The notes beneath the pieces were generated by a model. It saw only the letters and a list, made by a program, of their open reading frames with translations, made no database searches and had not been told where the DNA came from. From contig NZ_AEWG01000113.1 of assembly GCF_000190375.1 (NCBI RefSeq), positions 1 to 64,000 on the forward strand: a stretch of 64,000 bases of DNA, read 5' to 3'. Both the position numbers and the translations under genes were made by a program. The stretch comes from Rubrivivax benzoatilyticus JA2 = ATCC BAA-35. Lineage in GTDB: Bacteria > Pseudomonadota > Gammaproteobacteria > Burkholderiales > Burkholderiaceae_C. This document shows positions 1 to 64,000 of this stretch, in pieces (position 1 is the first letter of the stretch; every line of letters starts with the position of its first letter).

Positions 1-1
1 C

Positions 2-292
2 CGCGATCCGGCGGCCATCCTCGCCGGCCAGTCCACCGACCGGGCCGCTGAAGCGTTCGTGTACTTCGTGCAGACCGGCGCGTTCACGCGCACCGAGGAC
101 GCCGAGCAGGAGCGCGCCCGCCTGGCGATGCTCGGCTTCACGGCCAAGGTGAGCGAGCGCGAGCAGGCCGGCAAGACGATGTACCGGGTGCGCACGGGCC
201 CCTACGGCACGCGCGACGACGCCGAGGCCGTCCAGGGACGGCTGCAGGCGGCGAACATCGACGCCCGGCTGGTCCGCGCCGAGAAGCCCTGA
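2..292 (+). CDS. SPOR-domain protein (FtsN-like), C-terminal part
   Basis: The gene enters from the left edge, so its start, membrane anchor and linker are outside the window. What remains is a SPOR domain, recognisable from YFVQTGAF at its beginning, YRVRTGPYGTRDDAE in the middle and the alternating strand-helix pattern. SPOR domains bind denuded septal peptidoglycan in the periplasm. In Burkholderiales a SPOR protein of FtsN type commonly sits just before dsbA, as here (65 bases before the dsbA start). Whether it is FtsN itself cannot be judged without the N-terminus. Confidence 0.85.
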   Translation, partial: RDPAAILAGQSTDRAAEAFVYFVQTGAFTRTEDAEQERARLAMLGFTAKVSEREQAGKTMYRVRTGPYGTRDDAEAVQGRLQAANIDARLVRAEKP

Positions 293-357
293 GCAGGGAA
301 CCCGGCACGGGTGCGGCCGGTCCCATGCGACGACACCGATCACTCGAAAGGAAACTC

Positions 358-1005
358 ATGAAGCGGCGCGATTTCTCGATCCAACTGGCCGGTGCGGGCC
401 TGGGCCTGGCGATGGCCGGTGGCGCCCGCGCGCAGGGCGGGCCGGTCGAGGGCACGCATTACGTGCGGCTGCAGACGCCCGCACCGACCTCGATCCCCGA
501 GGGCAAGAAGGTCGAGGTCGTCGAGTTCTTCTGGTACGAGTGCGGCCACTGCTTCAACTTCGAGCCGCTGCTGGAGACCTGGAGCAAGCGCCTGCCGGCC
601 GACGTCGTGTTCCGCCGCGTGCCGGTGGGCTTCACCGCGCGCCACCAGATCGCCCAGAAGATCTTCTACGCGCTCGAGGAGATGGGTCAGGTCGGCGCGG
701 TGCACCGCAAGGTGTTCAACGCGATCCACGTGCAGGGCAAGCGCCTGCTGTCGGAGTCGGACATCATCGACTTCATGGTCGCCAACGGCCTCGACGGCAA
801 GCGCTTCGGCGACGCCTTCCGCTCGTTCAGCGTGGCGACCAAGGCCAGCCGCGCCAAGCAGCTCGCCGACGCCTACAAGATCGACGGCGTGCCGGCGATG
901 GGCATCCAGGGCCGGTACTACACTTCCGGCGCCCTGGCCGGCGGCCACGAGCGTGCGCTCGCGGTGGCCGACTTCCTGATCGCCCGCTCCCGCCAGGGCG
1001 CCTGA
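358..1005 (+). CDS. dsbA: thiol:disulfide interchange protein DsbA
   Basis: This 215-residue periplasmic oxidase donates disulfide bonds to exported proteins. The thioredoxin-fold active site CGHC lies near residue 62 in the context FFWYECGHCFNFEP, and the cis-proline loop appears as GVPAMGI near residue 180. The N-terminus MKRRDFSIQLAGAGLG matches the twin-arginine pattern (RR-x-F) followed by a hydrophobic stretch ending in GGARA, so Tat export is possible. The start at 358 was chosen because GAAAGGAAA precedes it and it begins the signal peptide; an upstream ATG at 325 would add residues before the signal. DsbB is not in the window. Confidence 0.93.
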   Translation: MKRRDFSIQLAGAGLGLAMAGGARAQGGPVEGTHYVRLQTPAPTSIPEGKKVEVVEFFWYECGHCFNFEPLLETWSKRLPADVVFRRVPVGFTARHQIAQKIFYALEEMGQVGAVHRKVFNAIHVQGKRLLSESDIIDFMVANGLDGKRFGDAFRSFSVATKASRAKQLADAYKIDGVPAMGIQGRYYTSGALAGGHERALAVADFLIARSRQGA

Positions 1006-1070
1006 GCCCGGGCCCGCGCCGGGTCTTGATCCGGCGCATCGGCCTCGCAACGCGGGGCCCGCGAACCCTG

Positions 1071-1098
1071 TTCGACGGCACGAACTTGTGGCTAGAAT
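1071..1098 (+). promoter_or_regulatory. Candidate sigma-70 promoter for lptA-lptB-rpoN
   Basis: TAGAAT at 1093-1098 is a good -10 hexamer. A weak -35 (TTCGAC, 1071-1076) lies 16 bases upstream. Transcription would start near 1105, downstream of the GTG (1088) and ATG (1097) codons, which argues for translation from ATG 1121. This is pattern matching only. Confidence 0.45.
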
Positions 1099-1120
1099 GC
1101 TTGCAAGTTTCGTGCCGAAA

Positions 1121-1740
1121 ATGACGCTCCGTTTCGCCCTCCTCCGCCGTGCCGCACCGCTGGTGCTGGCGCTGCTGTGCGCCGCCGCGGCCGCCGAGCG
1201 CGCCGACCGCGAGCGCCAGATGGTCGTCGAGGCCGACCGGCCGGGCTCGGTCGACCTGCAGCGCCAGCTCGTCGAGTTCAACGGCAACGTCGTCATCACC
1301 CAGGGCACGATGGTCATCCGCGCCGACCGCGTCGAGCTGCGCGAGACGGCCGACGGCTACCGCGCCGCCACCGCCATCGGCAGCGCCGGCCGCCCGGCGA
1401 GCTACCGCCAGAAGCGTGACGGTGTCGACGAGGTCGTCGAGGGCGTGGCCGACCGCATCGAGTACGACGGCCGCGCCGACACGCTGCGTTTCATCGGCAA
1501 CGGCGCGGTGCGCCGGCTGCGCGGCGCGGTCGTCGCCGACGAGATCACCGGCTCGCAGATCGTCTGGGACAACACCGCCGAGACCTTCAGCGTCGCCGGC
1601 GGCGAGACGACCCGTGCCAACCCGAGCGGTCGCGTGCGCGCGGTGCTGAGCCCGCGCAGCGACAAGGCGGCCACGCCGCCGGCCGCGCCGGCCTCGGCCG
1701 CGCCGCTGGCGCCGGCGCGCTCGCTCGGGGGCCAGCGCTG

Positions 1741-1741
<1 letters not shown>
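1121..1741 (+). CDS. lptA: LPS transport periplasmic protein LptA
   Basis: LptA forms the periplasmic bridge that carries lipopolysaccharide from the inner-membrane LptBFGC complex to LptDE. The start MTLRFALLRRAAPLVLALL gives a clean signal peptide. After it comes an OstA/LptA beta-jellyroll (about residues 25-170), with repeated strand motifs such as VEFNGNVVITQGTMVIRAD and DTLRFIGNGAV. The C-terminal tail is Ala/Pro-rich. The stop overlaps the lptB start by one base (TGATG), so translation is probably coupled. The usual upstream lptC is absent; dsbA takes its place. Confidence 0.9.
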
Positions 1742-2499
<758 letters not shown>

Positions 2500-2509
2500 C
2501 GCGCGGCCG

Positions 2510-4012
2510 ATGAAGCCCTCCCTCCAAGTCCGCCTGTCGCAGCATCTGGCGCTGACGCCGCAGCTGCAGCAGTCGATCCGGCTGCTGCAGCTGTCGACGC
2601 TGGAGCTGCACCAGGAAGTCGAGCAGATGCTCGAGCAGAACCCGTTCCTGGAGATGGACGAGGACGCGGCGACACCGTTCGACGCGCCGGCCGAACGTGC
2701 CACCGTCGACCGCGTCGCCGAGCGTGACGACGGCGACGGTGCCGCCGAGCCGGCACCGGCCGAGGTCGACGCCGCCGAGTTCGGCACCACCGAACGCGAC
2801 GACTGGGAGAACGGCACCGAGCGCGACGACTTCGACGGCATCCGCGAGACCCCGGCCGCGGCCGCGCCCGAAGGCGACGACGACCTCGACCCGCAGGAGC
2901 GCCGCGCCGGCGCCGGCACGCTGCAGGACCACCTGCGGCGCCAGATCGCCGGCATGCGGCTGTCGGCCGAGGACGCTGCGGCACTGCACGTGCTGATCGA
3001 GTCGCTGGACGACGACGGCTACCTCGCCGACCCGCTGGAGGACATCGCCGCGCGCCTGGCCGACATGCTGGACCTGGACGACGAGGAGCAGCGCGAGGCC
3101 CTGGCCGACCGCCTGCAGTGCGCGCTGCGCTGGCTGCAGAGCCTGGAGCCGACCGGCGTCGGCGCACGTTCGCTGTCCGAGTGCCTGGTGCTGCAACTGC
3201 GCACGACGCCGCGCTGCGAGGCGCGCGAGGTCGCGATCCGCATCTGCGAGCACTCGCTGGAGCTGCTGGCGCGGCGCGACGTGAAGAAGCTGACCGCCGC
3301 CACCGGCGCCGGCGAGGACCTGCTGCGCCAGGCGCAGGCACTGATCGTCGCCTGCGAGCCCAAGCCGGGGCGGCCGTTCGCGCCGGCCGAGTCGAACATC
3401 ATCGTGCCCGACGTCATCGTCCAGAAGTCGGGGCGCGGCTTCAAGGTGCTGCTGAACCCGGACGTGATGCCCAAGCTGCGCATCAACGACCTCTACGCCC
3501 AGGCGATCCGCGGCCAGCGCAACGGCGCCGGCGGGCTGTCGTCGCGGCTGCAGGAGGCGCGCTGGTTCATGAAGAACATCCAGCAGCGTTTCGACACCAT
3601 CCTGCGTGTGTCCAAGGCCATCGTCGAGCGCCAGAAGGGTTTCTTCACCCACGGCGCGATCGCGATGAAGCCGCTGGTGCTGCGCGAGATCGCCGACGAG
3701 CTGGGCCTGCACGAGAGCACGATCTCGCGCGTGACGACGGCCAAGTACATGGCCACGCCGCAGGGCACCTTCGAGCTGAAGTACTTCTTCGGCAGCTCGC
3801 TGAACACCGAGGCCGGCGGCAACGCGTCGAGCACCGCGGTGAGGGCGCTGATCCAGCAGCTCGTCTCGGCCGAGGACGCCAGCAAGCCGCTGTCGGACAG
3901 CCAGCTGTCGCAGATGCTCGAGGAGCAGGGCATCCAGGTCGCGCGCCGCACCGTCGCCAAGTACCGCGAGGCGCTGAAGATCGCGCCGGCCTCGCTGCGC
4001 CGGGCGATCTGA
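2510..4012 (+). CDS. rpoN: RNA polymerase sigma-54 factor RpoN
   Basis: RpoN (500 aa) directs polymerase to -24/-12 promoters that need AAA+ enhancer-binding proteins. Visible parts in order: region I, rich in Gln/Leu (LALTPQLQQSIRLLQLS, residues 13-29); an acidic region II (about 45-135); the core-binding domain; a helix-turn-helix (HESTISRVTTAKYMATPQG, near 405-423); and the RpoN box ARRTVAKYRE near residue 478. It starts ten bases after lptB and is probably in the same operon. A candidate target in this window is the pilA promoter at 53832-53847. The usual downstream hpf/ptsN genes are missing. Confidence 0.97.
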   Translation: MKPSLQVRLSQHLALTPQLQQSIRLLQLSTLELHQEVEQMLEQNPFLEMDEDAATPFDAPAERATVDRVAERDDGDGAAEPAPAEVDAAEFGTTERDDWENGTERDDFDGIRETPAAAAPEGDDDLDPQERRAGAGTLQDHLRRQIAGMRLSAEDAAALHVLIESLDDDGYLADPLEDIAARLADMLDLDDEEQREALADRLQCALRWLQSLEPTGVGARSLSECLVLQLRTTPRCEAREVAIRICEHSLELLARRDVKKLTAATGAGEDLLRQAQALIVACEPKPGRPFAPAESNIIVPDVIVQKSGRGFKVLLNPDVMPKLRINDLYAQAIRGQRNGAGGLSSRLQEARWFMKNIQQRFDTILRVSKAIVERQKGFFTHGAIAMKPLVLREIADELGLHESTISRVTTAKYMATPQGTFELKYFFGSSLNTEAGGNASSTAVRALIQQLVSAEDASKPLSDSQLSQMLEEQGIQVARRTVAKYREALKIAPASLRRAI

Positions 4013-4020
4013 CGCGACCA

Positions 4021-4103
4021 CAGCCCGGGGTCAGGTCTCGCGGGGCAGCCCGGGGTCAGGTCTCGCGAGACCTGACCCCGTCCTCCGTGACCCCGTCCTC
4101 CGC
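4021..4103. repeat. Direct repeats plus a perfect 30-bp palindrome (REP-like)
   Basis: Two identical 22-bp direct repeats (4021-4042 and 4046-4067, core CGGGGTCAGGTCTCGCG) lie just after rpoN. The second copy forms the left half of a perfect 30-bp palindrome at 4051-4080 (arms CGGGGTCAGGTCTCG and its complement). A 15-bp unit GACCCCGTCCTCCG(T/C) is then repeated twice at 4074-4103. The palindrome could end rpoN transcription. The GGGGTCAGGTCT core resembles extragenic REP elements of betaproteobacteria; that comparison is from memory. Confidence 0.75.
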
Positions 4104-4136
4104 GTCCTCCGCCACAACGCGCCGCCGCCGCCGCAG

Positions 4137-4152
4137 CTGGACTACAGTCCAG
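4137..4152. promoter_or_regulatory. Inverted repeat CTGGACT-N2-AGTCCAG upstream of the methyltransferase gene
   Basis: This perfect 7-2-7 inverted repeat ends 25 bases before the ATG at 4178. It contains TACAGT (4143-4148), usable as a -10 box, so it may be a promoter with an overlapping operator. No binding protein can be assigned. Confidence 0.35.
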
Positions 4153-4177
4153 CGCTTTCGTCCGTCGCGCCGCCGTC

Positions 4178-5413
4178 ATGACCGTCTCCCTGTTCCTTCC
4201 CTGCGCCGGTGGCGTCGAGCCGCTGCTGGCCGACGAGGCCGCCCGCATCACCGGCTGCCGCACCGAGGCCGTGCGCGGCGGCGTCTTCGTCGACGGCGAC
4301 GCCCGCGCCGCGATGGCGCTGAACCTGGAGAGCCGGCTCGCCCAGCGTGTGCTGTGGCCGCTGATCGACGGCCCCTACCGCGACGAGCACGAGCTCTACG
4401 AACTCGCGCGCCGCGTGCGCTGGGACGACTGGATCACGCCGCGCCAGACGCTGCGTGTCGACGTCGCGGCGCAGCGTTCGCCGCTGAAGAGCCTGAACTT
4501 CGCGACGCTGCGCGTGAAGGACGCCGTCTGCGACCAGCTGCGCGAAACGAGCGGCGAACGCCCCAGCGTCGACACCCGCCACCCCGACCTGTCGCTGCAG
4601 CTCTACGTCGGCCCCGAGCACGCGACGCTGTACGCCGACACCTCGGGCGAGGCGCTGTTCAAGCGCGGCTGGCGCGACGAACGCGCCGGCGGCGTCAAGG
4701 GCGAGGCGCCGCTGAAGGAGACGCTGGCCGCGGCGATGCTGGCCGCCGCCGGCTGGCAGGGCCGCGAGGCGGACGGCGCGCTGCTCGACCCCTGCTGCGG
4801 CGCCGGCACGATCGCCATCGAGGCCGCGCAGATCGCCTGCGGCATCGCCCCGGGCATCAAGCGCCGTTTCGCCTTCGAGCGCCTGCTGCCCTTCCGCGAC
4901 CAGCTCGGCGCCTGGCGCGAGCTGCAGCAGGCCGCGCGCGAGCGTGTGCACGCGCCGGCGGTCGAGGTCTTCGCCGGCGACGTGAGCTTTCGCATGACCG
5001 ACTTCGCGGCGCGCAACGCCGCCAACGCCGGCGTCGGCCAGGCCATCGCCTTCAAGACTGCCGACGCGCTGCAGCGCCCGGCACCGGCCGAACGCGGCAC
5101 GCTGATGCTCAACCCGCCGTACGGCGAGCGCATCGCGCCCAAGGGCAGCGGCAGCGCACGCGGCGACGCGCCCGGCGGCGCACGCGAAGGCTTCGACGGC
5201 GGCGGCTCGTCGGCCGAGTTCTTCGGCGCGCTGGCCGCACACTGGAAACGCCGCTACGCCGGCTGGACGGCCTGGGTGCTGAGCCCGGAGATGAAGCTGC
5301 CGTCGCTGATGCGGCTGAAGGAGAGCCGGCGCGTGCCGATGTGGAACGGGCCCATCGAATGCCGGCTGTTCCGCTTCGACATGGTTGCCGGGTCCAACAA
5401 GGAGGCCGCATGA
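4178..5413 (+). CDS. THUMP-domain class I SAM-dependent RNA methyltransferase (RlmL/YcbY N-half family)
   Basis: This 411-residue protein resembles the N-terminal half of RlmL, which makes m2G2445 in 23S rRNA. The N-terminal part (about 1-160) fits a ferredoxin-like/THUMP RNA-binding region. The methyltransferase core has the SAM loop DPCCGAGTIAIEA (near residue 205) and the catalytic NPPYGERI motif (near 311), typical of N2-guanine methylation. The C-terminal RlmK-like half of the E. coli protein is absent, as usual in betaproteobacteria. A low-complexity Gly/Ser/Ala insert (about 325-345) follows NPPY. Its stop overlaps the next start (ATGA). Confidence 0.85.
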   Translation: MTVSLFLPCAGGVEPLLADEAARITGCRTEAVRGGVFVDGDARAAMALNLESRLAQRVLWPLIDGPYRDEHELYELARRVRWDDWITPRQTLRVDVAAQRSPLKSLNFATLRVKDAVCDQLRETSGERPSVDTRHPDLSLQLYVGPEHATLYADTSGEALFKRGWRDERAGGVKGEAPLKETLAAAMLAAAGWQGREADGALLDPCCGAGTIAIEAAQIACGIAPGIKRRFAFERLLPFRDQLGAWRELQQAARERVHAPAVEVFAGDVSFRMTDFAARNAANAGVGQAIAFKTADALQRPAPAERGTLMLNPPYGERIAPKGSGSARGDAPGGAREGFDGGGSSAEFFGALAAHWKRRYAGWTAWVLSPEMKLPSLMRLKESRRVPMWNGPIECRLFRFDMVAGSNKEAA

Positions 5414-6048
5414 AGCGTCTGCACATCGATTTCGTCAGCGACGTCGTCTGCCCCTGGTGCGCCATCGGCCTGGCGTCGCTGGAGCGGGCGCTGGAGAACC
5501 TGGCCGGCGAGATCGAGGCCGAGATCGAGGTCCGCCCCTTCGAGCTGAACCCCGACATGGCGCCCGAAGGCGAGGCCATCGACGAACATCTTCAGCGCAA
5601 GTACGGCGGCGCGCCCGAGCAGTTCGCCGCCGTGCGGCGCACGCTGGCCGAACGCGGCGCGGCGGTCGGCTTCGCCTTCGGCGAGCGCACGCGCATCTGG
5701 AACACCTTCGACGCCCACCGGCTGCTGCACTGGGCCGGTCTCGAAGGCCGGGCGCTGGACCTCAAGCGGGCGCTGCTCGCCGCCTACCACGGCGAAGGCC
5801 GCAACCCGAGCAACCCCGAGGTGCTGGCCCAGGTCGCGGCCGGCGTCGGGCTGAACGAGGCCCGCGCCCGCGAGGTGCTCGAACGCGGCGAGTTCGCCGA
5901 CGCCGTGCGCGCCGAGGAGCAGCGCTGGCTGGCGCTGGGCATCCGCTCGGTGCCCGGCGTCGTCGTCAACGAACGCCACCTGATCTCCGGCGGCCAGCCG
6001 CCCGAGGTCTTCGAGCAGGCGCTGCGCGAGATCGCCGCCGGCCGCTGA
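5410..6048 (+). CDS. DsbA-family oxidoreductase (FrnE-like, DSBA_oxidored)
   Basis: This cytoplasmic 212-residue thioredoxin-fold protein has a CPWC motif in DVVCPWCAIG near residue 14 and the FrnE-type signatures RPFELNPDM and GIRSVPGVVVNERHLISGGQ, the latter holding the cis-proline loop. No signal peptide is present, unlike the periplasmic DsbA at 358. It overlaps the methyltransferase stop by four bases, indicating translational coupling. FrnE relatives act in polyketide synthesis or oxidative-stress thiol chemistry; the substrate here is unknown. Confidence 0.85.
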   Translation: MKRLHIDFVSDVVCPWCAIGLASLERALENLAGEIEAEIEVRPFELNPDMAPEGEAIDEHLQRKYGGAPEQFAAVRRTLAERGAAVGFAFGERTRIWNTFDAHRLLHWAGLEGRALDLKRALLAAYHGEGRNPSNPEVLAQVAAGVGLNEARAREVLERGEFADAVRAEEQRWLALGIRSVPGVVVNERHLISGGQPPEVFEQALREIAAGR

Positions 6049-6236
6049 ACGGCCGGCCCGGCCGCGGCAACACCTCGCCGCGCGCCGGCGCACCGACTGC
6101 GGGCTGGGGGGTGCCCCGGGCTTCGCTGACGCAGCGCAAGCGGCGGGCCGCGGTGCGGCCGAGCATGGCCTCGACGGGCCCCGCGGCGCAGTCGTCCGGC
6201 CGCCGGGCGACCGTTGTCCGCACCAGGAGATCGATC

Positions 6237-6872
6237 ATGGCCACCCGTTTGGACCTGCTGGGCTCCGTGCCCGCACCCAACCGCACCGACCTGTTCCGGC
6301 CGCGCCCGCCGCTGCCGTTCGCCCGCCCGACGATCATCACCTTCGACGACGTGCCCGACGGCACCGTCATCGACGAGCAGTACGCCGCCAAGGGCGTGCA
6401 CTTCGCGTCGATCAGCACCAGCCCGCCGCGGCGCTGGAGCAGCTACGCACGCTCGGCCTGGGGCATCGAGAGCGCGCCCAACGGCGTGTCGGTGGTCGCG
6501 CCGCCGCAGCTGAGCCTGTTCGACGCGCGCCAGGGCGGCATCGAGGCGCGTTTCGACAAGCCGCAGCAATGGGTGTCGATCGACGCCCAGCCGGTGCTGC
6601 CGCCCGAGTACTTCGGCAACCCGACGGCGCGACCCTTCATCGAGGCCTACGACGCCGGCAACCGGCTGCTCGAGCGCACGCGCTACCCGCTGAACCCCGG
6701 CGACCCGGCCTGGGGCAGCTGGCAGGTGCTGATGGTGTCGGCCGGCAGCGCGGTCATCACCCGGGTCGTCATCTCCAGCGCCTGGGACGGCGGCGTCGCG
6801 GTCTACGGCCTGTTCGACCGGCTGGCTTTCGGCACCGAACGGTCGCTGCTGCCGTTCTCACTGGGCGGCTGA
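6237..6872 (+). CDS. Hypothetical beta-rich protein with an FDDVPDGTVI motif
   Basis: I do not recognise a named family. The 211-residue product has TFDDVPDGTVIDEQYAAKGV near residues 35-55, a pattern seen at the start of beta-sandwich domains in many exported proteins. Later it has alternating hydrophobic strands, and RVVISSAWDGGVAVYGLFDRLAF near the end suggests a jellyroll. No signal peptide or membrane segment is evident. The ATG at 6237 follows AGGAGA. The last 15 bases overlap the convergent amidase gene. About 190 bases before it are non-coding and show no clear feature. Confidence 0.6.
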   Translation: MATRLDLLGSVPAPNRTDLFRPRPPLPFARPTIITFDDVPDGTVIDEQYAAKGVHFASISTSPPRRWSSYARSAWGIESAPNGVSVVAPPQLSLFDARQGGIEARFDKPQQWVSIDAQPVLPPEYFGNPTARPFIEAYDAGNRLLERTRYPLNPGDPAWGSWQVLMVSAGSAVITRVVISSAWDGGVAVYGLFDRLAFGTERSLLPFSLGG

Positions 6873-8366
6873 ACCGCTGGCGATCGGCGGCAGGCGGTCG
6901 AACCAAGGCGCATCGGCCTCGAGCTCGGCCGCCAGCTGCAGCAGCGTCACCTCGTCGCCCTGGCGGCCCACGGCTTGCACGCCCAGCGGCAGACCCTCGG
7001 GCGTGCGGTGCAGCGGCAGGCTCATCGCCGGCACGCCGGCCAGGTTGGCGAGCTGCGTGAACGGGTACGGCGCCAGGTTCTGCACGAACAGGCGCTGCAC
7101 ACGCGTGTCGAGCGCGCCCCAGCGCGCCAGCGGCGCGAGCAGCCCGCTGGCCAGCAGCAGGTCGGTCAGCCGGGCCTCGGCCGGCGACGGCTCCAGCGCA
7201 CCGAGCGGCAGCGCCGGCCGTGCGGTCGTCGGCGTCAGCCAGACGTCGTGGGCGGTGAAGAAGGCCCCCAGCGTGCGCGCGAACCCGTTCCAGCGCGCCA
7301 GGCCGGCGGTCAGCGCCGCGCCGCCCAGGCGCTGGCCGTAGGCGGCCATCACCCGCGTCAGCGGCTCGAACTCGGTGTCGCGCGCGCCCAGCGCACGCGC
7401 CTGGGCCATCACCGCCGGCACCTGGGCCGCGTAGAGCTGCAGATAACAGGCCGCGACCGCGTGGCCGTCGACGGGCGGCGCGGCTTCCTCGACGTGGTGG
7501 CCCAGGGCTTCGAGCCGGCGCGCCGCGGCCTGCACCGCCGCCGCGGCCTCGGCGTCGACCGCGGTGCCCAGCGGCGAGGCCGTCGAGAACGCCACACGCA
7601 GCCGCGCCGGCGGCCGGCGCAGCGCGGCGACGAAGGGCTCGGCCGGCGCGGCGCCGGTGAACGGGTCGCCGGGCTCGGGGCCGCAGAGGATGTCCAGCGC
7701 CAGCGCGCTGTCGCGCACGCTGCGCGAGATCACGCCTTCCGAACAGGCGCCGAACCAGACCTCGCCCAGACCCGGGCCGTTGGAGATGCGCCCGCGCGAC
7801 GGCTTCAGCGCGAACAGCCCGCAGAACGCCGCCGGGATGCGCAGCGAGCCGCCGCCGTCGTTGCCGCCGGCCATCGGCACCACACCCGCGGCGACCGCCG
7901 CCGCCGAGCCGCCGCTGGAGCCACCGGCGTGGCGCGCCGGGTCCCAGGGGTTGCGCACGGGGCCGAAGGCGCGCGAGTCGCTGACACCCTTGAGGCCGAA
8001 CTCCGGCAGGTTGGTCTTGGCGAAGACCGTCGCGCCGGCGTCGAGCAGCCGGCGCAGCACCGCGGCGTGCACCGGCGGCACGAGGCGTTCGCCGGCGCGG
8101 CTGCCGTAGCTCGTCGGCACGCCGGCGACATCGGCGACGCTGTCCTTGACGACGAACGGCACACCGCCCAGCGGACCGGCGGCGCCGTGCGCCAGCTGGG
8201 CCTCGGCCAGCGCCGGCAGCCAGCGTGTGACGGCGTTGAGACGTGGCTGCACCCGTTCGGCCTGGGCGCGGGCCAGGTCCAGCAGCTCGTGCGGCGAGAC
8301 CTCGCCGCGGCGCACCAGATCGGCCAGCGCGGTGGCGTCGTGGCGCAGGTACTCGTCGTGCCGCAT
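6858..8366 (-). CDS. Amidase signature family protein
   Basis: This is a 502-residue amidohydrolase of the Ser-cisSer-Lys family. Catalytic Lys75 lies in GGVPFVVKDSV, the cis-Ser150 in the glycine-rich GGSSGGSAAAVAAG, and nucleophile Ser174 in GGNDGGGSLRIPAAF; the spacing of 24 between the serines fits the family. The second half is less conserved and sets substrate choice, which cannot be predicted. It is not GatA: the length and lack of gatB/gatC neighbours argue against that. It lies 42 bases downstream of rsmE on the same strand. Confidence 0.9.
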   Translation of the reverse strand: MRHDEYLRHDATALADLVRRGEVSPHELLDLARAQAERVQPRLNAVTRWLPALAEAQLAHGAAGPLGGVPFVVKDSVADVAGVPTSYGSRAGERLVPPVHAAVLRRLLDAGATVFAKTNLPEFGLKGVSDSRAFGPVRNPWDPARHAGGSSGGSAAAVAAGVVPMAGGNDGGGSLRIPAAFCGLFALKPSRGRISNGPGLGEVWFGACSEGVISRSVRDSALALDILCGPEPGDPFTGAAPAEPFVAALRRPPARLRVAFSTASPLGTAVDAEAAAAVQAAARRLEALGHHVEEAAPPVDGHAVAACYLQLYAAQVPAVMAQARALGARDTEFEPLTRVMAAYGQRLGGAALTAGLARWNGFARTLGAFFTAHDVWLTPTTARPALPLGALEPSPAEARLTDLLLASGLLAPLARWGALDTRVQRLFVQNLAPYPFTQLANLAGVPAMSLPLHRTPEGLPLGVQAVGRQGDEVTLLQLAAELEADAPWFDRLPPIASGSAAQ

Positions 8367-8408
8367 CGGCGGCGATTGTCGCGGCGGCGCCGGCTGCCGC
8401 GCAGCGGG

Positions 8409-9137
8409 TCAGACCCGCAGCCCGGCCCAGCCCAGCACCGCCAGCGGCGCGGTGTCGGCGCGCAGCACGCGCGGGCCCAGGCCGACGGCGGCGAAGCCGG
8501 CGGCAACGGCCGCGGCCTCCTCGGCCGGCGACAGGCCGCCTTCGGGGCCGCTGAGCGTGCAGAAGCCGGCACCGGCCGGCAGCCGCTCGGCCAGCGGGCG
8601 CGCGCCGGGGCGCGGGCTCAGCAGCAGCCGGGTGCCGAGATCCTGCTCCGCGGGCAGCGCGCCCAGCCAGGCCGCCAACGGCCGCACCGGCTGGATGCGC
8701 GGCACGCGCGTGCGCCCGCACTGCTCGCAGGCGGCCACGGCCACCGCCTGCCAGTGCGCCTGCTTGCGCTCGGCACGTTCGCCGTCCAGGCGCAGCACCG
8801 ACCGTTCGCAGACCAGCGGCTGGATCGCCGCGACGCCGAGTTCGGTGGCCTTCTCGACCAGCGCGTCCATGCGGTCGTTGGCCGGCATGCCGACGGCCAG
8901 CGTCGCCGCGAACGGCAGCTCGCGCTCGACGGCCTGCGGCTCGCCGACACGCACCGTGACCTCGCTGCGCCCCATCGCGACGACCTCGGCCGGCCATTCG
9001 GCGCCGCCGCCGTCGAACAGGACCAAGGCGTGGCCGGGCTGCAGCCGGCGCACCTGGACGTGGCGCGCGGCGCCGGGCGGCAGCGCCAGCGTGCTGCCGG
9101 CGGCCAGGGGAATGTCGAGATAAAGACGGGTGCTCAT
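8409..9137 (-). CDS. rsmE: 16S rRNA (uracil1498-N3)-methyltransferase RsmE
   Basis: RsmE (242 aa) methylates U1498 of 16S rRNA in the 30S subunit. Family features are the N-terminal PUA-like region (HVQVRRLQPGHALVLFDGGG), then the SPOUT fold with MDALVEKATELGV, the SAM-knot GPEGGLSPAE, and the ending LGPRVLRADTAPLAVLG, which contains the conserved ILR-x-ETA-like block (here VLRADTA). Length is standard. It lies downstream of a hypothetical gene and fadD on the same strand. Confidence 0.95.
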   Translation of the reverse strand: MSTRLYLDIPLAAGSTLALPPGAARHVQVRRLQPGHALVLFDGGGAEWPAEVVAMGRSEVTVRVGEPQAVERELPFAATLAVGMPANDRMDALVEKATELGVAAIQPLVCERSVLRLDGERAERKQAHWQAVAVAACEQCGRTRVPRIQPVRPLAAWLGALPAEQDLGTRLLLSPRPGARPLAERLPAGAGFCTLSGPEGGLSPAEEAAAVAAGFAAVGLGPRVLRADTAPLAVLGWAGLRV

Positions 9138-9186
9138 CGCGGCGCGCAGTGTGCCGCAAGCCGCCCCCGGCGCGCCGCCCCGTTGC

Positions 9187-9675
9187 TCAGGGCGCGCCGC
9201 CGAGGCGGCGGCAGAAGGCCAGCGCCGCAGCCTCGCCGTCGGCGGCCTCGAGCTCGTCTACGAAACGCAGCGCGAGCTGGCGAAGCTCGTCCAGGCCCTG
9301 GCTGCGCTCGACGTCGAGCACCATGCGGTAGCCCTTGACGAGGCCCAGCCGCGAGCGGGCCTCGGAGGTCAGCAGGTCGTACAGCACCCGCGGCTCGGCG
9401 CCGGCCAGCGCGGCCTGCGCCGCGCCCTGCGCCCGCGAGACGGCCGCCGCAGCGGCCGCCAGACGCGGCGGCGGGCTGCTCTCGGCAACGTAGCCGAGCG
9501 CGATCAGGCGCTCCAGGTCGGCCGCTTCGGCGCCGGCGACGGCGGCCAGCCACTGCTCGGCCGGCCGCGACGGGTCGACGATCAGCAGCAGGTTGCGCGC
9601 GGCGCGAGAGAGCTGGCCGTCGCGGGCGCGGATGGCCTCGCGCCCGGCGTCGGTGCGCTGCAGGCGCACGCTCAT
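9187..9675 (-). CDS. Conserved hypothetical protein, helical
   Basis: I do not recognise this family. The 162-residue product is predicted to be helical, with no signal peptide or membrane segment. It opens with RLQRTDAGREAIRARDGQLS, which resembles the start of a winged-helix or two-component effector region, then has a Pro/Ala linker (SSPPPRLAAAAAAVSRA) and a helical C-terminus. It sits 51 bases after fadD and 49 before rsmE on the same strand, so it may be co-transcribed. Confidence 0.6.
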   Translation of the reverse strand: MSVRLQRTDAGREAIRARDGQLSRAARNLLLIVDPSRPAEQWLAAVAGAEAADLERLIALGYVAESSPPPRLAAAAAAVSRAQGAAQAALAGAEPRVLYDLLTSEARSRLGLVKGYRMVLDVERSQGLDELRQLALRFVDELEAADGEAAALAFCRRLGGAP

Positions 9676-9726
9676 GCGCGGCCCCGGCGGGCGCAGGCGC
9701 CCGTGCGGCGGTCGGCGCCCATGGCG

Positions 9727-11394
9727 TCAGCCGCGCAGTTCGCGCCGCAGGATCTTGCCGACCGGGGTCTTGGGCAGGTCGGTGCGGAACTCGACCACCT
9801 TCGGCCGCTTGTAGCCGGTGAGGTTGGCCTCGCAGTAGGCCCGCACGTCGGCCTCGGTGACCGCCGGGTCCTTCTTGACGATGACCACCTTCACGGCCTC
9901 GCCGGCCTTGGCGTCGGGCACGCCGACGGCGGCGCACTCGAGCACGCCGGGCATCTGCGTGATGACGTCCTCGACCTCGTTCGGGTACACGTTGAAGCCC
10001 GAGACCAGGATCATGTCCTTCTTGCGGTCGACGATGCGGAAGTAGCCGCGTTCGTCGACCAGGCCGACGTCACCGGTGCGGAAGAAACCGTCGGCGGTCA
10101 TCACCTTGGCGGTCTCGTCGGGGCGCTGCCAGTAGCCGGCCATGACCTGCGGGCCCTTGATCGCGATCTCGCCGGCGACACCGGGCGGCACCTCGCGGCC
10201 GTCGTCGTCGAGCAGGCAGACCTCGGTGGACGGCAGCGGCAGGCCGATGGCGCCGCTGTAGGCGTCGGTGTCGACCGGGTTGCAGGTCGCCGACGGGCTG
10301 GTCTCCGACAGGCCGTAGCCTTCGCAGATCGGGCAGCCGGTCTTCTCCAGCCAGAGCTTGGCCGTCGCGTGCTGCACCGCCATGCCGCCGCCGATGCTGA
10401 TCTTCAGGTGGCTCCAGTCGACCTTGTCGAAGTCCGGGTGGTTGGCCAGCGCGTTGAACAGCGTGTTGACCGCCGGGAAGCTGTGGAAACGGTGCTTGGA
10501 CAGCTCCTTCAGCGTCGACGGGAAGTCGCGTGCGTTGGGGATCAGGATGTTGCAGCCGCCGGTGCGCATCGACAGCATCATGTTCGCCGTGAAGCCGAAG
10601 ATGTGATAGAGCGGCAGCGCGCAGACGGTGACGACCTGCTCGCCGGCCGGGATCCTCTTCAGCGCCGGCTGGTACCAGGCCTCGGACTGCAGCACGTTGG
10701 CCACCAAGTTGCGGTGCAGCAGGATCGCGCCCTTGCTGACGCCGGTGGTGCCGCCGGTGTACTGCAGCACGGCGATGTCGTCGGGGCCGATCTTGCCCGT
10801 CGCCAGCGGCTTGTTGCGGCCGCGCGCCAGCGCGTCGGGGAAACGCACCGCGCCCGGGATGTCCCAGGCCGGCACCATCTTCTTCACCTTGCGCACGACG
10901 TGGTTGACGATCGCGCCCTTGATCAGGCCGAGCATGTCGCCCATCGCCGCGACGATCACCTTCTTCGTCGGCACCGCCTCGTAGACCTTCTGCAGCGTGG
11001 CGGCGAAGGTCTCGAGGATGACGATGGCCTTGGCGCCGGAGTCCTTGAGCTGGTGCTCCAGTTCACGCGGCGTGTACAGCGGGTTGACGTTGACGATGAC
11101 GTAGCCGGCCCGCAGGATGGCCGCGACGGCCACCGGGTACTGCGGCACGTTGGGCATCATGATCGCGACGCGGTCACCGCGTGCCAGCCCCAGCGACTGC
11201 AGGTAGGCGGCAAAGGCGCGCGAGAGCTCGTCGACCTCGCCGAAGCTCACGGTGCGACCCATGAACTTGTACGCGGGCAGCTCGCGATACTTGCCGAAGC
11301 TTTCCTCGAGCAACGCGACCAGCGACGGGTACAGCTCGGCGCTCACTTCGGCGGGCACGCCCGCCGGGTACTGCTTCAGCCAGATCTTCTCCAT
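9727..11394 (-). CDS. fadD: Long-chain fatty-acid-CoA ligase FadD
   Basis: This 555-residue acyl-CoA synthetase activates free fatty acids via an acyl-adenylate. The P-loop YTGGTTGVSKGA is near residue 214, the linker motif RTGDVGLVDERGYFRIVDRKKD near 435-455, and the C-terminal lysine region KTPVGKILRREL at the end. The start MEKIWLKQYPAGVPAEV is typical of betaproteobacterial FadD. It is probably the first gene of a leftward cluster ending with the amidase gene. Confidence 0.95.
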   Translation of the reverse strand: MEKIWLKQYPAGVPAEVSAELYPSLVALLEESFGKYRELPAYKFMGRTVSFGEVDELSRAFAAYLQSLGLARGDRVAIMMPNVPQYPVAVAAILRAGYVIVNVNPLYTPRELEHQLKDSGAKAIVILETFAATLQKVYEAVPTKKVIVAAMGDMLGLIKGAIVNHVVRKVKKMVPAWDIPGAVRFPDALARGRNKPLATGKIGPDDIAVLQYTGGTTGVSKGAILLHRNLVANVLQSEAWYQPALKRIPAGEQVVTVCALPLYHIFGFTANMMLSMRTGGCNILIPNARDFPSTLKELSKHRFHSFPAVNTLFNALANHPDFDKVDWSHLKISIGGGMAVQHATAKLWLEKTGCPICEGYGLSETSPSATCNPVDTDAYSGAIGLPLPSTEVCLLDDDGREVPPGVAGEIAIKGPQVMAGYWQRPDETAKVMTADGFFRTGDVGLVDERGYFRIVDRKKDMILVSGFNVYPNEVEDVITQMPGVLECAAVGVPDAKAGEAVKVVIVKKDPAVTEADVRAYCEANLTGYKRPKVVEFRTDLPKTPVGKILRRELRG

Positions 11395-11528
11395 GCACCT
11401 TTTCTCCGTGGAACGCGGGATTCTGTCGGCTGCCTTACGTCCGCGTCATCCGGGATTCCGAGCAGGCACGCCTGCCCCGGGAGGTGCTGCACGCGCCGGC
11501 CTCGGGGCGGGGCCGGCGCGCAGGGCCG

Positions 11529-12950
11529 TCACTCGACGGCCTTGACCATCTCCTCGACGACCTTCTTCGCGTCGCCGAAGACCATCATGGTCTTGTCCAT
11601 GTAGAACAGCTCGTTGTCCAGGCCGGCGTAGCCGCTGGCCATCGAACGCTTGTTCACGATGACGGTCTTGGCCTTGTAGGCCTCGAGGATCGGCATGCCG
11701 TAGATCGGGCTGCCCTTGACGTGCGCCGCCGGGTTCACGACGTCGTTGGCGCCGAGGATGATCGCCACGTCGGCCTGGCCGAACTCGGCGTTGATGTCTT
11801 CCATCTCGAAGACCTGGTCGTACGGCACCTCGGCCTCGGCCAGCAGCACGTTCATGTGCCCCGGCATGCGGCCCGCCACCGGGTGGATGGCGTACTTCAC
11901 CGTCACGCCCTTCTCGGTGAGCTTGGCCGCCAGCTCCTTCACCGCGTGCTGGGCGCGCGCCACCGCCAGGCCGTAGCCCGGGACGATGATCACCGTCTCG
12001 GCATTGCCGAGGATGAAGGCCGCGTCGTCGGCGCTGCCGCTCTTGACGCTGCGCTGCGCCTGGCCACCCGCCGCCGCCGTCGAGCCTTCGCCGCCGAAGC
12101 CGCCCAGGATGACGTTGAAGAACGAGCGGTTCATCGCCTTGCACATGATGTAGCTGAGGATCGCCCCCGAGCTGCCCACCAGCGAGCCGGCGATGATCAG
12201 CATGCTGTTGTTCAGGCTGAAGCCGATGCCCGCGGCCGCCCAGCCCGAGTAGCTGTTGAGCATCGACACCACGACCGGCATGTCGGCGCCGCCGATCGGG
12301 ATGATGATCAGCACGCCCAGCACGAAGGCCAGCGCCAGCATCGCGAAGAACGCCGGCCAGCTCTCGGTGGCCGCGAAGGCCAGGCCCAGGCCGACCGTCG
12401 ACAGCCCCAGCACCAGGTTCAGCATGTGCTGGCCGCTGAAGGTCACCGGCGCGCCCTGGAACAGGCGGAACTTGTACTTGCCGCTGAGCTTGCCGAAGGC
12501 GATGACCGAGCCGCTGAAGGTGATCGCGCCGATGGCCGCACCCAGGAACAGCTCGATGCGGTTGCCGACCGGGATCGGCTCGCCGCGGTTGATGATGCCG
12601 AAGGCCCAGGGCTCGGCGACCACCGCGACGGCGATGAACACCGCGGCCAGGCCGATCATGCTGTGCATGAAGGCCACCAGCTCGGGCATCTTCGTCATCT
12701 CGACGCGGTTGGCCATCAGCGTGCCGGCGCCGCCGCCGATCACGAGGCCCAGCAGCACCCAGCCCAGGCCCAGCGGCGAACCGGCGAGCTTGACGATGAG
12801 CGCCGCGGTGGTCAGCACGGCGATGGTCATGCCGACCATGCCGAAGACGTTGCCGCGGATCGAGGTCGTCGGGTGCGACAGGCCCTTCAGCGCCTGGATG
12901 AAGCAGATGCTGGCGACGAGGTAGAGCAGCGTGACGAGATTCAGGCTCAC
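11529..12950 (-). CDS. pntB: NAD(P) transhydrogenase subunit beta PntB
   Basis: PntB (473 aa) carries most of the proton channel and the NADP(H)-binding domain III. Multiple membrane helices fill residues 1-260, starting LVTLLYLVASICFIQALKGL. The C-terminal domain III shows VIIVPGYGLAVARAQHAV and the NADP-site block GANDVVNPAA. The start is a GTG at 12950 overlapping the pntAB stop by four bases (GTGA); a longer frame exists upstream but runs through pntAB in another phase. The complex uses the proton-motive force to make NADPH from NADH. Confidence 0.95.
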   Translation of the reverse strand: MSLNLVTLLYLVASICFIQALKGLSHPTTSIRGNVFGMVGMTIAVLTTAALIVKLAGSPLGLGWVLLGLVIGGGAGTLMANRVEMTKMPELVAFMHSMIGLAAVFIAVAVVAEPWAFGIINRGEPIPVGNRIELFLGAAIGAITFSGSVIAFGKLSGKYKFRLFQGAPVTFSGQHMLNLVLGLSTVGLGLAFAATESWPAFFAMLALAFVLGVLIIIPIGGADMPVVVSMLNSYSGWAAAGIGFSLNNSMLIIAGSLVGSSGAILSYIMCKAMNRSFFNVILGGFGGEGSTAAAGGQAQRSVKSGSADDAAFILGNAETVIIVPGYGLAVARAQHAVKELAAKLTEKGVTVKYAIHPVAGRMPGHMNVLLAEAEVPYDQVFEMEDINAEFGQADVAIILGANDVVNPAAHVKGSPIYGMPILEAYKAKTVIVNKRSMASGYAGLDNELFYMDKTMMVFGDAKKVVEEMVKAVE

Positions 12951-13264
12951 TTCTTGGCCTCCGCCGCCGGCTTGCGGTCCTTCTTCTTGAACATCTCCAG
13001 CATCCGCCGCGTGACCAGGAAGCCGCCGAAGACGTTGACCGCGCACAGCGCGACGGCCAGCACGCCCATGGTCTTGCCCAGGTCGGTCTCGGTCAGCGCC
13101 GCCGCCAGCATCGCGCCGACGATGACGATCGCCGAGATCGCGTTCGTCACCGCCATCAGCGGCGTGTGCAGCGCGGGCGTCACGTTCCACACCACGTGGT
13201 AGCCGACGTAGATCGCCAGCGCGAAGATGATCAGGTTCGTGACGGTCGGGCTCACGATTTCCAT
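12947..13264 (-). CDS. pntAB: NAD(P) transhydrogenase subunit alpha part 2 (membrane)
   Basis: A 105-residue membrane protein equal to the C-terminal transmembrane part of E. coli PntA. Three or four helices are visible (NLIIFALAIYVGYHVVW, AISAIVIVGAMLAAAL, MGVLAVALCAVNVFGGF) and the conserved VTPALHTPLMAVTNAISAI is present. The split alpha subunit (pntAA plus pntAB) is common in alpha- and betaproteobacteria. It lies between pntAA (11-base gap) and pntB (4-base overlap). Confidence 0.95.
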   Translation of the reverse strand: MEIVSPTVTNLIIFALAIYVGYHVVWNVTPALHTPLMAVTNAISAIVIVGAMLAAALTETDLGKTMGVLAVALCAVNVFGGFLVTRRMLEMFKKKDRKPAAEAKK

Positions 13265-13275
13265 CGCCGCCTCCT

Positions 13276-14406
13276 TCAGTTCTTCTTCAGTTCGCCGCCC
13301 TGCGCCATCAGGCAGGCGAGCACGATGTCGTCGTCGGCCGGCACGTGCAGCGCGCCTTCCTTGGTGATGACGAGCTTCAGGAAATCGAGCACGTTGCGCG
13401 CGTACAGGCTGGAGCTGTCCGCCGCGACGAGCGCCGGCAGGTTGGTCTCGCCGATGATCGTCACGCCGTGCTTGTTCACCGTCTTGCCGGCCTCGGTCAG
13501 CGGGCAGTTGCCACCGACGCCGTCGGCGCCGCGGCCAGCGGCCATGTCGACGATCACCGAGCCCGGCTTCATGCTCCTGACCATGTCCTCGGTGACGAGC
13601 ACCGGCGCCGCGCGGCCCGGGATCAGCGCCGTCGAGATGACGATGTCGGCCTGCGCGACGCGCTTGGCGACCTCGACCTTCTGGCGGTCCAGCCAGCTCT
13701 GCGGCATCGGGCGGGCGTAGCCGCCGACACCTTCGGCGGCTTCCTTCTCCTCGGGCGTCTCGTAAGGCACCTCGATGAACTTGGCGCCCAGCGACTCGAC
13801 CTGCTCCTTGACGCTCGGACGCACGTCGGAGGCCTCGATGACCGCGCCCAGGCGCTTGGCCGTGGCGATGGCCTGCAGCCCGGCGACGCCGACGCCGAGG
13901 ATGACGACACGCGCGGCCTTGATCGTGCCGGCGGCGGTCATCAGCATCGGGAACAGGCGCTGGTACTTGTCGGCGGCCATCATCACGGCCTTGTAGCCGC
14001 CGATGTTGGCCTGGCTGGACAGCACGTCCATGCTCTGCGCCCGCGTCGTGCGCGGCGCAGCCTCGAGCGCGAAGGCGGTCAGGCCGGCCGAGGCCAGGGC
14101 CTGCAGCCCAGGCTTGTCGAACGGGTTCAGCATGCCGACCAGCGTCGTGCCCGGCTTCATCAGCGCGAGCTCCTGCGCATCCGGGCTGCGCACCTTGAGC
14201 ACCAGCTCGCAGCCGAACGCCGTCGCACGGTCGCAGATCTCCGCGCCGACGGCCGTGTAGGCCTCGTCCGGCGCACTCGCCGCCACGCCCGCGCCGCTCT
14301 GCACCTTCACGGTGTGGCCCTGGGCCTTCAGTTTCTTCGCCGTCTCTGGCGTGACGGCGACACGCGTCTCGCCCTGCGCCGTCTCCAGCGGCACCCCGAT
14401 CAGCAT
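13276..14406 (-). CDS. pntAA: NAD(P) transhydrogenase subunit alpha part 1 (NAD-binding)
   Basis: This 376-residue cytoplasmic NAD(H)-binding domain I has the family start GVPLETAQGETRVAVTPETA. It also has the Rossmann GVGVAGLQAIATAKRLGAVI and the mobile-loop region VDMAAGRGADGVGGNCP. It is the first gene of the leftward pntAA-pntAB-pntB operon. GGAGAT precedes the ATG. The 102 bases to the divergent Nudix gene must hold both promoters. Confidence 0.95.
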   Translation of the reverse strand: MLIGVPLETAQGETRVAVTPETAKKLKAQGHTVKVQSGAGVAASAPDEAYTAVGAEICDRATAFGCELVLKVRSPDAQELALMKPGTTLVGMLNPFDKPGLQALASAGLTAFALEAAPRTTRAQSMDVLSSQANIGGYKAVMMAADKYQRLFPMLMTAAGTIKAARVVILGVGVAGLQAIATAKRLGAVIEASDVRPSVKEQVESLGAKFIEVPYETPEEKEAAEGVGGYARPMPQSWLDRQKVEVAKRVAQADIVISTALIPGRAAPVLVTEDMVRSMKPGSVIVDMAAGRGADGVGGNCPLTEAGKTVNKHGVTIIGETNLPALVAADSSSLYARNVLDFLKLVITKEGALHVPADDDIVLACLMAQGGELKKN

Positions 14407-14508
14407 GGGGATCTCCTAACCTACGTTGGTGAATTGGCCGCCGCGGGCGTCTGGTGCCGGCGCCCGGGGGCGTCGGAAGCTACCACAAGTCGCCGCTACG
14501 ATCCGCCG

Positions 14509-15006
14509 ATGCCGAGCACCCGCTGGACCCCCTTCGTCACCGTGGCCGCCGTCGTCGAGCACGACGGACGCTATCTGCTCGTCGAGGAGCAGACGCCCGA
14601 CGGCCTGCGCCTGAACAACCCGGCCGGGCACCTCGAGTGCGGCGAGTCGCCGCTCGAGGCGGTGGTGCGCGAGACGCTCGAGGAGACCGCACGCGCCTTC
14701 ACGCCCGAGGCGCTCCTCGGGCTGTACCTGTCGCGGTTCACGCCGCGGCCCGGTGACGACCGCACCTATCTGCGCATCGCCTACGCCGGGCGCGTCGGCG
14801 AGCCGCTGCCGGGCCGGGCGCTGGACAGCGGCATCGTGCGCACGCTGTGGCTGACGGCCGACGAGATCCGCGCCCAGGCCGCGCGGCTGCGCAGCCCGCT
14901 GGCGCTGCAGTGCATCGAGGACCACCTCGCCGGGCGGCGCCTGCCGCTGGACGGCGTGTACAGCCATCCCAGCCTGTGGAACGGCGCGGACCCCGTTTTG
15001 CGCTAG
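14509..15006 (+). CDS. Nudix hydrolase, NudJ-like
   Basis: A 165-residue Nudix enzyme. The Nudix box is GHLECGESPLEAVVRETLEE (near residues 41-60), keeping the metal-binding REx2EE core but with Thr in place of the usual hydrophobic residue and Ala for the final Gly. The start WTPFVTVAAVVEHDGRYLLV and the end YSHPSLWNG resemble E. coli NudJ, a thiamine- and nucleoside-diphosphate phosphatase; this is resemblance only. It is divergent from pntAA. Confidence 0.8.
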   Translation: MPSTRWTPFVTVAAVVEHDGRYLLVEEQTPDGLRLNNPAGHLECGESPLEAVVRETLEETARAFTPEALLGLYLSRFTPRPGDDRTYLRIAYAGRVGEPLPGRALDSGIVRTLWLTADEIRAQAARLRSPLALQCIEDHLAGRRLPLDGVYSHPSLWNGADPVLR

Positions 15007-15029
15007 GACAAATCCCCGGACGCACAAGC

Positions 15030-15056
15030 TCAAGCTGGCGACAGGCGCGTCGATAG
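15030..15056 (+). promoter_or_regulatory. Candidate sigma-28 (FliA) promoter for the Aer-like receptor
   Basis: TCAA (15030-15033), 15 bases, then GTCGATAG (15049-15056) fits the flagellar pattern TAAA-N15-GCCGATAA at 9 of 12 specified positions with the correct spacing. It lies about 80 bases before the chemoreceptor start, the expected class of target. This is pattern matching only. Confidence 0.5.
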
Positions 15057-15136
15057 CCCGGGATGTCCTGGACAGTGTTCGCCCAACGCAGGCGGCACAA
15101 GGCCTCCCGTCAACGCCTAGACCAGAATAAGCCAAC

Positions 15137-16702
15137 ATGCGCCAGAACCTGCCCGTGACCCAGCGCGAGCACCCGTTCCCGGACGGCACGACGTTGATGT
15201 CGATGACCGATCCGCGCGGCAAGATCACCTACGCCAACGCGGCGTTCGTGGCGATCTCGGGCTACAGCCGGGAGGAGCTCGTCGGCAAGGCGCACAACAT
15301 CGTGCGCCACCCCGACGTGCCGCCGGCGGCCTTCGCCGACATGTGGGCGACGCTGAAGTCCGGCCAGGCCTGGACCGGCATCGTCAAGAACCGGCGCAAG
15401 AACGGCGACCACTACTGGGTGCGCGCCAACGTCGCGCCGATCGTGCGCGACGGCCGCATCGTCGGCCACCTGTCGGTGCGCACGCGGCCGACGCCCGAGG
15501 AGATCCAGGGCGCGGAGGCGCTGTACCAGGAGATCCGCGAAGGCCGCGCCAAGGGCCTGGCGATCGAGGCCGGCCTGCTGGTGCGAACCGGCGTCGGCAG
15601 GCTGCTGTCGCTGCGCCAGCGCATGTCGCTGGCCTGGCGCGTGCGGCTGGGCGTGATGGTGGCGGCGCTGCCGGCGGTGGCTGCCGCGGCGGTGGCCGGC
15701 GCTCCGGCCGAGGTGCTCGCCGCCGTGGCTGCCGCCGCGGGCGTCGGCGGCCTGGCCGGCGGGCTGTGGCTGCGCCAGCAGGTCACGCAGCCGATCCGTG
15801 TCGCCGCCGAGCAGGCGCTGAAGGTCGCCACCGGCCAGCCCGGCAGCACGCAGCTGCTGGACCGCGCCGACGACGTCGGCATGCTGCTGCGCTCGGTGAA
15901 CCAGGCCGGCCTGAACCTGCGCTCGCTGGTCGACGACGTCGCGCAGCAGGTCGACGGCCTGGGCAACGCCAGCCGCGAGATCGCCGCCGGCAACCTCGAC
16001 CTGTCGCAGCGCACCGAACAGACCGCCGCCAGCCTGCAGCAGGCCGCGGCGTCGATGCAGCAGATGACCGGCAACGTGCGCCAGACGGCCGACAGCGCCG
16101 CCTCCGCGCACGATCTGGCCGAGGAGGCCACCGCCGCGGCCGCGCACGGCGGCCAGGCCGTCGGCCAGATGGTGGCCACGATGACCGAGATCAGCGGCAG
16201 CTCGGCACGCATCGGCGAGATCGTCGGCGTCATCGACGGCATCGCCTTCCAGACCAACCTGCTGGCGCTGAACGCCGCGGTGGAGGCCGCACGCGCCGGC
16301 GAGCAGGGCCGCGGCTTCGCCGTCGTGGCCGGCGAGGTGCGCGCGCTGGCCAAACGCTCGGCCGACGCGGCACGCGAGATCAAGCGCCTGATCACCGAGT
16401 CGCAGGAACGCGTGGAGGCCGGCAACCGCCAGGCCGGCGACACCGGCGCGGCGATGGAGCGCCTGGTGCAGCAGGTGCACCGCGTCGGCGACCTGCTGGC
16501 CGAGATCAGCGCCGCCGCACGCGAGCAGAGCGAAGGCATCGGCCAGGTCAACGTGGCCGTCAACGAGCTCGACCGCTCGACACAGCAGAACGCCGCGCTC
16601 GTCGAGGAGACGGCCGCCGCCGCCGCCAGCCTGCGCCAGCAGGCGGTGGCGCTGTCGGAGGCGGTGGCGGTGTTCGACCACGGCTCGGCCGCCCGCAGCT
16701 GA
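15137..16702 (+). CDS. PAS-containing methyl-accepting chemotaxis protein (Aer-like)
   Basis: A 521-residue receptor. The N-terminal PAS domain (about 15-120) contains [21 protein letters not shown] and [17 protein letters not shown], typical of FAD-binding aerotaxis sensors. Two close hydrophobic segments (about 168-215) form a membrane anchor without a large periplasmic domain. The signalling domain (about 285-510) has the hairpin tip [20 protein letters not shown]. These features fit a redox or energy-taxis receptor. No chemotaxis operon lies beside it. A sigma-28-like promoter precedes it. Confidence 0.88.
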
Positions 16703-16761
16703 AGGGGCGCGTGGCGCGCCGGCGGCGCGAATAATCGCCGCGTTCCTTCCAGGAGGCCGGC

Positions 16762-17718
16762 GTGAACTTCCAGCAGCTGCGGTCGGTGCGCGAGACGGTG
16801 CGCCGGGGCTTCAACCTCACCGAGGTGGCGCAGGTGCTGCACACCTCGCAGCCCGGCGTGAGCCGCCAGATCCGCGAGCTGGAGACCGAGCTCGGCGTCG
16901 ACATCTTCGTGCGCGCCGGCAAGCGGCTGACCGGGCTGACGGCGCCGGGTGCGACCATCCTGCCGATCGTCGAGCGCCTGCTGCAGGAGGCCGACAACCT
17001 CAAGCGCGCCGGCGACGACTACGCGGGGCAGGGCAAGGGCACGCTGGTCATCGCCGCGACGCACTCGCAGGCGCGCTACGCGCTGCCGACGGCGGTGCGC
17101 GACTTCCGCGCCGCGCACCCCGACGTGCAGCTGCGCCTGCACCAGGGCTCGCCGCAGCAGGTGGCCGAGCTGCTGCTCGAAGGCGAGGCCGACCTGGGTG
17201 TGGCCACTGCGCTGATCGCCACCTGCCCGGACCTGGTCGCGCTGCCCTGCTACCGCTGGACGCACTCGGTCGTCGTGCCGGCGGGGCACGTGCTCGCGCA
17301 GGAGGCCGAACGCGGCGTGCCGCTGACGCTGGAGCGGCTGGCGGAATTCCCGCTGATCACCTACGAACCCGGCTACACCGGCCGCAGCCAGATCGACGAG
17401 GCCTTCAGCCAGAAGGGACTGGTGCTCGACCTGGTGCTGTCGGCAATGGACGCCGACGTCATCAAGACCTACGTCGAGCTGGGCATGGGCGTGGGCATCA
17501 TCGCCGCGATGGCCTGGGACGAGCAGCGCGACCCGGGGCTGCGCGCGATCGACGCGCGCCACCTGTTCGCCACCAACATGACGCACGTCGGCCTGCGCCG
17601 CGGCGCCTACCTGCGCGACTACGTCTACGACTTCATCCGCACTTTCGCGGCACCGCTGGACCGGGCGCTCGTCGACCGGGCGCTGGCGGCGCCGGCGGGG
17701 GTGGTGGTGGAGCCGTGA
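16762..17718 (+). CDS. cysB: LysR-type regulator CysB
   Basis: This 318-residue transcriptional activator belongs to the CysB/Cbl group. The N-terminal helix-turn-helix covers NLTEVAQVLHTSQPGVSRQI (residues 20-39). The effector domain begins KGTLVIAATHSQARYALP, the block that in CysB contacts sulfate or O-acetylserine. It uses a GTG start after AGGAGGC. It lies about 2 kb from cysA of the sbp-cysTWA importer but is separated from it by an orphan ATPase and a CSD/DUF1294 gene. Candidate sites are the 13-bp elements at 22728 and 23870 (inference). Confidence 0.9.
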   Translation: MNFQQLRSVRETVRRGFNLTEVAQVLHTSQPGVSRQIRELETELGVDIFVRAGKRLTGLTAPGATILPIVERLLQEADNLKRAGDDYAGQGKGTLVIAATHSQARYALPTAVRDFRAAHPDVQLRLHQGSPQQVAELLLEGEADLGVATALIATCPDLVALPCYRWTHSVVVPAGHVLAQEAERGVPLTLERLAEFPLITYEPGYTGRSQIDEAFSQKGLVLDLVLSAMDADVIKTYVELGMGVGIIAAMAWDEQRDPGLRAIDARHLFATNMTHVGLRRGAYLRDYVYDFIRTFAAPLDRALVDRALAAPAGVVVEP

Positions 17719-17766
17719 GCGTCGTGACGGCGATGCGCCCGGTGCGGGCCACCGGCGCGGCAGCGA

Positions 17767-18951
17767 TCAATCGCCGGCAGCGTTCTTGACGTAGTTGCGA
17801 ACCAGGTATTCCTCGAACATCGGCACCGTGAATGCGATATCGCCATGCGATGGGCTGTAGATCATTCCCTTGCTGATGATCTGTGACCGGCGCGGGCCGA
17901 GACTTTGGTGCGTCTCCTTCAATGCGGCCGCGACATCGGACGATCGATAAGGCCCTGACCCGAGTTTGGCCATCGCAATCACGTATTCCCGTTCCTTCGG
18001 CGTCAAGCGGTCGAAGCGCACCTTGAAGAATCCGTCGTCGAGGCGCTTCGTCGCCGCACCTGCCGCCCGCACGGCGTCAGCCAGCGTGATGGGCGATCTC
18101 TCGGCGATGTTCCAGCATTGGTATCCCCACTCCTGCAGAAAGTACGGGTAGCCTTTGGTTTTCGCCACGATCTCGTGCAGCGCTTCGTTCTCGATGCGCT
18201 CGCCCTCGTCTTCGATCGGCTGCCGGATCGCACTTTCAGCATCCTCGTTCCCGAGGGCACCCACCGCGGGATAGTGAAACAGGCGCTCGGCGTAGGACTT
18301 TGCGTCCCCGGACAGTGCCGCGACTTGCGGCAGCCCCGCACCAAAGAACAGCACCGGCAATTCGCGCTGATTGGCCTTGTGCAGGGCGACGATCAGCGCC
18401 GCCAGGTCCGAGGAACGAAGGTATTGCACCTCGTCGATCAGCAGAGTCCACGCCTTGCCTGCGGCCCTCGCGGTCTCGCCAACCCGCACGAACAGCTCCG
18501 GCAGGTCCGCCTCCAGATCGCCGCTGTCGGCAACACCGACTTCCGGGTCGACCGATATCGAGATCTCGCCATAGGTGAGCTTGAACGCCGCAGAAAATGA
18601 GCGCAGAGCCCGCAGTGCCTGATGCGCCTTGGCCTTGGCATTCTCGGCAGCGGAGAGCTTTCGGACGGCTTGGTTGATCTTCGGGACGAGAAGCTCGCTC
18701 AGCGCCTTGCCCTCCGGCGCCTCGATCGCCGAGGTGATGTGGCCGGCAGACTCGGCCATCTCCTCGATCTTGTTGAGCAGGACCGTCTTGCCCACCCCTC
18801 GGAGGCCGAGCAGCATTTGCGACCGGCTCGACTTCCCGAGCAGCGCTCTCTGGATGGCGGTCCGGGCGTCTTGAAGAATGCCCTCCCGTCCCGCCAACTC
18901 GGGGGGACGGCTTCCAGCGCCAGGCGCAAACGGGTTGCGGACCGGGTCCAT
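17767..18951 (-). CDS. Orphan AAA family ATPase (Orc1/Cdc6-like fold with C-terminal winged helix)
   Basis: A 394-residue ATPase of unknown role. Walker A is GLRGVGKTVLLNKI (near residue 49), Walker B is TLLIDEVQYL (near 168), and GAGLPQVA resembles sensor 1. The C-terminal part (LTPKEREYVIAMAKLGSGP onward, about 315-390) looks like a winged helix. Similar stand-alone ATPases occur sporadically across bacteria; I know of no assigned function. Base composition is lower in GC and codon use less biased than in all flanking genes, suggesting acquisition. No partner gene, integrase or clear direct repeat borders it. Confidence 0.75.
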   Translation of the reverse strand: MDPVRNPFAPGAGSRPPELAGREGILQDARTAIQRALLGKSSRSQMLLGLRGVGKTVLLNKIEEMAESAGHITSAIEAPEGKALSELLVPKINQAVRKLSAAENAKAKAHQALRALRSFSAAFKLTYGEISISVDPEVGVADSGDLEADLPELFVRVGETARAAGKAWTLLIDEVQYLRSSDLAALIVALHKANQRELPVLFFGAGLPQVAALSGDAKSYAERLFHYPAVGALGNEDAESAIRQPIEDEGERIENEALHEIVAKTKGYPYFLQEWGYQCWNIAERSPITLADAVRAAGAATKRLDDGFFKVRFDRLTPKEREYVIAMAKLGSGPYRSSDVAAALKETHQSLGPRRSQIISKGMIYSPSHGDIAFTVPMFEEYLVRNYVKNAAGD

Positions 18952-18990
18952 GATGACTCCTTGCGAACGGCCTCTATTGATTTCTAACTT

Positions 18991-19031
18991 AGTCTATGAC
19001 CCAGAGGCTAGACTTTGCTAGCTTCAGCTAG
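18991..19031. promoter_or_regulatory. AT-rich divergent promoter region with two inverted repeats
   Basis: Between the orphan ATPase and the CSD/DUF1294 gene lies an unusually AT-rich stretch. It carries AGTCTA-N12-TAGACT (18991-19014) and CTAGCT-N2-AGCTAG (19018-19031), both perfect. Either could be an operator for one or both divergent genes. The regulator is unknown. Confidence 0.4.
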
Positions 19032-19040
19032 ATCTCGGCC

Positions 19041-19673
19041 ATGGCTTCTTCCCTCATCCGTTTCGACGGCAAGCTCACCCGCTGGAACGACGACCGCGGC
19101 TTCGGGACCATCGAGTCCACCCAGGGCGGCAAACCGATCTTCATGCACATCTCGGAATGGCCCCGGGACGCGCCGCGGCCACGCGTCGACCAGCGGGTGT
19201 CGTTCGAGATCGAGCAGGGGCCCAAGGGCAAGCGGGCGACCAGGATCCAGCCGCTCGTGCCACGCCGAACAGCGGCACGCGCCGCGCGGCCGGGGCCGGC
19301 CGCCTGGGGCACGGCCACGCTGTTCGTGATCCCCGCCTTCCTGCTGCTGTACCTGGGCCTGTCGGTGCTCTGGCGGCTGCCGCTGTGGGTCGGCGGGCTG
19401 TACCTCGGCGCCAGCGTCGTCGCCTTCCTGGCCTACGCGCAGGACAAGTCGGCCGCCGAGCGCGGCGCCTGGCGCACGCCGGAGAGCACGCTGCACACGC
19501 TGGCGCTGCTCGGCGGCTGGCCGGGCGCGCTGCTGGCGCAGCAGTGGCTGCGCCACAAGTCGAGCAAGCCGGCCTTCCGCCGCGTGTTCTGGGCGACGGT
19601 GATGCTCAACGTGGCGGCGCTGGCGGTGCTCGGTTCGCCGCTGGGTGCGGCGCTCGCCGGCGCCGCAGGCTGA
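19041..19673 (+). CDS. Cold-shock domain plus DUF1294 membrane protein
   Basis: A 210-residue fusion. Residues 7-70 form a cold-shock OB-fold (GKLTRWNDDRGFGTIES with the RNP1-like segment, then IFMHISEWP as RNP2-like). Next come an Arg/Ala/Pro linker and a DUF1294 region with about four membrane helices (FVIPAFLLLYLGLSVLW, VGGLYLGASVVAFLAYA). This domain pairing is frequent in betaproteobacteria. It could tether nucleic-acid binding to the inner membrane, but no role is established. It is divergent from the orphan ATPase. Confidence 0.85.
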   Translation: MASSLIRFDGKLTRWNDDRGFGTIESTQGGKPIFMHISEWPRDAPRPRVDQRVSFEIEQGPKGKRATRIQPLVPRRTAARAARPGPAAWGTATLFVIPAFLLLYLGLSVLWRLPLWVGGLYLGASVVAFLAYAQDKSAAERGAWRTPESTLHTLALLGGWPGALLAQQWLRHKSSKPAFRRVFWATVMLNVAALAVLGSPLGAALAGAAG

Positions 19674-19683
19674 GCCGCAGCGC

Positions 19684-20692
<1,009 letters not shown>

Positions 20693-20703
<11 letters not shown>

Positions 20704-21631
20704 CGGCGGCTCCCTTCATCGTCGCCTTCACGCGCTGCTCGACGGCGTACTTCAGCACCAGCGTGACCAGCGCCAGCGCCGCGAGCAGCGACGCGACCGC
20801 GAACGCGGCGGCGAACTGGTATTCGTTGTAGAGGATCTCGATGTGCAGCGGCATCGTGTTCGTCTCGCCGCGGATGTGGCCGCTGACGACGCTGACCGCG
20901 CCGAACTCGCCCATCGCGCGGGCGTTGCAGAGGATCACGCCGTACAGCAGCGCCCACTTCACGTTGGGCAGCGTCACGCGACGGAAGATCTGCCAGCCGC
21001 CGGCCCCCAGCACACGCGCCGCCTCTTCCTGCTCGACGCCTTGCGCCTGCATCAGCGGGATCAGCTCGCGCGCGACGAAGGGGAAGGTGACGAAGACGGT
21101 GGCCAGCACGATGCCGGGCACGGCGAAGATGATCTTCAGGTCGTGGTCGCGCAGCCATTCGCCGAACCAGCCCTGCATGCCGAAGACGAGCACGTAGATC
21201 AGGCCGGCGATCACCGGGCTCACCGAGAACGGCAGGTCGATCAGCGTCAGCAGCAGGTTCTTGCCGCGGAAGTCGAACTTGGCGATGCACCAGGCCGCGG
21301 CGATGCCGAACACGAGGTTCAGCGGCACGCTGATCACCGCCGCCAGCAGCGTCAGCTTGACCGCCGACAGCGCGTCGGGCTCGACGATCGCCGCCATGTA
21401 GACCGCCCAGCCCTTCTTCAGCGCCTCGTGGAAGACGGTGGCCAGCGGCACGAACAGGAACAGCGTCAGGAACACCAGCGCGGTGCCGATCAGCAGCCGG
21501 CGCACCCAGGCCGGCTCCTCGGTAGGCCCCTGGCGGCGCTCGACGGCCGGGGCGGCCACCGGCCAGGGCTCCGTCTTGCGCCGCACGACGGCGCGCCAGC
21601 CGCCACGCAGCCGGGTCGTCGTCGTGTTCAT
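20693..21631 (-). CDS. cysW: Sulfate ABC transporter permease CysW
   Basis: A 312-residue inner-membrane permease with about six helices and the EAA-loop region [20 protein letters not shown] that docks onto CysA. The ending segment [20 protein letters not shown] is typical of CysW. The N-terminus has a longer cytoplasmic lead (about 45 residues) than usual. The ATG at 21631 directly abuts a 71-bp tandem repeat. Confidence 0.94.
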
Positions 21632-21770
21632 TGGGGCACCCTACGGCCTGCGGCCGGTCCCGCCAGGCGGGAATGAGCCCCGGACAAGTCCTGAGATCTC
21701 ATTGGGGCACCCTTCGGCCTGCGGCCGGTCCCGCCTGGCGGGAATGAGCCCCGGACAGGTCCTGAGGTCT
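21629..21770. repeat. 71-bp tandem duplication between cysT and cysW
   Basis: Two copies of a 71-bp unit (21629-21699 and 21700-21770) differ at only a few positions. Each holds a CCCGCC-A/T-GGCGGG hairpin and a CGGCCTGCGGCCG-type palindrome. Read in the gene direction, the first unit begins ATGA over the cysT stop, and the cysW start ATGAA follows the second, so each junction keeps an ATGA. The duplication pushes apart two genes that normally touch and may alter the CysT:CysW ratio (inference). Confidence 0.85.
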
Positions 21771-22606
21771 CATACCCCCCCCTGCCGCTTGCGCGCCCAG
21801 GCCTGCAGCGCGTTGATGACGAGCAGCAGCGCGAAGGACACGGTCAGCATCACCACCGCCACCGCGGTGGCGCCGGCGTAGTCGTACTGCTCGAGCTTGG
21901 TGATGATGATCAGCGGCGTGATCTCGCTGACCATCGGCATGTTGCCGGCGATGAAGATCACCGAGCCGTACTCGCCCAGCGCACGCGCGAAGGCCAGCGC
22001 GAAGCCGGTCAGCAGCGCCGGCATGACGATCGGCAGCACGACCCGGGTCGCCGTCTGCCAGCGTGTCGCGCCCAGCGTCGCGGCGGCTTCCTCGAACTCG
22101 CGGTTCACGTCCTCCAGCACCGGCTGCACGGTGCGCACGACGAAGGGCAGACCGATGAACACGAGCGCCACGAACACGCCCACCGGCGTGAACGCCACCT
22201 TGAACGGCAGCCACTGGCCGATGAGCCCGTTGCCGGCGTAGATCGCCGTCAGCGCGATGCCGGCGACCGCGGTCGGCAGCGCGAACGGCAGGTCCACCAG
22301 CGCGTCGACGAAACGCCGCCCCGGGAAGCGGTAGCGCACCAGCACCCAGGCCACCAGCATGCCGAACACGGCATTGACCAGCGCCGCCGCCAGCGAGGCG
22401 CCGAAGGTCAGCCGGTACGAGGCGACGACACGCGGCGACATCGTCGCCGCGACGAAGGCGTCCCAGCTCAGCGTCGCGGTCTTCAGGAAGGCCGCCGACA
22501 GCGGGATCAGCACGATCAGGCAGACGTAGAACAGCGCGAAGCCGAACGCGAGATCGAAGCCGGGCAGGACGGTGTGGCGGCGCAGCAGCGCGCGGGAGAA
22601 CGGCAT
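21770..22606 (-). CDS. cysT: Sulfate ABC transporter permease CysT (CysU)
   Basis: A 278-residue permease with about six helices. The EAA loop reads EEAAATLGATRWQTATRVVL, and FARALGEYGSVIFIAGNMP is the CysT signature. The ATG at 22606 follows GGAGGCCTG, so it is preferred over an in-frame start 81 bases upstream. It pairs with CysW to form the channel fed by Sbp. Confidence 0.94.
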   Translation of the reverse strand: MPFSRALLRRHTVLPGFDLAFGFALFYVCLIVLIPLSAAFLKTATLSWDAFVAATMSPRVVASYRLTFGASLAAALVNAVFGMLVAWVLVRYRFPGRRFVDALVDLPFALPTAVAGIALTAIYAGNGLIGQWLPFKVAFTPVGVFVALVFIGLPFVVRTVQPVLEDVNREFEEAAATLGATRWQTATRVVLPIVMPALLTGFALAFARALGEYGSVIFIAGNMPMVSEITPLIIITKLEQYDYAGATAVAVVMLTVSFALLLVINALQAWARKRQGGV

Positions 22607-22687
22607 CAGGCCTCCACGCGCCGTGCCGTTCGGCCGCGCTTCATCGGTTTGCTCATGCTGGCGAGGGGAATGCAAAGGCCGACGCAT

Positions 22688-22740
22688 CGTAGGCAGCGGC
22701 CGTGCGCGGCCTACGAAGCGTTTCGAGGATCGTTATGCGG
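22688..22740 (-). promoter_or_regulatory. Hairpin and 13-bp element between sbp and cysT
   Basis: A 7-bp stem hairpin (CGTAGGC/GCCTACG, 22688-22715) follows sbp without a T-run and could be an mRNA-processing or partial termination structure. Beside it (22728-22740, minus strand) is CCGCATAACGATC, identical at 12 of 13 bases to an element upstream of sbp (23870-23882). The shared element is a candidate CysB site. Confidence 0.45.
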
Positions 22741-22782
22741 CCGCCGTCTGTGCCTGCGCACGCCGGCGGCGGCCGGCGGCGG

Positions 22783-23796
22783 TCAGCGGCGCACGTAGAC
22801 CTGGTCGAAGGTGCCGCCGTCGCCGAAGTGGGTCTTCTGCGCCTTGGCCCAGCCGCCGAAGACCTGGTCGATCGTGAACAGCGTGACCTTGGGGAACTGG
22901 CCCGCGTACTTGGCCGCGACCTTCGCGTCGGTAGGCCGGTAGTAGTTCTGGCCGGCGAGGTCCTGGCCCTCGGGCGAGTACAGGTACTCGAGATAGGCCT
23001 GGGCGACGGCGCGTGTGCCCTTGCGGTCGACGACCTTGTCGACCACGGCCACCGGCGGCTCGGCCAGGATGGACAGCGAGGGCGCGACGATGTCGAACTT
23101 GTCCGGGCCCAGTTCCTTCAGCGCCAGCAGCGCCTCGTTCTCCCAGGCCAGCAGCACGTCGCCGACACCGCGTTCGACGAAGGTGGTGGTCGAGCCGCGG
23201 GCGCCGCTGTCGAGCACCGGCACGTTGGCGAGGACCTTGCCGACGAACTCCTGCGCCTTGGCCTCGGAGCCGTACTTCTTCAGCGCGTAGCCCCAGGCGG
23301 CGAGGTAGTTCCAGCGCGCGCCGCCGGAGGTCTTGGGGTTGGGCGTGATGACGCCGATGCCGGGCTTGGCCAGGTCGTCCCAGTCCTTGATGCCCTTCGG
23401 GTTGCCCTTGCGCACCAGGAACACGATGGTCGAGGTGTACGGCGCGCTGTTGTGCTTCAGGCGCTTCTGCCAGTCCGGCGCCAGCAGCCCGGCCTTGGCG
23501 GCGATCTCGTCGATGTCGTAGGCCAGCGCCAGCGTGACGACGTCGGCGTCCAGGCCGTCGATGACCGACCGCGCCTGCTTGCCCGAGCCGCCGTGCGACT
23601 GCTTGATCGTCACGTTGTCGCCGGTCCTGGCCTTCCAGTGCGCCGCGAACGCCTTGTTGAAGTCCTGGTAGAGCTCGCGCGTCGGGTCGTAGGAGACGTT
23701 CAGCAGCGTCACGTCCTTGGCCCAGGCGCCGGCGGTGGCGATGGCCAGCGTGGCGGCGGCCAGCGTGGCGCGCCAGGGGAAGCGGGTGGTGTTCAT
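22783..23796 (-). CDS. sbp: Periplasmic sulfate-binding protein Sbp
   Basis: A 337-residue solute-binding protein with signal peptide [18 protein letters not shown]... cleaved after GAWA. Sulfate-binding family blocks include [17 protein letters not shown] at the mature N-terminus, [18 protein letters not shown] and [18 protein letters not shown]. It delivers sulfate to CysTWA. It is the first gene of the leftward cluster; a 176-base spacer before cysT allows it to be expressed more strongly than the membrane genes. Confidence 0.95.
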
Positions 23797-23869
23797 GCGG
23801 GATCCGTTCGGTCGGGGATGCGATGCATGCTAGGAACGAGCAAGACGCCGAAGAACGAATGAAATCGCC

Positions 23870-23882
23870 GATCCTTATGCGG
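23870..23882 (-). promoter_or_regulatory. 13-bp element upstream of sbp (candidate CysB site)
   Basis: On the minus strand CCGCATAAGGATC lies 74 bases before the sbp start and recurs with one change upstream of cysT. A plausible promoter follows (TTCTTC, 17 bases, TAGCAT at 23827-23832), placing the element just upstream of -35, where a LysR-type activator would bind. Confidence 0.4.
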
Positions 23883-24011
23883 TTTGCGGCCACCCCGGGG
23901 CCCCGGCAGCCGGCTTGCGCGGCGTGAAGCGGCCGGGTGCGGCGGGCGGCTATGCTCGGCCGCCATGCCCCGCCCCGTCTTCGGCCCGCCTACCGTGCGC
24001 GGGTGCCCCCG

Positions 24012-24860
24012 ATGAGCCTGCCGCCCCCCGACTGGCCGCTGCGCGAGTTCAGCCGCTCGGTGCGCACCGGCGAGGTCGACTGGCACGTGCAGGTCGCCGG
24101 CCGCGGCCCGGTGATCCTGCTGCTGCACGGCTCCGGCGGCTCCTCGCACTCGTTCGCCGGCATGCTGCCGCACCTGGTGGCGCACGGCACCGTCGTCGCG
24201 CCCGACCTGCCGGGCCACGGCTTCACGACCGGCGCCCGTTTCGACGCGCTGACGCTGCCACGGCTGCGCGAGGCCATCGCGTCGCTGCTGCAGGCGCTGG
24301 AGCTGCCGCGCCCGGCGCTGGTGGCCGGGCACTCGGCCGGCGCCGCGCTGGCGCTGCGCTGGGCGCTGGACGCGCCGCGGCCACCGAAGGCGGTGCTGGG
24401 CTTCGCGCCGTCGCTGGTGCCGCCGCCGGCCTATTACATGCAGTGGATGGCGCCGCTGGTGCACCCGTTCGCGACCTCGGCGCCGGTGACCTCGATGCTG
24501 GCCTGGGCCGTGGGCCCCACCGGCATGCTCGACTGGCTGCTCGACTCCACCGGCAGCAAGCTGCCCGAGGCCGAACGCCGCCTCTACCGCACGCTGTTCG
24601 CGCAGCCGACCCACGTGCGCGGCGCGATGAGCTTCATGGCCGCCGCCGACCTGCCGTCGCTGCTGCCCGGCTGCGCCGCGCTGCCCTGCCCGACGGCCTT
24701 CGTGCTCGGCCGCGAAGACGGCTGGATCCGCGAGCGCCCGCTGCGCCGCGTGCTGCAGCGCCACCTGCCGCAGGCCGAGGTGCAGACCTGGCCCGGCGGC
24801 CATCTGCTGCACGAGCAGAGCCCCGAACGCGCCGCCCAGCGCCTCATCGAACTGCTCTGA
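24012..24860 (+). CDS. Alpha/beta hydrolase, BchO-like
   Basis: A 282-residue hydrolase with an HGSGGSSHSF oxyanion-hole region, nucleophile elbow GHSAGA (near residue 107), acid in GREDGW and histidine in GGHLLHE. The start, with DWPLREFSRS and VDWHVQVAGRGPVILLLHG, and VVAPDLPGHGFT resemble BchO, the hydrolase encoded with magnesium chelatase genes in bacteriochlorophyll clusters. No bch, crt or puf gene is present, so it may be an isolated BchO or a related esterase. TATGCT at 23951-23956 is a possible -10. Start 24012 was chosen because the longer in-frame starts precede or overlap that box. Confidence 0.65.
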   Translation: MSLPPPDWPLREFSRSVRTGEVDWHVQVAGRGPVILLLHGSGGSSHSFAGMLPHLVAHGTVVAPDLPGHGFTTGARFDALTLPRLREAIASLLQALELPRPALVAGHSAGAALALRWALDAPRPPKAVLGFAPSLVPPPAYYMQWMAPLVHPFATSAPVTSMLAWAVGPTGMLDWLLDSTGSKLPEAERRLYRTLFAQPTHVRGAMSFMAAADLPSLLPGCAALPCPTAFVLGREDGWIRERPLRRVLQRHLPQAEVQTWPGGHLLHEQSPERAAQRLIELL

Positions 24861-24882
24861 GCCGGCGGCATACTCGCCGCCG

Positions 24883-25527
24883 ATGACCGAATTCCTCTTC
24901 ATCCGCCACGGCGAGACCGACTGGAACCGCCAGCAGCGTTTCCAGGGCCGCATCGACGTGCCGCTCAACTCCACCGGCCGGCTGCAGGCCGAACGCCTCG
25001 CCGAGCGCCTGGCGCCGGAAGTGGTGGCCGCGCTCTACGCCAGCGACCTGACGCGGGCGATGCAGACCGCCGAGCCGCTGGCGCGCACCTGGAAGCTGGG
25101 CACGCGCCCTGAGCCCGGGCTGCGCGAGCAGGGCTTCGGCATCCTCGAAGGCCTGGACGTGCCGACGATCCGGCTGGAGCACGCCGAGCTCTGGGCGCGC
25201 TGGACCGAACGCCGCGCCGACTTCGCGCTGCCCGGCGGCGAGAGCGTGCGCGACTTCAGCGCCCGCGTGCTCGACGCCGTCGCCCGCCTGGCGAGGGTGC
25301 ACGTTGGCGAACGTGTCGCCGTCGTCACGCACGGCGGCGTGCTCGACATGCTGTGGCGCCATGCACGCGCCGAGCCGCTGGACGGCGCACGCGCCTGCCC
25401 GATCCCGAACACCGGCCTGAACCGCCTGCGCTGGCGCGACGGTGCGCTGGAGATCGAGACCTGGGGCGACGACGCCCACCTCGCCGACCTGCCGGGAACG
25501 GCGCCGGTCACGCCGCTGGCGCGCTGA
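24883..25527 (+). CDS. Histidine phosphatase family protein (GpmB/CobC-like)
   Basis: A 214-residue cytoplasmic phosphatase. Catalytic His9 lies in LFIRHGETDWN, with YASDLTRAMQTAEPLA and VAVVTHGGVLDML providing the second Arg/His set. The substrate is undetermined: family members act on phosphoglycerate-like sugars, alpha-ribazole phosphate or nucleotides. It starts 22 bases after the BchO-like gene and is probably co-transcribed. Confidence 0.88.
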   Translation: MTEFLFIRHGETDWNRQQRFQGRIDVPLNSTGRLQAERLAERLAPEVVAALYASDLTRAMQTAEPLARTWKLGTRPEPGLREQGFGILEGLDVPTIRLEHAELWARWTERRADFALPGGESVRDFSARVLDAVARLARVHVGERVAVVTHGGVLDMLWRHARAEPLDGARACPIPNTGLNRLRWRDGALEIETWGDDAHLADLPGTAPVTPLAR

Positions 25528-25539
25528 AGGCGCGCCGGA

Positions 25540-26547
25540 TCAGCCCGCCACCGGCTGGATCGTCGCCACCGGCTCGGGCGCCAGCAGCGAGCCGTCGCGC
25601 AGGCCACGCAACGTCGCCAGCGCCAGCCAGGCGATGACCAGCGAAGCCAGCGCCAGCGCCACCGGCGCGAACGCGGCCAGCGCACTGCCGGGCTCGGCCA
25701 GGCGCAGTGTCAGCGCAGCGAACGCCGCCAGCGGGAACGACAGCCCCCAGTGCGGCAGCGCGAACGGCAGCGCCGCGATGCGCCGCGCCTGCGTGCCGGC
25801 CCAGACGACGGCGAAGGCCGCCGCGCCCCAGCACATCCAGCCCAGCAGCGGCGAGGCGCCGAACTGCAGCGCCGACAGCCCGACGACCGCCGGCGGCGCC
25901 ACGAGGATGAAGGCCGTGGGCCGCAGCCGCTCGGGCCAGGGCCCGCGCAGCGCCACACGCGTGGCCAGCAGGCCGATGACCACCGGCCAGAACACCAGGC
26001 CGACGCCGAACTGCGCCGCCGACCATTCGACCCGCCCCAGCGGCACGCCGGCCAGCGGCGCCAGCACGTTGCCGACCACCGGGATCAGCATCGCCGGCGT
26101 GACGCCGGGCCACTGCAGGCCGCCGGACTGGGCGTCGTGCCACCAGTGCTGCAGCACCCAGGCGGTGACGACCAGCTGCCCCAGGCAGCCTGCCCACCAG
26201 ACGGCCTCGATCCAGCGCGCCGGGCCGAGCAGCGCGGTGGCCACCGTCGCCAGCAGGATCACGGCCACCGGCATCGCGGCGACGAAGGGGTAGCGCACCG
26301 GGTGGCGCCGGTCCTCGCGCCAGGCCTCGGGGTGGCGCGACAGGCGCAGCACGAAGGCCCCGGCCAGCGCAAGGAAGACGAGCCCGGCCAGCGCGCCCAG
26401 GGCCAGCGCGATCGCGCCGGCCATCTCGCCCATCAGCGGCACTGCGCGGTGCCAGGCGAGCGACAGGCCGCACAGGCCCATCACGGTGGTGAACCAGCCG
26501 GGGTGGAGGAACTTCAGCGCGTCGGGACGGGACATGCGTGGGGCCAT
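25540..26547 (-). CDS. TDT/SLAC1 family membrane transporter (TehA-like)
   Basis: A 335-residue integral membrane protein with about ten helices. The N-terminal PGWFTTVMGLCGLSLAWHRA is typical of tellurite-resistance/dicarboxylate (TDT) transporters related to the plant anion channel SLAC1. Further family segments are LIPVVGNVLAPLAGVPLG and LPHWGLSFPLAAFAA. It likely conducts anions such as chloride, nitrate or dicarboxylates. The start is uncertain between 26547 and 26535. It converges with the histidine phosphatase gene, 12 bases apart. Confidence 0.85.
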   Translation of the reverse strand: MAPRMSRPDALKFLHPGWFTTVMGLCGLSLAWHRAVPLMGEMAGAIALALGALAGLVFLALAGAFVLRLSRHPEAWREDRRHPVRYPFVAAMPVAVILLATVATALLGPARWIEAVWWAGCLGQLVVTAWVLQHWWHDAQSGGLQWPGVTPAMLIPVVGNVLAPLAGVPLGRVEWSAAQFGVGLVFWPVVIGLLATRVALRGPWPERLRPTAFILVAPPAVVGLSALQFGASPLLGWMCWGAAAFAVVWAGTQARRIAALPFALPHWGLSFPLAAFAALTLRLAEPGSALAAFAPVALALASLVIAWLALATLRGLRDGSLLAPEPVATIQPVAG

Positions 26548-26665
26548 GGGCAAACCGGCGCGCGCGGCAGGCGCGACGCCGGCCGGCCCCGCACGCGGCA
26601 GGGCCGGAGGTTCTTCGGTTCGAGAGCGGGCCGACAGGCGCCCGCGCGTGGCTTCGCCCGCGGGC

Positions 26666-26956
26666 TCAGCGCACCTTGGACAGCAGGTTCTGCACGTCGG
26701 CCAGCACCGCGGCGAGTTCGTCCTCGCGCGACTCGGCCAGCGACAGGCGCTGCTGCAGTTCCTGCTGCATGAAGCACACCGTCATGCGCACGTAGGTGCT
26801 GTCCAGCGCCTTGCGCACGGCCGACATCTGGCCGGCGATCTCGAGGCAGGGTTCACCTTCCTCGACCATGCGCTGGATGCCCCGCAACTGACCCTCGGCA
26901 CGCTTGAGGCGGTTCAGGATGTCGGTGCGGCTGGTGGTGTCGACGAGCGAGCTCAT
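26666..26956 (-). CDS. CsoR/RcnR/FrmR-family (DUF156) repressor, variant ligand site
   Basis: A 96-residue all-helical DNA-binding repressor. The family core LNRLKRAEGQLRGIQRMVEE and QMSAVRKALDS is clear. Cys37 aligns with the first ligand cysteine. The positions of CsoR's second ligands (+25 His, +29 Cys) are Phe62 and Glu66, while the only other cysteine is Cys61 (+24). It therefore has neither the Cu(I) CsoR triad, the CstR Cys pair, nor the FrmR histidine in the usual place. It is the last gene of the operon starting at 31571, so the operator at 31588 gives autoregulation. The start at 26956 skips 15 residues of a longer frame. Confidence 0.87.
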   Translation of the reverse strand: MSSLVDTTSRTDILNRLKRAEGQLRGIQRMVEEGEPCLEIAGQMSAVRKALDSTYVRMTVCFMQQELQQRLSLAESREDELAAVLADVQNLLSKVR

Positions 26957-27010
26957 GGGGCAGGGCTCCGGGGACGGGGCGGATGGATCGTGTACCCCCA
27001 TTGTCCTACC

Positions 27011-27226
27011 TCAAGCACGTTTGGTGACGGGGACGCCCAGCTTCTTCAGCACGATGCCCAGCGGGCAGACGTCGGTGAAGCCGAACTGGAACAGGTTCAG
27101 GCCGACGAAGGCGGTGAAGGCCAGCCACCATTCGCTGACGAACAGCGGGCTGGCCGGCGCGCCCAGCGCCAGCGAGATCAGGATGAAGCTGCCCGCGAAG
27201 ACGCGGATCAGGCGGTCGACGGTCAT
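27011..27226 (-). CDS. DUF2892 (YgaP-type) small membrane protein
   Basis: A 71-residue inner-membrane protein with two helices (IRVFAGSFILISLALG and WWLAFTAFVGLNLFQFGF) followed by CPLGIVLKKLGV, the DUF2892 hallmark with its single cysteine. In YgaP this domain is fused to a rhodanese and lies in sulfur metabolism; stand-alone copies often accompany CsoR-type repressors and efflux pumps. It sits 2 bases after the RND gene and 54 before the repressor gene, so it belongs to the same transcript. Confidence 0.9.
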   Translation of the reverse strand: MTVDRLIRVFAGSFILISLALGAPASPLFVSEWWLAFTAFVGLNLFQFGFTDVCPLGIVLKKLGVPVTKRA

Positions 27227-27228
27227 CG

Positions 27229-30200
27229 TCAGGCTCCTTCGGTTGCGGGTGGGGTCTCGTGGCGCCGGCGGAACAGCGCGTAGTACAGGACCGGGATCAC
27301 GACCAGCGTCAGCAGCGTGGACACGGCGATGCCGAACAGCAGCGAGATCGCGAGGCCGTTGAAGATCGGGTCGTCGAGGATGAAGAGCGCGCCGGTCATC
27401 GCCGCCAGGCCGGTCAGCGCGATCGGCTGAGCGCGCACCGCGGCGGCGTCGACCACCGCCTGCTTGAACGGCACGCCGCGTGCGGCCTGCAGCTCGATGA
27501 AGTCGACGAGCAGGATCGAGTTGCGCACGATGATCCCGGCCAGCGCGATCATCCCGATCATCGAGGTGGCGGTGAACTGCATGCCCAGCAGCGCGTGGCC
27601 GGGCATCACGCCGATGATCGTCAGCGGGATCGGCGCCATGATCACCAGCGGCGCGAGGTAGCTGCGGAACTGGGCGACGACCAGCAGGTAGATCAGGATC
27701 AGCCCGACGCCGTAGGCCGCGCCCATGTCGCGGAAGGTCTCGTAGGTGATCTGCCACTCGCCGTCCCACTTCAGCGCGTACTCGGCGTAGGGGTTGGCGG
27801 GCTGGCGGATCCAGTACTCGCCCAGCGGGCCGGCGTTCGGCAGCGCCGCGTCGGCCAGCCGCGAGCGGATGCCGAACAGGCCGTACAGCGGCGAGTCGGG
27901 TGTCGCGCCACCGGCGCCGACGTCACCGTAGACGTAGCTGACGCCCTGCAGGTCCTTGGTGTAGAGCGGCTTGTCGACGACGCCGCGTTCGACACGCACC
28001 AGTTCTGACAGCGGCACCAGCGCACCCGGGGCGCTGCGCAGCGGCAACGCCAGCAGCGCATCCAGGCCGACCTGGGCCTCGCGCGGCAGCTGCAGCCGCA
28101 CCGGCACCGGGTACTTGGACTGGCCGTCGTGCAGCCAGGCGGCGTCGGCGCCCGACAGCGCGCCCTGCACCGTGGCGGCGATGTCGGCCACCGCGATGCC
28201 CAGCGTCTCGGCGCGCTGGCGGTTCACACGGAGGAAGGCGCGCGGCGCGTCGGCGTGCAACGAGCTGTCGATCGACGTGACGTCGGGCGTCGCGTGGAAG
28301 GCCTGCTCCAGCCGCGCGGCGAGCTGCTGGCGGCCGGCCTCGTCGGGGCCGTAGACCTCGGCGACGATCGGGCTCATCACCGGCGGGCCGGGCGGCACCT
28401 CGACGAGTTTCAGCTTGGCGCCGCGGCGCGCGGCGATCTTTTGCAGCTCCGGGCGCAGGCGCTGGGCGATCGCGTGGCTCTGCTCGTGGCGCTCGGACTT
28501 GTCGACCAGATTGACCTGCAGCTCGCCCTGCTCGGCGTCGGCACGTTGGTAGTACTGGCGCACCAGGCCGTTGAAGGTGATCGGGCTGGCGGTGCCGGCG
28601 TAACCCTGCAGGTCGCGCACCTCGGGCTGGGCGGCGAGGTAGGCGCCGAGCTCGTGCAGCGTCGCCGCGGTGTCTTCCAGCGGCGTGCCGGCCGGCATGT
28701 CGACGACGAGCGCGAACTCGCTCTTGTTGTCGAAGGGCAGCATCTTCAGCACCACCCACTGCACGGCGGCCAGGCCGACCGACAGCACGAGCGCGGCGAC
28801 GATGCCGGCCAGCAGCAGCCAGCGCTTGCGCGCGCTGTCCAGCAGCGGCTGCAGCAGCCGCGCGAAGAAGCCCTGCAGCCGCCCGGCCAGCGCCTCGGCG
28901 CGGCCGCCGTGCGCCGCGGCGCCGTGCGGCTTCATCAGCTTCAGCGCCAGCCACGGCGTGACCGTGAAGGCGATCGCCAGCGAGATCGCCATGCCCAGGC
29001 TGGAGTTGATCGGGATCGGGCTCATGTACGGGCCCATCAGCCCGCTGACGAAAGCCATCGGCAGCAGCGCCGCGATGACCGTCATCGTCGCCAGGATCGT
29101 CGGCCCGCCGACCTCGTCGACCGCGGCGGGGATGATGTCGCGCAGCGGCCGGCCGGGCTCCAGCCGCTGGTGGCGGTGGATGTTCTCGACGACGACGATG
29201 GCGTCGTCGACGAGGATGCCGATCGAGAAGATCAGCGCGAACAGCGACACGCGGTTCAGCGTGAAGCCCCAGGCCCAGCTCGCGAACAGCGTCGCCGCCA
29301 GCGTCAGCACGACGGCGGCGCCGACGATCACCGCCTCGCGCCGGCCCAGCGCCAGGCCGACGAGCAGGATCACCGAGCCGGTGGCGAAGACGAGCTTGCT
29401 GATCAGCTTGTTCGCCTTCTCGGCGGCGGTGGCGCCGTAGTCGCGTGTCACCGTCGCCTCGATGCCGTCGGGCAGCAGGCCGTTGCGCAAGGCGTCGACA
29501 CGTTCGCGCGCCGCGCGCGCGACGTCCACCGCGTTGGTGCCGGGTTTCTTCGTCAGCGTCAGCGTCACCGCCGGGTGGCCGCCCGCGGCGCCGCTGGCGC
29601 CGCTCGCGCCGGTCTCGCCGGCACCGCCGGGCGTGAACCAGACGTAGCGCGAGGGCTGGGCCGCGCCGTCGGCGACCTCGGCCACCTCGCGCAGATAGAC
29701 CGGGCGCCCGCCGTGCGTGCCGACGACGAGTTCGCCGACCTCGGCGGCCGAACGCAGGAACTCGCCGGTCTCGACCGTCAGCGCGCCGCCGCGTTCGTCG
29801 ATCACGCTGCCGGCCGGCATGCCCTGATTGGCGGCGGCCAGCGTCTGCTTCAGGCGCAGCAGGTCGACACCGCGTTCGCGCAGCCGCGCCGGCTGCAGCG
29901 TCACCTGGACGACGCGGCCCGGGCCGCCGATCGTCTGCACCTCGCGTGCGCCGGGCACACGCTTGAGTTCGGCCTCCAACGCGTGCGCGACACGCTCCAG
30001 GTCAGCGGCGGCGCGGTCGTCGCGGCTCCACAGCGTCAGCGCCAGCACCGGCACGTCGTCGATGCCCTTGGGCTTGACGATCGGGGGCAGCGTGCCCAGG
30101 CCGGCGGGCAGCCAGTCCTGGTTGGCGTCGAGCACGTCGTACAGCCGCACCAGGGCCTCGGTGCGGGGCACGCCGACCTCGAACTGCACCGTCAGCACCG

Positions 30201-30507
30201 CCATCCCGGGGCGCGAGACCGAGTACGTGTGCTCGATGCCGGCGATCTGGCCCAGCACCTGTTCGGCCGGGCGCGCGACCATGTTCTGCACGTCGGCCGA
30301 CGAGGCGCCCGGGAACGGGATCAGCACGTTGGCCATCGTGACGTTGATCTGCGGCTCCTCCTCGCGCGGCGTCACCAGCACGGCGAACAGGCCCAGCAGC
30401 AGCGCCACCAGCGCCAGCAGCGGCGTGATCGCGTTGGCCTGGAAGGCGCGCGCCAGGCGGCCGGCGATGCCCAGCGGGGCGCTGTCGCTCACGGCGGGCT
30501 CGCTCAC
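27229..30507 (-). CDS. RND efflux transporter permease subunit
   Basis: A 1092-residue AcrB-family proton antiporter. There are twelve membrane helices and two large periplasmic loops. TM4 carries the proton-relay pair in GILVDDAIVVVENIHRHQ (near residue 434), the drug-exporter (HAE) form rather than the heavy-metal (HME) pattern. The segment VSGLMGPYMSPIPINSS is typical of a less-studied RND clade. The GTG start overlaps the adaptor stop (GTGA). No outer-membrane channel gene is nearby. The substrate is unknown; the CsoR-type control hints at a thiol, aldehyde or metal-linked stress. Confidence 0.93.
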   Translation of the reverse strand: MSEPAVSDSAPLGIAGRLARAFQANAITPLLALVALLLGLFAVLVTPREEEPQINVTMANVLIPFPGASSADVQNMVARPAEQVLGQIAGIEHTYSVSRPGMAVLTVQFEVGVPRTEALVRLYDVLDANQDWLPAGLGTLPPIVKPKGIDDVPVLALTLWSRDDRAAADLERVAHALEAELKRVPGAREVQTIGGPGRVVQVTLQPARLRERGVDLLRLKQTLAAANQGMPAGSVIDERGGALTVETGEFLRSAAEVGELVVGTHGGRPVYLREVAEVADGAAQPSRYVWFTPGGAGETGASGASGAAGGHPAVTLTLTKKPGTNAVDVARAARERVDALRNGLLPDGIEATVTRDYGATAAEKANKLISKLVFATGSVILLVGLALGRREAVIVGAAVVLTLAATLFASWAWGFTLNRVSLFALIFSIGILVDDAIVVVENIHRHQRLEPGRPLRDIIPAAVDEVGGPTILATMTVIAALLPMAFVSGLMGPYMSPIPINSSLGMAISLAIAFTVTPWLALKLMKPHGAAAHGGRAEALAGRLQGFFARLLQPLLDSARKRWLLLAGIVAALVLSVGLAAVQWVVLKMLPFDNKSEFALVVDMPAGTPLEDTAATLHELGAYLAAQPEVRDLQGYAGTASPITFNGLVRQYYQRADAEQGELQVNLVDKSERHEQSHAIAQRLRPELQKIAARRGAKLKLVEVPPGPPVMSPIVAEVYGPDEAGRQQLAARLEQAFHATPDVTSIDSSLHADAPRAFLRVNRQRAETLGIAVADIAATVQGALSGADAAWLHDGQSKYPVPVRLQLPREAQVGLDALLALPLRSAPGALVPLSELVRVERGVVDKPLYTKDLQGVSYVYGDVGAGGATPDSPLYGLFGIRSRLADAALPNAGPLGEYWIRQPANPYAEYALKWDGEWQITYETFRDMGAAYGVGLILIYLLVVAQFRSYLAPLVIMAPIPLTIIGVMPGHALLGMQFTATSMIGMIALAGIIVRNSILLVDFIELQAARGVPFKQAVVDAAAVRAQPIALTGLAAMTGALFILDDPIFNGLAISLLFGIAVSTLLTLVVIPVLYYALFRRRHETPPATEGA

Positions 30508-31571
30508 TTGGCGGCCACCGCGCCGGCCAGGCCGGCGCGCACGGCGTCGGCGGCGACCCGTTCACCGCCCTTCAGGCCGGCGAGGATCTCGACCGTGTCG
30601 CCGGCCGTCGCGCCGGCACGCACGGCCTGCAGCACGAAACCTTCGCCGCGCTGCACGTAGACCGCGCTCAGTTCGCCGCGGCGCAGCAGCGCTGCCGCCG
30701 GCACCGCCAGCCGGCCTGCGGGGGCGGCGGCGCCGGAGACGCCGGCGAAACGCACGCGCACGTTCTGGCCGGGCGCGAGGCCGGGCGTCGCCGTCGGCGG
30801 CAGGTCCAGCCGCCATTCGACGGTCTGCGAGACGGCGTCGGTGGCCGGCAGCTCGGTCTTGGCGACCGGCGCGACACGTCGGCCGTCGGGCAGCACGACC
30901 TCGATGCCGGCCGCCGCACGCGCCGCCGCCGAACGCGAGGCCGGCAGCTGCACGACGGCGCGCAGCGCGCCCGGCGCGTAGACGGTGGCGATCGCACGCC
31001 CGGCGCTGGCCAGGTCGCCGGCCTCGACGTGCGTGGCCTGAACGACGGCGTCGAACGGCGCAACGACGGCGGTGAAACCACGCGCCAGCGCCGCCTGGGT
31101 GCGCGCGGCGCGCGCCTGTTCCAGGCCGGCCTGCGCGGCGCGGGCCTGGGTCTCGGCGACGTCGAGCGCAGCCTGGCTGACGAAGCCCTGGCCACGCAGA
31201 TCACGCGTGCGCTGCAGCTGCAGCGAGGCGTTGCGCCACTCGGCGTCGGCCTGGGCGACGCCGGCTTCGCTGCGCAGCAAGCCGGCCTGGGCGTCGCGTT
31301 CGTCGATGCGTGCAATCAACTGGCCGGCCTTGACGCGGTCGCCGGCCTTCACCGCCAGCTGCAGCACGTTGCCCGAGACCTGGGCGCCGAGCGTGCTCTG
31401 GCGCAGCGCCTGCAGGCTGGCGTCGATCTCGAAACCACCAGCCGCGGCGGCCGGGCCGACGACGACCACCGGCACCGCCGGCGGCGCGGCGGACACGGAG
31501 GCGGCGGCCAGGCCGGCGAGCAGGGCCGGCAGCAGGGCGCTGCGGACGAAGGCGCGGGCGACGGGGTTCAT
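30504..31571 (-). CDS. RND periplasmic adaptor (membrane fusion) protein
   Basis: A 355-residue HlyD-type adaptor. It has signal peptide MNPVARAFVRSALLPALLAG, the barrel-sandwich half VSGNVLQLAVKAGDRVKAGQ, a helical hairpin (about 85-150), and the second lipoyl half FTAVVAPFDAVVQATHVEAGD. Beta-barrel domains follow. It is the first gene of the operon adaptor-RND-DUF2892-repressor. The promoter geometry puts the transcription start at or within a base of the ATG at 31571, so the mRNA may be leaderless; an upstream in-frame ATG (31589) lies inside the operator and would not be transcribed. Confidence 0.92.
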   Translation of the reverse strand: MNPVARAFVRSALLPALLAGLAAASVSAAPPAVPVVVVGPAAAAGGFEIDASLQALRQSTLGAQVSGNVLQLAVKAGDRVKAGQLIARIDERDAQAGLLRSEAGVAQADAEWRNASLQLQRTRDLRGQGFVSQAALDVAETQARAAQAGLEQARAARTQAALARGFTAVVAPFDAVVQATHVEAGDLASAGRAIATVYAPGALRAVVQLPASRSAAARAAAGIEVVLPDGRRVAPVAKTELPATDAVSQTVEWRLDLPPTATPGLAPGQNVRVRFAGVSGAAAPAGRLAVPAAALLRRGELSAVYVQRGEGFVLQAVRAGATAGDTVEILAGLKGGERVAADAVRAGLAGAVAAK

Positions 31572-31577
31572 GGCCGC

Positions 31578-31606
31578 ATCATAATTCATACCCCACAGGG
31601 TATCAA
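31578..31606 (-). promoter_or_regulatory. Promoter with embedded CsoR-type operator for the RND operon
   Basis: On the minus strand, TTGATA (31606-31601), a 17-base spacer and TATGAT (31583-31578) form a strong sigma-70 promoter. A perfect 6-4-6 inverted repeat, ATACCC-N4-GGGTAT (31588-31603), occupies the spacer and the end of -35. G/C-tract palindromes flanked by AT/TA are characteristic of CsoR/CstR/FrmR-family sites. Binding of the repressor encoded at 26666-26956 would block polymerase. Confidence 0.8.
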
Positions 31607-31660
31607 ATCGGCACCCACGAAGCCCGCGGCAACGTGTCGGAAGTCGCGCGGAACGGGCCG

Positions 31661-32054
31661 TCAGCCGGGCAGGCCGGCGCAGGGATCGCGGCGCGGCATC
31701 GCCGGCACCGCAACACCGCGCTCCTTGGCGCGTGCGGCCATGTCGGCGTGGTGCTGCTCGACGTAGGCGCGGCAGTCGGCGCGCGTCGTCATCGACCGCA
31801 TCTTCGTCTGGTGCGCGGCACGTTCCTCGGGCGTCATCAGCGCCCAGCCGGGTGTCACGCCCGGGCCCCAACGCCCCGCGCCCGGGCCGCGACCACCCCC
31901 GGCCCATGCCGCCGCCCGGGCCCGGGCCCATTCCGGGGCCCATGCCGGCAGCGGGTGCGCTGGCCGGCGCGGCCGGCGCCGGGGTCTGCGCGCAGACGGC
32001 CGCGGCAGCCAGCGCCGCGGCGGCGAACACGAAGGCAGTGCGGGTCGGGAACAT
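31661..32054 (-). pseudogene. Small secreted His/Cys-containing protein gene with a one-base frameshift
   Basis: Reading leftwards, the start (MFPTRTAFVFAAAALAAAAV) is a signal peptide followed by a Pro/Ala/Gly/Met stretch. The natural C-terminus (RWGPGVTPGWALMTPEERAA, DCRAYVEQHHADMAARAKER, RRDPCAGLPG) continues in the next frame. Removing one base from the five-base C/G run at 31896-31900 would restore a 130-residue protein. It could be a sequencing error, a real mutation or slippage. Two cysteines and a His pair suggest ligand binding. GGAGGCGACG precedes the ATG, and a CsoR-type operator lies upstream, so it likely belongs to the same regulon. Confidence 0.65.
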
Positions 32055-32082
32055 CGTCGCCTCCTGGAGTGGAGGCCTCAAT

Positions 32083-32098
32083 CTACCCCCGGCGGTAT
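32083..32098 (-). promoter_or_regulatory. Second CsoR-type operator, upstream of the frameshifted gene
   Basis: The plus-strand 16-mer CTACCCCCGGCGGTAT shares TACCCC and GGTAT, at the same spacing, with the operator at 31588-31603 (11 of 16 bases). It overlaps a candidate -10 (TAGATT on minus, 32085-32080) for the small secreted protein and covers the 3' end of the Nudix gene. The -35 is poor. Confidence 0.55.
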
Positions 32099-32649
32099 GC
32101 AGGAGCTTGATCCAGGGACAGGCCCGTGGCGATGCGCGCCAGCCGGGCATGGGCCCGCACCGGCTCGGCGTCCAGCGCCAGCCAGCGTGTCGGCAACTCG
32201 CCGTCGGCCGGCACGTCGGCGCTCAGGCGGGCGATGAAGCAGAAGTCCAGGTGCCAGTGCTCCGGCTCACCCTTGCGCGGGTTGGCGGGGATGGCGTGCA
32301 GGTCGACGTCGATGGCCGTTTCGTCCAGCACGGCGACGCCGGCGATCGCGGCGCCGCATTCCTCGCGCAGCTCGCGCGCAGCGGCCTGGCGCAGCGTCTC
32401 GCCGGCTTCGAGGTGGCCGCCGGGCTGAAGCAGCCGGCCCAGCGTCGGGTGCTCGACGAGCAAGGTGCGCCGGCCGGCGGCATCGACGACGAAGACGCTG
32501 GCCGTCAGATGCCAGGGGAAGCTGGAGCGCCGGCCGTGTGCCGCCGTGACCGGCGCGCAGCGGTCGAACGCCGCCCAGTCCAGCCCGGGGCGGGCGGCAC
32601 GCGCGCTCGCGATCTCGGCCAGCACGGCGGCCAGCGGCAGTTCATCCAT
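32083..32649 (-). CDS. Nudix hydrolase
   Basis: A 188-residue Nudix protein with a complete box, GGHLEAGETLRQAAARELRE (about residues 77-96), continuing ECG. The N-terminal 45 residues (AEIASARAARPGLDWAAFDR) form a helical extension. HWHLDFCFIARL follows the box. The substrate is unknown. It ends 28 bases before the frameshifted secreted-protein gene and lies downstream of ssb, whose terminator separates them. Confidence 0.87.
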   Translation of the reverse strand: MDELPLAAVLAEIASARAARPGLDWAAFDRCAPVTAAHGRRSSFPWHLTASVFVVDAAGRRTLLVEHPTLGRLLQPGGHLEAGETLRQAAARELREECGAAIAGVAVLDETAIDVDLHAIPANPRKGEPEHWHLDFCFIARLSADVPADGELPTRWLALDAEPVRAHARLARIATGLSLDQAPAYRRG

Positions 32650-32671
32650 CGAAAGAGGCCCGGAAATAGAA

Positions 32672-32702
32672 ACGGCCCGCGCACCCGAAGGTGGCGGGCC
32701 GT
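32672..32702 (-). terminator. Intrinsic terminator of ssb
   Basis: ACGGCCCGC and GCGGGCCGT form a perfect 9-bp stem topped by CACC-CGAA-GGTG. On the minus strand it is followed by TTTCTATTT. It begins 14 bases after the ssb stop. Confidence 0.85.
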
Positions 32703-32715
32703 GATCTCAGCTGAC

Positions 32716-33216
32716 TCAGAACGGAATGTCGTCGTCCATGTCGTCGAAGCCGGTGCTCGACTTCTGCGGCGCCGGGGCACGCGGCGCGGGGGCCTGCGGG
32801 CGCGGTGCCGGGGCGCGGCGCGCCGGTGCGGCGCCCATGTCGTCGCCACCGCCGTAGTCGCCGCCACCACCGCTGCCGCCTTCACGGCCGCCGAGCAGCT
32901 GCATCTCCATCGCGATGATTTCGGTCGTGTACTTCTCGACGCCGTCCTTGTCGGTCCACTTGCGGGTCTTCAGGCGGCCTTCGACGTAGACCGGGCGGCC
33001 CTTCTTCAGGTATTCACCGGCGATCTCTGCCAGGCGGTCGTAGAACACCACGCGGTGCCACTCGGTCTCTTCCTGGCGCTCGCCGCTGGTCTTGTCCTTC
33101 CACTGGCGGCTGGTGGCGATGGTGACGTTGCAGATCGCCGAGCCGCTGGGGGCGTAGCGCACTTCGGGGTCGCGGCCGAGGTTGCCGACGAGGATGACTT
33201 TGTTGACCGAGGCCAT
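32716..33216 (-). CDS. ssb: Single-stranded DNA-binding protein SSB
   Basis: A 166-residue SSB. The OB fold (1-110) starts [20 protein letters not shown] and includes [21 protein letters not shown] Gly/Ala/Pro-rich linker ends in the conserved acidic tip DDMDDDIPF, which recruits RecQ, RecO, PriA and other partners. The start at 33216 begins the OB fold; the longer frame upstream is not credible. recQ is divergent, 199 bases away. No LexA box was seen in between. Confidence 0.96.
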
Positions 33217-33415
33217 GGGGGATGCCCTCCTGGGGTGGGCGAAGACGAGAGGGGAAACACGGACGCCGGCGCGAAGGCCGGCACTGGGCGCCGATGATAC
33301 CGGCCGCCCCGCCCGCCGGGGCCCGGTTCGGCGCATCACCCCTCCCGGTGGGAACATCCCCCTCGCGAGGGCGCGCCGATGCCGCGGCACGGCTCGCGTA
33401 CCATCCTGCCCCTCC

Positions 33416-35320
<1,905 letters not shown>

Positions 35321-35358
35321 TCTGCGTCTATCCAGACAGGTCGCCTGAAACGATACTC

Positions 35359-38300
35359 ATGCATCAGGGGGACCATCTCGACCGGACCCCGGCAAGCGGG
35401 GAGACCCGGGAGGGCGGGGTAAAGGTGGCGGGAAACACCCAAGAGCACACGCCGGTGCTGACCGCGGCAGATGCCGCCGAACCGCTGCTGCCCGAACACG
35501 CGGGCTTCTTCGCCGGGCGCGTCGTCGCCATCGGCGCTTCCGCCGGCGGGCTCGACGCGCTGGCCCGCGTCTTCAAGGCGCTGCCGCCGGACACCGGCGC
35601 CGCCTTCGTCGTGATCCAGCACCTGTCGCCGGACCACAAGAGCATGATGGCCGACCTGCTGGGCCGCTACACCGAGATGCCGGTGTGCGTGGCCGAGCAC
35701 GACATGGCGCTGGCACCCAACCGCGTGCACCTGATCCCGCCGGGCAAGATGATGCGCGTGGCCGGCGACCGGCTGCAGCTCGCACCCAAGCCCGAACACG
35801 GGCTGACGCTGCCCATCGACACCTTCTTCAGCAGCCTGGCCGAGCAGTTCGCCGACCGGGCGATCGCCGTCGTGCTCTCGGGCACCGGCTCGGACGGATC
35901 GCGCGGCGTGCAGGAGATCAATGCCGCCGGCGGTGTTTTCTACGTGCAAGACCCAGCCACCGCCAAGTTCGACGGCATGCCGCTGTCGGCCAGCCACGCC
36001 GCGCAATACGACTTCATGGGCAGCGCCGAGGCGCTGGCCGCGCAGCTGACGACGCAGCTCGTGACGCCGCGCGCCGAAGGCACGCGCCACCTGTCGCCGC
36101 ACGCGCCGGCGGTCGCCCAGCCGCTGGACACGATCCACGAGATCCTGCTGCACTCCAGCGGCATCGACTTCCGCCAGTACAAGCCGACGACGGTGCTGCG
36201 CCGCATCGAACGCCGCATGCAGGTGCTGCACTGCCCGTCGCTCGTCGAGTACCGAGAGCGCCTGGCCGGCTCGCCCGACGAGCAGGTGCTGCTGCGCCGC
36301 GAGCTGCTGATCCCGGTGACACGCTTCTTCCGCGACGCCGAGGTCTACGACCTGCTGGCCGAGCAGGTGATCCCCGACCTCGTCACGCGCGCCGGCCACG
36401 AGGGCATCCGCGCCTGGGTCTCGTGCTGCGCCACCGGCGAGGAGGCGTACTCGATCGCGATCCTGTTCGCCGAGGCCTTCCGCAAGGCCGGACGCACGCG
36501 GCCGGTGAAGATCTTCGCCACCGACGTCGAGCAGCAGTACCTGGACCACGCCGCCGCCGGCCTGTACCCGGAGACGATCGCCGCCGAGATCTCGCCGGAG
36601 CGCCTGGCGCAGTTCTTCATCGAGCGCCAGGGCCGCTACCAGGTGCAGCCCGAGCTGCGCCAGATGATCATCTTCGCGCGCCACAACGTCATCGCCGACC
36701 CGCCGTTCACGCGCATGAACCTGGTCAGCTGCCGCAACGCGCTGATCTACATGGAGCCGCCGGCGCAGGAGAGCGCGCTGCGCCGCCTGCAGTACGCGAT
36801 GGCACCGGGCGCGCACCTGATGCTCGGCCCGAGCGAGTCGCTCGGCGACCTGCACCGCGACTTCCAGGCGCTGAAGTCGCGCAGCAAGGTCTATCGCCTG
36901 CTGCGCCGCGACCGCTCGGTGGCGACGATCGACATGCGCGGCCTGCACCAGAGCCGCCTGGGCGAGACCGTGCGGCGCGGCGGCACGCTGCCGCCGATGA
37001 TGCCGCGCCCGGGCAACGACGGCGCGCTGGCGCTGCTGATGCAGCACTACGCGCCGCCATCGGTCGTCGTCAGCGAAGCGCGCCAGCTGATGCGCGTCTA
37101 CGGCGACACCCGCCATCTGCTGCAGTTCACCGAGGGCCAGGCGACGCTGGACCTGATGAAGCTGCTGCCGCGCGACCTGGTGCCGGTGGCCAGCATGCTG
37201 CTGCAGGCCGTCACCAGCGACGGCGCACCGCAGCGCTCGGCGCCGATCCGCCTGCCCGACGGCGACGGCTGGCGCCGCGTGCAGCTCGTCGCCCGGCCGC
37301 TGGACGGCAGCGACGACGGCGGCTTCGCGATGCTCTCGCTGGAAGACGTCCCTGACCACGAAAGCGGCGCGGCCGCCCCGGGCGGCGCCTCGGCCGCCGA
37401 GCCGGCCGACGACCGCTACCTGCGCCGCATCGAGGAGCTCGAGCGCGACCTCGCGGTCATGCACGACAACCTGCAGGCGACGATCGAGGAGCTCGAGACC
37501 TCCAACGAGGAGCTGCAGGCGACCAACGAGGAGCTGATGGCCTCGAACGAGGAACTGCAGAGCACCAACGAGGAGCTGCAGTCCGTCAACGAGGAGCTCT
37601 ACACCGTCAACTCCGAGTACCAGGAGAAGGTCGACGTCCTGAACTCGGTCAACGCCGACCTGGAGAACGTCTCCAAGGCGGCCGCGATCCCGACGATCTT
37701 CGTCGACGAGGAGCTGCGCCTGACGCGCTTCACGCCCGAGGCGACGCCGCTGTTCCACCTGCGCCAGGGTGACGAGGGCCGCTCGATCGAGGACTTCGCG
37801 CACCGGCTGGACTACCCGTCGCTGTTCGCCGACCTGCGCCTGACGCTGGAGCGCGGCAGCGTCACCGAACGCGAGGTGCGCAGCCGCAACGGCCAGTGGT
37901 GGCTGGCGCGCATCCAGCCGTACCCGGGGCGCTCGCCGGGCGCCAGCCGCGCGGTGATGACCTTCGTGAACATCGACTCGGTGAAGGACTCGCAGCGCCT
38001 GCAGGCCGTCATCGACTCCCTGCCGCAGCACGTCGCCGTGGTCGACACGCACGGTGCGATCACGCTGGTCAACGAAGCCTGGCGCCGCTTCGCCACCGAG
38101 AACGGCGACCCGGCCGAACGCAGCACCGGCCCGGGCGCCAACTACCTGCGCACCTGCGCCGAGTCGGCGCTGACCGAGGCCGACGCCCGGCGGGCGCACG
38201 AAGGCCTCAGAGCGGTCCTCGACGGCCGCCTGCCCATGTTCCAGATGCACTATCCCTGTCATGCCCCGGACCGGCAGCGCTGGTTCCTCATGTACGTCGC

Positions 38301-38409
38301 CCCGATCGGGCAAGCCGCCGGCGGCGCCGTCGTCAGCCACGTCGACATCAGCGAATGGGTGCGGCTGAGCGGCGGCTCGCTGCCCGACGGCAGCAAGGCG
38401 GTCTCATGA
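35359..38409 (+). CDS. CheB-CheR-PAS fusion chemotaxis/signalling protein
   Basis: A 1016-residue multidomain protein. CheB methylesterase (about 50-240) keeps Ser61 (GASAGG), the HLSPDH histidine and GTGSDGSRG, but lacks a receiver domain. CheR methyltransferase (about 255-525) has the SAM-site [15 protein letters not shown] strongly repetitive coiled coil follows ([20 protein letters not shown] and similar, about 690-760), then two PAS-like domains (about 775-1016). Such fusions occur outside classic chemotaxis operons and may modify an unknown target. The stop overlaps the histidine kinase start (ATGA). Confidence 0.9.
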
Positions 38410-40562
38410 GCGAGATCCAACTGCGGCAACGCGTGCGCCAGCGCGACCGTCTGGTCGCGCAGGTGGCCAGCAACGGCGCGGACCTGCGCAGCGACCTGCT
38501 GGACGCGCTGAAGCGCGGCGACATGGGCGCCGCCGAAGCGGCGCTGCAACGCAACGACACCAAGGTGCGCACGCTGGCCGAGGAGCTGCGCATCTACCAG
38601 GCCGAACTGCACGCCCAGGCCGACGAACTGCAGCAGAGCCGCGAACGCACCGAGCAGGCGCTGTCGCGCTTCACGACGCTGTTCCTGGGCATGCCGGTGG
38701 CGTCGATGCTGGTCAGCTTCAACGGCGAGGTGATCGAGCACAACGGCCAGGCCGAGCGCCTGTTCGCGATGCAGCGCCAGACGATGAGCGCGCGGCTGCT
38801 GTTCCGCATGGTCGACTCGCAGCAGTACCAGCAGCGCGTGCGCCCGGCCTTCCACCAGGCCCGCGCGCTGGGCTCGATCACGCTCGACGAGGTCGGCTTC
38901 GTCGCCGAGGACGGCCGCCGCTTCATCGGCGAGATGCATCTGTCGACGCTGCCCGGCGATGACGAGACGCCGCAGTTCGCGATGGCCGTCATCGACCGCA
39001 CCGAGCACATCGAGGACGTGCGTGCGCTGCGCGAGACGACCGAGGCGCTGCGCGTGCGCGAGGCCTTCCTCGCCGACACGGCGCGCCTGGCGCGCATCGG
39101 CGGCTGGGAGTACGACATCGAGTGCGCCACGATGCGCTGGTCCTCGCACCTGCGCCGCGTCTTCGAACTCTCCGAACACGAGCCGGCGACGCTGGAGCGC
39201 ACGCTGCAGCTGTGCACGCCCGACGGCCACGCCGCGCTGTCCGGCGCGCTGCACGCGGCCAAGCCGGGCCAGGCGCCGTTCGACTTCGAGCTCGACATGC
39301 ACGACGCCCACGGCCGCGCGCTGCGCGTGCGCGTCGTCGGCCATGCCGAACTCGGCGACGACGGCCCGGTGGTCATCGGCATGTTCCAGGACATCACCGC
39401 CCAGGCCCAGGCCCGGCGCCAGATCGGCGAGCTGACCGAGCGCCTGAGCGTGGCCAACGACGCCGGCGGCATCGGCGTCTGGGACTGGGACCTGCAGCAC
39501 GGCGAGCTCTACCTCGATGGCCGCATGCGCGAGCTGACCGGCTTCGGCGACGATGTGGCGCCGTCGGACCTGTGCGCGGCCCTGGCCGGCTGCCTGCATG
39601 CCGAGGACGCGCCGGTGTTCGTCGACGCGGTGCACCACGCGGTCGAGGCCTGCACGGCCTTCGGCATCGAGCTGCGGCTGGCACCAGGCCCCGGCGGCGA
39701 GCGCTGGCTGCACCTGGCCGGCCGCGCCCACGTCGAGGGCGGCCCGGCACCGCGCACCGTGCGCCTGGTCGGCTGTGCCTGGGACACGACCGACGAGCAC
39801 CAGCAGGCACGCCTGCTGGCGGCCAAGCAGGCCGCCGAGTCGGCGAACCGGGCGAAGACCGTCTTCCTCTCGCGCGTCAGCCACGAGCTGCGCACGCCGC
39901 TGAACGCGATCCTCGGTTTCTCGCAGCTGATGCGGCTGGAGGCCGAGGCCGGCGACCTGGTGGTCAAGCCCTACCGCGTGGCGATGGTCGAGGACGCCGC
40001 GCGCCACCTGCTGGAGCTGGTCAACGAGCTGCTCAACGTCTCGGGCATCGAGAGCGGCCAGCTCGCCTTGAAGCGCGTCGCGCTGGACCTGCGCCCGCTG
40101 GTGCGCGACTGCCTGCAGATGATCGCCGCACAGGCCGCCGAGATGCAGCTGACGATGGACGACCGCTGCAGCGACGGCCCGCCGCTGCTGGTGCTGGCCG
40201 ACCCGCTGCGCACCAAGGAAGTCCTGCTGAACCTGCTGTCCAACGCCGCCAAGTACAACCGCACCGGCGGCCGCATCACGGTCTCGGCGCGGCACTTCGC
40301 CGGCAGCGTCGAGCTGACCGTCGCCGACACCGGGCGCGGCCTGTCGGAGCAGCAGCTCGCCGAGCTGTTCCAGCCCTTCAGCCGCGCCGGTGCCGAGTGC
40401 TCGGGCATCCCCGGTTCGGGCATGGGGCTGTATTTCAGCAAGCGTGTCGTCGAGGCGATGGGCGGGCGCATCGAGGTCGAGAGCGTGGCCGGCGAGCGCA
40501 CCGCGTTCACCGTCGCACTCGACGAGGTGCCGCTGCACGGCGCCCCGGGCGAGCGCCTCTGA
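38406..40562 (+). CDS. Multi-PAS sensor histidine kinase
   Basis: A 718-residue kinase without membrane segments, so probably soluble. After a helical N-terminus (1-85) come three PAS/PAC-like domains (about 86-205, 225-340, 345-470), the third with [17 protein letters not shown]. The HisKA H-box [18 protein letters not shown] is near residue 495; the HATPase has N-box [17 protein letters not shown] and [13 protein letters not shown]. No receiver domain and no response regulator gene are nearby. Overlap with the CheB-CheR fusion suggests the two proteins work together. Confidence 0.9.
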
Positions 40563-40636
40563 GGCGGCGGGCCGGCGCTGGCGCCGCGGCGCCGGCGCTC
40601 GCTATGATGGCCGGTTGCCCGCCGCACGCTCAGCCG

Positions 40637-43582
<2,946 letters not shown>

Positions 43583-43699
43583 AGCCGGCGGGTCACGGCG
43601 AGACCGGCCAGGACCGAGGCCCCGCATCCGGGCGGCTCGGGATGGCGCCCGGGCCGCGCTGACGCCAGCATGGGTGCTCCAGATCCGCCCGGGAGGCCG

Positions 43700-44560
43700 A
43701 TGGACACGATGGACACCCCGCAGACGCTGCGCGACTGGCTGGAAGCGGCCTGGGACCGCCACCCCGTGGCGCCCCAGGACGTGTCGCAGGAGCTCGTCGC
43801 GCGCGCTGCGACGCTGCCCGACGACGAAGACGGCGCCGACGCCGTGCATCTGGCGCGGCACACGATGCTCGGCCACCTGGGCCGGACCGACCTGCTGCAG
43901 GCTTTCGTCGCCGCGCTGCCGTCCGGCACGAGGCTCGACGCGATGCGCGTGCGTGCCGAGTGGGCACTGGCGCAGATCGAGGGCCGGCCGGCCGAGCCGC
44001 TGCCCGAGGCCGTGAGCTGGGGCCTGCTCGGCGACGTGGTGGAGGCCGAGCTGCGCCTCGGGCGCCACGACTCGCCGCGCGTGCGCGTGCTGCCGCTGGA
44101 GACCCGCGCCGCGAGCCACCCCGACCCGGCAGCGCGCCGCGCCTATGCCGCGACCGCGCACAACGTGACGCACGCGTTGCGCCTGGGCCCGCGCGAGCCG
44201 GCGCTGGACGCGCTGCTGATCGAGATGGCCGAGCTCGAACGCCGCGCCTGGGAGCGGGCCGGCACCTGGATGCACGTCGAGCGCGCCGACTATCACCTGG
44301 CGCTGTGCCACGCGACGCTGGGCCACGGCGCCGAGGCGCGACGCCATGCCGAGGCCTGCATCGCGGCCTGCGAGGCCCACGACGCCGAGGCTTCGGAGCG
44401 CTTCTTCGCCCACGAGTGCGCCGTGCATGCGGCGCGTGCGGCCGGCGACGGCCAGGCCGCCGCGCATCACCGCGCCGCGATGGTGGCCCTGCTGGCCGAG
44501 GTGGAGGACGCCGCGATGCGCGCGTTCTGCGAACAGACGCTGGCGGCGGCGACGCCATGA
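43700..44560 (+). CDS. Hypothetical helical-repeat (TPR-like) protein
   Basis: I cannot name a family. The 286-residue product is Ala/Glu/Arg-rich and helical throughout. Paired-helix segments near the end (YHLALCHATLGHGAEARRHA, ACIAACEAHDAEASERFFAH) resemble tetratricopeptide repeats. There is no signal peptide or membrane helix, so it is probably a cytoplasmic binding protein. The ATG at 43700 follows GGGAGG. It lies between uvrA and the convergent SWIB gene. Confidence 0.65.
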   Translation: MDTMDTPQTLRDWLEAAWDRHPVAPQDVSQELVARAATLPDDEDGADAVHLARHTMLGHLGRTDLLQAFVAALPSGTRLDAMRVRAEWALAQIEGRPAEPLPEAVSWGLLGDVVEAELRLGRHDSPRVRVLPLETRAASHPDPAARRAYAATAHNVTHALRLGPREPALDALLIEMAELERRAWERAGTWMHVERADYHLALCHATLGHGAEARRHAEACIAACEAHDAEASERFFAHECAVHAARAAGDGQAAAHHRAAMVALLAEVEDAAMRAFCEQTLAAATP

Positions 44561-44583
44561 AAAAGGCCGGCTGACGCCGGCCT
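44561..44583 (-). terminator. Intrinsic terminator of the SWIB gene
   Basis: AGGCCGGC (44564-44571) pairs with GCCGGCCT (44576-44583) around a 4-base loop. On the minus strand the stem runs into TTTTT then CATGG. It lies directly against the stop of the convergent hypothetical gene. Confidence 0.85.
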
Positions 44584-44618
44584 CGTCTGGAACCCGGGGC
44601 GCCGCAGCGCCCGCGTGT

Positions 44619-45059
44619 TCACTTCAGGTGGCTGCTGATCAGCTTGGTCATCTCGAACATCGACACCTGGGCCTTCTCGAAGATGGCCTTGAGCTTGGCG
44701 TCGGCGTTGATCATCGTCTTCTTGGCCTTGTCCTGCAGGCCGTTCTTCTTGATGTACTCCCAGACCTTCTTGGTGATCTCGGTGCGCGGCAGCGGCTTGT
44801 CGCCGATGACGGCAGCCAGCGCAGCGCTCGGGGTCAGGGGCTTCATGAAGGCGGCGCTCGGGGTGCGCTTCTTGGCGGCAGCCTTCTTCGGCGCAGCGGC
44901 CTTCTTCGCCGGCGCGGCGGCCTTCTTGGCGACGACCTTCTTCGCCGGGGCGGGAGCAGCCTTCTTCGGCGCGACGGCCTTCTTGGCCGGAGCCGCCTTC
45001 TTCGCCGGTGCCTTGGTGGCCGCGGTCTTCTTCGCGGCGGTCTTCTTCGCAGTTGCCAT
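44619..45059 (-). CDS. SWIB/MDM2-domain protein with histone H1-like Lys/Ala tail
   Basis: A 146-residue basic protein. Residues 1-65 are almost only Lys, Ala and Pro in repeats such as AAKKTAATKAPAKK and APKKAAPAPAKK, like the C-terminal tail of histone H1 and of bacterial HctB/AlgP. Residues 70-146 form a SWIB domain (TPSAALAAVIGDKPLPRTEI, KVWEYIKKNGLQDK). The combination, frequent in Burkholderiales, suggests a DNA-associated architectural protein. The longer upstream frame is not supported; the ATG at 45059 begins the basic tail. Confidence 0.9.
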   Translation of the reverse strand: MATAKKTAAKKTAATKAPAKKAAPAKKAVAPKKAAPAPAKKVVAKKAAAPAKKAAAPKKAAAKKRTPSAAFMKPLTPSAALAAVIGDKPLPRTEITKKVWEYIKKNGLQDKAKKTMINADAKLKAIFEKAQVSMFEMTKLISSHLK

Positions 45060-45227
45060 GGGGATGTTCTCCGTCAGATGTGGCTCGACGCCGGCGCTGC
45101 GCGAAGTCTCATGCGAGCCTCGTCTGGCAGGGTGCGCCGTGCACGCGGGATGGTACTGCCTCACGAGGGTCGCTGAGAAGCGGTTTTCATAGGTGGAAGG
45201 CATTCTCGCCACGCTATGCTGCGGCCC

Positions 45228-45587
45228 ATGAAGATCCTCGCGAGATGGTTCCTGCTGGCGGCCGCGCTGCTGCTCGTGGCCAACCTCTATCCCGGCGTCA
45301 CCGTGCAGGGCTTCGGCACGGCGCTGATCGCCGCCTTCGTGCTCGGGCTGCTCAACACGCTGGTCAGGCCGCTGCTGGTGCTGCTCACCCTGCCCGTTAC
45401 GCTGCTGACGCTGGGCCTGTTCCTCTTCGTCATCAACGCGCTGATGTTCTGGGCCGCGGCCAGCATGCTCGACGGCTTCCGCGTCGCGGGCTTCGGCGCG
45501 GCGCTGATCGGCTCGGTGATCTACAGCCTGTGCGGCATGGTCATCGACGCCGCCGTCGAGCAGCTCTTCGGCCGTTCGGCGCCCTGA
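45228..45587 (+). CDS. Phage holin family 4 (DUF360/YvlD-like) membrane protein
   Basis: A 119-residue protein with four hydrophobic helices (FLLAAALLLVANLYPGVTV, TALIAAFVLGLLNTLVRPLL, VTLLTLGLFLFVINALMFWA, and one at the end). The LLNTLVRPLLVLLTLPVT block is the hallmark of the YvlD/holin-4 superfamily. Despite the name, nothing here indicates a prophage. TATGCT at 45215-45220 is a possible -10 box, so ATG 45228 is preferred over 45216. Confidence 0.85.
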   Translation: MKILARWFLLAAALLLVANLYPGVTVQGFGTALIAAFVLGLLNTLVRPLLVLLTLPVTLLTLGLFLFVINALMFWAAASMLDGFRVAGFGAALIGSVIYSLCGMVIDAAVEQLFGRSAP

Positions 45588-45597
45588 GGGCGCCGCG

Positions 45598-47274
45598 TCA
45601 GCGCGGGCAGTCGCGCGGGTCCAGGCCTTCGACCGGGCCCACGGCGCCTTCGGCCGCCGCCTCGCAGAACGCGCGGCGCTGCTGCGCCCGCAGCTCGCGC
45701 AGGCGCGCGTCGATCACCGAGGCCTCGATGAAGTCCTGGCCCGCGCTGCCGCGGGCGGCCGCCTGGCCGGCGCGCAGGCGGTCGATCGCCCCGACGAGGT
45801 CGCCCGACACGTAGCGCGCCTCGGCCTCGGCACGCACGGCGCGCAGCTTGAAGCCGGAGGCGTCGGAAGTGGCCGCCAACTGCATCCAGGCGCCGGCGTC
45901 GCGCGGGTGGTCGGCGACCCAGGTCTGCAGCGCCTCGGTGGCCGCACGCAGCGCCTGCGGCGCCGGCTGGCCGGCACGATGCAGGTCCAGCGCCGCCTGG
46001 GCGCGCATCAGCAGCGGCGCCCGGCCGCGGGTGTCGACCGTGATCGTGTCCAGCGCCTGCAGCGCCGACGCCGGCTGGCCGGCCGCCAGCCGCACCTGGG
46101 CCAGCAGCAGCTGCAGGTCGCGCTCGGCCTGCGGCTCGCGAGGCTCGGCGCGCGCCGCCAGCGCCAGCGCCTGCGAGGCCAGGCGATCGGCGGCGGCATG
46201 CTCGCGCAGCAGCGAGGCCGACAGCGCCCCGGCATAGGCCGCCGCCAGGCGTTCGCGCAGCGGCGCGTCGGCAGCCGCCGTGCCCTGGTCGACGAGGCGG
46301 TGCAGGGTCTGCGGGTCGGTGTCCATCATCACGCGCGCGCGCTGCTGCATCAGCGCGTGGCGCAGCGGCGGCGCGCCCGCGCCGGCGCCGGCGAACAGCG
46401 CACGCGAGCGCGCCTCGCTGATGCGCTCGGTGGTCAGCGGGTGGCTGCGCAGGTAGGGGAAGCCGCCGCTGTCGTTGAGCCGCGTGGCCGAGTCCAGCCG
46501 CTCGAACATCTGCGCCATGCCCTGCGGCGCGAAGCCCGCCGCGGTGAGCGTGCCGTAGCCCATGCGGTCGGCCTCGCGCTCCATGTCGCGGGAGAAGTTG
46601 AGCTGGCCCTGGATCGACGCCGCCTGGCTGCCGGCGATCGCGGCGTTGGCGACGTCGGCGTTGTTGCTGCGCGCCGCGGCGATCACGCCGAGCAGCAGCG
46701 CGGCCATGCTGAGCATCGTGTTGCGTTGGGCGGCGATGCTGCCGCGCGCGATGTGGCGCTGGGTGACGTGGGCGAGCTCGTGCGCGACCACCGAGGCCAG
46801 CTCGTCGGTGCTGGTGGTCAGCGCGATCAGGCCGAGGTGCACGCCGACGAAGCCGCCGGGCAGCGCGAAGGCGTTGACGCTGCGCTCGCGCACCAGGAAG
46901 GCCTCCCAGCCGAACTGGCGGTCGATGTCGGGCGGAATGTCGCCACGCTGGCGCGACGCGGCCAGCAGCGGCTGGAAGATCGAGTCCACGTACTCGAGCA
47001 GCACCGGGTCGTCGAGGTAGGCGGGATCGGCGCGGATCTGGCGCATGATCTGGTCGCCGACGCGGCGCTCGGCGCCGACGGTGATGTCCTCGACGGCCGA
47101 CTCGCCGAGCGACGGCAGCCGCACCTGGGCCGGCACGGCCTGCACGGCAAACGCCAGCGCGAGCGCCAGCACGAGGGCCCGGGGACGACGCGGGCGACGC
47201 GGGGGGTGGGAAGGCGTCAAGGCAGAGTGTCCGTCGTGGGCGCCGGCCGCGGCCGGCGCAGGTGCATGCAGCAC
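45598..47274 (-). CDS. bepA: M48 family zinc metalloprotease (BepA/YfgC-like)
   Basis: A 558-residue periplasmic protease and chaperone for outer-membrane protein assembly. After a basic N-terminus and hydrophobic segment (ALVLALALAFAVQAVPAQV, about 33-51) comes the M48 domain, with zinc ligands His165 and His169 in VVAHELAHVTQRH and the distal Glu in SRDMEREADRMGY. The C-terminal half (about 330-558) is Ala-rich and helical, consistent with the TPR domain of BepA. It is divergent from moaC, a pairing common in Burkholderiales. The exact start is uncertain because the N-terminal extension before the signal is long. Confidence 0.9.
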   Translation of the reverse strand: MLHAPAPAAAGAHDGHSALTPSHPPRRPRRPRALVLALALAFAVQAVPAQVRLPSLGESAVEDITVGAERRVGDQIMRQIRADPAYLDDPVLLEYVDSIFQPLLAASRQRGDIPPDIDRQFGWEAFLVRERSVNAFALPGGFVGVHLGLIALTTSTDELASVVAHELAHVTQRHIARGSIAAQRNTMLSMAALLLGVIAAARSNNADVANAAIAGSQAASIQGQLNFSRDMEREADRMGYGTLTAAGFAPQGMAQMFERLDSATRLNDSGGFPYLRSHPLTTERISEARSRALFAGAGAGAPPLRHALMQQRARVMMDTDPQTLHRLVDQGTAAADAPLRERLAAAYAGALSASLLREHAAADRLASQALALAARAEPREPQAERDLQLLLAQVRLAAGQPASALQALDTITVDTRGRAPLLMRAQAALDLHRAGQPAPQALRAATEALQTWVADHPRDAGAWMQLAATSDASGFKLRAVRAEAEARYVSGDLVGAIDRLRAGQAAARGSAGQDFIEASVIDARLRELRAQQRRAFCEAAAEGAVGPVEGLDPRDCPR

Positions 47275-47316
47275 GGCCTATCATGACATCGTCGCGTTGC
47301 CCCCTTGTTTCCGCCG

Positions 47317-47802
47317 ATGAACTCTCCGCTCACCCACTTCGACGCGCAGGGCCGGGCGCAGATGGTCGACGTCGCCGCCAAGGACGAGACGCACCGCGTG
47401 GCGCGTGCCGCCGGCACGATCCGCATGCTGCCGGCCACCTTCGAGCTCGTCGCCCAGGGCCGCGCCGCCAAGGGCGACGTGCTGGGCGTGGCGCGCATCG
47501 CGGCGATCCAGGGCGCCAAGCGCACCGCCGAGCTGATCCCGCTGTGCCACCCGCTGCCGATCACCCGCGTGGCGGTCGAGTTCGCGCTCGACGCCGCCAC
47601 GTCCAGCGTGCGCTGCGAGGCCCAGGTCGAGACCCGCGGGCGCACCGGCGTCGAGATGGAGGCGCTGACGGCGGTGCAGGTCGGCCTGCTCACCATCTAC
47701 GACATGTGCAAGGCCGCCGACCGCGGCATGGTGATGACCGACGTGCGCGTGCTGGAGAAGCGCGGCGGCAAGAGCGGGGACTGGGTGGCGCCGCAGGCCT
47801 GA
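47317..47802 (+). CDS. moaC: Cyclic pyranopterin monophosphate synthase MoaC
   Basis: MoaC (161 aa) converts the MoaA product 3',8-cyclo-7,8-dihydro-GTP to cPMP in molybdenum-cofactor synthesis. Family blocks are [53 protein letters not shown] and the catalytic region CKAADRGM. Start 47317 is chosen over an in-frame ATG at 47305. TATCAT at 47279-47284 is a possible -10. No other moa/moe gene is present here. Confidence 0.96.
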
Positions 47803-47811
47803 GGCCGCGCC

Positions 47812-49599
47812 TCAGGGCCGGAAGAACTCGCGCCAGTCGGGCACGCGCTGCGGCGACTGGCACTGGAACGGCGGCTCGGCGTCGGCCGGCGCCGGGGCCT
47901 CGCAGACGGCGAAGAACTCGCGGCTGGCCGGGTTGCGGAACTCGCGCAGGCGCTCGGCCAGATGGCGCGCCGCGTCGAGCTCGCCGCGCGCCGCCAGCGC
48001 CTGGGCCCAGGCCATCATCAGCCGGGTATCGAGCAGGTGGTGGGTGGCGTGCTCGAAGGGCTGCATCGCGTCGGGGCCGGGCACCAGGCCGGTGGTCGCC
48101 GCGGCGTAGTCGGCATGGTGGGCGAAGAAGACGCTGCGCTGGCCGCGCGCGATGCGCTCGACGAGCGGCGGGTCGTCCGGGGCGCTGGTGAAGATGCGCG
48201 TGACCGGCCGGTAGTCGGCCACCGCGAGCGCGGCCCCGATCACCAGCGCCAGGCCTGAGGCGACGAGCGCGGGCTGCGGCCAGCCGCCGGGCATCGCCGG
48301 GCCGCGGCGGTGCCCGGCGGCATAGCCCCAGGCCCAGGCCGCGGGCAGCAGGAAGTAGGCGTACCACAGCGGATATTCGAGCAGGCTGTGCAGCCCGATC
48401 ATCAGCACCATGACCCAGGCCGCACGGCGCTCGAGGCCGCCGCGCTCGTCGCCCGGGGCCTCGCCGCGCGGCGCGAACGCCCGCCGGCCCGAAGCCGCCA
48501 TCGCCCACAGCAGCAGCGCCAGCACCACCGCCGCCGCCGGCAGGCCGAGCTCCACGGCGAGCTGCAGCAGCAGGTTGTGGGAGTGGTCGAAGAACGCCAC
48601 CGGACGGTCGGGGAACGGGGTCAGCGTCCAGGCGAAGTTGAACTCGCCGAAGCCGACGCCGCCCCAGGGCTGGCGGCGGATCAGCTCCAGCGTGTTGAGC
48701 CAGATACGCACGCGCGAGCTCGACAGGTCGTTCTCGGCCAGCCGCGCCTCGCCGCCGAAGACGTGCTGCGACAGGCGCGCCCATTCGGCCATCGCCAGCC
48801 AGCCGGCGACGTAGACCAGCGGCGCGGCCAGCAGCAGCCAGCGGGTGCGACGTGCCAGGCGCCGGTCGGCGAGGCCCCACAGCGCCAGCAGCAGCACGCC
48901 GACGAAGCCGGTGCGCGAAGCCGTCAGCACGACGGCGAAGACCAGTGCCGCGAACAGCGCCGGCCCGGCGATGCGCAGCACCCGCCCGATGCGGCCGTCG
49001 CGGTAGAGCTCGACCAGCGCGACGACGGCGATCGCCGACCACAGCAGCAGGCTGCTCAGGTGGTTGGGCTGGCGCAGGTTGCCGACGGCGCGCCCGGGGA
49101 TGCCCGAGCGCGCGATCCACTGGCCGTCGGCCGCCTCGGGCGCGAAGACCTGCACCAGCGCGACGGCGACGTTGAAGACCCCGGCCACGGCCCAGCCGAC
49201 GCAGAAGGCGGCGAACACCGCGCGCGGATCGGCCCGCGACTGCGCCGCGGCGCCGCCGGAGACCATCACCATCGCCGCCAGCAGCAGCCCGATCGCCGAC
49301 AGCGCGATGCTGGACGGCAGCGCGTGCGACCACGACCAGCACACCCCGGCCAGCACCACGGCCAGCGCCGCCTGCAGCGCACCGGCGCCACGCCAGTCGG
49401 CCCCCGAGCGCGGCGCGCAGGCCGCGACGAACAGGCCCCACAGCGCGATCGCCAGCGCCTGGTTCAGGAAGGTCGGCGAAGGCGAGAGGTTGTACGCCAG
49501 CAGCGAGGGGGCGCTGGCGGCGAGGGCGGCCAGCGCCAAGCCGGGCAGATGCGGCGCGATGCGGGGCGTCACGGGTTGCGGCGGAGAAGGGCCGCGCAT
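47812..49599 (-). CDS. Wzy/PglL-family O-oligosaccharyltransferase or O-antigen ligase
   Basis: A 595-residue inner-membrane protein with about 11-12 helices and a large periplasmic loop. RQPNHLSSLL and FFDHSHNLLLQLAVELG match the Wzy_C signature of PglL/PilO-type pilin glycosyltransferases; the loop before the latter carries SSSRVRIWLNTLELI. The C-terminal ~100 residues are soluble (HLAERLREFRNPASREFFAV). The position, between moaC and glycan genes close to pilA, supports a role in pilin O-glycosylation, but O-antigen ligation cannot be excluded. Confidence 0.8.
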   Translation of the reverse strand: MRGPSPPQPVTPRIAPHLPGLALAALAASAPSLLAYNLSPSPTFLNQALAIALWGLFVAACAPRSGADWRGAGALQAALAVVLAGVCWSWSHALPSSIALSAIGLLLAAMVMVSGGAAAQSRADPRAVFAAFCVGWAVAGVFNVAVALVQVFAPEAADGQWIARSGIPGRAVGNLRQPNHLSSLLLWSAIAVVALVELYRDGRIGRVLRIAGPALFAALVFAVVLTASRTGFVGVLLLALWGLADRRLARRTRWLLLAAPLVYVAGWLAMAEWARLSQHVFGGEARLAENDLSSSRVRIWLNTLELIRRQPWGGVGFGEFNFAWTLTPFPDRPVAFFDHSHNLLLQLAVELGLPAAAVVLALLLWAMAASGRRAFAPRGEAPGDERGGLERRAAWVMVLMIGLHSLLEYPLWYAYFLLPAAWAWGYAAGHRRGPAMPGGWPQPALVASGLALVIGAALAVADYRPVTRIFTSAPDDPPLVERIARGQRSVFFAHHADYAAATTGLVPGPDAMQPFEHATHHLLDTRLMMAWAQALAARGELDAARHLAERLREFRNPASREFFAVCEAPAPADAEPPFQCQSPQRVPDWREFFRP

Positions 49600-49617
49600 G
49601 CTAACGCGGCAGGCCGA

Positions 49618-49974
49618 TCAGCCGGAGCGCCAGTTCGTGACGACGATGCCCAGGATGATGATCCCGGCGCCGATCCAGGTCTGGGTCGTCATCGGGTCCC
49701 CGAGGAAACGGCTGGCCATCAGCGGGACGAACACGAAGGACAGGCCGAAGAACGCGAACGCCTGGGTGATCGGGACACGCGAGAGCACCCAGAGCCACAG
49801 TGCCATGGCGCTGCAGTAGACGATCACCGCGAGCACCGAGGTGAACGACATCCAGGCCCGCAGGCCGGCGGCACCGCTGGCCGCCGCGCCCAGCGACGCG
49901 GCGCGCATCAGGACCTGCCCGACCGATGACAGCAGGACGACGAACACGACCAGGATGGCCTCGTTGAACTTCAC
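49618..49974 (-). CDS. SMR/EamA-like small membrane protein (ArnE/ArnF-type flippase candidate)
   Basis: A 118-residue protein with four helices, beginning FNEAILVVFVVLLSSVGQVL and ending TQTWIGAGIIILGIVVTNWR, the arrangement of small multidrug-resistance and ArnE/F proteins. A GTG start at 49974 overlaps the upstream GT-C gene stop (GTGA). Within a glycan cluster it more likely flips an undecaprenyl-linked sugar than exports drugs (inference). Confidence 0.75.
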   Translation of the reverse strand: MKFNEAILVVFVVLLSSVGQVLMRAASLGAAASGAAGLRAWMSFTSVLAVIVYCSAMALWLWVLSRVPITQAFAFFGLSFVFVPLMASRFLGDPMTTQTWIGAGIIILGIVVTNWRSG

Positions 49975-52007
49975 CGGTCGCCGTCCAGCGTGGAGATGTC
50001 GCGCGCACCGTCGTGCGGCAGCCGGCAGCGGAAACGCTCGATGTCCTGCTGCCAGGTCTCGACGCGGCCGATCGGCACGTCGGTGCTCTGGCGCTCCTGG
50101 ACGTAGACGATGTCGCCGCGGGCGAAGTTGACGTTCACGAACAGATCGTACTTGCCGTAGAGGCGGGTCCAGATGTCGCCGGAGCCCTCGACCTGGACTC
50201 CGTTCGGGGAGAAGACCGCGGGACACTTGCGTTCCAGCGCATCCATGATCCGCGACGCCTGTTCGCGGGCCGCGGCCTGTTCGGCAGACGGGGTTGCCAG
50301 CCGCGTGGCATCGCAGGCAAACACCTGCCGGTCCAGAGACACGCCCGGCTGGCCGGTCGGGCCCCGCCAGAGGTAAGAAATCGCACCATCGGCCTGCCCG
50401 AAACGAAGCGCCTCGCACCGGCTCGGCTCGAACGTCAGCCCCAGCCGGTCCACGGCCCCTTGCAGGCGGGCCAGCCGGAGTCTGGTCTTCTCCTCGGGAA
50501 TGTCTGCCGGTACGGGGAAGATGATCGTCGTGCGGGCGGCGAACCGGTCGCGCAGCGCCGTGTAGCGGCTCCAGCCCGGGCCGTCATTGGGGATCGACAG
50601 CAGGCCGATCGGATTCACGAACACCGAGTCGGGATGCACATGGGCCGCGACATAGGACTCGGAGGAACTGGAGATCGACACGAACAGGTGCGGCTCCCGT
50701 TGCAGCCGCTCGGGAACCTGCGCCGACAGCCACCGCGGCGCCCAGTCGCGCGGCGACCAGCGCGGGTTGCCGGTGTCGACGATCTGGACCATCTGCAGCA
50801 CCCACAGGACCAGGCACAACATGGCCGCACGACGCTCGCCGAAGATCGCGGCGCCCGCGACGTAGATCAGCGGCGCGAGCAGCAGCAGCAGCGGAACGGC
50901 ATAGCGGCCGTTGGTCGACGTGAGCACCCAGACCGCGGTCGAGACGACGACGAACGCCACCAGAGGCGCGGTCGGCGCGGGCTGGCGCGTCGCCAGCGCG
51001 AGCGGCACGCCCCGTGTACGGCGAACGGCGTGCAGGACGACGGCCGCCGAAGCGAGCACGAGAAGCACCGCGGGCCGCAGGTCGGGCGCCACCTGCTCGA
51101 CGTAGACATAGGAGCTGTGCTGCAGCATGGCTACCGGCAGCGTCAGAAGCTGCTCCAGCGTCTGCGGCACGAAGCGGTGGAGCTCGATCGGATAGGCCGG
51201 GAAGTCGGGCGACCCGAAGACGTTGTTGAACAGCGGGAACACGGGACTGCCGTGCAGGCTCCAGAGCTTCCAGCCCCAGGGCAGGTAGAGCAGGGCGAAA
51301 CCCAGGCCCGTGGCAAGGGCCGCCACGGCCGCGCGGCGCCAGGCGAGCGTCCACCCGGGCAGCACGGCGGCAGCCGCCACCAGCCCGATGGCAAACGGCA
51401 CGTTCGTGAGCTTCAGCGCCACGGCCAGGCCGCCGAGCACCCCGGCAACCGCCGGCGCGGAGTTCCCACGGGAACGCCCGGCACGCAACAGGACCCAGAG
51501 CGCCGCCATCACGAGCGGCGTCGCCAGCGGGTCGATGAAGGTGCTGCCGATCTGGCCGATGAACGGCAGCGCGGCTGCACCGAGCGCCGTGACGGCTGCA
51601 GCGACGAAGCGGGGCCGCGGCACGTCGCGCACGAACTCGCGCACGACGAGATACAGGAACGCCACGTTCAGCGAGTGCAGCGCCGCCAGCACGCTGCCGA
51701 TCGCCAGGCTGTGCCAACCCGCGGCATCCATCAGCGAGAAGGGCAGGAACGCCAGCCGGTACAGATAGGCCTGATAGCCGGCGGGAAAGAAGTCCTGGCC
51801 CAGCCGCGCGCCGAACGGGTCGAACGCGTCGTAGCCGTGGTAGTTGAAGAAGTCCCAGTTGAGGTCGCGCCCCATCGCGTAGGACACGGCCATCGCGAGC
51901 ATGGCGCAGGTCACCAGGACGAGCCCGAACTCCAGCGATGCCGGCCGCACCGCCTGCTCCGGCGCGCGGGCATCACGGCCGGGCAGGGTCTGCAGCAGGG
52001 AACTCAT
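49971..52007 (-). CDS. GT-C type membrane glycosyltransferase, ArnT/PMT-like
   Basis: A 678-residue protein with about 10-12 helices. The first periplasmic loop holds MGRDLNWDFFNYHGYDAFDP, whose acidic/aromatic cluster resembles the GT-C catalytic loop. The C-terminal ~230 residues are soluble and contain scattered cysteines (CEALRF, FACDATR, RKCPAVF, RFRCRLP). Such enzymes use polyprenyl-phosphate sugars. It overlaps GT2 (ATGA) on one side and the SMR-like gene on the other; all three are translationally coupled. The acceptor is unknown. Confidence 0.75.
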   Translation of the reverse strand: MSSLLQTLPGRDARAPEQAVRPASLEFGLVLVTCAMLAMAVSYAMGRDLNWDFFNYHGYDAFDPFGARLGQDFFPAGYQAYLYRLAFLPFSLMDAAGWHSLAIGSVLAALHSLNVAFLYLVVREFVRDVPRPRFVAAAVTALGAAALPFIGQIGSTFIDPLATPLVMAALWVLLRAGRSRGNSAPAVAGVLGGLAVALKLTNVPFAIGLVAAAAVLPGWTLAWRRAAVAALATGLGFALLYLPWGWKLWSLHGSPVFPLFNNVFGSPDFPAYPIELHRFVPQTLEQLLTLPVAMLQHSSYVYVEQVAPDLRPAVLLVLASAAVVLHAVRRTRGVPLALATRQPAPTAPLVAFVVVSTAVWVLTSTNGRYAVPLLLLLAPLIYVAGAAIFGERRAAMLCLVLWVLQMVQIVDTGNPRWSPRDWAPRWLSAQVPERLQREPHLFVSISSSSESYVAAHVHPDSVFVNPIGLLSIPNDGPGWSRYTALRDRFAARTTIIFPVPADIPEEKTRLRLARLQGAVDRLGLTFEPSRCEALRFGQADGAISYLWRGPTGQPGVSLDRQVFACDATRLATPSAEQAAAREQASRIMDALERKCPAVFSPNGVQVEGSGDIWTRLYGKYDLFVNVNFARGDIVYVQERQSTDVPIGRVETWQQDIERFRCRLPHDGARDISTLDGDR

Positions 52008-53230
52008 CGCCGGGCGTGGACCTTCAGACCGAGCACGCCCAGGAACATCGCCGCGAACGCGAGCTGCACGCCGATGGTCGTGACCGTCATCGACGGGATC
52101 ACGATGCGCATCACGCGCGACGGGTCGAGATGGCCGAAGCTGGCGCCTTCCCAGGCCGCGACGCTGTAGAGCGACAGTCCGATGCCGGCGGCGATGAAGC
52201 CGAGACCGACGACCAGGCCGATCTCGATCGGGAACCAGCGGCGGACGTTCTCGACCATCCGGCTCGACGGCAGGATGCCGTGCTCGACCGCATACACCTT
52301 GGCGAAGACGGCGAACATCGCGACCTGGAGGCCGACGATCGTCGCCGCGGCGGCGTACAGCATCGTGTGCACGTCGAACTGCACCGCGCCGACACTCAGC
52401 GGCCCCGGGAGCAGCAGCGCCTGGCCGAGAAGCCCGAGCAGCAGCAGCGCCACGCCGGGGTAGAGGAACAGCCAGCGCGGGCTGAACAGCAGCAGGAAGC
52501 GCAGGTGCCGCCAGCCGTCGCGCCAGCTGCGCAGATGGGGCGGGCGGTCGCGCCCGTCGGGCGACAGGGTCGTCGGCACCTCGACGATGCGCAGCCCGTT
52601 CAGCGAGGCCTTGACGACCATCTCGCTGGCGAACTCCATGCCTTCGCAGCGCAAGGACAGCGCACGCATCGAGTCGCGGTCGAAGGCACGCAGGCCGCAA
52701 TGGAAGTCACGGATGGGCGTGCGGAAGAACAGACGCCCGATGAAACTCAGCACCGGATTGCCGAGGTAACGATGCAACGGCGGCATGGCGCCGGGCTGGA
52801 TGCCGCCGGCGAAACGGTTGCCCATGACGAGCTGCGCGCCCTGGCGCAGCTCGCGCAGGAAGGGCCCGAGCGCGGTGAAGTCGTAGCTGTCGTCGGAGTC
52901 GCCCATCACGACATAACGGCCGCGCGCGGCATCGATCCCGGCGATCAGGGCGGCGCCATAACCGCGGCGCGGCACGTCGACGACACGGGCGCCGCAATCG
53001 CGCGCGATCTGCTGCGAGCCGTCGCTGGACCCGTTGTCGGCAATCAGCACCTCGCCGCGCACGCCGGCGCTCGCCAGGAAGGCACGCGCCTTCGCGATGC
53101 ACACCGGTAGCGTGAGCGCCTCGTTGAGGCAGGGCATCAGGATCGTCAGCTCGAGCGCGTCCTCGCCAGCGCGCGTATCCGCGGCGCCCGCCATTGCGGC
53201 CGGATCAGCAAACGACAGTGCGTGCTCCAT
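52004..53230 (-). CDS. Family 2 glycosyltransferase (polyprenyl-phosphate sugar synthase-like)
   Basis: A 408-residue protein. The GT2 domain (about 25-250) has LELTILMPCLNEALTLPVCI, IADNGSSDGSQ, the metal-binding VVMGDSDDSYD and the acceptor block DFHCGLRAFDRDSM. The C-terminal part has four helices (about 270-405), as in GtrB/DPM1-like enzymes that load a sugar onto undecaprenyl phosphate. It is the first gene of the coupled GT2-GT-C-SMR set and lies 110 bases downstream of pilA, past the pilA terminator. Confidence 0.88.
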   Translation of the reverse strand: MEHALSFADPAAMAGAADTRAGEDALELTILMPCLNEALTLPVCIAKARAFLASAGVRGEVLIADNGSSDGSQQIARDCGARVVDVPRRGYGAALIAGIDAARGRYVVMGDSDDSYDFTALGPFLRELRQGAQLVMGNRFAGGIQPGAMPPLHRYLGNPVLSFIGRLFFRTPIRDFHCGLRAFDRDSMRALSLRCEGMEFASEMVVKASLNGLRIVEVPTTLSPDGRDRPPHLRSWRDGWRHLRFLLLFSPRWLFLYPGVALLLLGLLGQALLLPGPLSVGAVQFDVHTMLYAAAATIVGLQVAMFAVFAKVYAVEHGILPSSRMVENVRRWFPIEIGLVVGLGFIAAGIGLSLYSVAAWEGASFGHLDPSRVMRIVIPSMTVTTIGVQLAFAAMFLGVLGLKVHARR

Positions 53231-53290
53231 GGAAGATCCCGTTTCCTCGAATGACGAATCAGACCACACGTTCAGAAGGGTCAGAAACAG

Positions 53291-53318
53291 AAAAGGCAGC
53301 CCGAAAGCCGCCTTCTCG
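53291..53318 (-). terminator. Intrinsic terminator of pilA
   Basis: On the minus strand AAGGCGGC-TTTCG-GGCTGCCTT forms a stem with one mismatch, followed by TTTCTGTTT. It begins about 24 bases after the pilA stop, before the GT2 start, so pilA is probably monocistronic with some read-through. Confidence 0.7.
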
Positions 53319-53339
53319 TCGATCGCGTCGTGGAGACGC

Positions 53340-53777
53340 TTAGAACGACAGGCCCGTCACCTTGCAGGAGCCCGGCAGGAACTTGGCCGGCATCGTGCCC
53401 GGGCCACACTGCCACTCACGGACCAGGTTGCTCTCGATGGTCGGGACCAGGATGACCGTGCCGTTGGCATCGTCGAGGTTCTGCGCCGTGACACGGATCG
53501 CACCGTCGTCATTGGTCTCGATCGAGGCAACGTACTTGGAGGTCGAGCTGGTCGACTCGCAGCCCCAGTTGCCACCGGACGGCAGCGTGCTGCCGGCGGT
53601 CTGCACGGCCTCGGTGACCGCCGTGCGGCAGGTCGAGGCCGCCAGGATCACTTCAGACACCTTGGCCTTCTTCGTGTAGTCCTGGTAGGCCGGCAGCGCG
53701 ACGGCAGCCAGGATGCCGATGATCGCGACGACGATCATCAGTTCGATCAGGGTGAAACCTTGTTGGACTCGCTTCAT
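53340..53777 (-). CDS. pilA: Major type IV pilin PilA
   Basis: A 145-residue prepilin. The leader MKRVQQG is cleaved before Phe8; the mature N-terminus [20 protein letters not shown] has Glu5, needed for assembly. Cysteines at 50, 73, 124 and 138 allow two disulfides, the last pair forming the C-terminal D-loop ([15 protein letters not shown]). It polymerises into twitching, adhesion or uptake pili; the assembly machinery is elsewhere. The start at 53777 begins the leader peptide. A sigma-54-type promoter lies upstream and glycosylation genes lie downstream. Confidence 0.95.
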
Positions 53778-53831
53778 GGACGGAACTCCCGTGGGGTGAG
53801 TGGAAAGGGAAGGTCGAGGACACCCCGCATT

Positions 53832-53847
53832 TGCAGGGGGCGTGCCA
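53832..53847 (-). promoter_or_regulatory. Sigma-54 promoter of pilA
   Basis: On the minus strand TGGCACG-CCCC-CTGCA matches the -24/-12 consensus TGGCACG-N4-TTGCA at all but one base, with the required GG-N10-GC spacing. It predicts a transcript start near 53821 and a leader of about 45 bases before pilA. RpoN is encoded at 2510-4012; the expected activator PilR is not in the window. Confidence 0.85.
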
Positions 53848-53878
53848 TGCCGTGGGTTGTCGACTGGTTCACGGCCAC

Positions 53879-53893
53879 TGACGAAAAACGTCA
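53879..53893. promoter_or_regulatory. Inverted repeat TGACG-AAAAA-CGTCA upstream of the pilA promoter
   Basis: This perfect 5-5-5 inverted repeat lies about 32 bases upstream of the -24 element. It could be an enhancer site for a PilR-like activator or a terminator-like structure for neither neighbour; no T-run is attached. Sequence alone does not decide. Confidence 0.35.
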
Positions 53894-53943
53894 CTTCGCG
53901 GGCCGCATGGTGTGCCGTGACGGGCGCAAAGCGACGGATTTGG

Positions 53944-54729
53944 TCACTCGCCGAACCGCAGGCACTGGCCGGTGTGCAGCGCACTGACGCGATGCGGGCC
54001 GGCCTGAGCCGCGACCTGCGACATCACAGCATCGACCATGCCGGGCTTGATGTGCGTGATGTAGACGTCCACCGGCCGGCGCAGCTGCGCCAGCTCGTCG
54101 CGCAGCAGCGTGGGACACAGGTGGCGGCTGACGTCGGCCAGTTCGCGCTCGTCGTCGCCGAACGCGGTCTCGACGATCAGCCCGCGCAGGTCCATCTCGG
54201 CCAGGCGGCGCCACAGCGCGGGCACCGGGCCGGTGTCGCCGCTGTAGGCCCAGGCGCGGCCGGCCGCGTCGAGCAGCGCAAAGCCAACCGCCGGCACCGT
54301 GTGCGCCGCCGGCAGCACCTCGAGCGAACGCCCGCGCGACAGCGCCAGCCGGTCGCCGACGGCGAAGGGCTCGAAGCACAGGATCGGCCGCTCTGGACTG
54401 GGCAGCCGCGTGAAGTCGGGCCAGATGACGCCGTTGAACACGTGGGTGCGCAGCGCGTGCAGCGTCTCGGCCAGCGCATGCACGCGGATCGGCGGCCGCC
54501 CGGCGTCGGCACGGAGGCGCTTGACGCTGTCGGCCAGCAGGGCGATCGCGAGCACGTGGTCGAGATGCGAGTGGCTGACGAAGATGTCGTCGATGCGGGC
54601 AAGCTCGTCGAGCGCGAGGTCGCCGACCCCCGTGCCGGCGTCGACGAGCACGTCGTCGTCGACGAGGAACGAGGTGGTTCGGCTGCCGGCCGCGATGGAG
54701 CCGGAACAACCGAGGACGCGGATCTGCAT
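53944..54729 (-). CDS. MBL-fold hydrolase, class II cAMP phosphodiesterase-like
   Basis: A 261-residue metallo-beta-lactamase-fold protein. The metal site is [15 protein letters not shown] (HxHxDH), further ligands lie in [24 protein letters not shown] and YITHIKPG. The start [20 protein letters not shown] resembles class II cyclic-nucleotide phosphodiesterases (PdeA/CpdP type) and also RNase Z-like enzymes; the short length and the missing exosite favour the former. It begins about 245 bases after the FHA gene. The start at 54729 is preferred to a longer frame. Confidence 0.8.
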
Positions 54730-54973
54730 GGGCGGTGATGAGCCGCCGGACATCCGACGGAAGGCGCATGCTGACCGCCGCCGGCGCCCCGCGCAAGCCG
54801 CGGAATCGACGTTCAGCCCGCTTCGGCAGGGGTGCGCCGCACGGCAGACGGCGCGAGCGTGAAGACGGTCACACGGCACCCCTGGCGCCTGCGGCGAGCC
54901 GGCCGAGGACGCACGATGCGGCAACGCCGCTCCGGGGCACCAAGCCGCCCGAGAGCGGCCCGGCGCTCGCGCC

Positions 54974-55636
54974 TCAGTGGTGGATGAACTGCATCGCCGT
55001 GCCGGCGAGCTCGATGACGTCGCCGTTGCGCAGCGGCACCGAGTCGCCGATCAGCGGCACGCCGTTGACGCTGGGCCGGTTGCTGCCCTCGACATGCGCG
55101 AAGGCGTAGCCGTTGGGCCGGCGCGTGATCGAGGCCACCTGCACGCCGGGCTTGCCGACCGTCGTGACGACCTTGGTCAGCGTCACCTCGCGGCCGGCCG
55201 CGGCACCGTTGAGGACCTTGATCGAGGCGCTGCCCGCCGGTGCGGCCGCGATCGGCGCGTGGCCCGAGCGGGTCGGGCCGGCGGACGCGAAAGGCGGCGG
55301 CGACGGCTGGGCCGGCCGCATGACCATCGTGCGCTCGTAGTCGGTGCTGTCCTCGGTCAGGTACTTGATCTTGTACTTGCCGATCTCGACGGTGTCGTCG
55401 TGCGCCAGCAGCTGCTTCTTGATCGCCTTGCCGTTGATGTAGGTGCCGTTGGTGCTGTTGAGGTCTTCGATGAAGACGTCGGCACCGACCATCTGCAGCA
55501 CGGCGTGCTCGCCGCTGACGGCGAGGTTGTCGATCACGATGTCGTTGTACGGGCGCCGCCCGAGCGTCGTCTTGTCCTTCGTGATCTGGACTTCCTTGAT
55601 GACGACACCGTCGAGCGAAACGACCAGCTTGCCCAT
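54974..55636 (-). CDS. FHA-domain protein (two FHA-like domains)
   Basis: A 220-residue phosphothreonine-binding adaptor. FHA1 (about 5-95) keeps LGRRPYNDIVIDNLAVSGEH and the STNGTYING loop. A Pro/Ser linker (about 108-130) precedes a second, weaker FHA-like region (about 135-218) with TTVGKPGVQVASITR and SVNGVPL. TDYERTMVMRP in the linker offers a Thr that could be phosphorylated. It follows the PP2C gene by about 100 bases and the kinase gene, forming a phospho-signalling set. Confidence 0.92.
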   Translation of the reverse strand: MGKLVVSLDGVVIKEVQITKDKTTLGRRPYNDIVIDNLAVSGEHAVLQMVGADVFIEDLNSTNGTYINGKAIKKQLLAHDDTVEIGKYKIKYLTEDSTDYERTMVMRPAQPSPPPFASAGPTRSGHAPIAAAPAGSASIKVLNGAAAGREVTLTKVVTTVGKPGVQVASITRRPNGYAFAHVEGSNRPSVNGVPLIGDSVPLRNGDVIELAGTAMQFIHH

Positions 55637-55736
55637 TCGAGACCTCAGATGTGCCGGCGTTCAGCCGCGGCGTGCAATGGCCCTGCCAGCAGGGGAAGGC
55701 GATGAGGGGACCGTGAAGGCCGGCACCGATGACCGG

Positions 55737-56525
55737 CTAGCGGCGGAACGGCCACCAGGACCGGGCGGCAGCCCCCGCGCCCCCCGAGACGCGGACCAGG
55801 ATCACCGAGATATTATCCCTTCCACCTGCGGCATTGGCCGCATCGATGAGGTTGCGACACCCTTCGTCGAGGGACTCGCCGCAAGCCGCCAGCAGGCGGC
55901 CGATCGCACCGTCGTCGAGCATGTCCGACAGGCCGTCGGAGCACAGCAGGTACAGGTCGCCGGGCATGACGTCGTGCGGGTGCATCTCCAGCAGCACGGT
56001 GTCCTCGACCCCGACGGCGCGCGTGACGAGGTTCTTGTTCGACGAGAAGGCCGCCTGCTCGGGCGTGATCAGGCCGGCATCGATCTGCTCCTGCAGCAGC
56101 GAGTGGTCGCGCGTGATCTGCTGCAGGCGCCCGGCGCGCATGCGGTAGGCGCGCGAGTCGCCGACGTGGCCGATGATGACGCGGCCCTCGCGGAACACGG
56201 CGACGACCAGCGTCGTGCCCATGCCGGCGTACTGCGGGTTGGCGTTGGCGGCGTTGAAGATCGCGCGGTTGGCGTTGTCGACGCAGATGTCCATCGCGCG
56301 CCGCACGTCGGTGTCGCCGGCCTGCGCGCCGGCTTCGTGCAGCCAGCGGCCGAGCTCGCCGACGATGAAGGTCGTGGCCATCTGGCTGGCCACCTCCCCG
56401 GCGTTGTAGCCGCCCATGCCGTCGGCCAGCACCGCCAGCGACGTGGCCTCGTCGACCGCGACCGAGTCTTCGTTGTTGCTGCGGGCGCGGCCGGTGTCGA
56501 CGGCCGAGCAGAACTCGGTCGTCAT
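55737..56525 (-). CDS. PP2C-family serine/threonine phosphatase
   Basis: A 262-residue Mg/Mn-dependent phosphatase. Family motifs in order are GRARSNNEDSVAVDE, LAVLADGMGGYNAGEVAS, GTTLVVAVFREGRVIIGHVG, DLYLLCSDGLSDMLDD and GGRDNISVILVRV, keeping the metal-binding aspartates. No membrane segment is present. It should reverse phosphorylation by the adjacent kinase. The ATG at 56525 is preferred over a GTG two codons upstream. Confidence 0.95.
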   Translation of the reverse strand: MTTEFCSAVDTGRARSNNEDSVAVDEATSLAVLADGMGGYNAGEVASQMATTFIVGELGRWLHEAGAQAGDTDVRRAMDICVDNANRAIFNAANANPQYAGMGTTLVVAVFREGRVIIGHVGDSRAYRMRAGRLQQITRDHSLLQEQIDAGLITPEQAAFSSNKNLVTRAVGVEDTVLLEMHPHDVMPGDLYLLCSDGLSDMLDDGAIGRLLAACGESLDEGCRNLIDAANAAGGRDNISVILVRVSGGAGAAARSWWPFRR

Positions 56526-56608
56526 CGGCACGGCGCAATCCTCGGACGCAAGATCATGGTTTTTTGCGATTGTGCATCGAAGAACACCCGCTCAGCCGTC
56601 GACTCTCG

Positions 56609-57487
56609 TCAAGGTCGTGACTTCGATCCGCGCCGCGGCGAATCAATCGTCGAGAGGATGAGATCCAGCGCGTCGGCCACCGCAGCGGCCGACGCGGGGC
56701 GTGCGGCCGGCTGCTTGCTCAACAAGGCGGCGACCAGATCGCACAGTGCCGGCGGCAGCTCGGGACGGAGGGTGCGCAGGTCGGGCGGCGTGCGCTGGGC
56801 GACCTGCTGCAGCAGCTCGCCCAGCGACGCGGCTTCGTGCGGGCGGCGGCCGGCCAGCAGCTCGAAGAGCATGACGCCGAGCGCGTAGAGATCGCCGGCC
56901 GGTGCGGCGGCGGCGCCCGCCAGCTGCTCCGGCGCCATGTAGTCGGGTGAGCCCAGCACCAGGCCGGTCCGCGTGTTCTCGGCATCGGCATCGCGCGCCA
57001 GGCCGAAGTCGCTCAGCGTGACCCGGCGCGCGCCCCAGTCGACGATGACGTTGGCCGGCTTGAGGTCGCGGTGCACGACGCCCTGGGCATGGGCACAGGC
57101 CAGCGCACGGGCGACACGCGCGACCAGGGCCACGACGACCGGCTCGGGCAGCAGGCGCGCGGCGCGGGTGTAGCGCTCGAGGCTGCAGCCGTGCAGCAGT
57201 TCCATCACCAGCCAGGGCCCGGCCTCGTCGCAGCCGGCCTCCAGCACGCGCACGATGTCCGGATGGTCCAGCCGCCGGGTGGTCTGGGCCTCGGCGACGA
57301 AGCGTCGGGCGAGTTCGCCGCGCTGCTGCGCGTCGCCGGCGGGCAGGCGAAGCCGCTTGACGGCGACCTGCATGCCGCTGTCCGGGTGCGTGGCCAGGTA
57401 GACGTCGCCGTGCTGGCCGCTGCCGATCAGGCCGTCGAGGCGGTAGCCGCCCACGACGGGGCCGCACACGAGGGGGTCGGAGCGCAC
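56609..57487 (-). CDS. Serine/threonine protein kinase (Hanks type)
   Basis: A 292-residue soluble kinase containing little beyond the catalytic domain. It has the glycine loop GSGQHGDVY (22-30), Lys44 (VAVKRL), catalytic HRDLKPAN (139-146), the DFG motif at 160-162 and MAPEQ (184-188). There is no transmembrane helix, PASTA or sensor domain, so its input is unclear. It is the first gene of a leftward kinase-PP2C-FHA set. TAGCGT about 40 bases upstream may be a -10 box. Confidence 0.95.
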   Translation of the reverse strand: MRSDPLVCGPVVGGYRLDGLIGSGQHGDVYLATHPDSGMQVAVKRLRLPAGDAQQRGELARRFVAEAQTTRRLDHPDIVRVLEAGCDEAGPWLVMELLHGCSLERYTRAARLLPEPVVVALVARVARALACAHAQGVVHRDLKPANVIVDWGARRVTLSDFGLARDADAENTRTGLVLGSPDYMAPEQLAGAAAAPAGDLYALGVMLFELLAGRRPHEAASLGELLQQVAQRTPPDLRTLRPELPPALCDLVAALLSKQPAARPASAAAVADALDLILSTIDSPRRGSKSRP

Positions 57488-57602
57488 GGAGGACAGGGCG
57501 ACGGACTCGGCGGGGACAGGCGCTCGACGCTAGCACAGCGCCGACCCCGCAGCGGCCCGCCGCGCCGGCCGCGTGCACCCCGCGTTCGCGGGCTCGGCGG
57601 GT

Positions 57603-58055
57603 TCAGTCGGTGAGCGCGAGCACCGTCGCCATGCCGGTGGCGACCGCCAGACCGGTGGACCAGCGATGGTCCTGGGCGGCCGGCTGTTCGGCGCTGAGCG
57701 GCGACATCACCGCCCCCAGCTTGGGCCGGCGGGCGTCGAGCAGGCGCAGATCCGCGCCGAGGCGGCGGCGCAGGCGCGCGCTGACGTCGGGCAGCGGTGC
57801 GCGCGCCACCATCCACTCGCGCTCGCCGGAGGCCATGGCGAAGGTCGGCTCCAGGCGGTCACGCAGGGTGCGCAGCCACTGCTCGCGCCAGTTCTCGCGG
57901 CTGCGGTGCGACACCCACTTGCCGACGCGGTGCGTCAGCTTGGGCGCGCAGCCGACGACGACCCAGCGTGTCGGGCCGGCGGCCTGCGCGAGCATCGGCG
58001 CCAGGATGCGACGCGCGTGCTCGGCGTCGTCGACGAAGACTGCGATCTGTTCCAT
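57603..58055 (-). CDS. Conserved hypothetical protein next to terC
   Basis: I do not recognise a named domain. The 150-residue product starts EQIAVFVDDAEHARRILAPM, which suggests an alpha/beta fold (strand, Asp-Asp loop, helix). It continues WVVVGCAPKLTHRVGKWVSH, with basic residues, and ends in a short hydrophobic stretch (STGLAVATGMATVLALTD). It begins 22 bases after the riboswitch-controlled terC-family gene and is therefore probably on the same Mn-controlled transcript. Confidence 0.65.
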   Translation of the reverse strand: MEQIAVFVDDAEHARRILAPMLAQAAGPTRWVVVGCAPKLTHRVGKWVSHRSRENWREQWLRTLRDRLEPTFAMASGEREWMVARAPLPDVSARLRRRLGADLRLLDARRPKLGAVMSPLSAEQPAAQDHRWSTGLAVATGMATVLALTD

Positions 58056-58077
58056 GGTGCCTCCTGCGGACTGGGAC

Positions 58078-58779
58078 TCAGCCCGCGTTGCGGGGTTCCG
58101 CGTCGCGCTGCAGCCGCGCGCGGCGCGACGCCCACCATCCTGCGGCCAGCACGCCGCAGACGAACACGAAGTAGGTCGCGAGCCGGGCCGCGAGGTTGGG
58201 ATCGTAGACCTCGTCGAGCAGGGGTTCGCCGACGATCATCTTGGCCGCGGTGAAGGCCAGCACGCCGGCACCGACGTAGGTGATGACGGGGTAGCGGTCG
58301 ACGAGCTTGAGCACCAGCGAGCTGCCCCAGACGACGATCGGGATGCTGATCAGCAGGCCGATGACGACCAGGTCGAAGCTGCCGTGCGCCGCGCCGGCGA
58401 CGCCCAGCACGTTGTCGACGCCCATCAGCGCGTCGGCGACGATGATCGTGCGCATCGCGCCCCAGAACGTCGTCGCGCCCACGCCGTGTTCGCCTTCCTC
58501 GGCCTGCGGCACGAGCAGCTTGTAGGCGATCCACACCAGACCCAGACCGCCGACGAGCATCAGCCCCGGCACCTTGAGCAGCCAGACGACCGCCAGCGTC
58601 ATCGTCGAGCGCACGACGACCGCACCCACGGTGCCCCAGACGATGGCGCGCTTGCGCAGGTGCTCGGGCAACTGGCGCGCGGCCAGGGCGATGACGATCG
58701 CGTTGTCGCCGGCAAGGACGAGGTCGATCAGGATGATGGCGGCGAGCGCCGAAAACCAGGCGGGGGACAGAAACTCCAT
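58078..58779 (-). CDS. TerC/YjbE-family membrane protein, Mn riboswitch-controlled
   Basis: A 233-residue integral membrane protein with about seven helices. The TerC hallmarks are LVLAGDNAIVIALAARQLPE, with the conserved Asp-Asn pair, and MGVDNVLGVAGAAHGSF, with a second DN pair. Members such as Alx, YceF and MeeY/MeeF are linked to Mn2+ export or metal loading of secreted enzymes. The gene directly follows a yybP-ykoY riboswitch, so Mn2+ likely turns it on. A close paralogue lies upstream at 59027. Confidence 0.92.
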   Translation of the reverse strand: MEFLSPAWFSALAAIILIDLVLAGDNAIVIALAARQLPEHLRKRAIVWGTVGAVVVRSTMTLAVVWLLKVPGLMLVGGLGLVWIAYKLLVPQAEEGEHGVGATTFWGAMRTIIVADALMGVDNVLGVAGAAHGSFDLVVIGLLISIPIVVWGSSLVLKLVDRYPVITYVGAGVLAFTAAKMIVGEPLLDEVYDPNLAARLATYFVFVCGVLAAGWWASRRARLQRDAEPRNAG

Positions 58780-58837
58780 GCGGACTCCGGGCGAGAACGA
58801 ACGACGGCGAGCACGCCGCTTTCGCGGCGCGCCCTGG

Positions 58838-58978
58838 CGTCGAAGGTCTCGCTCGGCTGGAGTTGTGTGGTTATGGCCCGACGGACCGGAAGCTGCGCTT
58901 CGTACTGACGGCCCGCCAACGTCGGGCTCCGTCCTGGTCCTGCCCGGGCGGGCCGACGGGAGCTACTCCCCTTCGGTT
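58838..58978 (-). ncRNA. yybP-ykoY manganese riboswitch
   Basis: On the minus strand the leader begins CCGAAGGGGAGTAGCTCCC. It later has GTTGGCGGGCCGTCAGTACG and ends GCCGAGCGAGACCTTCG, the conserved blocks of the yybP-ykoY family (GGGGAGUAG at the 5' end, the AUAC-type loop, and GCGAGACCUU at the 3' end). It lies about 60 bases before a TerC-family gene, the classic target. TATCAT (58985-58990, minus) is a fitting -10. A CGCCGC-GAAA-GCGGCG hairpin (58814-58829) follows the aptamer and could control translation; no T-run supports termination. Confidence 0.88.
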
Positions 58979-59026
58979 GCAGGGATGATAACCACTCCCC
59001 CCGGGGCGCCGGGTACGTGAGGACAC

Positions 59027-59722
59027 TTACTCCGCGGCGCGGCGGGCAGCGGCACGCCGCTGCAGCAGCGTGCCCAGGCCGACGACGAGCGCGGCGCCGA
59101 GCGCGCCGACGGTGTTGATCAGCGCGTGCGGCAGCTCGCCGAAGCGCTCGACGACAGCCGGATCGGTCATCAGCATCTCGCCGGCGAGGAAACCGAGCAG
59201 CGCGGCGCCTGCGGTGACGATCAGCGGGTAGCGCTCCATCACGCGCAGCAGCAGCGTGCTGCCGAAGATGATCAACGGGATGCTGACCGCCAGCCCGATG
59301 ACCAGCAGCGGCACGTCGCCGTTGGCAGCGGCGGCAACCGCCAGCACGTTGTCCAGGCTCATCACCAGGTCGGCGACGAGGATGGTGCGGATGGCGGAGA
59401 GGATGTTGCCCTGGCCCTCGTTGGCGCCCTGATCGCCACCCTCGTCGTCCTCGAGCAGCAGATCCACGCCGATGTAGAGCAGGGCCAGCGCGCCGACGAT
59501 CTTCAGGAACGGCAGTTGCAGCAGCCGTGCGGCGACGATGGTCAGCACGATGCGCATCACGATCGCCGCCGCGCTGCCCCAGAAGATCGCCTTCTTCTGC
59601 TGATGCGCCGGCAGGGCGCGCGCGGCGAGCGCGATGACCACCGCGTTGTCGCCGGACAGCAGCACGTTGACCCAGATGATCGAGCCCAGTGCGGCCCAGA
59701 AGGCCGCCGTCGTGATTTCCAT
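59027..59722 (-). CDS. TerC-family membrane protein (second copy)
   Basis: A 231-residue paralogue of the 58078-58779 product with the same layout: LLSGDNAVVIALAARALPA and VMSLDNVLAVAAAANGDV, about seven helices. An acidic cytoplasmic insert LEDDEGGDQGANEGQG (about 92-107) sets it apart. No riboswitch precedes it; instead a GCCCGGCG hairpin lies 22 bases upstream. In Burkholderiales a terC gene normally follows sucD here, so this is probably the ancestral copy and the riboswitch-controlled one the addition (inference). Confidence 0.92.
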   Translation of the reverse strand: MEITTAAFWAALGSIIWVNVLLSGDNAVVIALAARALPAHQQKKAIFWGSAAAIVMRIVLTIVAARLLQLPFLKIVGALALLYIGVDLLLEDDEGGDQGANEGQGNILSAIRTILVADLVMSLDNVLAVAAAANGDVPLLVIGLAVSIPLIIFGSTLLLRVMERYPLIVTAGAALLGFLAGEMLMTDPAVVERFGELPHALINTVGALGAALVVGLGTLLQRRAAARRAAE

Positions 59723-59743
59723 GACACCCCGTGTTATGCGTAT

Positions 59744-59768
59744 GCCCGGCGCTGGAACGACGCCGGGC
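59744..59768. terminator. GC hairpin in the terC leader region
   Basis: GCCCGGCG pairs with CGCCGGGC around a 9-base loop, followed on the plus strand by TTTGTT. No plus-strand gene enters from the left, so it may be a 5' leader structure of the minus-strand terC gene or a terminator of antisense transcription. Confidence 0.4.
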
Positions 59769-59850
59769 TTTGTTGGCGTTCAGTGTAGGCAGCGTGCGAA
59801 CGTGCCCGGTGCGTGGAACTACGCACGGTCGCGCGGCGCCTGAAACACCG

Positions 59851-59871
59851 AGGCCCGGACGTGCCGGGCCT
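59851..59871. terminator. Hairpin downstream of sucD
   Basis: AGGCCCGG and CCGGGCCT form a perfect 8-bp stem with a 5-base loop, 24 bases after the sucD stop. On the minus strand a weak T-rich stretch (GGTGTTTC) follows. It is the probable end of the sucCD transcript. Confidence 0.6.
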
Positions 59872-59894
59872 TGTTCAGTGGCGGCGCGTGCCGC

Positions 59895-60788
59895 TCAGAT
59901 CAGCTTCTGCAGCAGCCGCCCCATCTCGGACGGGTTGCGCGTGATCGTGAAGCCGCACTCCTCCATGATCGCCAGCTTGGCATCCGCCGTGTCGGCGCCG
60001 CCGGAGATCAGCGCACCGGCGTGACCCATGCGCTTGCCCGCCGGCGCGGTGACACCGGCGATGAAGCCGACCACCGGCTTCTTCATGTGCTCCTTGCACC
60101 AGCGCGCCGCGTCGGCTTCGTCGGGGCCGCCGATCTCGCCGATCATGATCACCGCGTCGGTGTCCGGGTCCTCGTTGAACAGCCGCATCACGTCGAGGTG
60201 CTTCAGGCCGTTGATCGGGTCGCCGCCGATGCCGACTGCGCTCGATTGGCCGATGCCGAGTTCGGAGAGCTGCGCCACCGCCTCGTAGGTCAGCGTGCCC
60301 GAGCGCGACACGACACCGATGCGGCCCTTCTTGTGGATGTGGCCCGGCATGATGCCGATCTTGATCTCCTCGGGCGTGATCGTGCCCGGGCAGTTCGGCC
60401 CCAGCAGCAGCGTCTTCTTGCCACCGGCCGCTTCCTTGGCCTTCATCTTGTTGCGCACCTCGAGCATGTCCTTGATGGGGATGCCCTCGGTGATGCAGAT
60501 CGCCAGATCCAGCTCGGCCTCGACCGCTTCCCAGATCGCCGCCGCGGCACCGGCCGGCGGCACATAGATGACGCTGACGGTGGCGCCGGTCTGCGCCGCC
60601 GCTTCCTTGACGCTGGCGTAGATCGGGATGCCCTCGAAGTCCTCGCCGGCCTTCTTCGGGTTCACGCCGGCGACGAAGCAGTTCTGGCCGTTGGCGTAGT
60701 CGCGGCACATGCGGGTGTGGAACTGGCCCGTCTTGCCGGTGATGCCCTGCGTGATGACGCGGGTGTCCTTGTTGATCAGGATGCTCAT
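59895..60788 (-). CDS. sucD: Succinyl-CoA ligase subunit alpha SucD
   Basis: SucD (297 aa) binds CoA and carries the phosphohistidine of succinyl-CoA synthetase in the TCA cycle. Visible are the Rossmann start [39 protein letters not shown], the [12 protein letters not shown] loop and the active-site histidine in [19 protein letters not shown]. It is 18 bases downstream of sucC and on the same transcript. Confidence 0.97.
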
Positions 60789-60806
60789 GCGGGTGCTCTC
60801 GGCGGG

Positions 60807-61963
<1,157 letters not shown>

Positions 61964-61967
<4 letters not shown>

Positions 61968-62542
61968 TCGGGACTCCCGGAAGTGTCGAGAACCGCGCCG
62001 GGCCGACGGAACCAGCGCGGGTAATGGAGACGGGCGACCTCGCCGTCGCTGCGCAAGGCATGACAGCGGTCGAGCTGGAAGGGTTTGACGCCGCTGTCGC
62101 CGCGCGTGTCGATGACTTCGCCGGCAAAAGCCTGGATGACCGCCGTCGGCAGCACCTGGGCGAGTTCGGTGATGTGGGTGCAGCCGAGCACGCCGCCGAC
62201 CCGCTGCTGCAGCCCCTTGCGGAAGCCGCGCGCGAGGTTCAGGCCGATCAACGAGCGGTAGGCCTCGCCGTGGTCGTCGCAGTGGCCGGCGTAGGGCATC
62301 CAGCGGGTCCTGGCGCCGGCGTCGACGACGTTCAACGAGGTGTCGACGACGAGCCGGATCAGCATGTCGTGGATCGGCGTGCCGGCCGGGCGCACTTCGC
62401 CGGCCAGGCGGGCGTCGCGGGTCTTGGTGTCGACAAGCGTCGCGTCGACCTCCCACAAACCGTCGTCCCGGGCATAGACCTGCACGTCGATCTGACGACG
62501 GTGCTTGAGCTGGCGTCGGGCCGCGGCGGGAGGAAGACTCAT
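61964..62542 (-). CDS. DUF2889 protein
   Basis: A 192-residue cytoplasmic protein of unknown function. The family pattern is [20 protein letters not shown] at the start, then [37 protein letters not shown] and [20 protein letters not shown] with conserved Cys-Thr-His. The conserved position between recX and sucC in Burkholderiales supports the call. The start at 62542 is chosen over a longer frame. Confidence 0.88.
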
Positions 62543-62677
62543 GGAGGAGGACAGGGCCGGCGGCTGGCCGCTGAAAAAGCGGCGGCAATGTAGCACGCGG
62601 CGCCGCGGCCGGCAGGCGGCGGCTGGACAAGCCCTGGACGGCGCTCGGGTGCGCGCCGTCGGCGCTTCACGCGACGA

Positions 62678-63166
62678 TCAATCGAGCTCGGGATCGCCGT
62701 CATCGGCGGCGCCGATCGACGGCACGACACGGCGGATCACGTCGCCGTCGAAGCCCCGGCCGGCGAGAAAACGCATCTGCTTCGCGCGGCCGGCCGCATC
62801 GGCCGGCACGCTGCCGAAACGCCGGCGCCAGACCTCGCGCGCACGCTCCAGCTCGGTGCTGCGCGCCTGCTCCAGCGTGCTGGCGACCAGCTCGGGCGCC
62901 AGCCCCTTGGACTGCATCGTCTGGCGCAGGCGGCGGCTGCCGAAACGCGCGCCGTGCGCGAGCACCGACTCGGCGACCCGCGCCTCGCTCAACAGCCCGG
63001 CGGCCTGCAGTTCGTCGAGTGCACGCGCGATGCGCTCGGCGGCGCTGGCGTCGGGGCCGTCCTCGGCGTGGCGGGCGAGCTTGCGCTCGAGCTCGGCACG
63101 CGAATGTTCGCGCTGCGCCAGATAACGCAGCGCGCGGCCTTTCAGCGAGGGGGCGGAGAAAGCCAT
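62678..63166 (-). CDS. recX: Recombination regulatory protein RecX
   Basis: A 162-residue helical protein that caps and disassembles RecA filaments. RecX repeats are recognisable from GRALRYLAQREHSRAELERK, ELQAAGLLSEARVAESVLAH and RFGSRRLRQTMQSKGLAPEL. It lies 83 bases after recA, with two strong hairpins between them, as in other bacteria where RecX is made by limited read-through. Confidence 0.94.
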   Translation of the reverse strand: MAFSAPSLKGRALRYLAQREHSRAELERKLARHAEDGPDASAAERIARALDELQAAGLLSEARVAESVLAHGARFGSRRLRQTMQSKGLAPELVASTLEQARSTELERAREVWRRRFGSVPADAAGRAKQMRFLAGRGFDGDVIRRVVPSIGAADDGDPELD

Positions 63167-63179
63167 CGAGGTGTCGACC

Positions 63180-63240
63180 GGGCCGGGTGACGGAGCGTCA
63201 CCCGGCCCCGGAAAGCCACCGGGGCGCGCTCGCGCCCCGG
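63180..63240 (-). terminator. Two perfect hairpins between recA and recX
   Basis: A 13-bp stem with a 3-base loop (63180-63192 with 63196-63208; arm GGGCCGGGTGACG) and a 10-bp stem with a 2-base loop (63219-63228 with 63231-63240; arm CCGGGGCGCG) lie in tandem. Neither has a T-run, so they may attenuate, stall or stabilise rather than terminate fully. Confidence 0.65.
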
Positions 63241-63249
63241 CCGCCGGCC

Positions 63250-64000
<751 letters not shown>

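Follow-up and report, generated by a model that had tools for sequence, protein, structure and literature searches.

In the purple bacterium Rubrivivax benzoatilyticus JA2, its genus and many relatives, a small CsoR-type (DUF156) repressor appears to control an efflux pump together with dispersed sulfide-detoxifying genes, and this co-control points to a role for the pump in protecting the cell from reactive sulfur. What the computation shows is an operon, a conserved operator that co-occurs with the repressor and stands ahead of sulfur genes, and a conserved cysteine pair in the repressor. The DUF156 protein is probably a sulfane-sulfur-released repressor, akin to CstR and ScCsoR, of the pump operon and scattered sulfur genes, with reactive (sulfane) sulfur favoured as the inducer over metal and formaldehyde. 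No description of a regulon joining such a repressor, an RND pump and sulfur genes was recognised among the papers listed from the open-licence literature.

Organization of the pump operon

The operon lies on the minus strand of the window (the whole stretch of 64,000 nucleotides that was analysed), and the gene order given in the initial annotation was borne out by the open reading frames and their Pfam matches: an RND periplasmic adaptor (30504–31571; HlyD_3/Biotin_lipoyl_2, with TIGR01730 above cut-off), an AcrB-like RND permease (27229–30507; ACR_tran) whose GTG start overlaps the stop of the adaptor gene, a DUF2892/YgaP-like transmembrane protein (27011–27226; YgaP-like_TM) and the CsoR/DUF156 repressor carrying C37 and C61 (26666–26956; Trns_repr_metal). 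That list was incomplete, having overlooked a SLAC1/TDT-family transporter (25540–26553) that lies beyond csoR in the same orientation and is proposed as the final gene of the operon; the adaptor, RND, DUF2892, csoR and SLAC1 genes are predicted from sequence to be co-transcribed. The DUF2892 protein has a single cysteine, Cys54, retained in 65 of 66 homologues. Among 57 related loci, OsmC-family genes are present in 28 operons, and 13 loci carry an SQR gene within the operon itself, for which the best match is the Acidithiobacillus-type SQR structure 3sz0 (E-value 4.6e-178).

The TTGATA-N17-TATGAT promoter was recovered at 31578–31606 (minus strand; one occurrence against a shuffle mean of 0.0), and the adaptor ATG begins 6 nt past its second hexamer, so the pump-operon mRNA is probably leaderless. 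Between the hexamers and overlapping them is the operator ATACCCCACAGGGTAT (31588–31603), the perfect ATACCC-N4-GGGTAT palindrome that had been reported inside the promoter, present as a single copy in the whole window. With up to three mismatches the palindrome is not commoner in the window than chance (5 against a shuffle mean of 4.23), and when the pattern is relaxed to TACC-N6-GGTA there are fewer occurrences than of the reversed control (12 versus 44).

Site conservation in orthologous promoters, proposed in the initial annotation as the check on its reading, was found: of the 57 related loci, 42 have an exact TACC-N6-GGTA where the adaptor gene starts and 4 have the reversed pattern there, and the exact motif occurs elsewhere in those loci 13 times in 957,209 bp. 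The N6 spacer of these 42 is accompanied by an N7 form in three loci, with no instance of N3–5 or N8–11. A TAC/GTA palindrome at its own promoter, a trait of the DUF156 family, is in this way found for the repressor, while the TAC-X9-GTA spacing of CsoR type 2 is not (N7 form, 3/57; N6 form, 42/57).

Operator sites across genomes

The regulon had been taken as self-contained, a view that was rejected when the same site was found scattered elsewhere in the genome, preceding sulfur genes, tolC and other genes. The source genome holds six exact ATACC-N6-GGTAT sites and none of the reversed pattern, and four of the six precede the RND operon, pcm-tolC (6 bp), an SQR gene (82 bp) and a rhodanese gene (38 bp); no target gene is assigned to the other two. 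The site on contig C147 was treated as a chance occurrence because the open reading frames of that contig, read by eye, resemble a ribosomal RNA operon. Across 37 repressor-bearing genomes there are 87 sites versus 9 reversed (one genome, G139, alone contributes 18), a conservation count that is not independent of that from the named loci, with which the genome sets overlap (e.g., L189 and G098). In 37 genomes without the repressor the site is not commoner than its reverse (22 versus 24).

In relatives, sites also stand before genes of the persulfide-dioxygenase-like, TsdA/SoxA-like and tetrathionate-reductase-family kinds, and CstR-type targets (SQR, rhodanese, persulfide dioxygenase or exporter) are thereby found by operator position, which makes their control a prediction. 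Ahead of the site-neighbour count, G139 was excluded, since neither cysteine is present in its repressor and the sites in that genome have a different look. Forty-five of the 53 non-operon sites in the other genomes were inspected (left out were those of G049, G076, G048 C17 and G166 C404, and two each of G121 and G050); by classes assigned post hoc, after the sites had been inspected, 22 of the 45 lie before genes for sulfur, thiol or respiratory functions, tolC or secreted proteins, and nine qualify under a narrower definition that admits only SQR, rhodanese, persulfide dioxygenase-like, TsdA/SoxA-like and tetrathionate-reductase-family genes. None of 20 sites from repressor-less genomes precedes such genes, and 19 fall within called open reading frames.

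Taken one by one, the remote sites are unevenly conserved, a point against the sulfur reading. Exact sites precede two of six SQR orthologues, and two of 30 rhodanese orthologues have a site; the C159 rhodanese site (L002, 33 bp) fits TACC-N6-GGTA, not ATACC-N6-GGTAT, and recurs in only one further genome, G133, among the 30 orthologue loci. The operator is exact 5–7 bp before pcm-tolC in G000, G094 and G059, with TolC models above cut-off in G000 and G059, which gives pcm an exact site in 3 of 30 repressor-bearing genomes versus 0 of 30 without the repressor (p = 0.24). Allowing one mismatch raises this to 12/30 versus 2/30, a difference weakened by a reversed control of 7/30 in the same set. 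A second DUF156 clade with the C-x23-C pair (L114–L117) has different neighbours, and in L114 and L116 it carries a TACCCCCTAGGGTA site of its own; therefore some sites in genomes with two DUF156 paralogues may belong to that clade.

A second operator in the window, described as TACCCC-N5-GGTAT ahead of a small secreted-protein gene, was only partly upheld. The site CTACCCCCGGCGGTAT is present at 32083–32098, with a spacer of N4 rather than N5; it is an imperfect, tentative operator, departing from the 12 specified bases at two positions, and takes in the final codons and the stop of a NUDIX-domain gene (32083–32649). The secreted-protein gene (31661–32054, minus strand), which has no Pfam family, is frameshifted, being split across two frames in the assembly, with an intact copy in Rubrivivax gelatinosus (L187). 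A site does stand before homologues in G133 (exact, 37 bp ahead of the start) and G091 (one mismatch, 37 bp; a second, more distant G091 homologue has an exact one at 53 bp), whereas none was found before those of L191, L199 and most other genomes tested. The case for this second operator is weaker than for the pump operator, given its overlap with the end of the NUDIX gene and the frameshift in the gene that follows it.

The repressor and its candidate signals

The repressor matches PF02583 with 73 bits (cut-off 22.8), and its predicted model (pLDDT 90.1), with helices at 7–32, 37–71 and 75–94, has the three-helix DUF156 fold. C37 and C61 (C-x23-C) occur in all 80 named loci, kept from at least 536 relatives, and the exceptions among homologues are L100, without C37, and L109, without both cysteines. 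Taken with the operator at 42 of 57 loci, this supports the earlier claim that a single repressor of the CsoR family goes with an operator conserved in the promoter of the pump operon. The pair does not follow the C-x28-C register of CstR, which, like the homologues lacking cysteines, weighs against the sulfur reading; the C37–C61 stretch aligns ungapped with Streptococcus pneumoniae CstR and lies in the unbroken model helix 37–71.

The best 20 Foldseek matches are all DUF156 proteins (E-values 0.005–0.14) and are headed by FrmR, which, with the cysteine N-terminal of alpha2 and the glutamate position that FrmR and the repressor have in common, would fit a sensor of formaldehyde or another electrophile. 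The repressor nevertheless scores 26.6 bits against an NCBIfam FrmR equivalog cut-off of 133, and no formaldehyde genes were seen at the operator sites examined. A different, FrmR-like gene (112.8 bits, cut-off 133) elsewhere in the same genome adjoins frmA and frmB, the genes for S-(hydroxymethyl)glutathione dehydrogenase and S-formylglutathione hydrolase (both above cut-off), and for this reason formaldehyde was rejected as the signal and a sensor of this type is regarded as very improbable.

The family name and the G-tract operator would also suit a CsoR/RcnR-type sensor of copper or another metal controlling a metal efflux pump, as would a G048 site between CopA-like and CopZ-like genes and sites ahead of ccoG in three genomes (in L166 the closest gene, judged by eye, encodes a Rieske-type protein, and ccoG comes next). 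CcoG is linked to the copper-dependent cbb3 oxidase. It serves assembly of that oxidase, not sulfur oxidation, so that its three sites, like the G048 site, count against the sulfur reading. The pump itself argues against metal: the permease scores 243.7 against the heavy-metal RND model TIGR00914 (CusA/CzcA; cut-off 701.45) and has no cysteine, and a copper pump was rejected on both grounds; its best scores are with multidrug-type models, likewise below cut-off. The second metal-ligand position of the repressor is Phe in 71 and Tyr in 9 of the 80 loci, with Glu four residues further in 72, and none of the six sites in the source genome has a copper gene next to it. In R. gelatinosus the copper response is attributed to the MerR-type CopR and CadR (PMC11591864), while the authors leave room for an additional regulator. 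A metal sensor is on balance unlikely.

Two conserved cysteines, the OsmC-family genes that 28 of the 57 operons carry and a TrxC gene at one operator site could instead indicate a general thiol-redox or oxidant sensor (peroxide, HOCl or quinone), with sulfur genes in its regulon for thiol damage; the CsoR-like TTHA1953 responds to disulfides driven by Cu(II)/H2O2 (PMC10318464). The SQR, rhodanese, persulfide dioxygenase-like, TsdA/SoxA-like and tetrathionate-reductase-family genes, however, indicate reduced-sulfur chemistry rather than peroxide defence, and a thiol-redox sensor is accordingly judged improbable.

Proposed mechanism and its meaning

For release by sulfane sulfur, the preferred reading, the reduced repressor would bind ATACC-N6-GGTAT over the −35/−10 region and block the adaptor-RND-DUF2892-csoR-SLAC1 operon as well as genes at distant loci, which in the source genome are pcm-tolC, an SQR and at least one rhodanese. 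Rising sulfane sulfur (persulfide or polysulfide) would modify C37 and C61, take the repressor off the DNA and allow expression, whereupon SQR and rhodanese would oxidize and relay sulfur, the SLAC1/TDT protein would probably export an anion such as sulfite, and the adaptor, RND permease and TolC would form a tripartite pump removing a product of sulfur stress or a co-occurring toxicant. DNA binding, inducer, cysteine chemistry and the substrates of the pump and SLAC1 are what we infer from the computed pattern.

A bolder version, entertained only tentatively, has a new C-x23-C sulfane-sulfur sensor paired with an RND-TolC exporter dedicated to carrying reactive sulfur through both membranes, for example polysulfide, glutathione persulfide or a different organosulfur compound made by SQR. 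Export of persulfides, if it takes place, would give an RND multidrug-type pump a physiological role and sulfide detoxification its missing exit route. The predicted regulon is testable in a purple bacterium with a published metal-response mutant collection (PMC11591864).

Comparison with known systems

Control by sulfane sulfur through DUF156 proteins is described, in the available parts of the cited work, for Firmicutes, Streptomyces and Thermus (PMC5480029, PMC9774590, PMC7533328, PMC10318464). The operator found here, ATACCn6GGTAT, is the published site of the Streptomyces coelicolor sensor ScCsoR, likewise a DUF156 repressor with two cysteines, which in the accessible text has two binding sites within one promoter and targets a persulfide dioxygenase, a rhodanese and a TauE sulfite transporter; that text gives Cys37/Cys66 (C-x28-C) in place of C37/C61 and a local four-gene circuit without RND pump, SQR or tolC (PMC7533328). 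CstR of Staphylococcus aureus and relatives also has two cysteines and SQR, persulfide dioxygenase/sulfurtransferase and exporter targets, but its pair is C31/C60, the cited portions give it no RND pump, and in S. aureus it is said to control directly one operon only (PMC5480029, PMC9774590). TTHA1953 of Thermus thermophilus resembles the Rubrivivax system in being CsoR-like and in having its sulfur genes spread around the genome; it differs in its C39/C68 pair, its operator TACNNTACNNNNGTANNGTA, its control of Sox genes and the failure of NaHS to release it (PMC10318464). In these sources CstR, ScCsoR and TTHA1953 all have the C-x28-C register, against C-x23-C in the Rubrivivax repressor.

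More distant likenesses are to the CsoR type 2 copper repressors, whose TAC/GTA inverted repeat also flanks G-tracts but with TAC-X9-GTA rather than TAC-X8-GTA and with copper efflux targets (PMC3902906, in part), and to RND pumps reportedly induced by sulfane sulfur through MarR-type repressors (PMC8614764, PMC11211675), where the link is to MarR, the Escherichia coli multiple-antibiotic-resistance repressor, which belongs to an unrelated family and does not govern a dedicated sulfur regulon. The Rubrivivax system thus differs from CstR and ScCsoR in its cysteine pair (C-x23-C) and in the RND pump and TolC of its predicted regulon, and a betaproteobacterial clade combining the DNA site of ScCsoR with a shifted cysteine pair amounts to a natural experiment on sulfur sensing by the DUF156 fold.

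Operon organization and the pump-promoter operator

The minus-strand set proposed in the initial annotation was found with Pfam support and consists of an RND adaptor (30504-31571), an RND permease (27229-30507) with a GTG start overlapping the adaptor stop codon, a DUF2892 protein (27011-27226), and a DUF156 repressor (csoR, 26666-26956). A SLAC1/TDT gene (25540-26553) follows csoR after about 110 bp and is counted as an operon member, presumably co-transcribed, because SLAC1 homologues occur in 28 of the 57 related loci with both adaptor and RND genes. The CsoR (99% over 96 residues) and adaptor (95%) identities to proteins of R. gelatinosus DSM 1709 (locus L187) place the genome close to Rubrivivax gelatinosus.

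The palindrome ATACCCCACAGGGTAT (31588-31603) takes in the three 3'-terminal bases of the -35 hexamer and otherwise lies within the spacer. The initial annotation had suggested looking for this site in orthologous promoters, and there it is conserved. Among 80 named repressor loci (the best 80 of at least 536 relatives), 57 were usable, with adaptor and RND both present and sufficient upstream sequence, and from -250 to +60 relative to the adaptor start exact TACC-N6-GGTA was present in 42/57 versus 4/57 for the reversed pattern, compared to 13 sites across the remaining 957,209 bp of these loci (Fisher p 1e-13). Spacing is strict (N6, 42/57; N7, 3/57; all others from N3 to N11, 0/57). Ten of the 15 loci without an exact site have a one-mismatch site, and those with neither include four Thiomonas-type loci (L252, L259, L264, and L266) whose pump has diverged to about 40% identity. 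Two exact sites are present in eight loci, and in five of these (L196, L207, L210, L224, and L232) their separation is exactly 24 bp, possibly allowing cooperative binding of the predicted repressor. The adaptor ATG is only 6 nt past the -10 hexamer (31571-31583) and the mRNA is therefore probably leaderless; operators likewise lie over the start region in L191 and L199.

At least one of a sulfide:quinone oxidoreductase (SQR), an OsmC-family gene, or SLAC1 is present at the operon in 44/57 loci, with SQR (clearly so, matching 3sz0, E 4.6e-178) within or adjoining it in 13 and OsmC in or beside it in 28. Operator sites occur immediately 5' of SQR genes (L231, L247, and L258) and of a SLAC1 gene (L225). 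At a distance of 2-3 kb from the operon are sulfate ABC transporter genes (21770-23796), with CysT permease and sulfate-binding protein both above NCBIfam cut-offs; a comparable permease set, judged by eye, adjoins the cysteine-less repressor homologue of L109.

The second operator that had been placed before a small secreted-protein gene (31661-32054) is plausible rather than established. This site (32083-32098) is imperfect, overlaps the stop codon of a NUDIX gene (32083-32649), and is retained in R. gelatinosus at the equivalent coding position; no site is present within 200 bp of the secreted-protein homologues in six loci or genomes (L191, L199, G059, G193, G098, and G121), whereas in genome G133 an exact site and in G091 a one-mismatch site stand at 37 bp, the latter genome also having an exact site 5' of a more distant homologue. 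The gene itself is frameshifted within a G-rich stretch, which may be an assembly error or recent mutation, as the R. gelatinosus copy (L187:3929-4318) is intact.

Distribution of operator sites across genomes

ATACC-N6-GGTAT sites follow the repressor across genomes. The 37 family genomes with a close repressor homologue contain 87 exact sites versus 9 reversed, while 37 genomes without a match, taken by list order and thus non-random, contain 22 versus 24; excluding the outlier G139 (69 sites remaining), the excess is significant (Fisher p 1.5e-6). G139 combines the L109 homologue, lacking both cysteines, with 18 sites of different look.

Six sites occur in the window's own genome, one at the pump operon and the others 6 bp 5' of pcm-tolC (contig C7; TolC above the TIGR01844 cut-off), 82 bp 5' of a Tat-type SQR (C12; best solved-structure match human mitochondrial SQR, 6mp5, E 8.9e-72), 38 bp 5' of a rhodanese (C22), and, unassigned, on C15 and C17. 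Another rhodanese gene (C159) is preceded, at 33 bp, by a match to the looser TACC-N6-GGTA.

By position, operator sites mark sulfur genes. With own-genome sites counted in and G139 left out, 45 of 53 non-operon sites were examined, and nine precede genes on a strict sulfur list: two SQRs, three rhodaneses, a Blh-related dioxygenase (366.6 bits, under the two-domain family cut-off of 625), a SoxA/TsdA-type dihaem cytochrome, and two tetrathionate-reductase-family octahaem cytochromes (above cut-off). A wider list (22/45) adds pcm-tolC (three), ccoG (three), a Rieske-ccoG pair, two secreted-protein homologues, and one each of TrxC, a SulP permease, a molybdo-enzyme, and a TmcC-like subunit. None of 20 sites from repressor-less genomes precedes a listed gene and 19 are within called ORFs (Fisher p 4e-5, wide; 0.048, strict; both lists drawn up post hoc, with the sites already seen). 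The other 23 are found, among other places, at chemotaxis genes, a TetR gene, a lipoprotein-FadL pair, and a pair of copper genes (G048), or inside ORFs. In L150, L154, and L155 an exact operator lies 33-34 bp 5' of ccoG, suggesting a possible connection of the regulon with cbb3 oxidase assembly.

Cysteine pair and comparison with known repressors

The repressor is about equally distant by sequence from InrS, CstR, FrmR, and most CsoR chains (40-37 bits). Both C37 and C61 are kept in 80/80 named loci (again the best 80 out of 536 or more relatives) and in 35/37 clade members of a further genome set, the exceptions being L100 (without C37) and L109 (without either). This C-x23-C pair differs from the C-x28-C reported for CstR (C31/C60; PMC5480029, PMC9774590), ScCsoR (C37/C66; PMC7533328), and TTHA1953 (C39/C68; PMC10318464). 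As phmmer aligns the repressor to S. pneumoniae CstR without gaps across the cysteine stretch and helix 37-71 is continuous in the structure model, the second cysteine does sit closer to the first, by five residues or more than one turn. C-x23-C is also found in a second DUF156 clade (L114 and L116), which carries a TACCCCCTAGGGTA site of its own together with a divergent lipoprotein-FadL gene pair; in L177 a pair of this type stands after a site.

Copper-type CsoR type 2 sites, described as TAC-X9-GTA (PMC3902906), are one base longer than the operator here. ScCsoR is reported to bind the identical ATACCn6GGTAT, to repress persulfide dioxygenase, rhodanese, and sulfite transporter genes, and to leave DNA upon Cys37 persulfidation (PMC7533328). 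Because the same site here precedes matching classes of gene, sulfane sulfur is by analogy the most likely signal and would release the repressor from ATACC-N6-GGTAT, as for ScCsoR. There is precedent for coupling sulfur stress to efflux, since MarR of E. coli is reportedly acted on by sulfane sulfur (PMC8614764).
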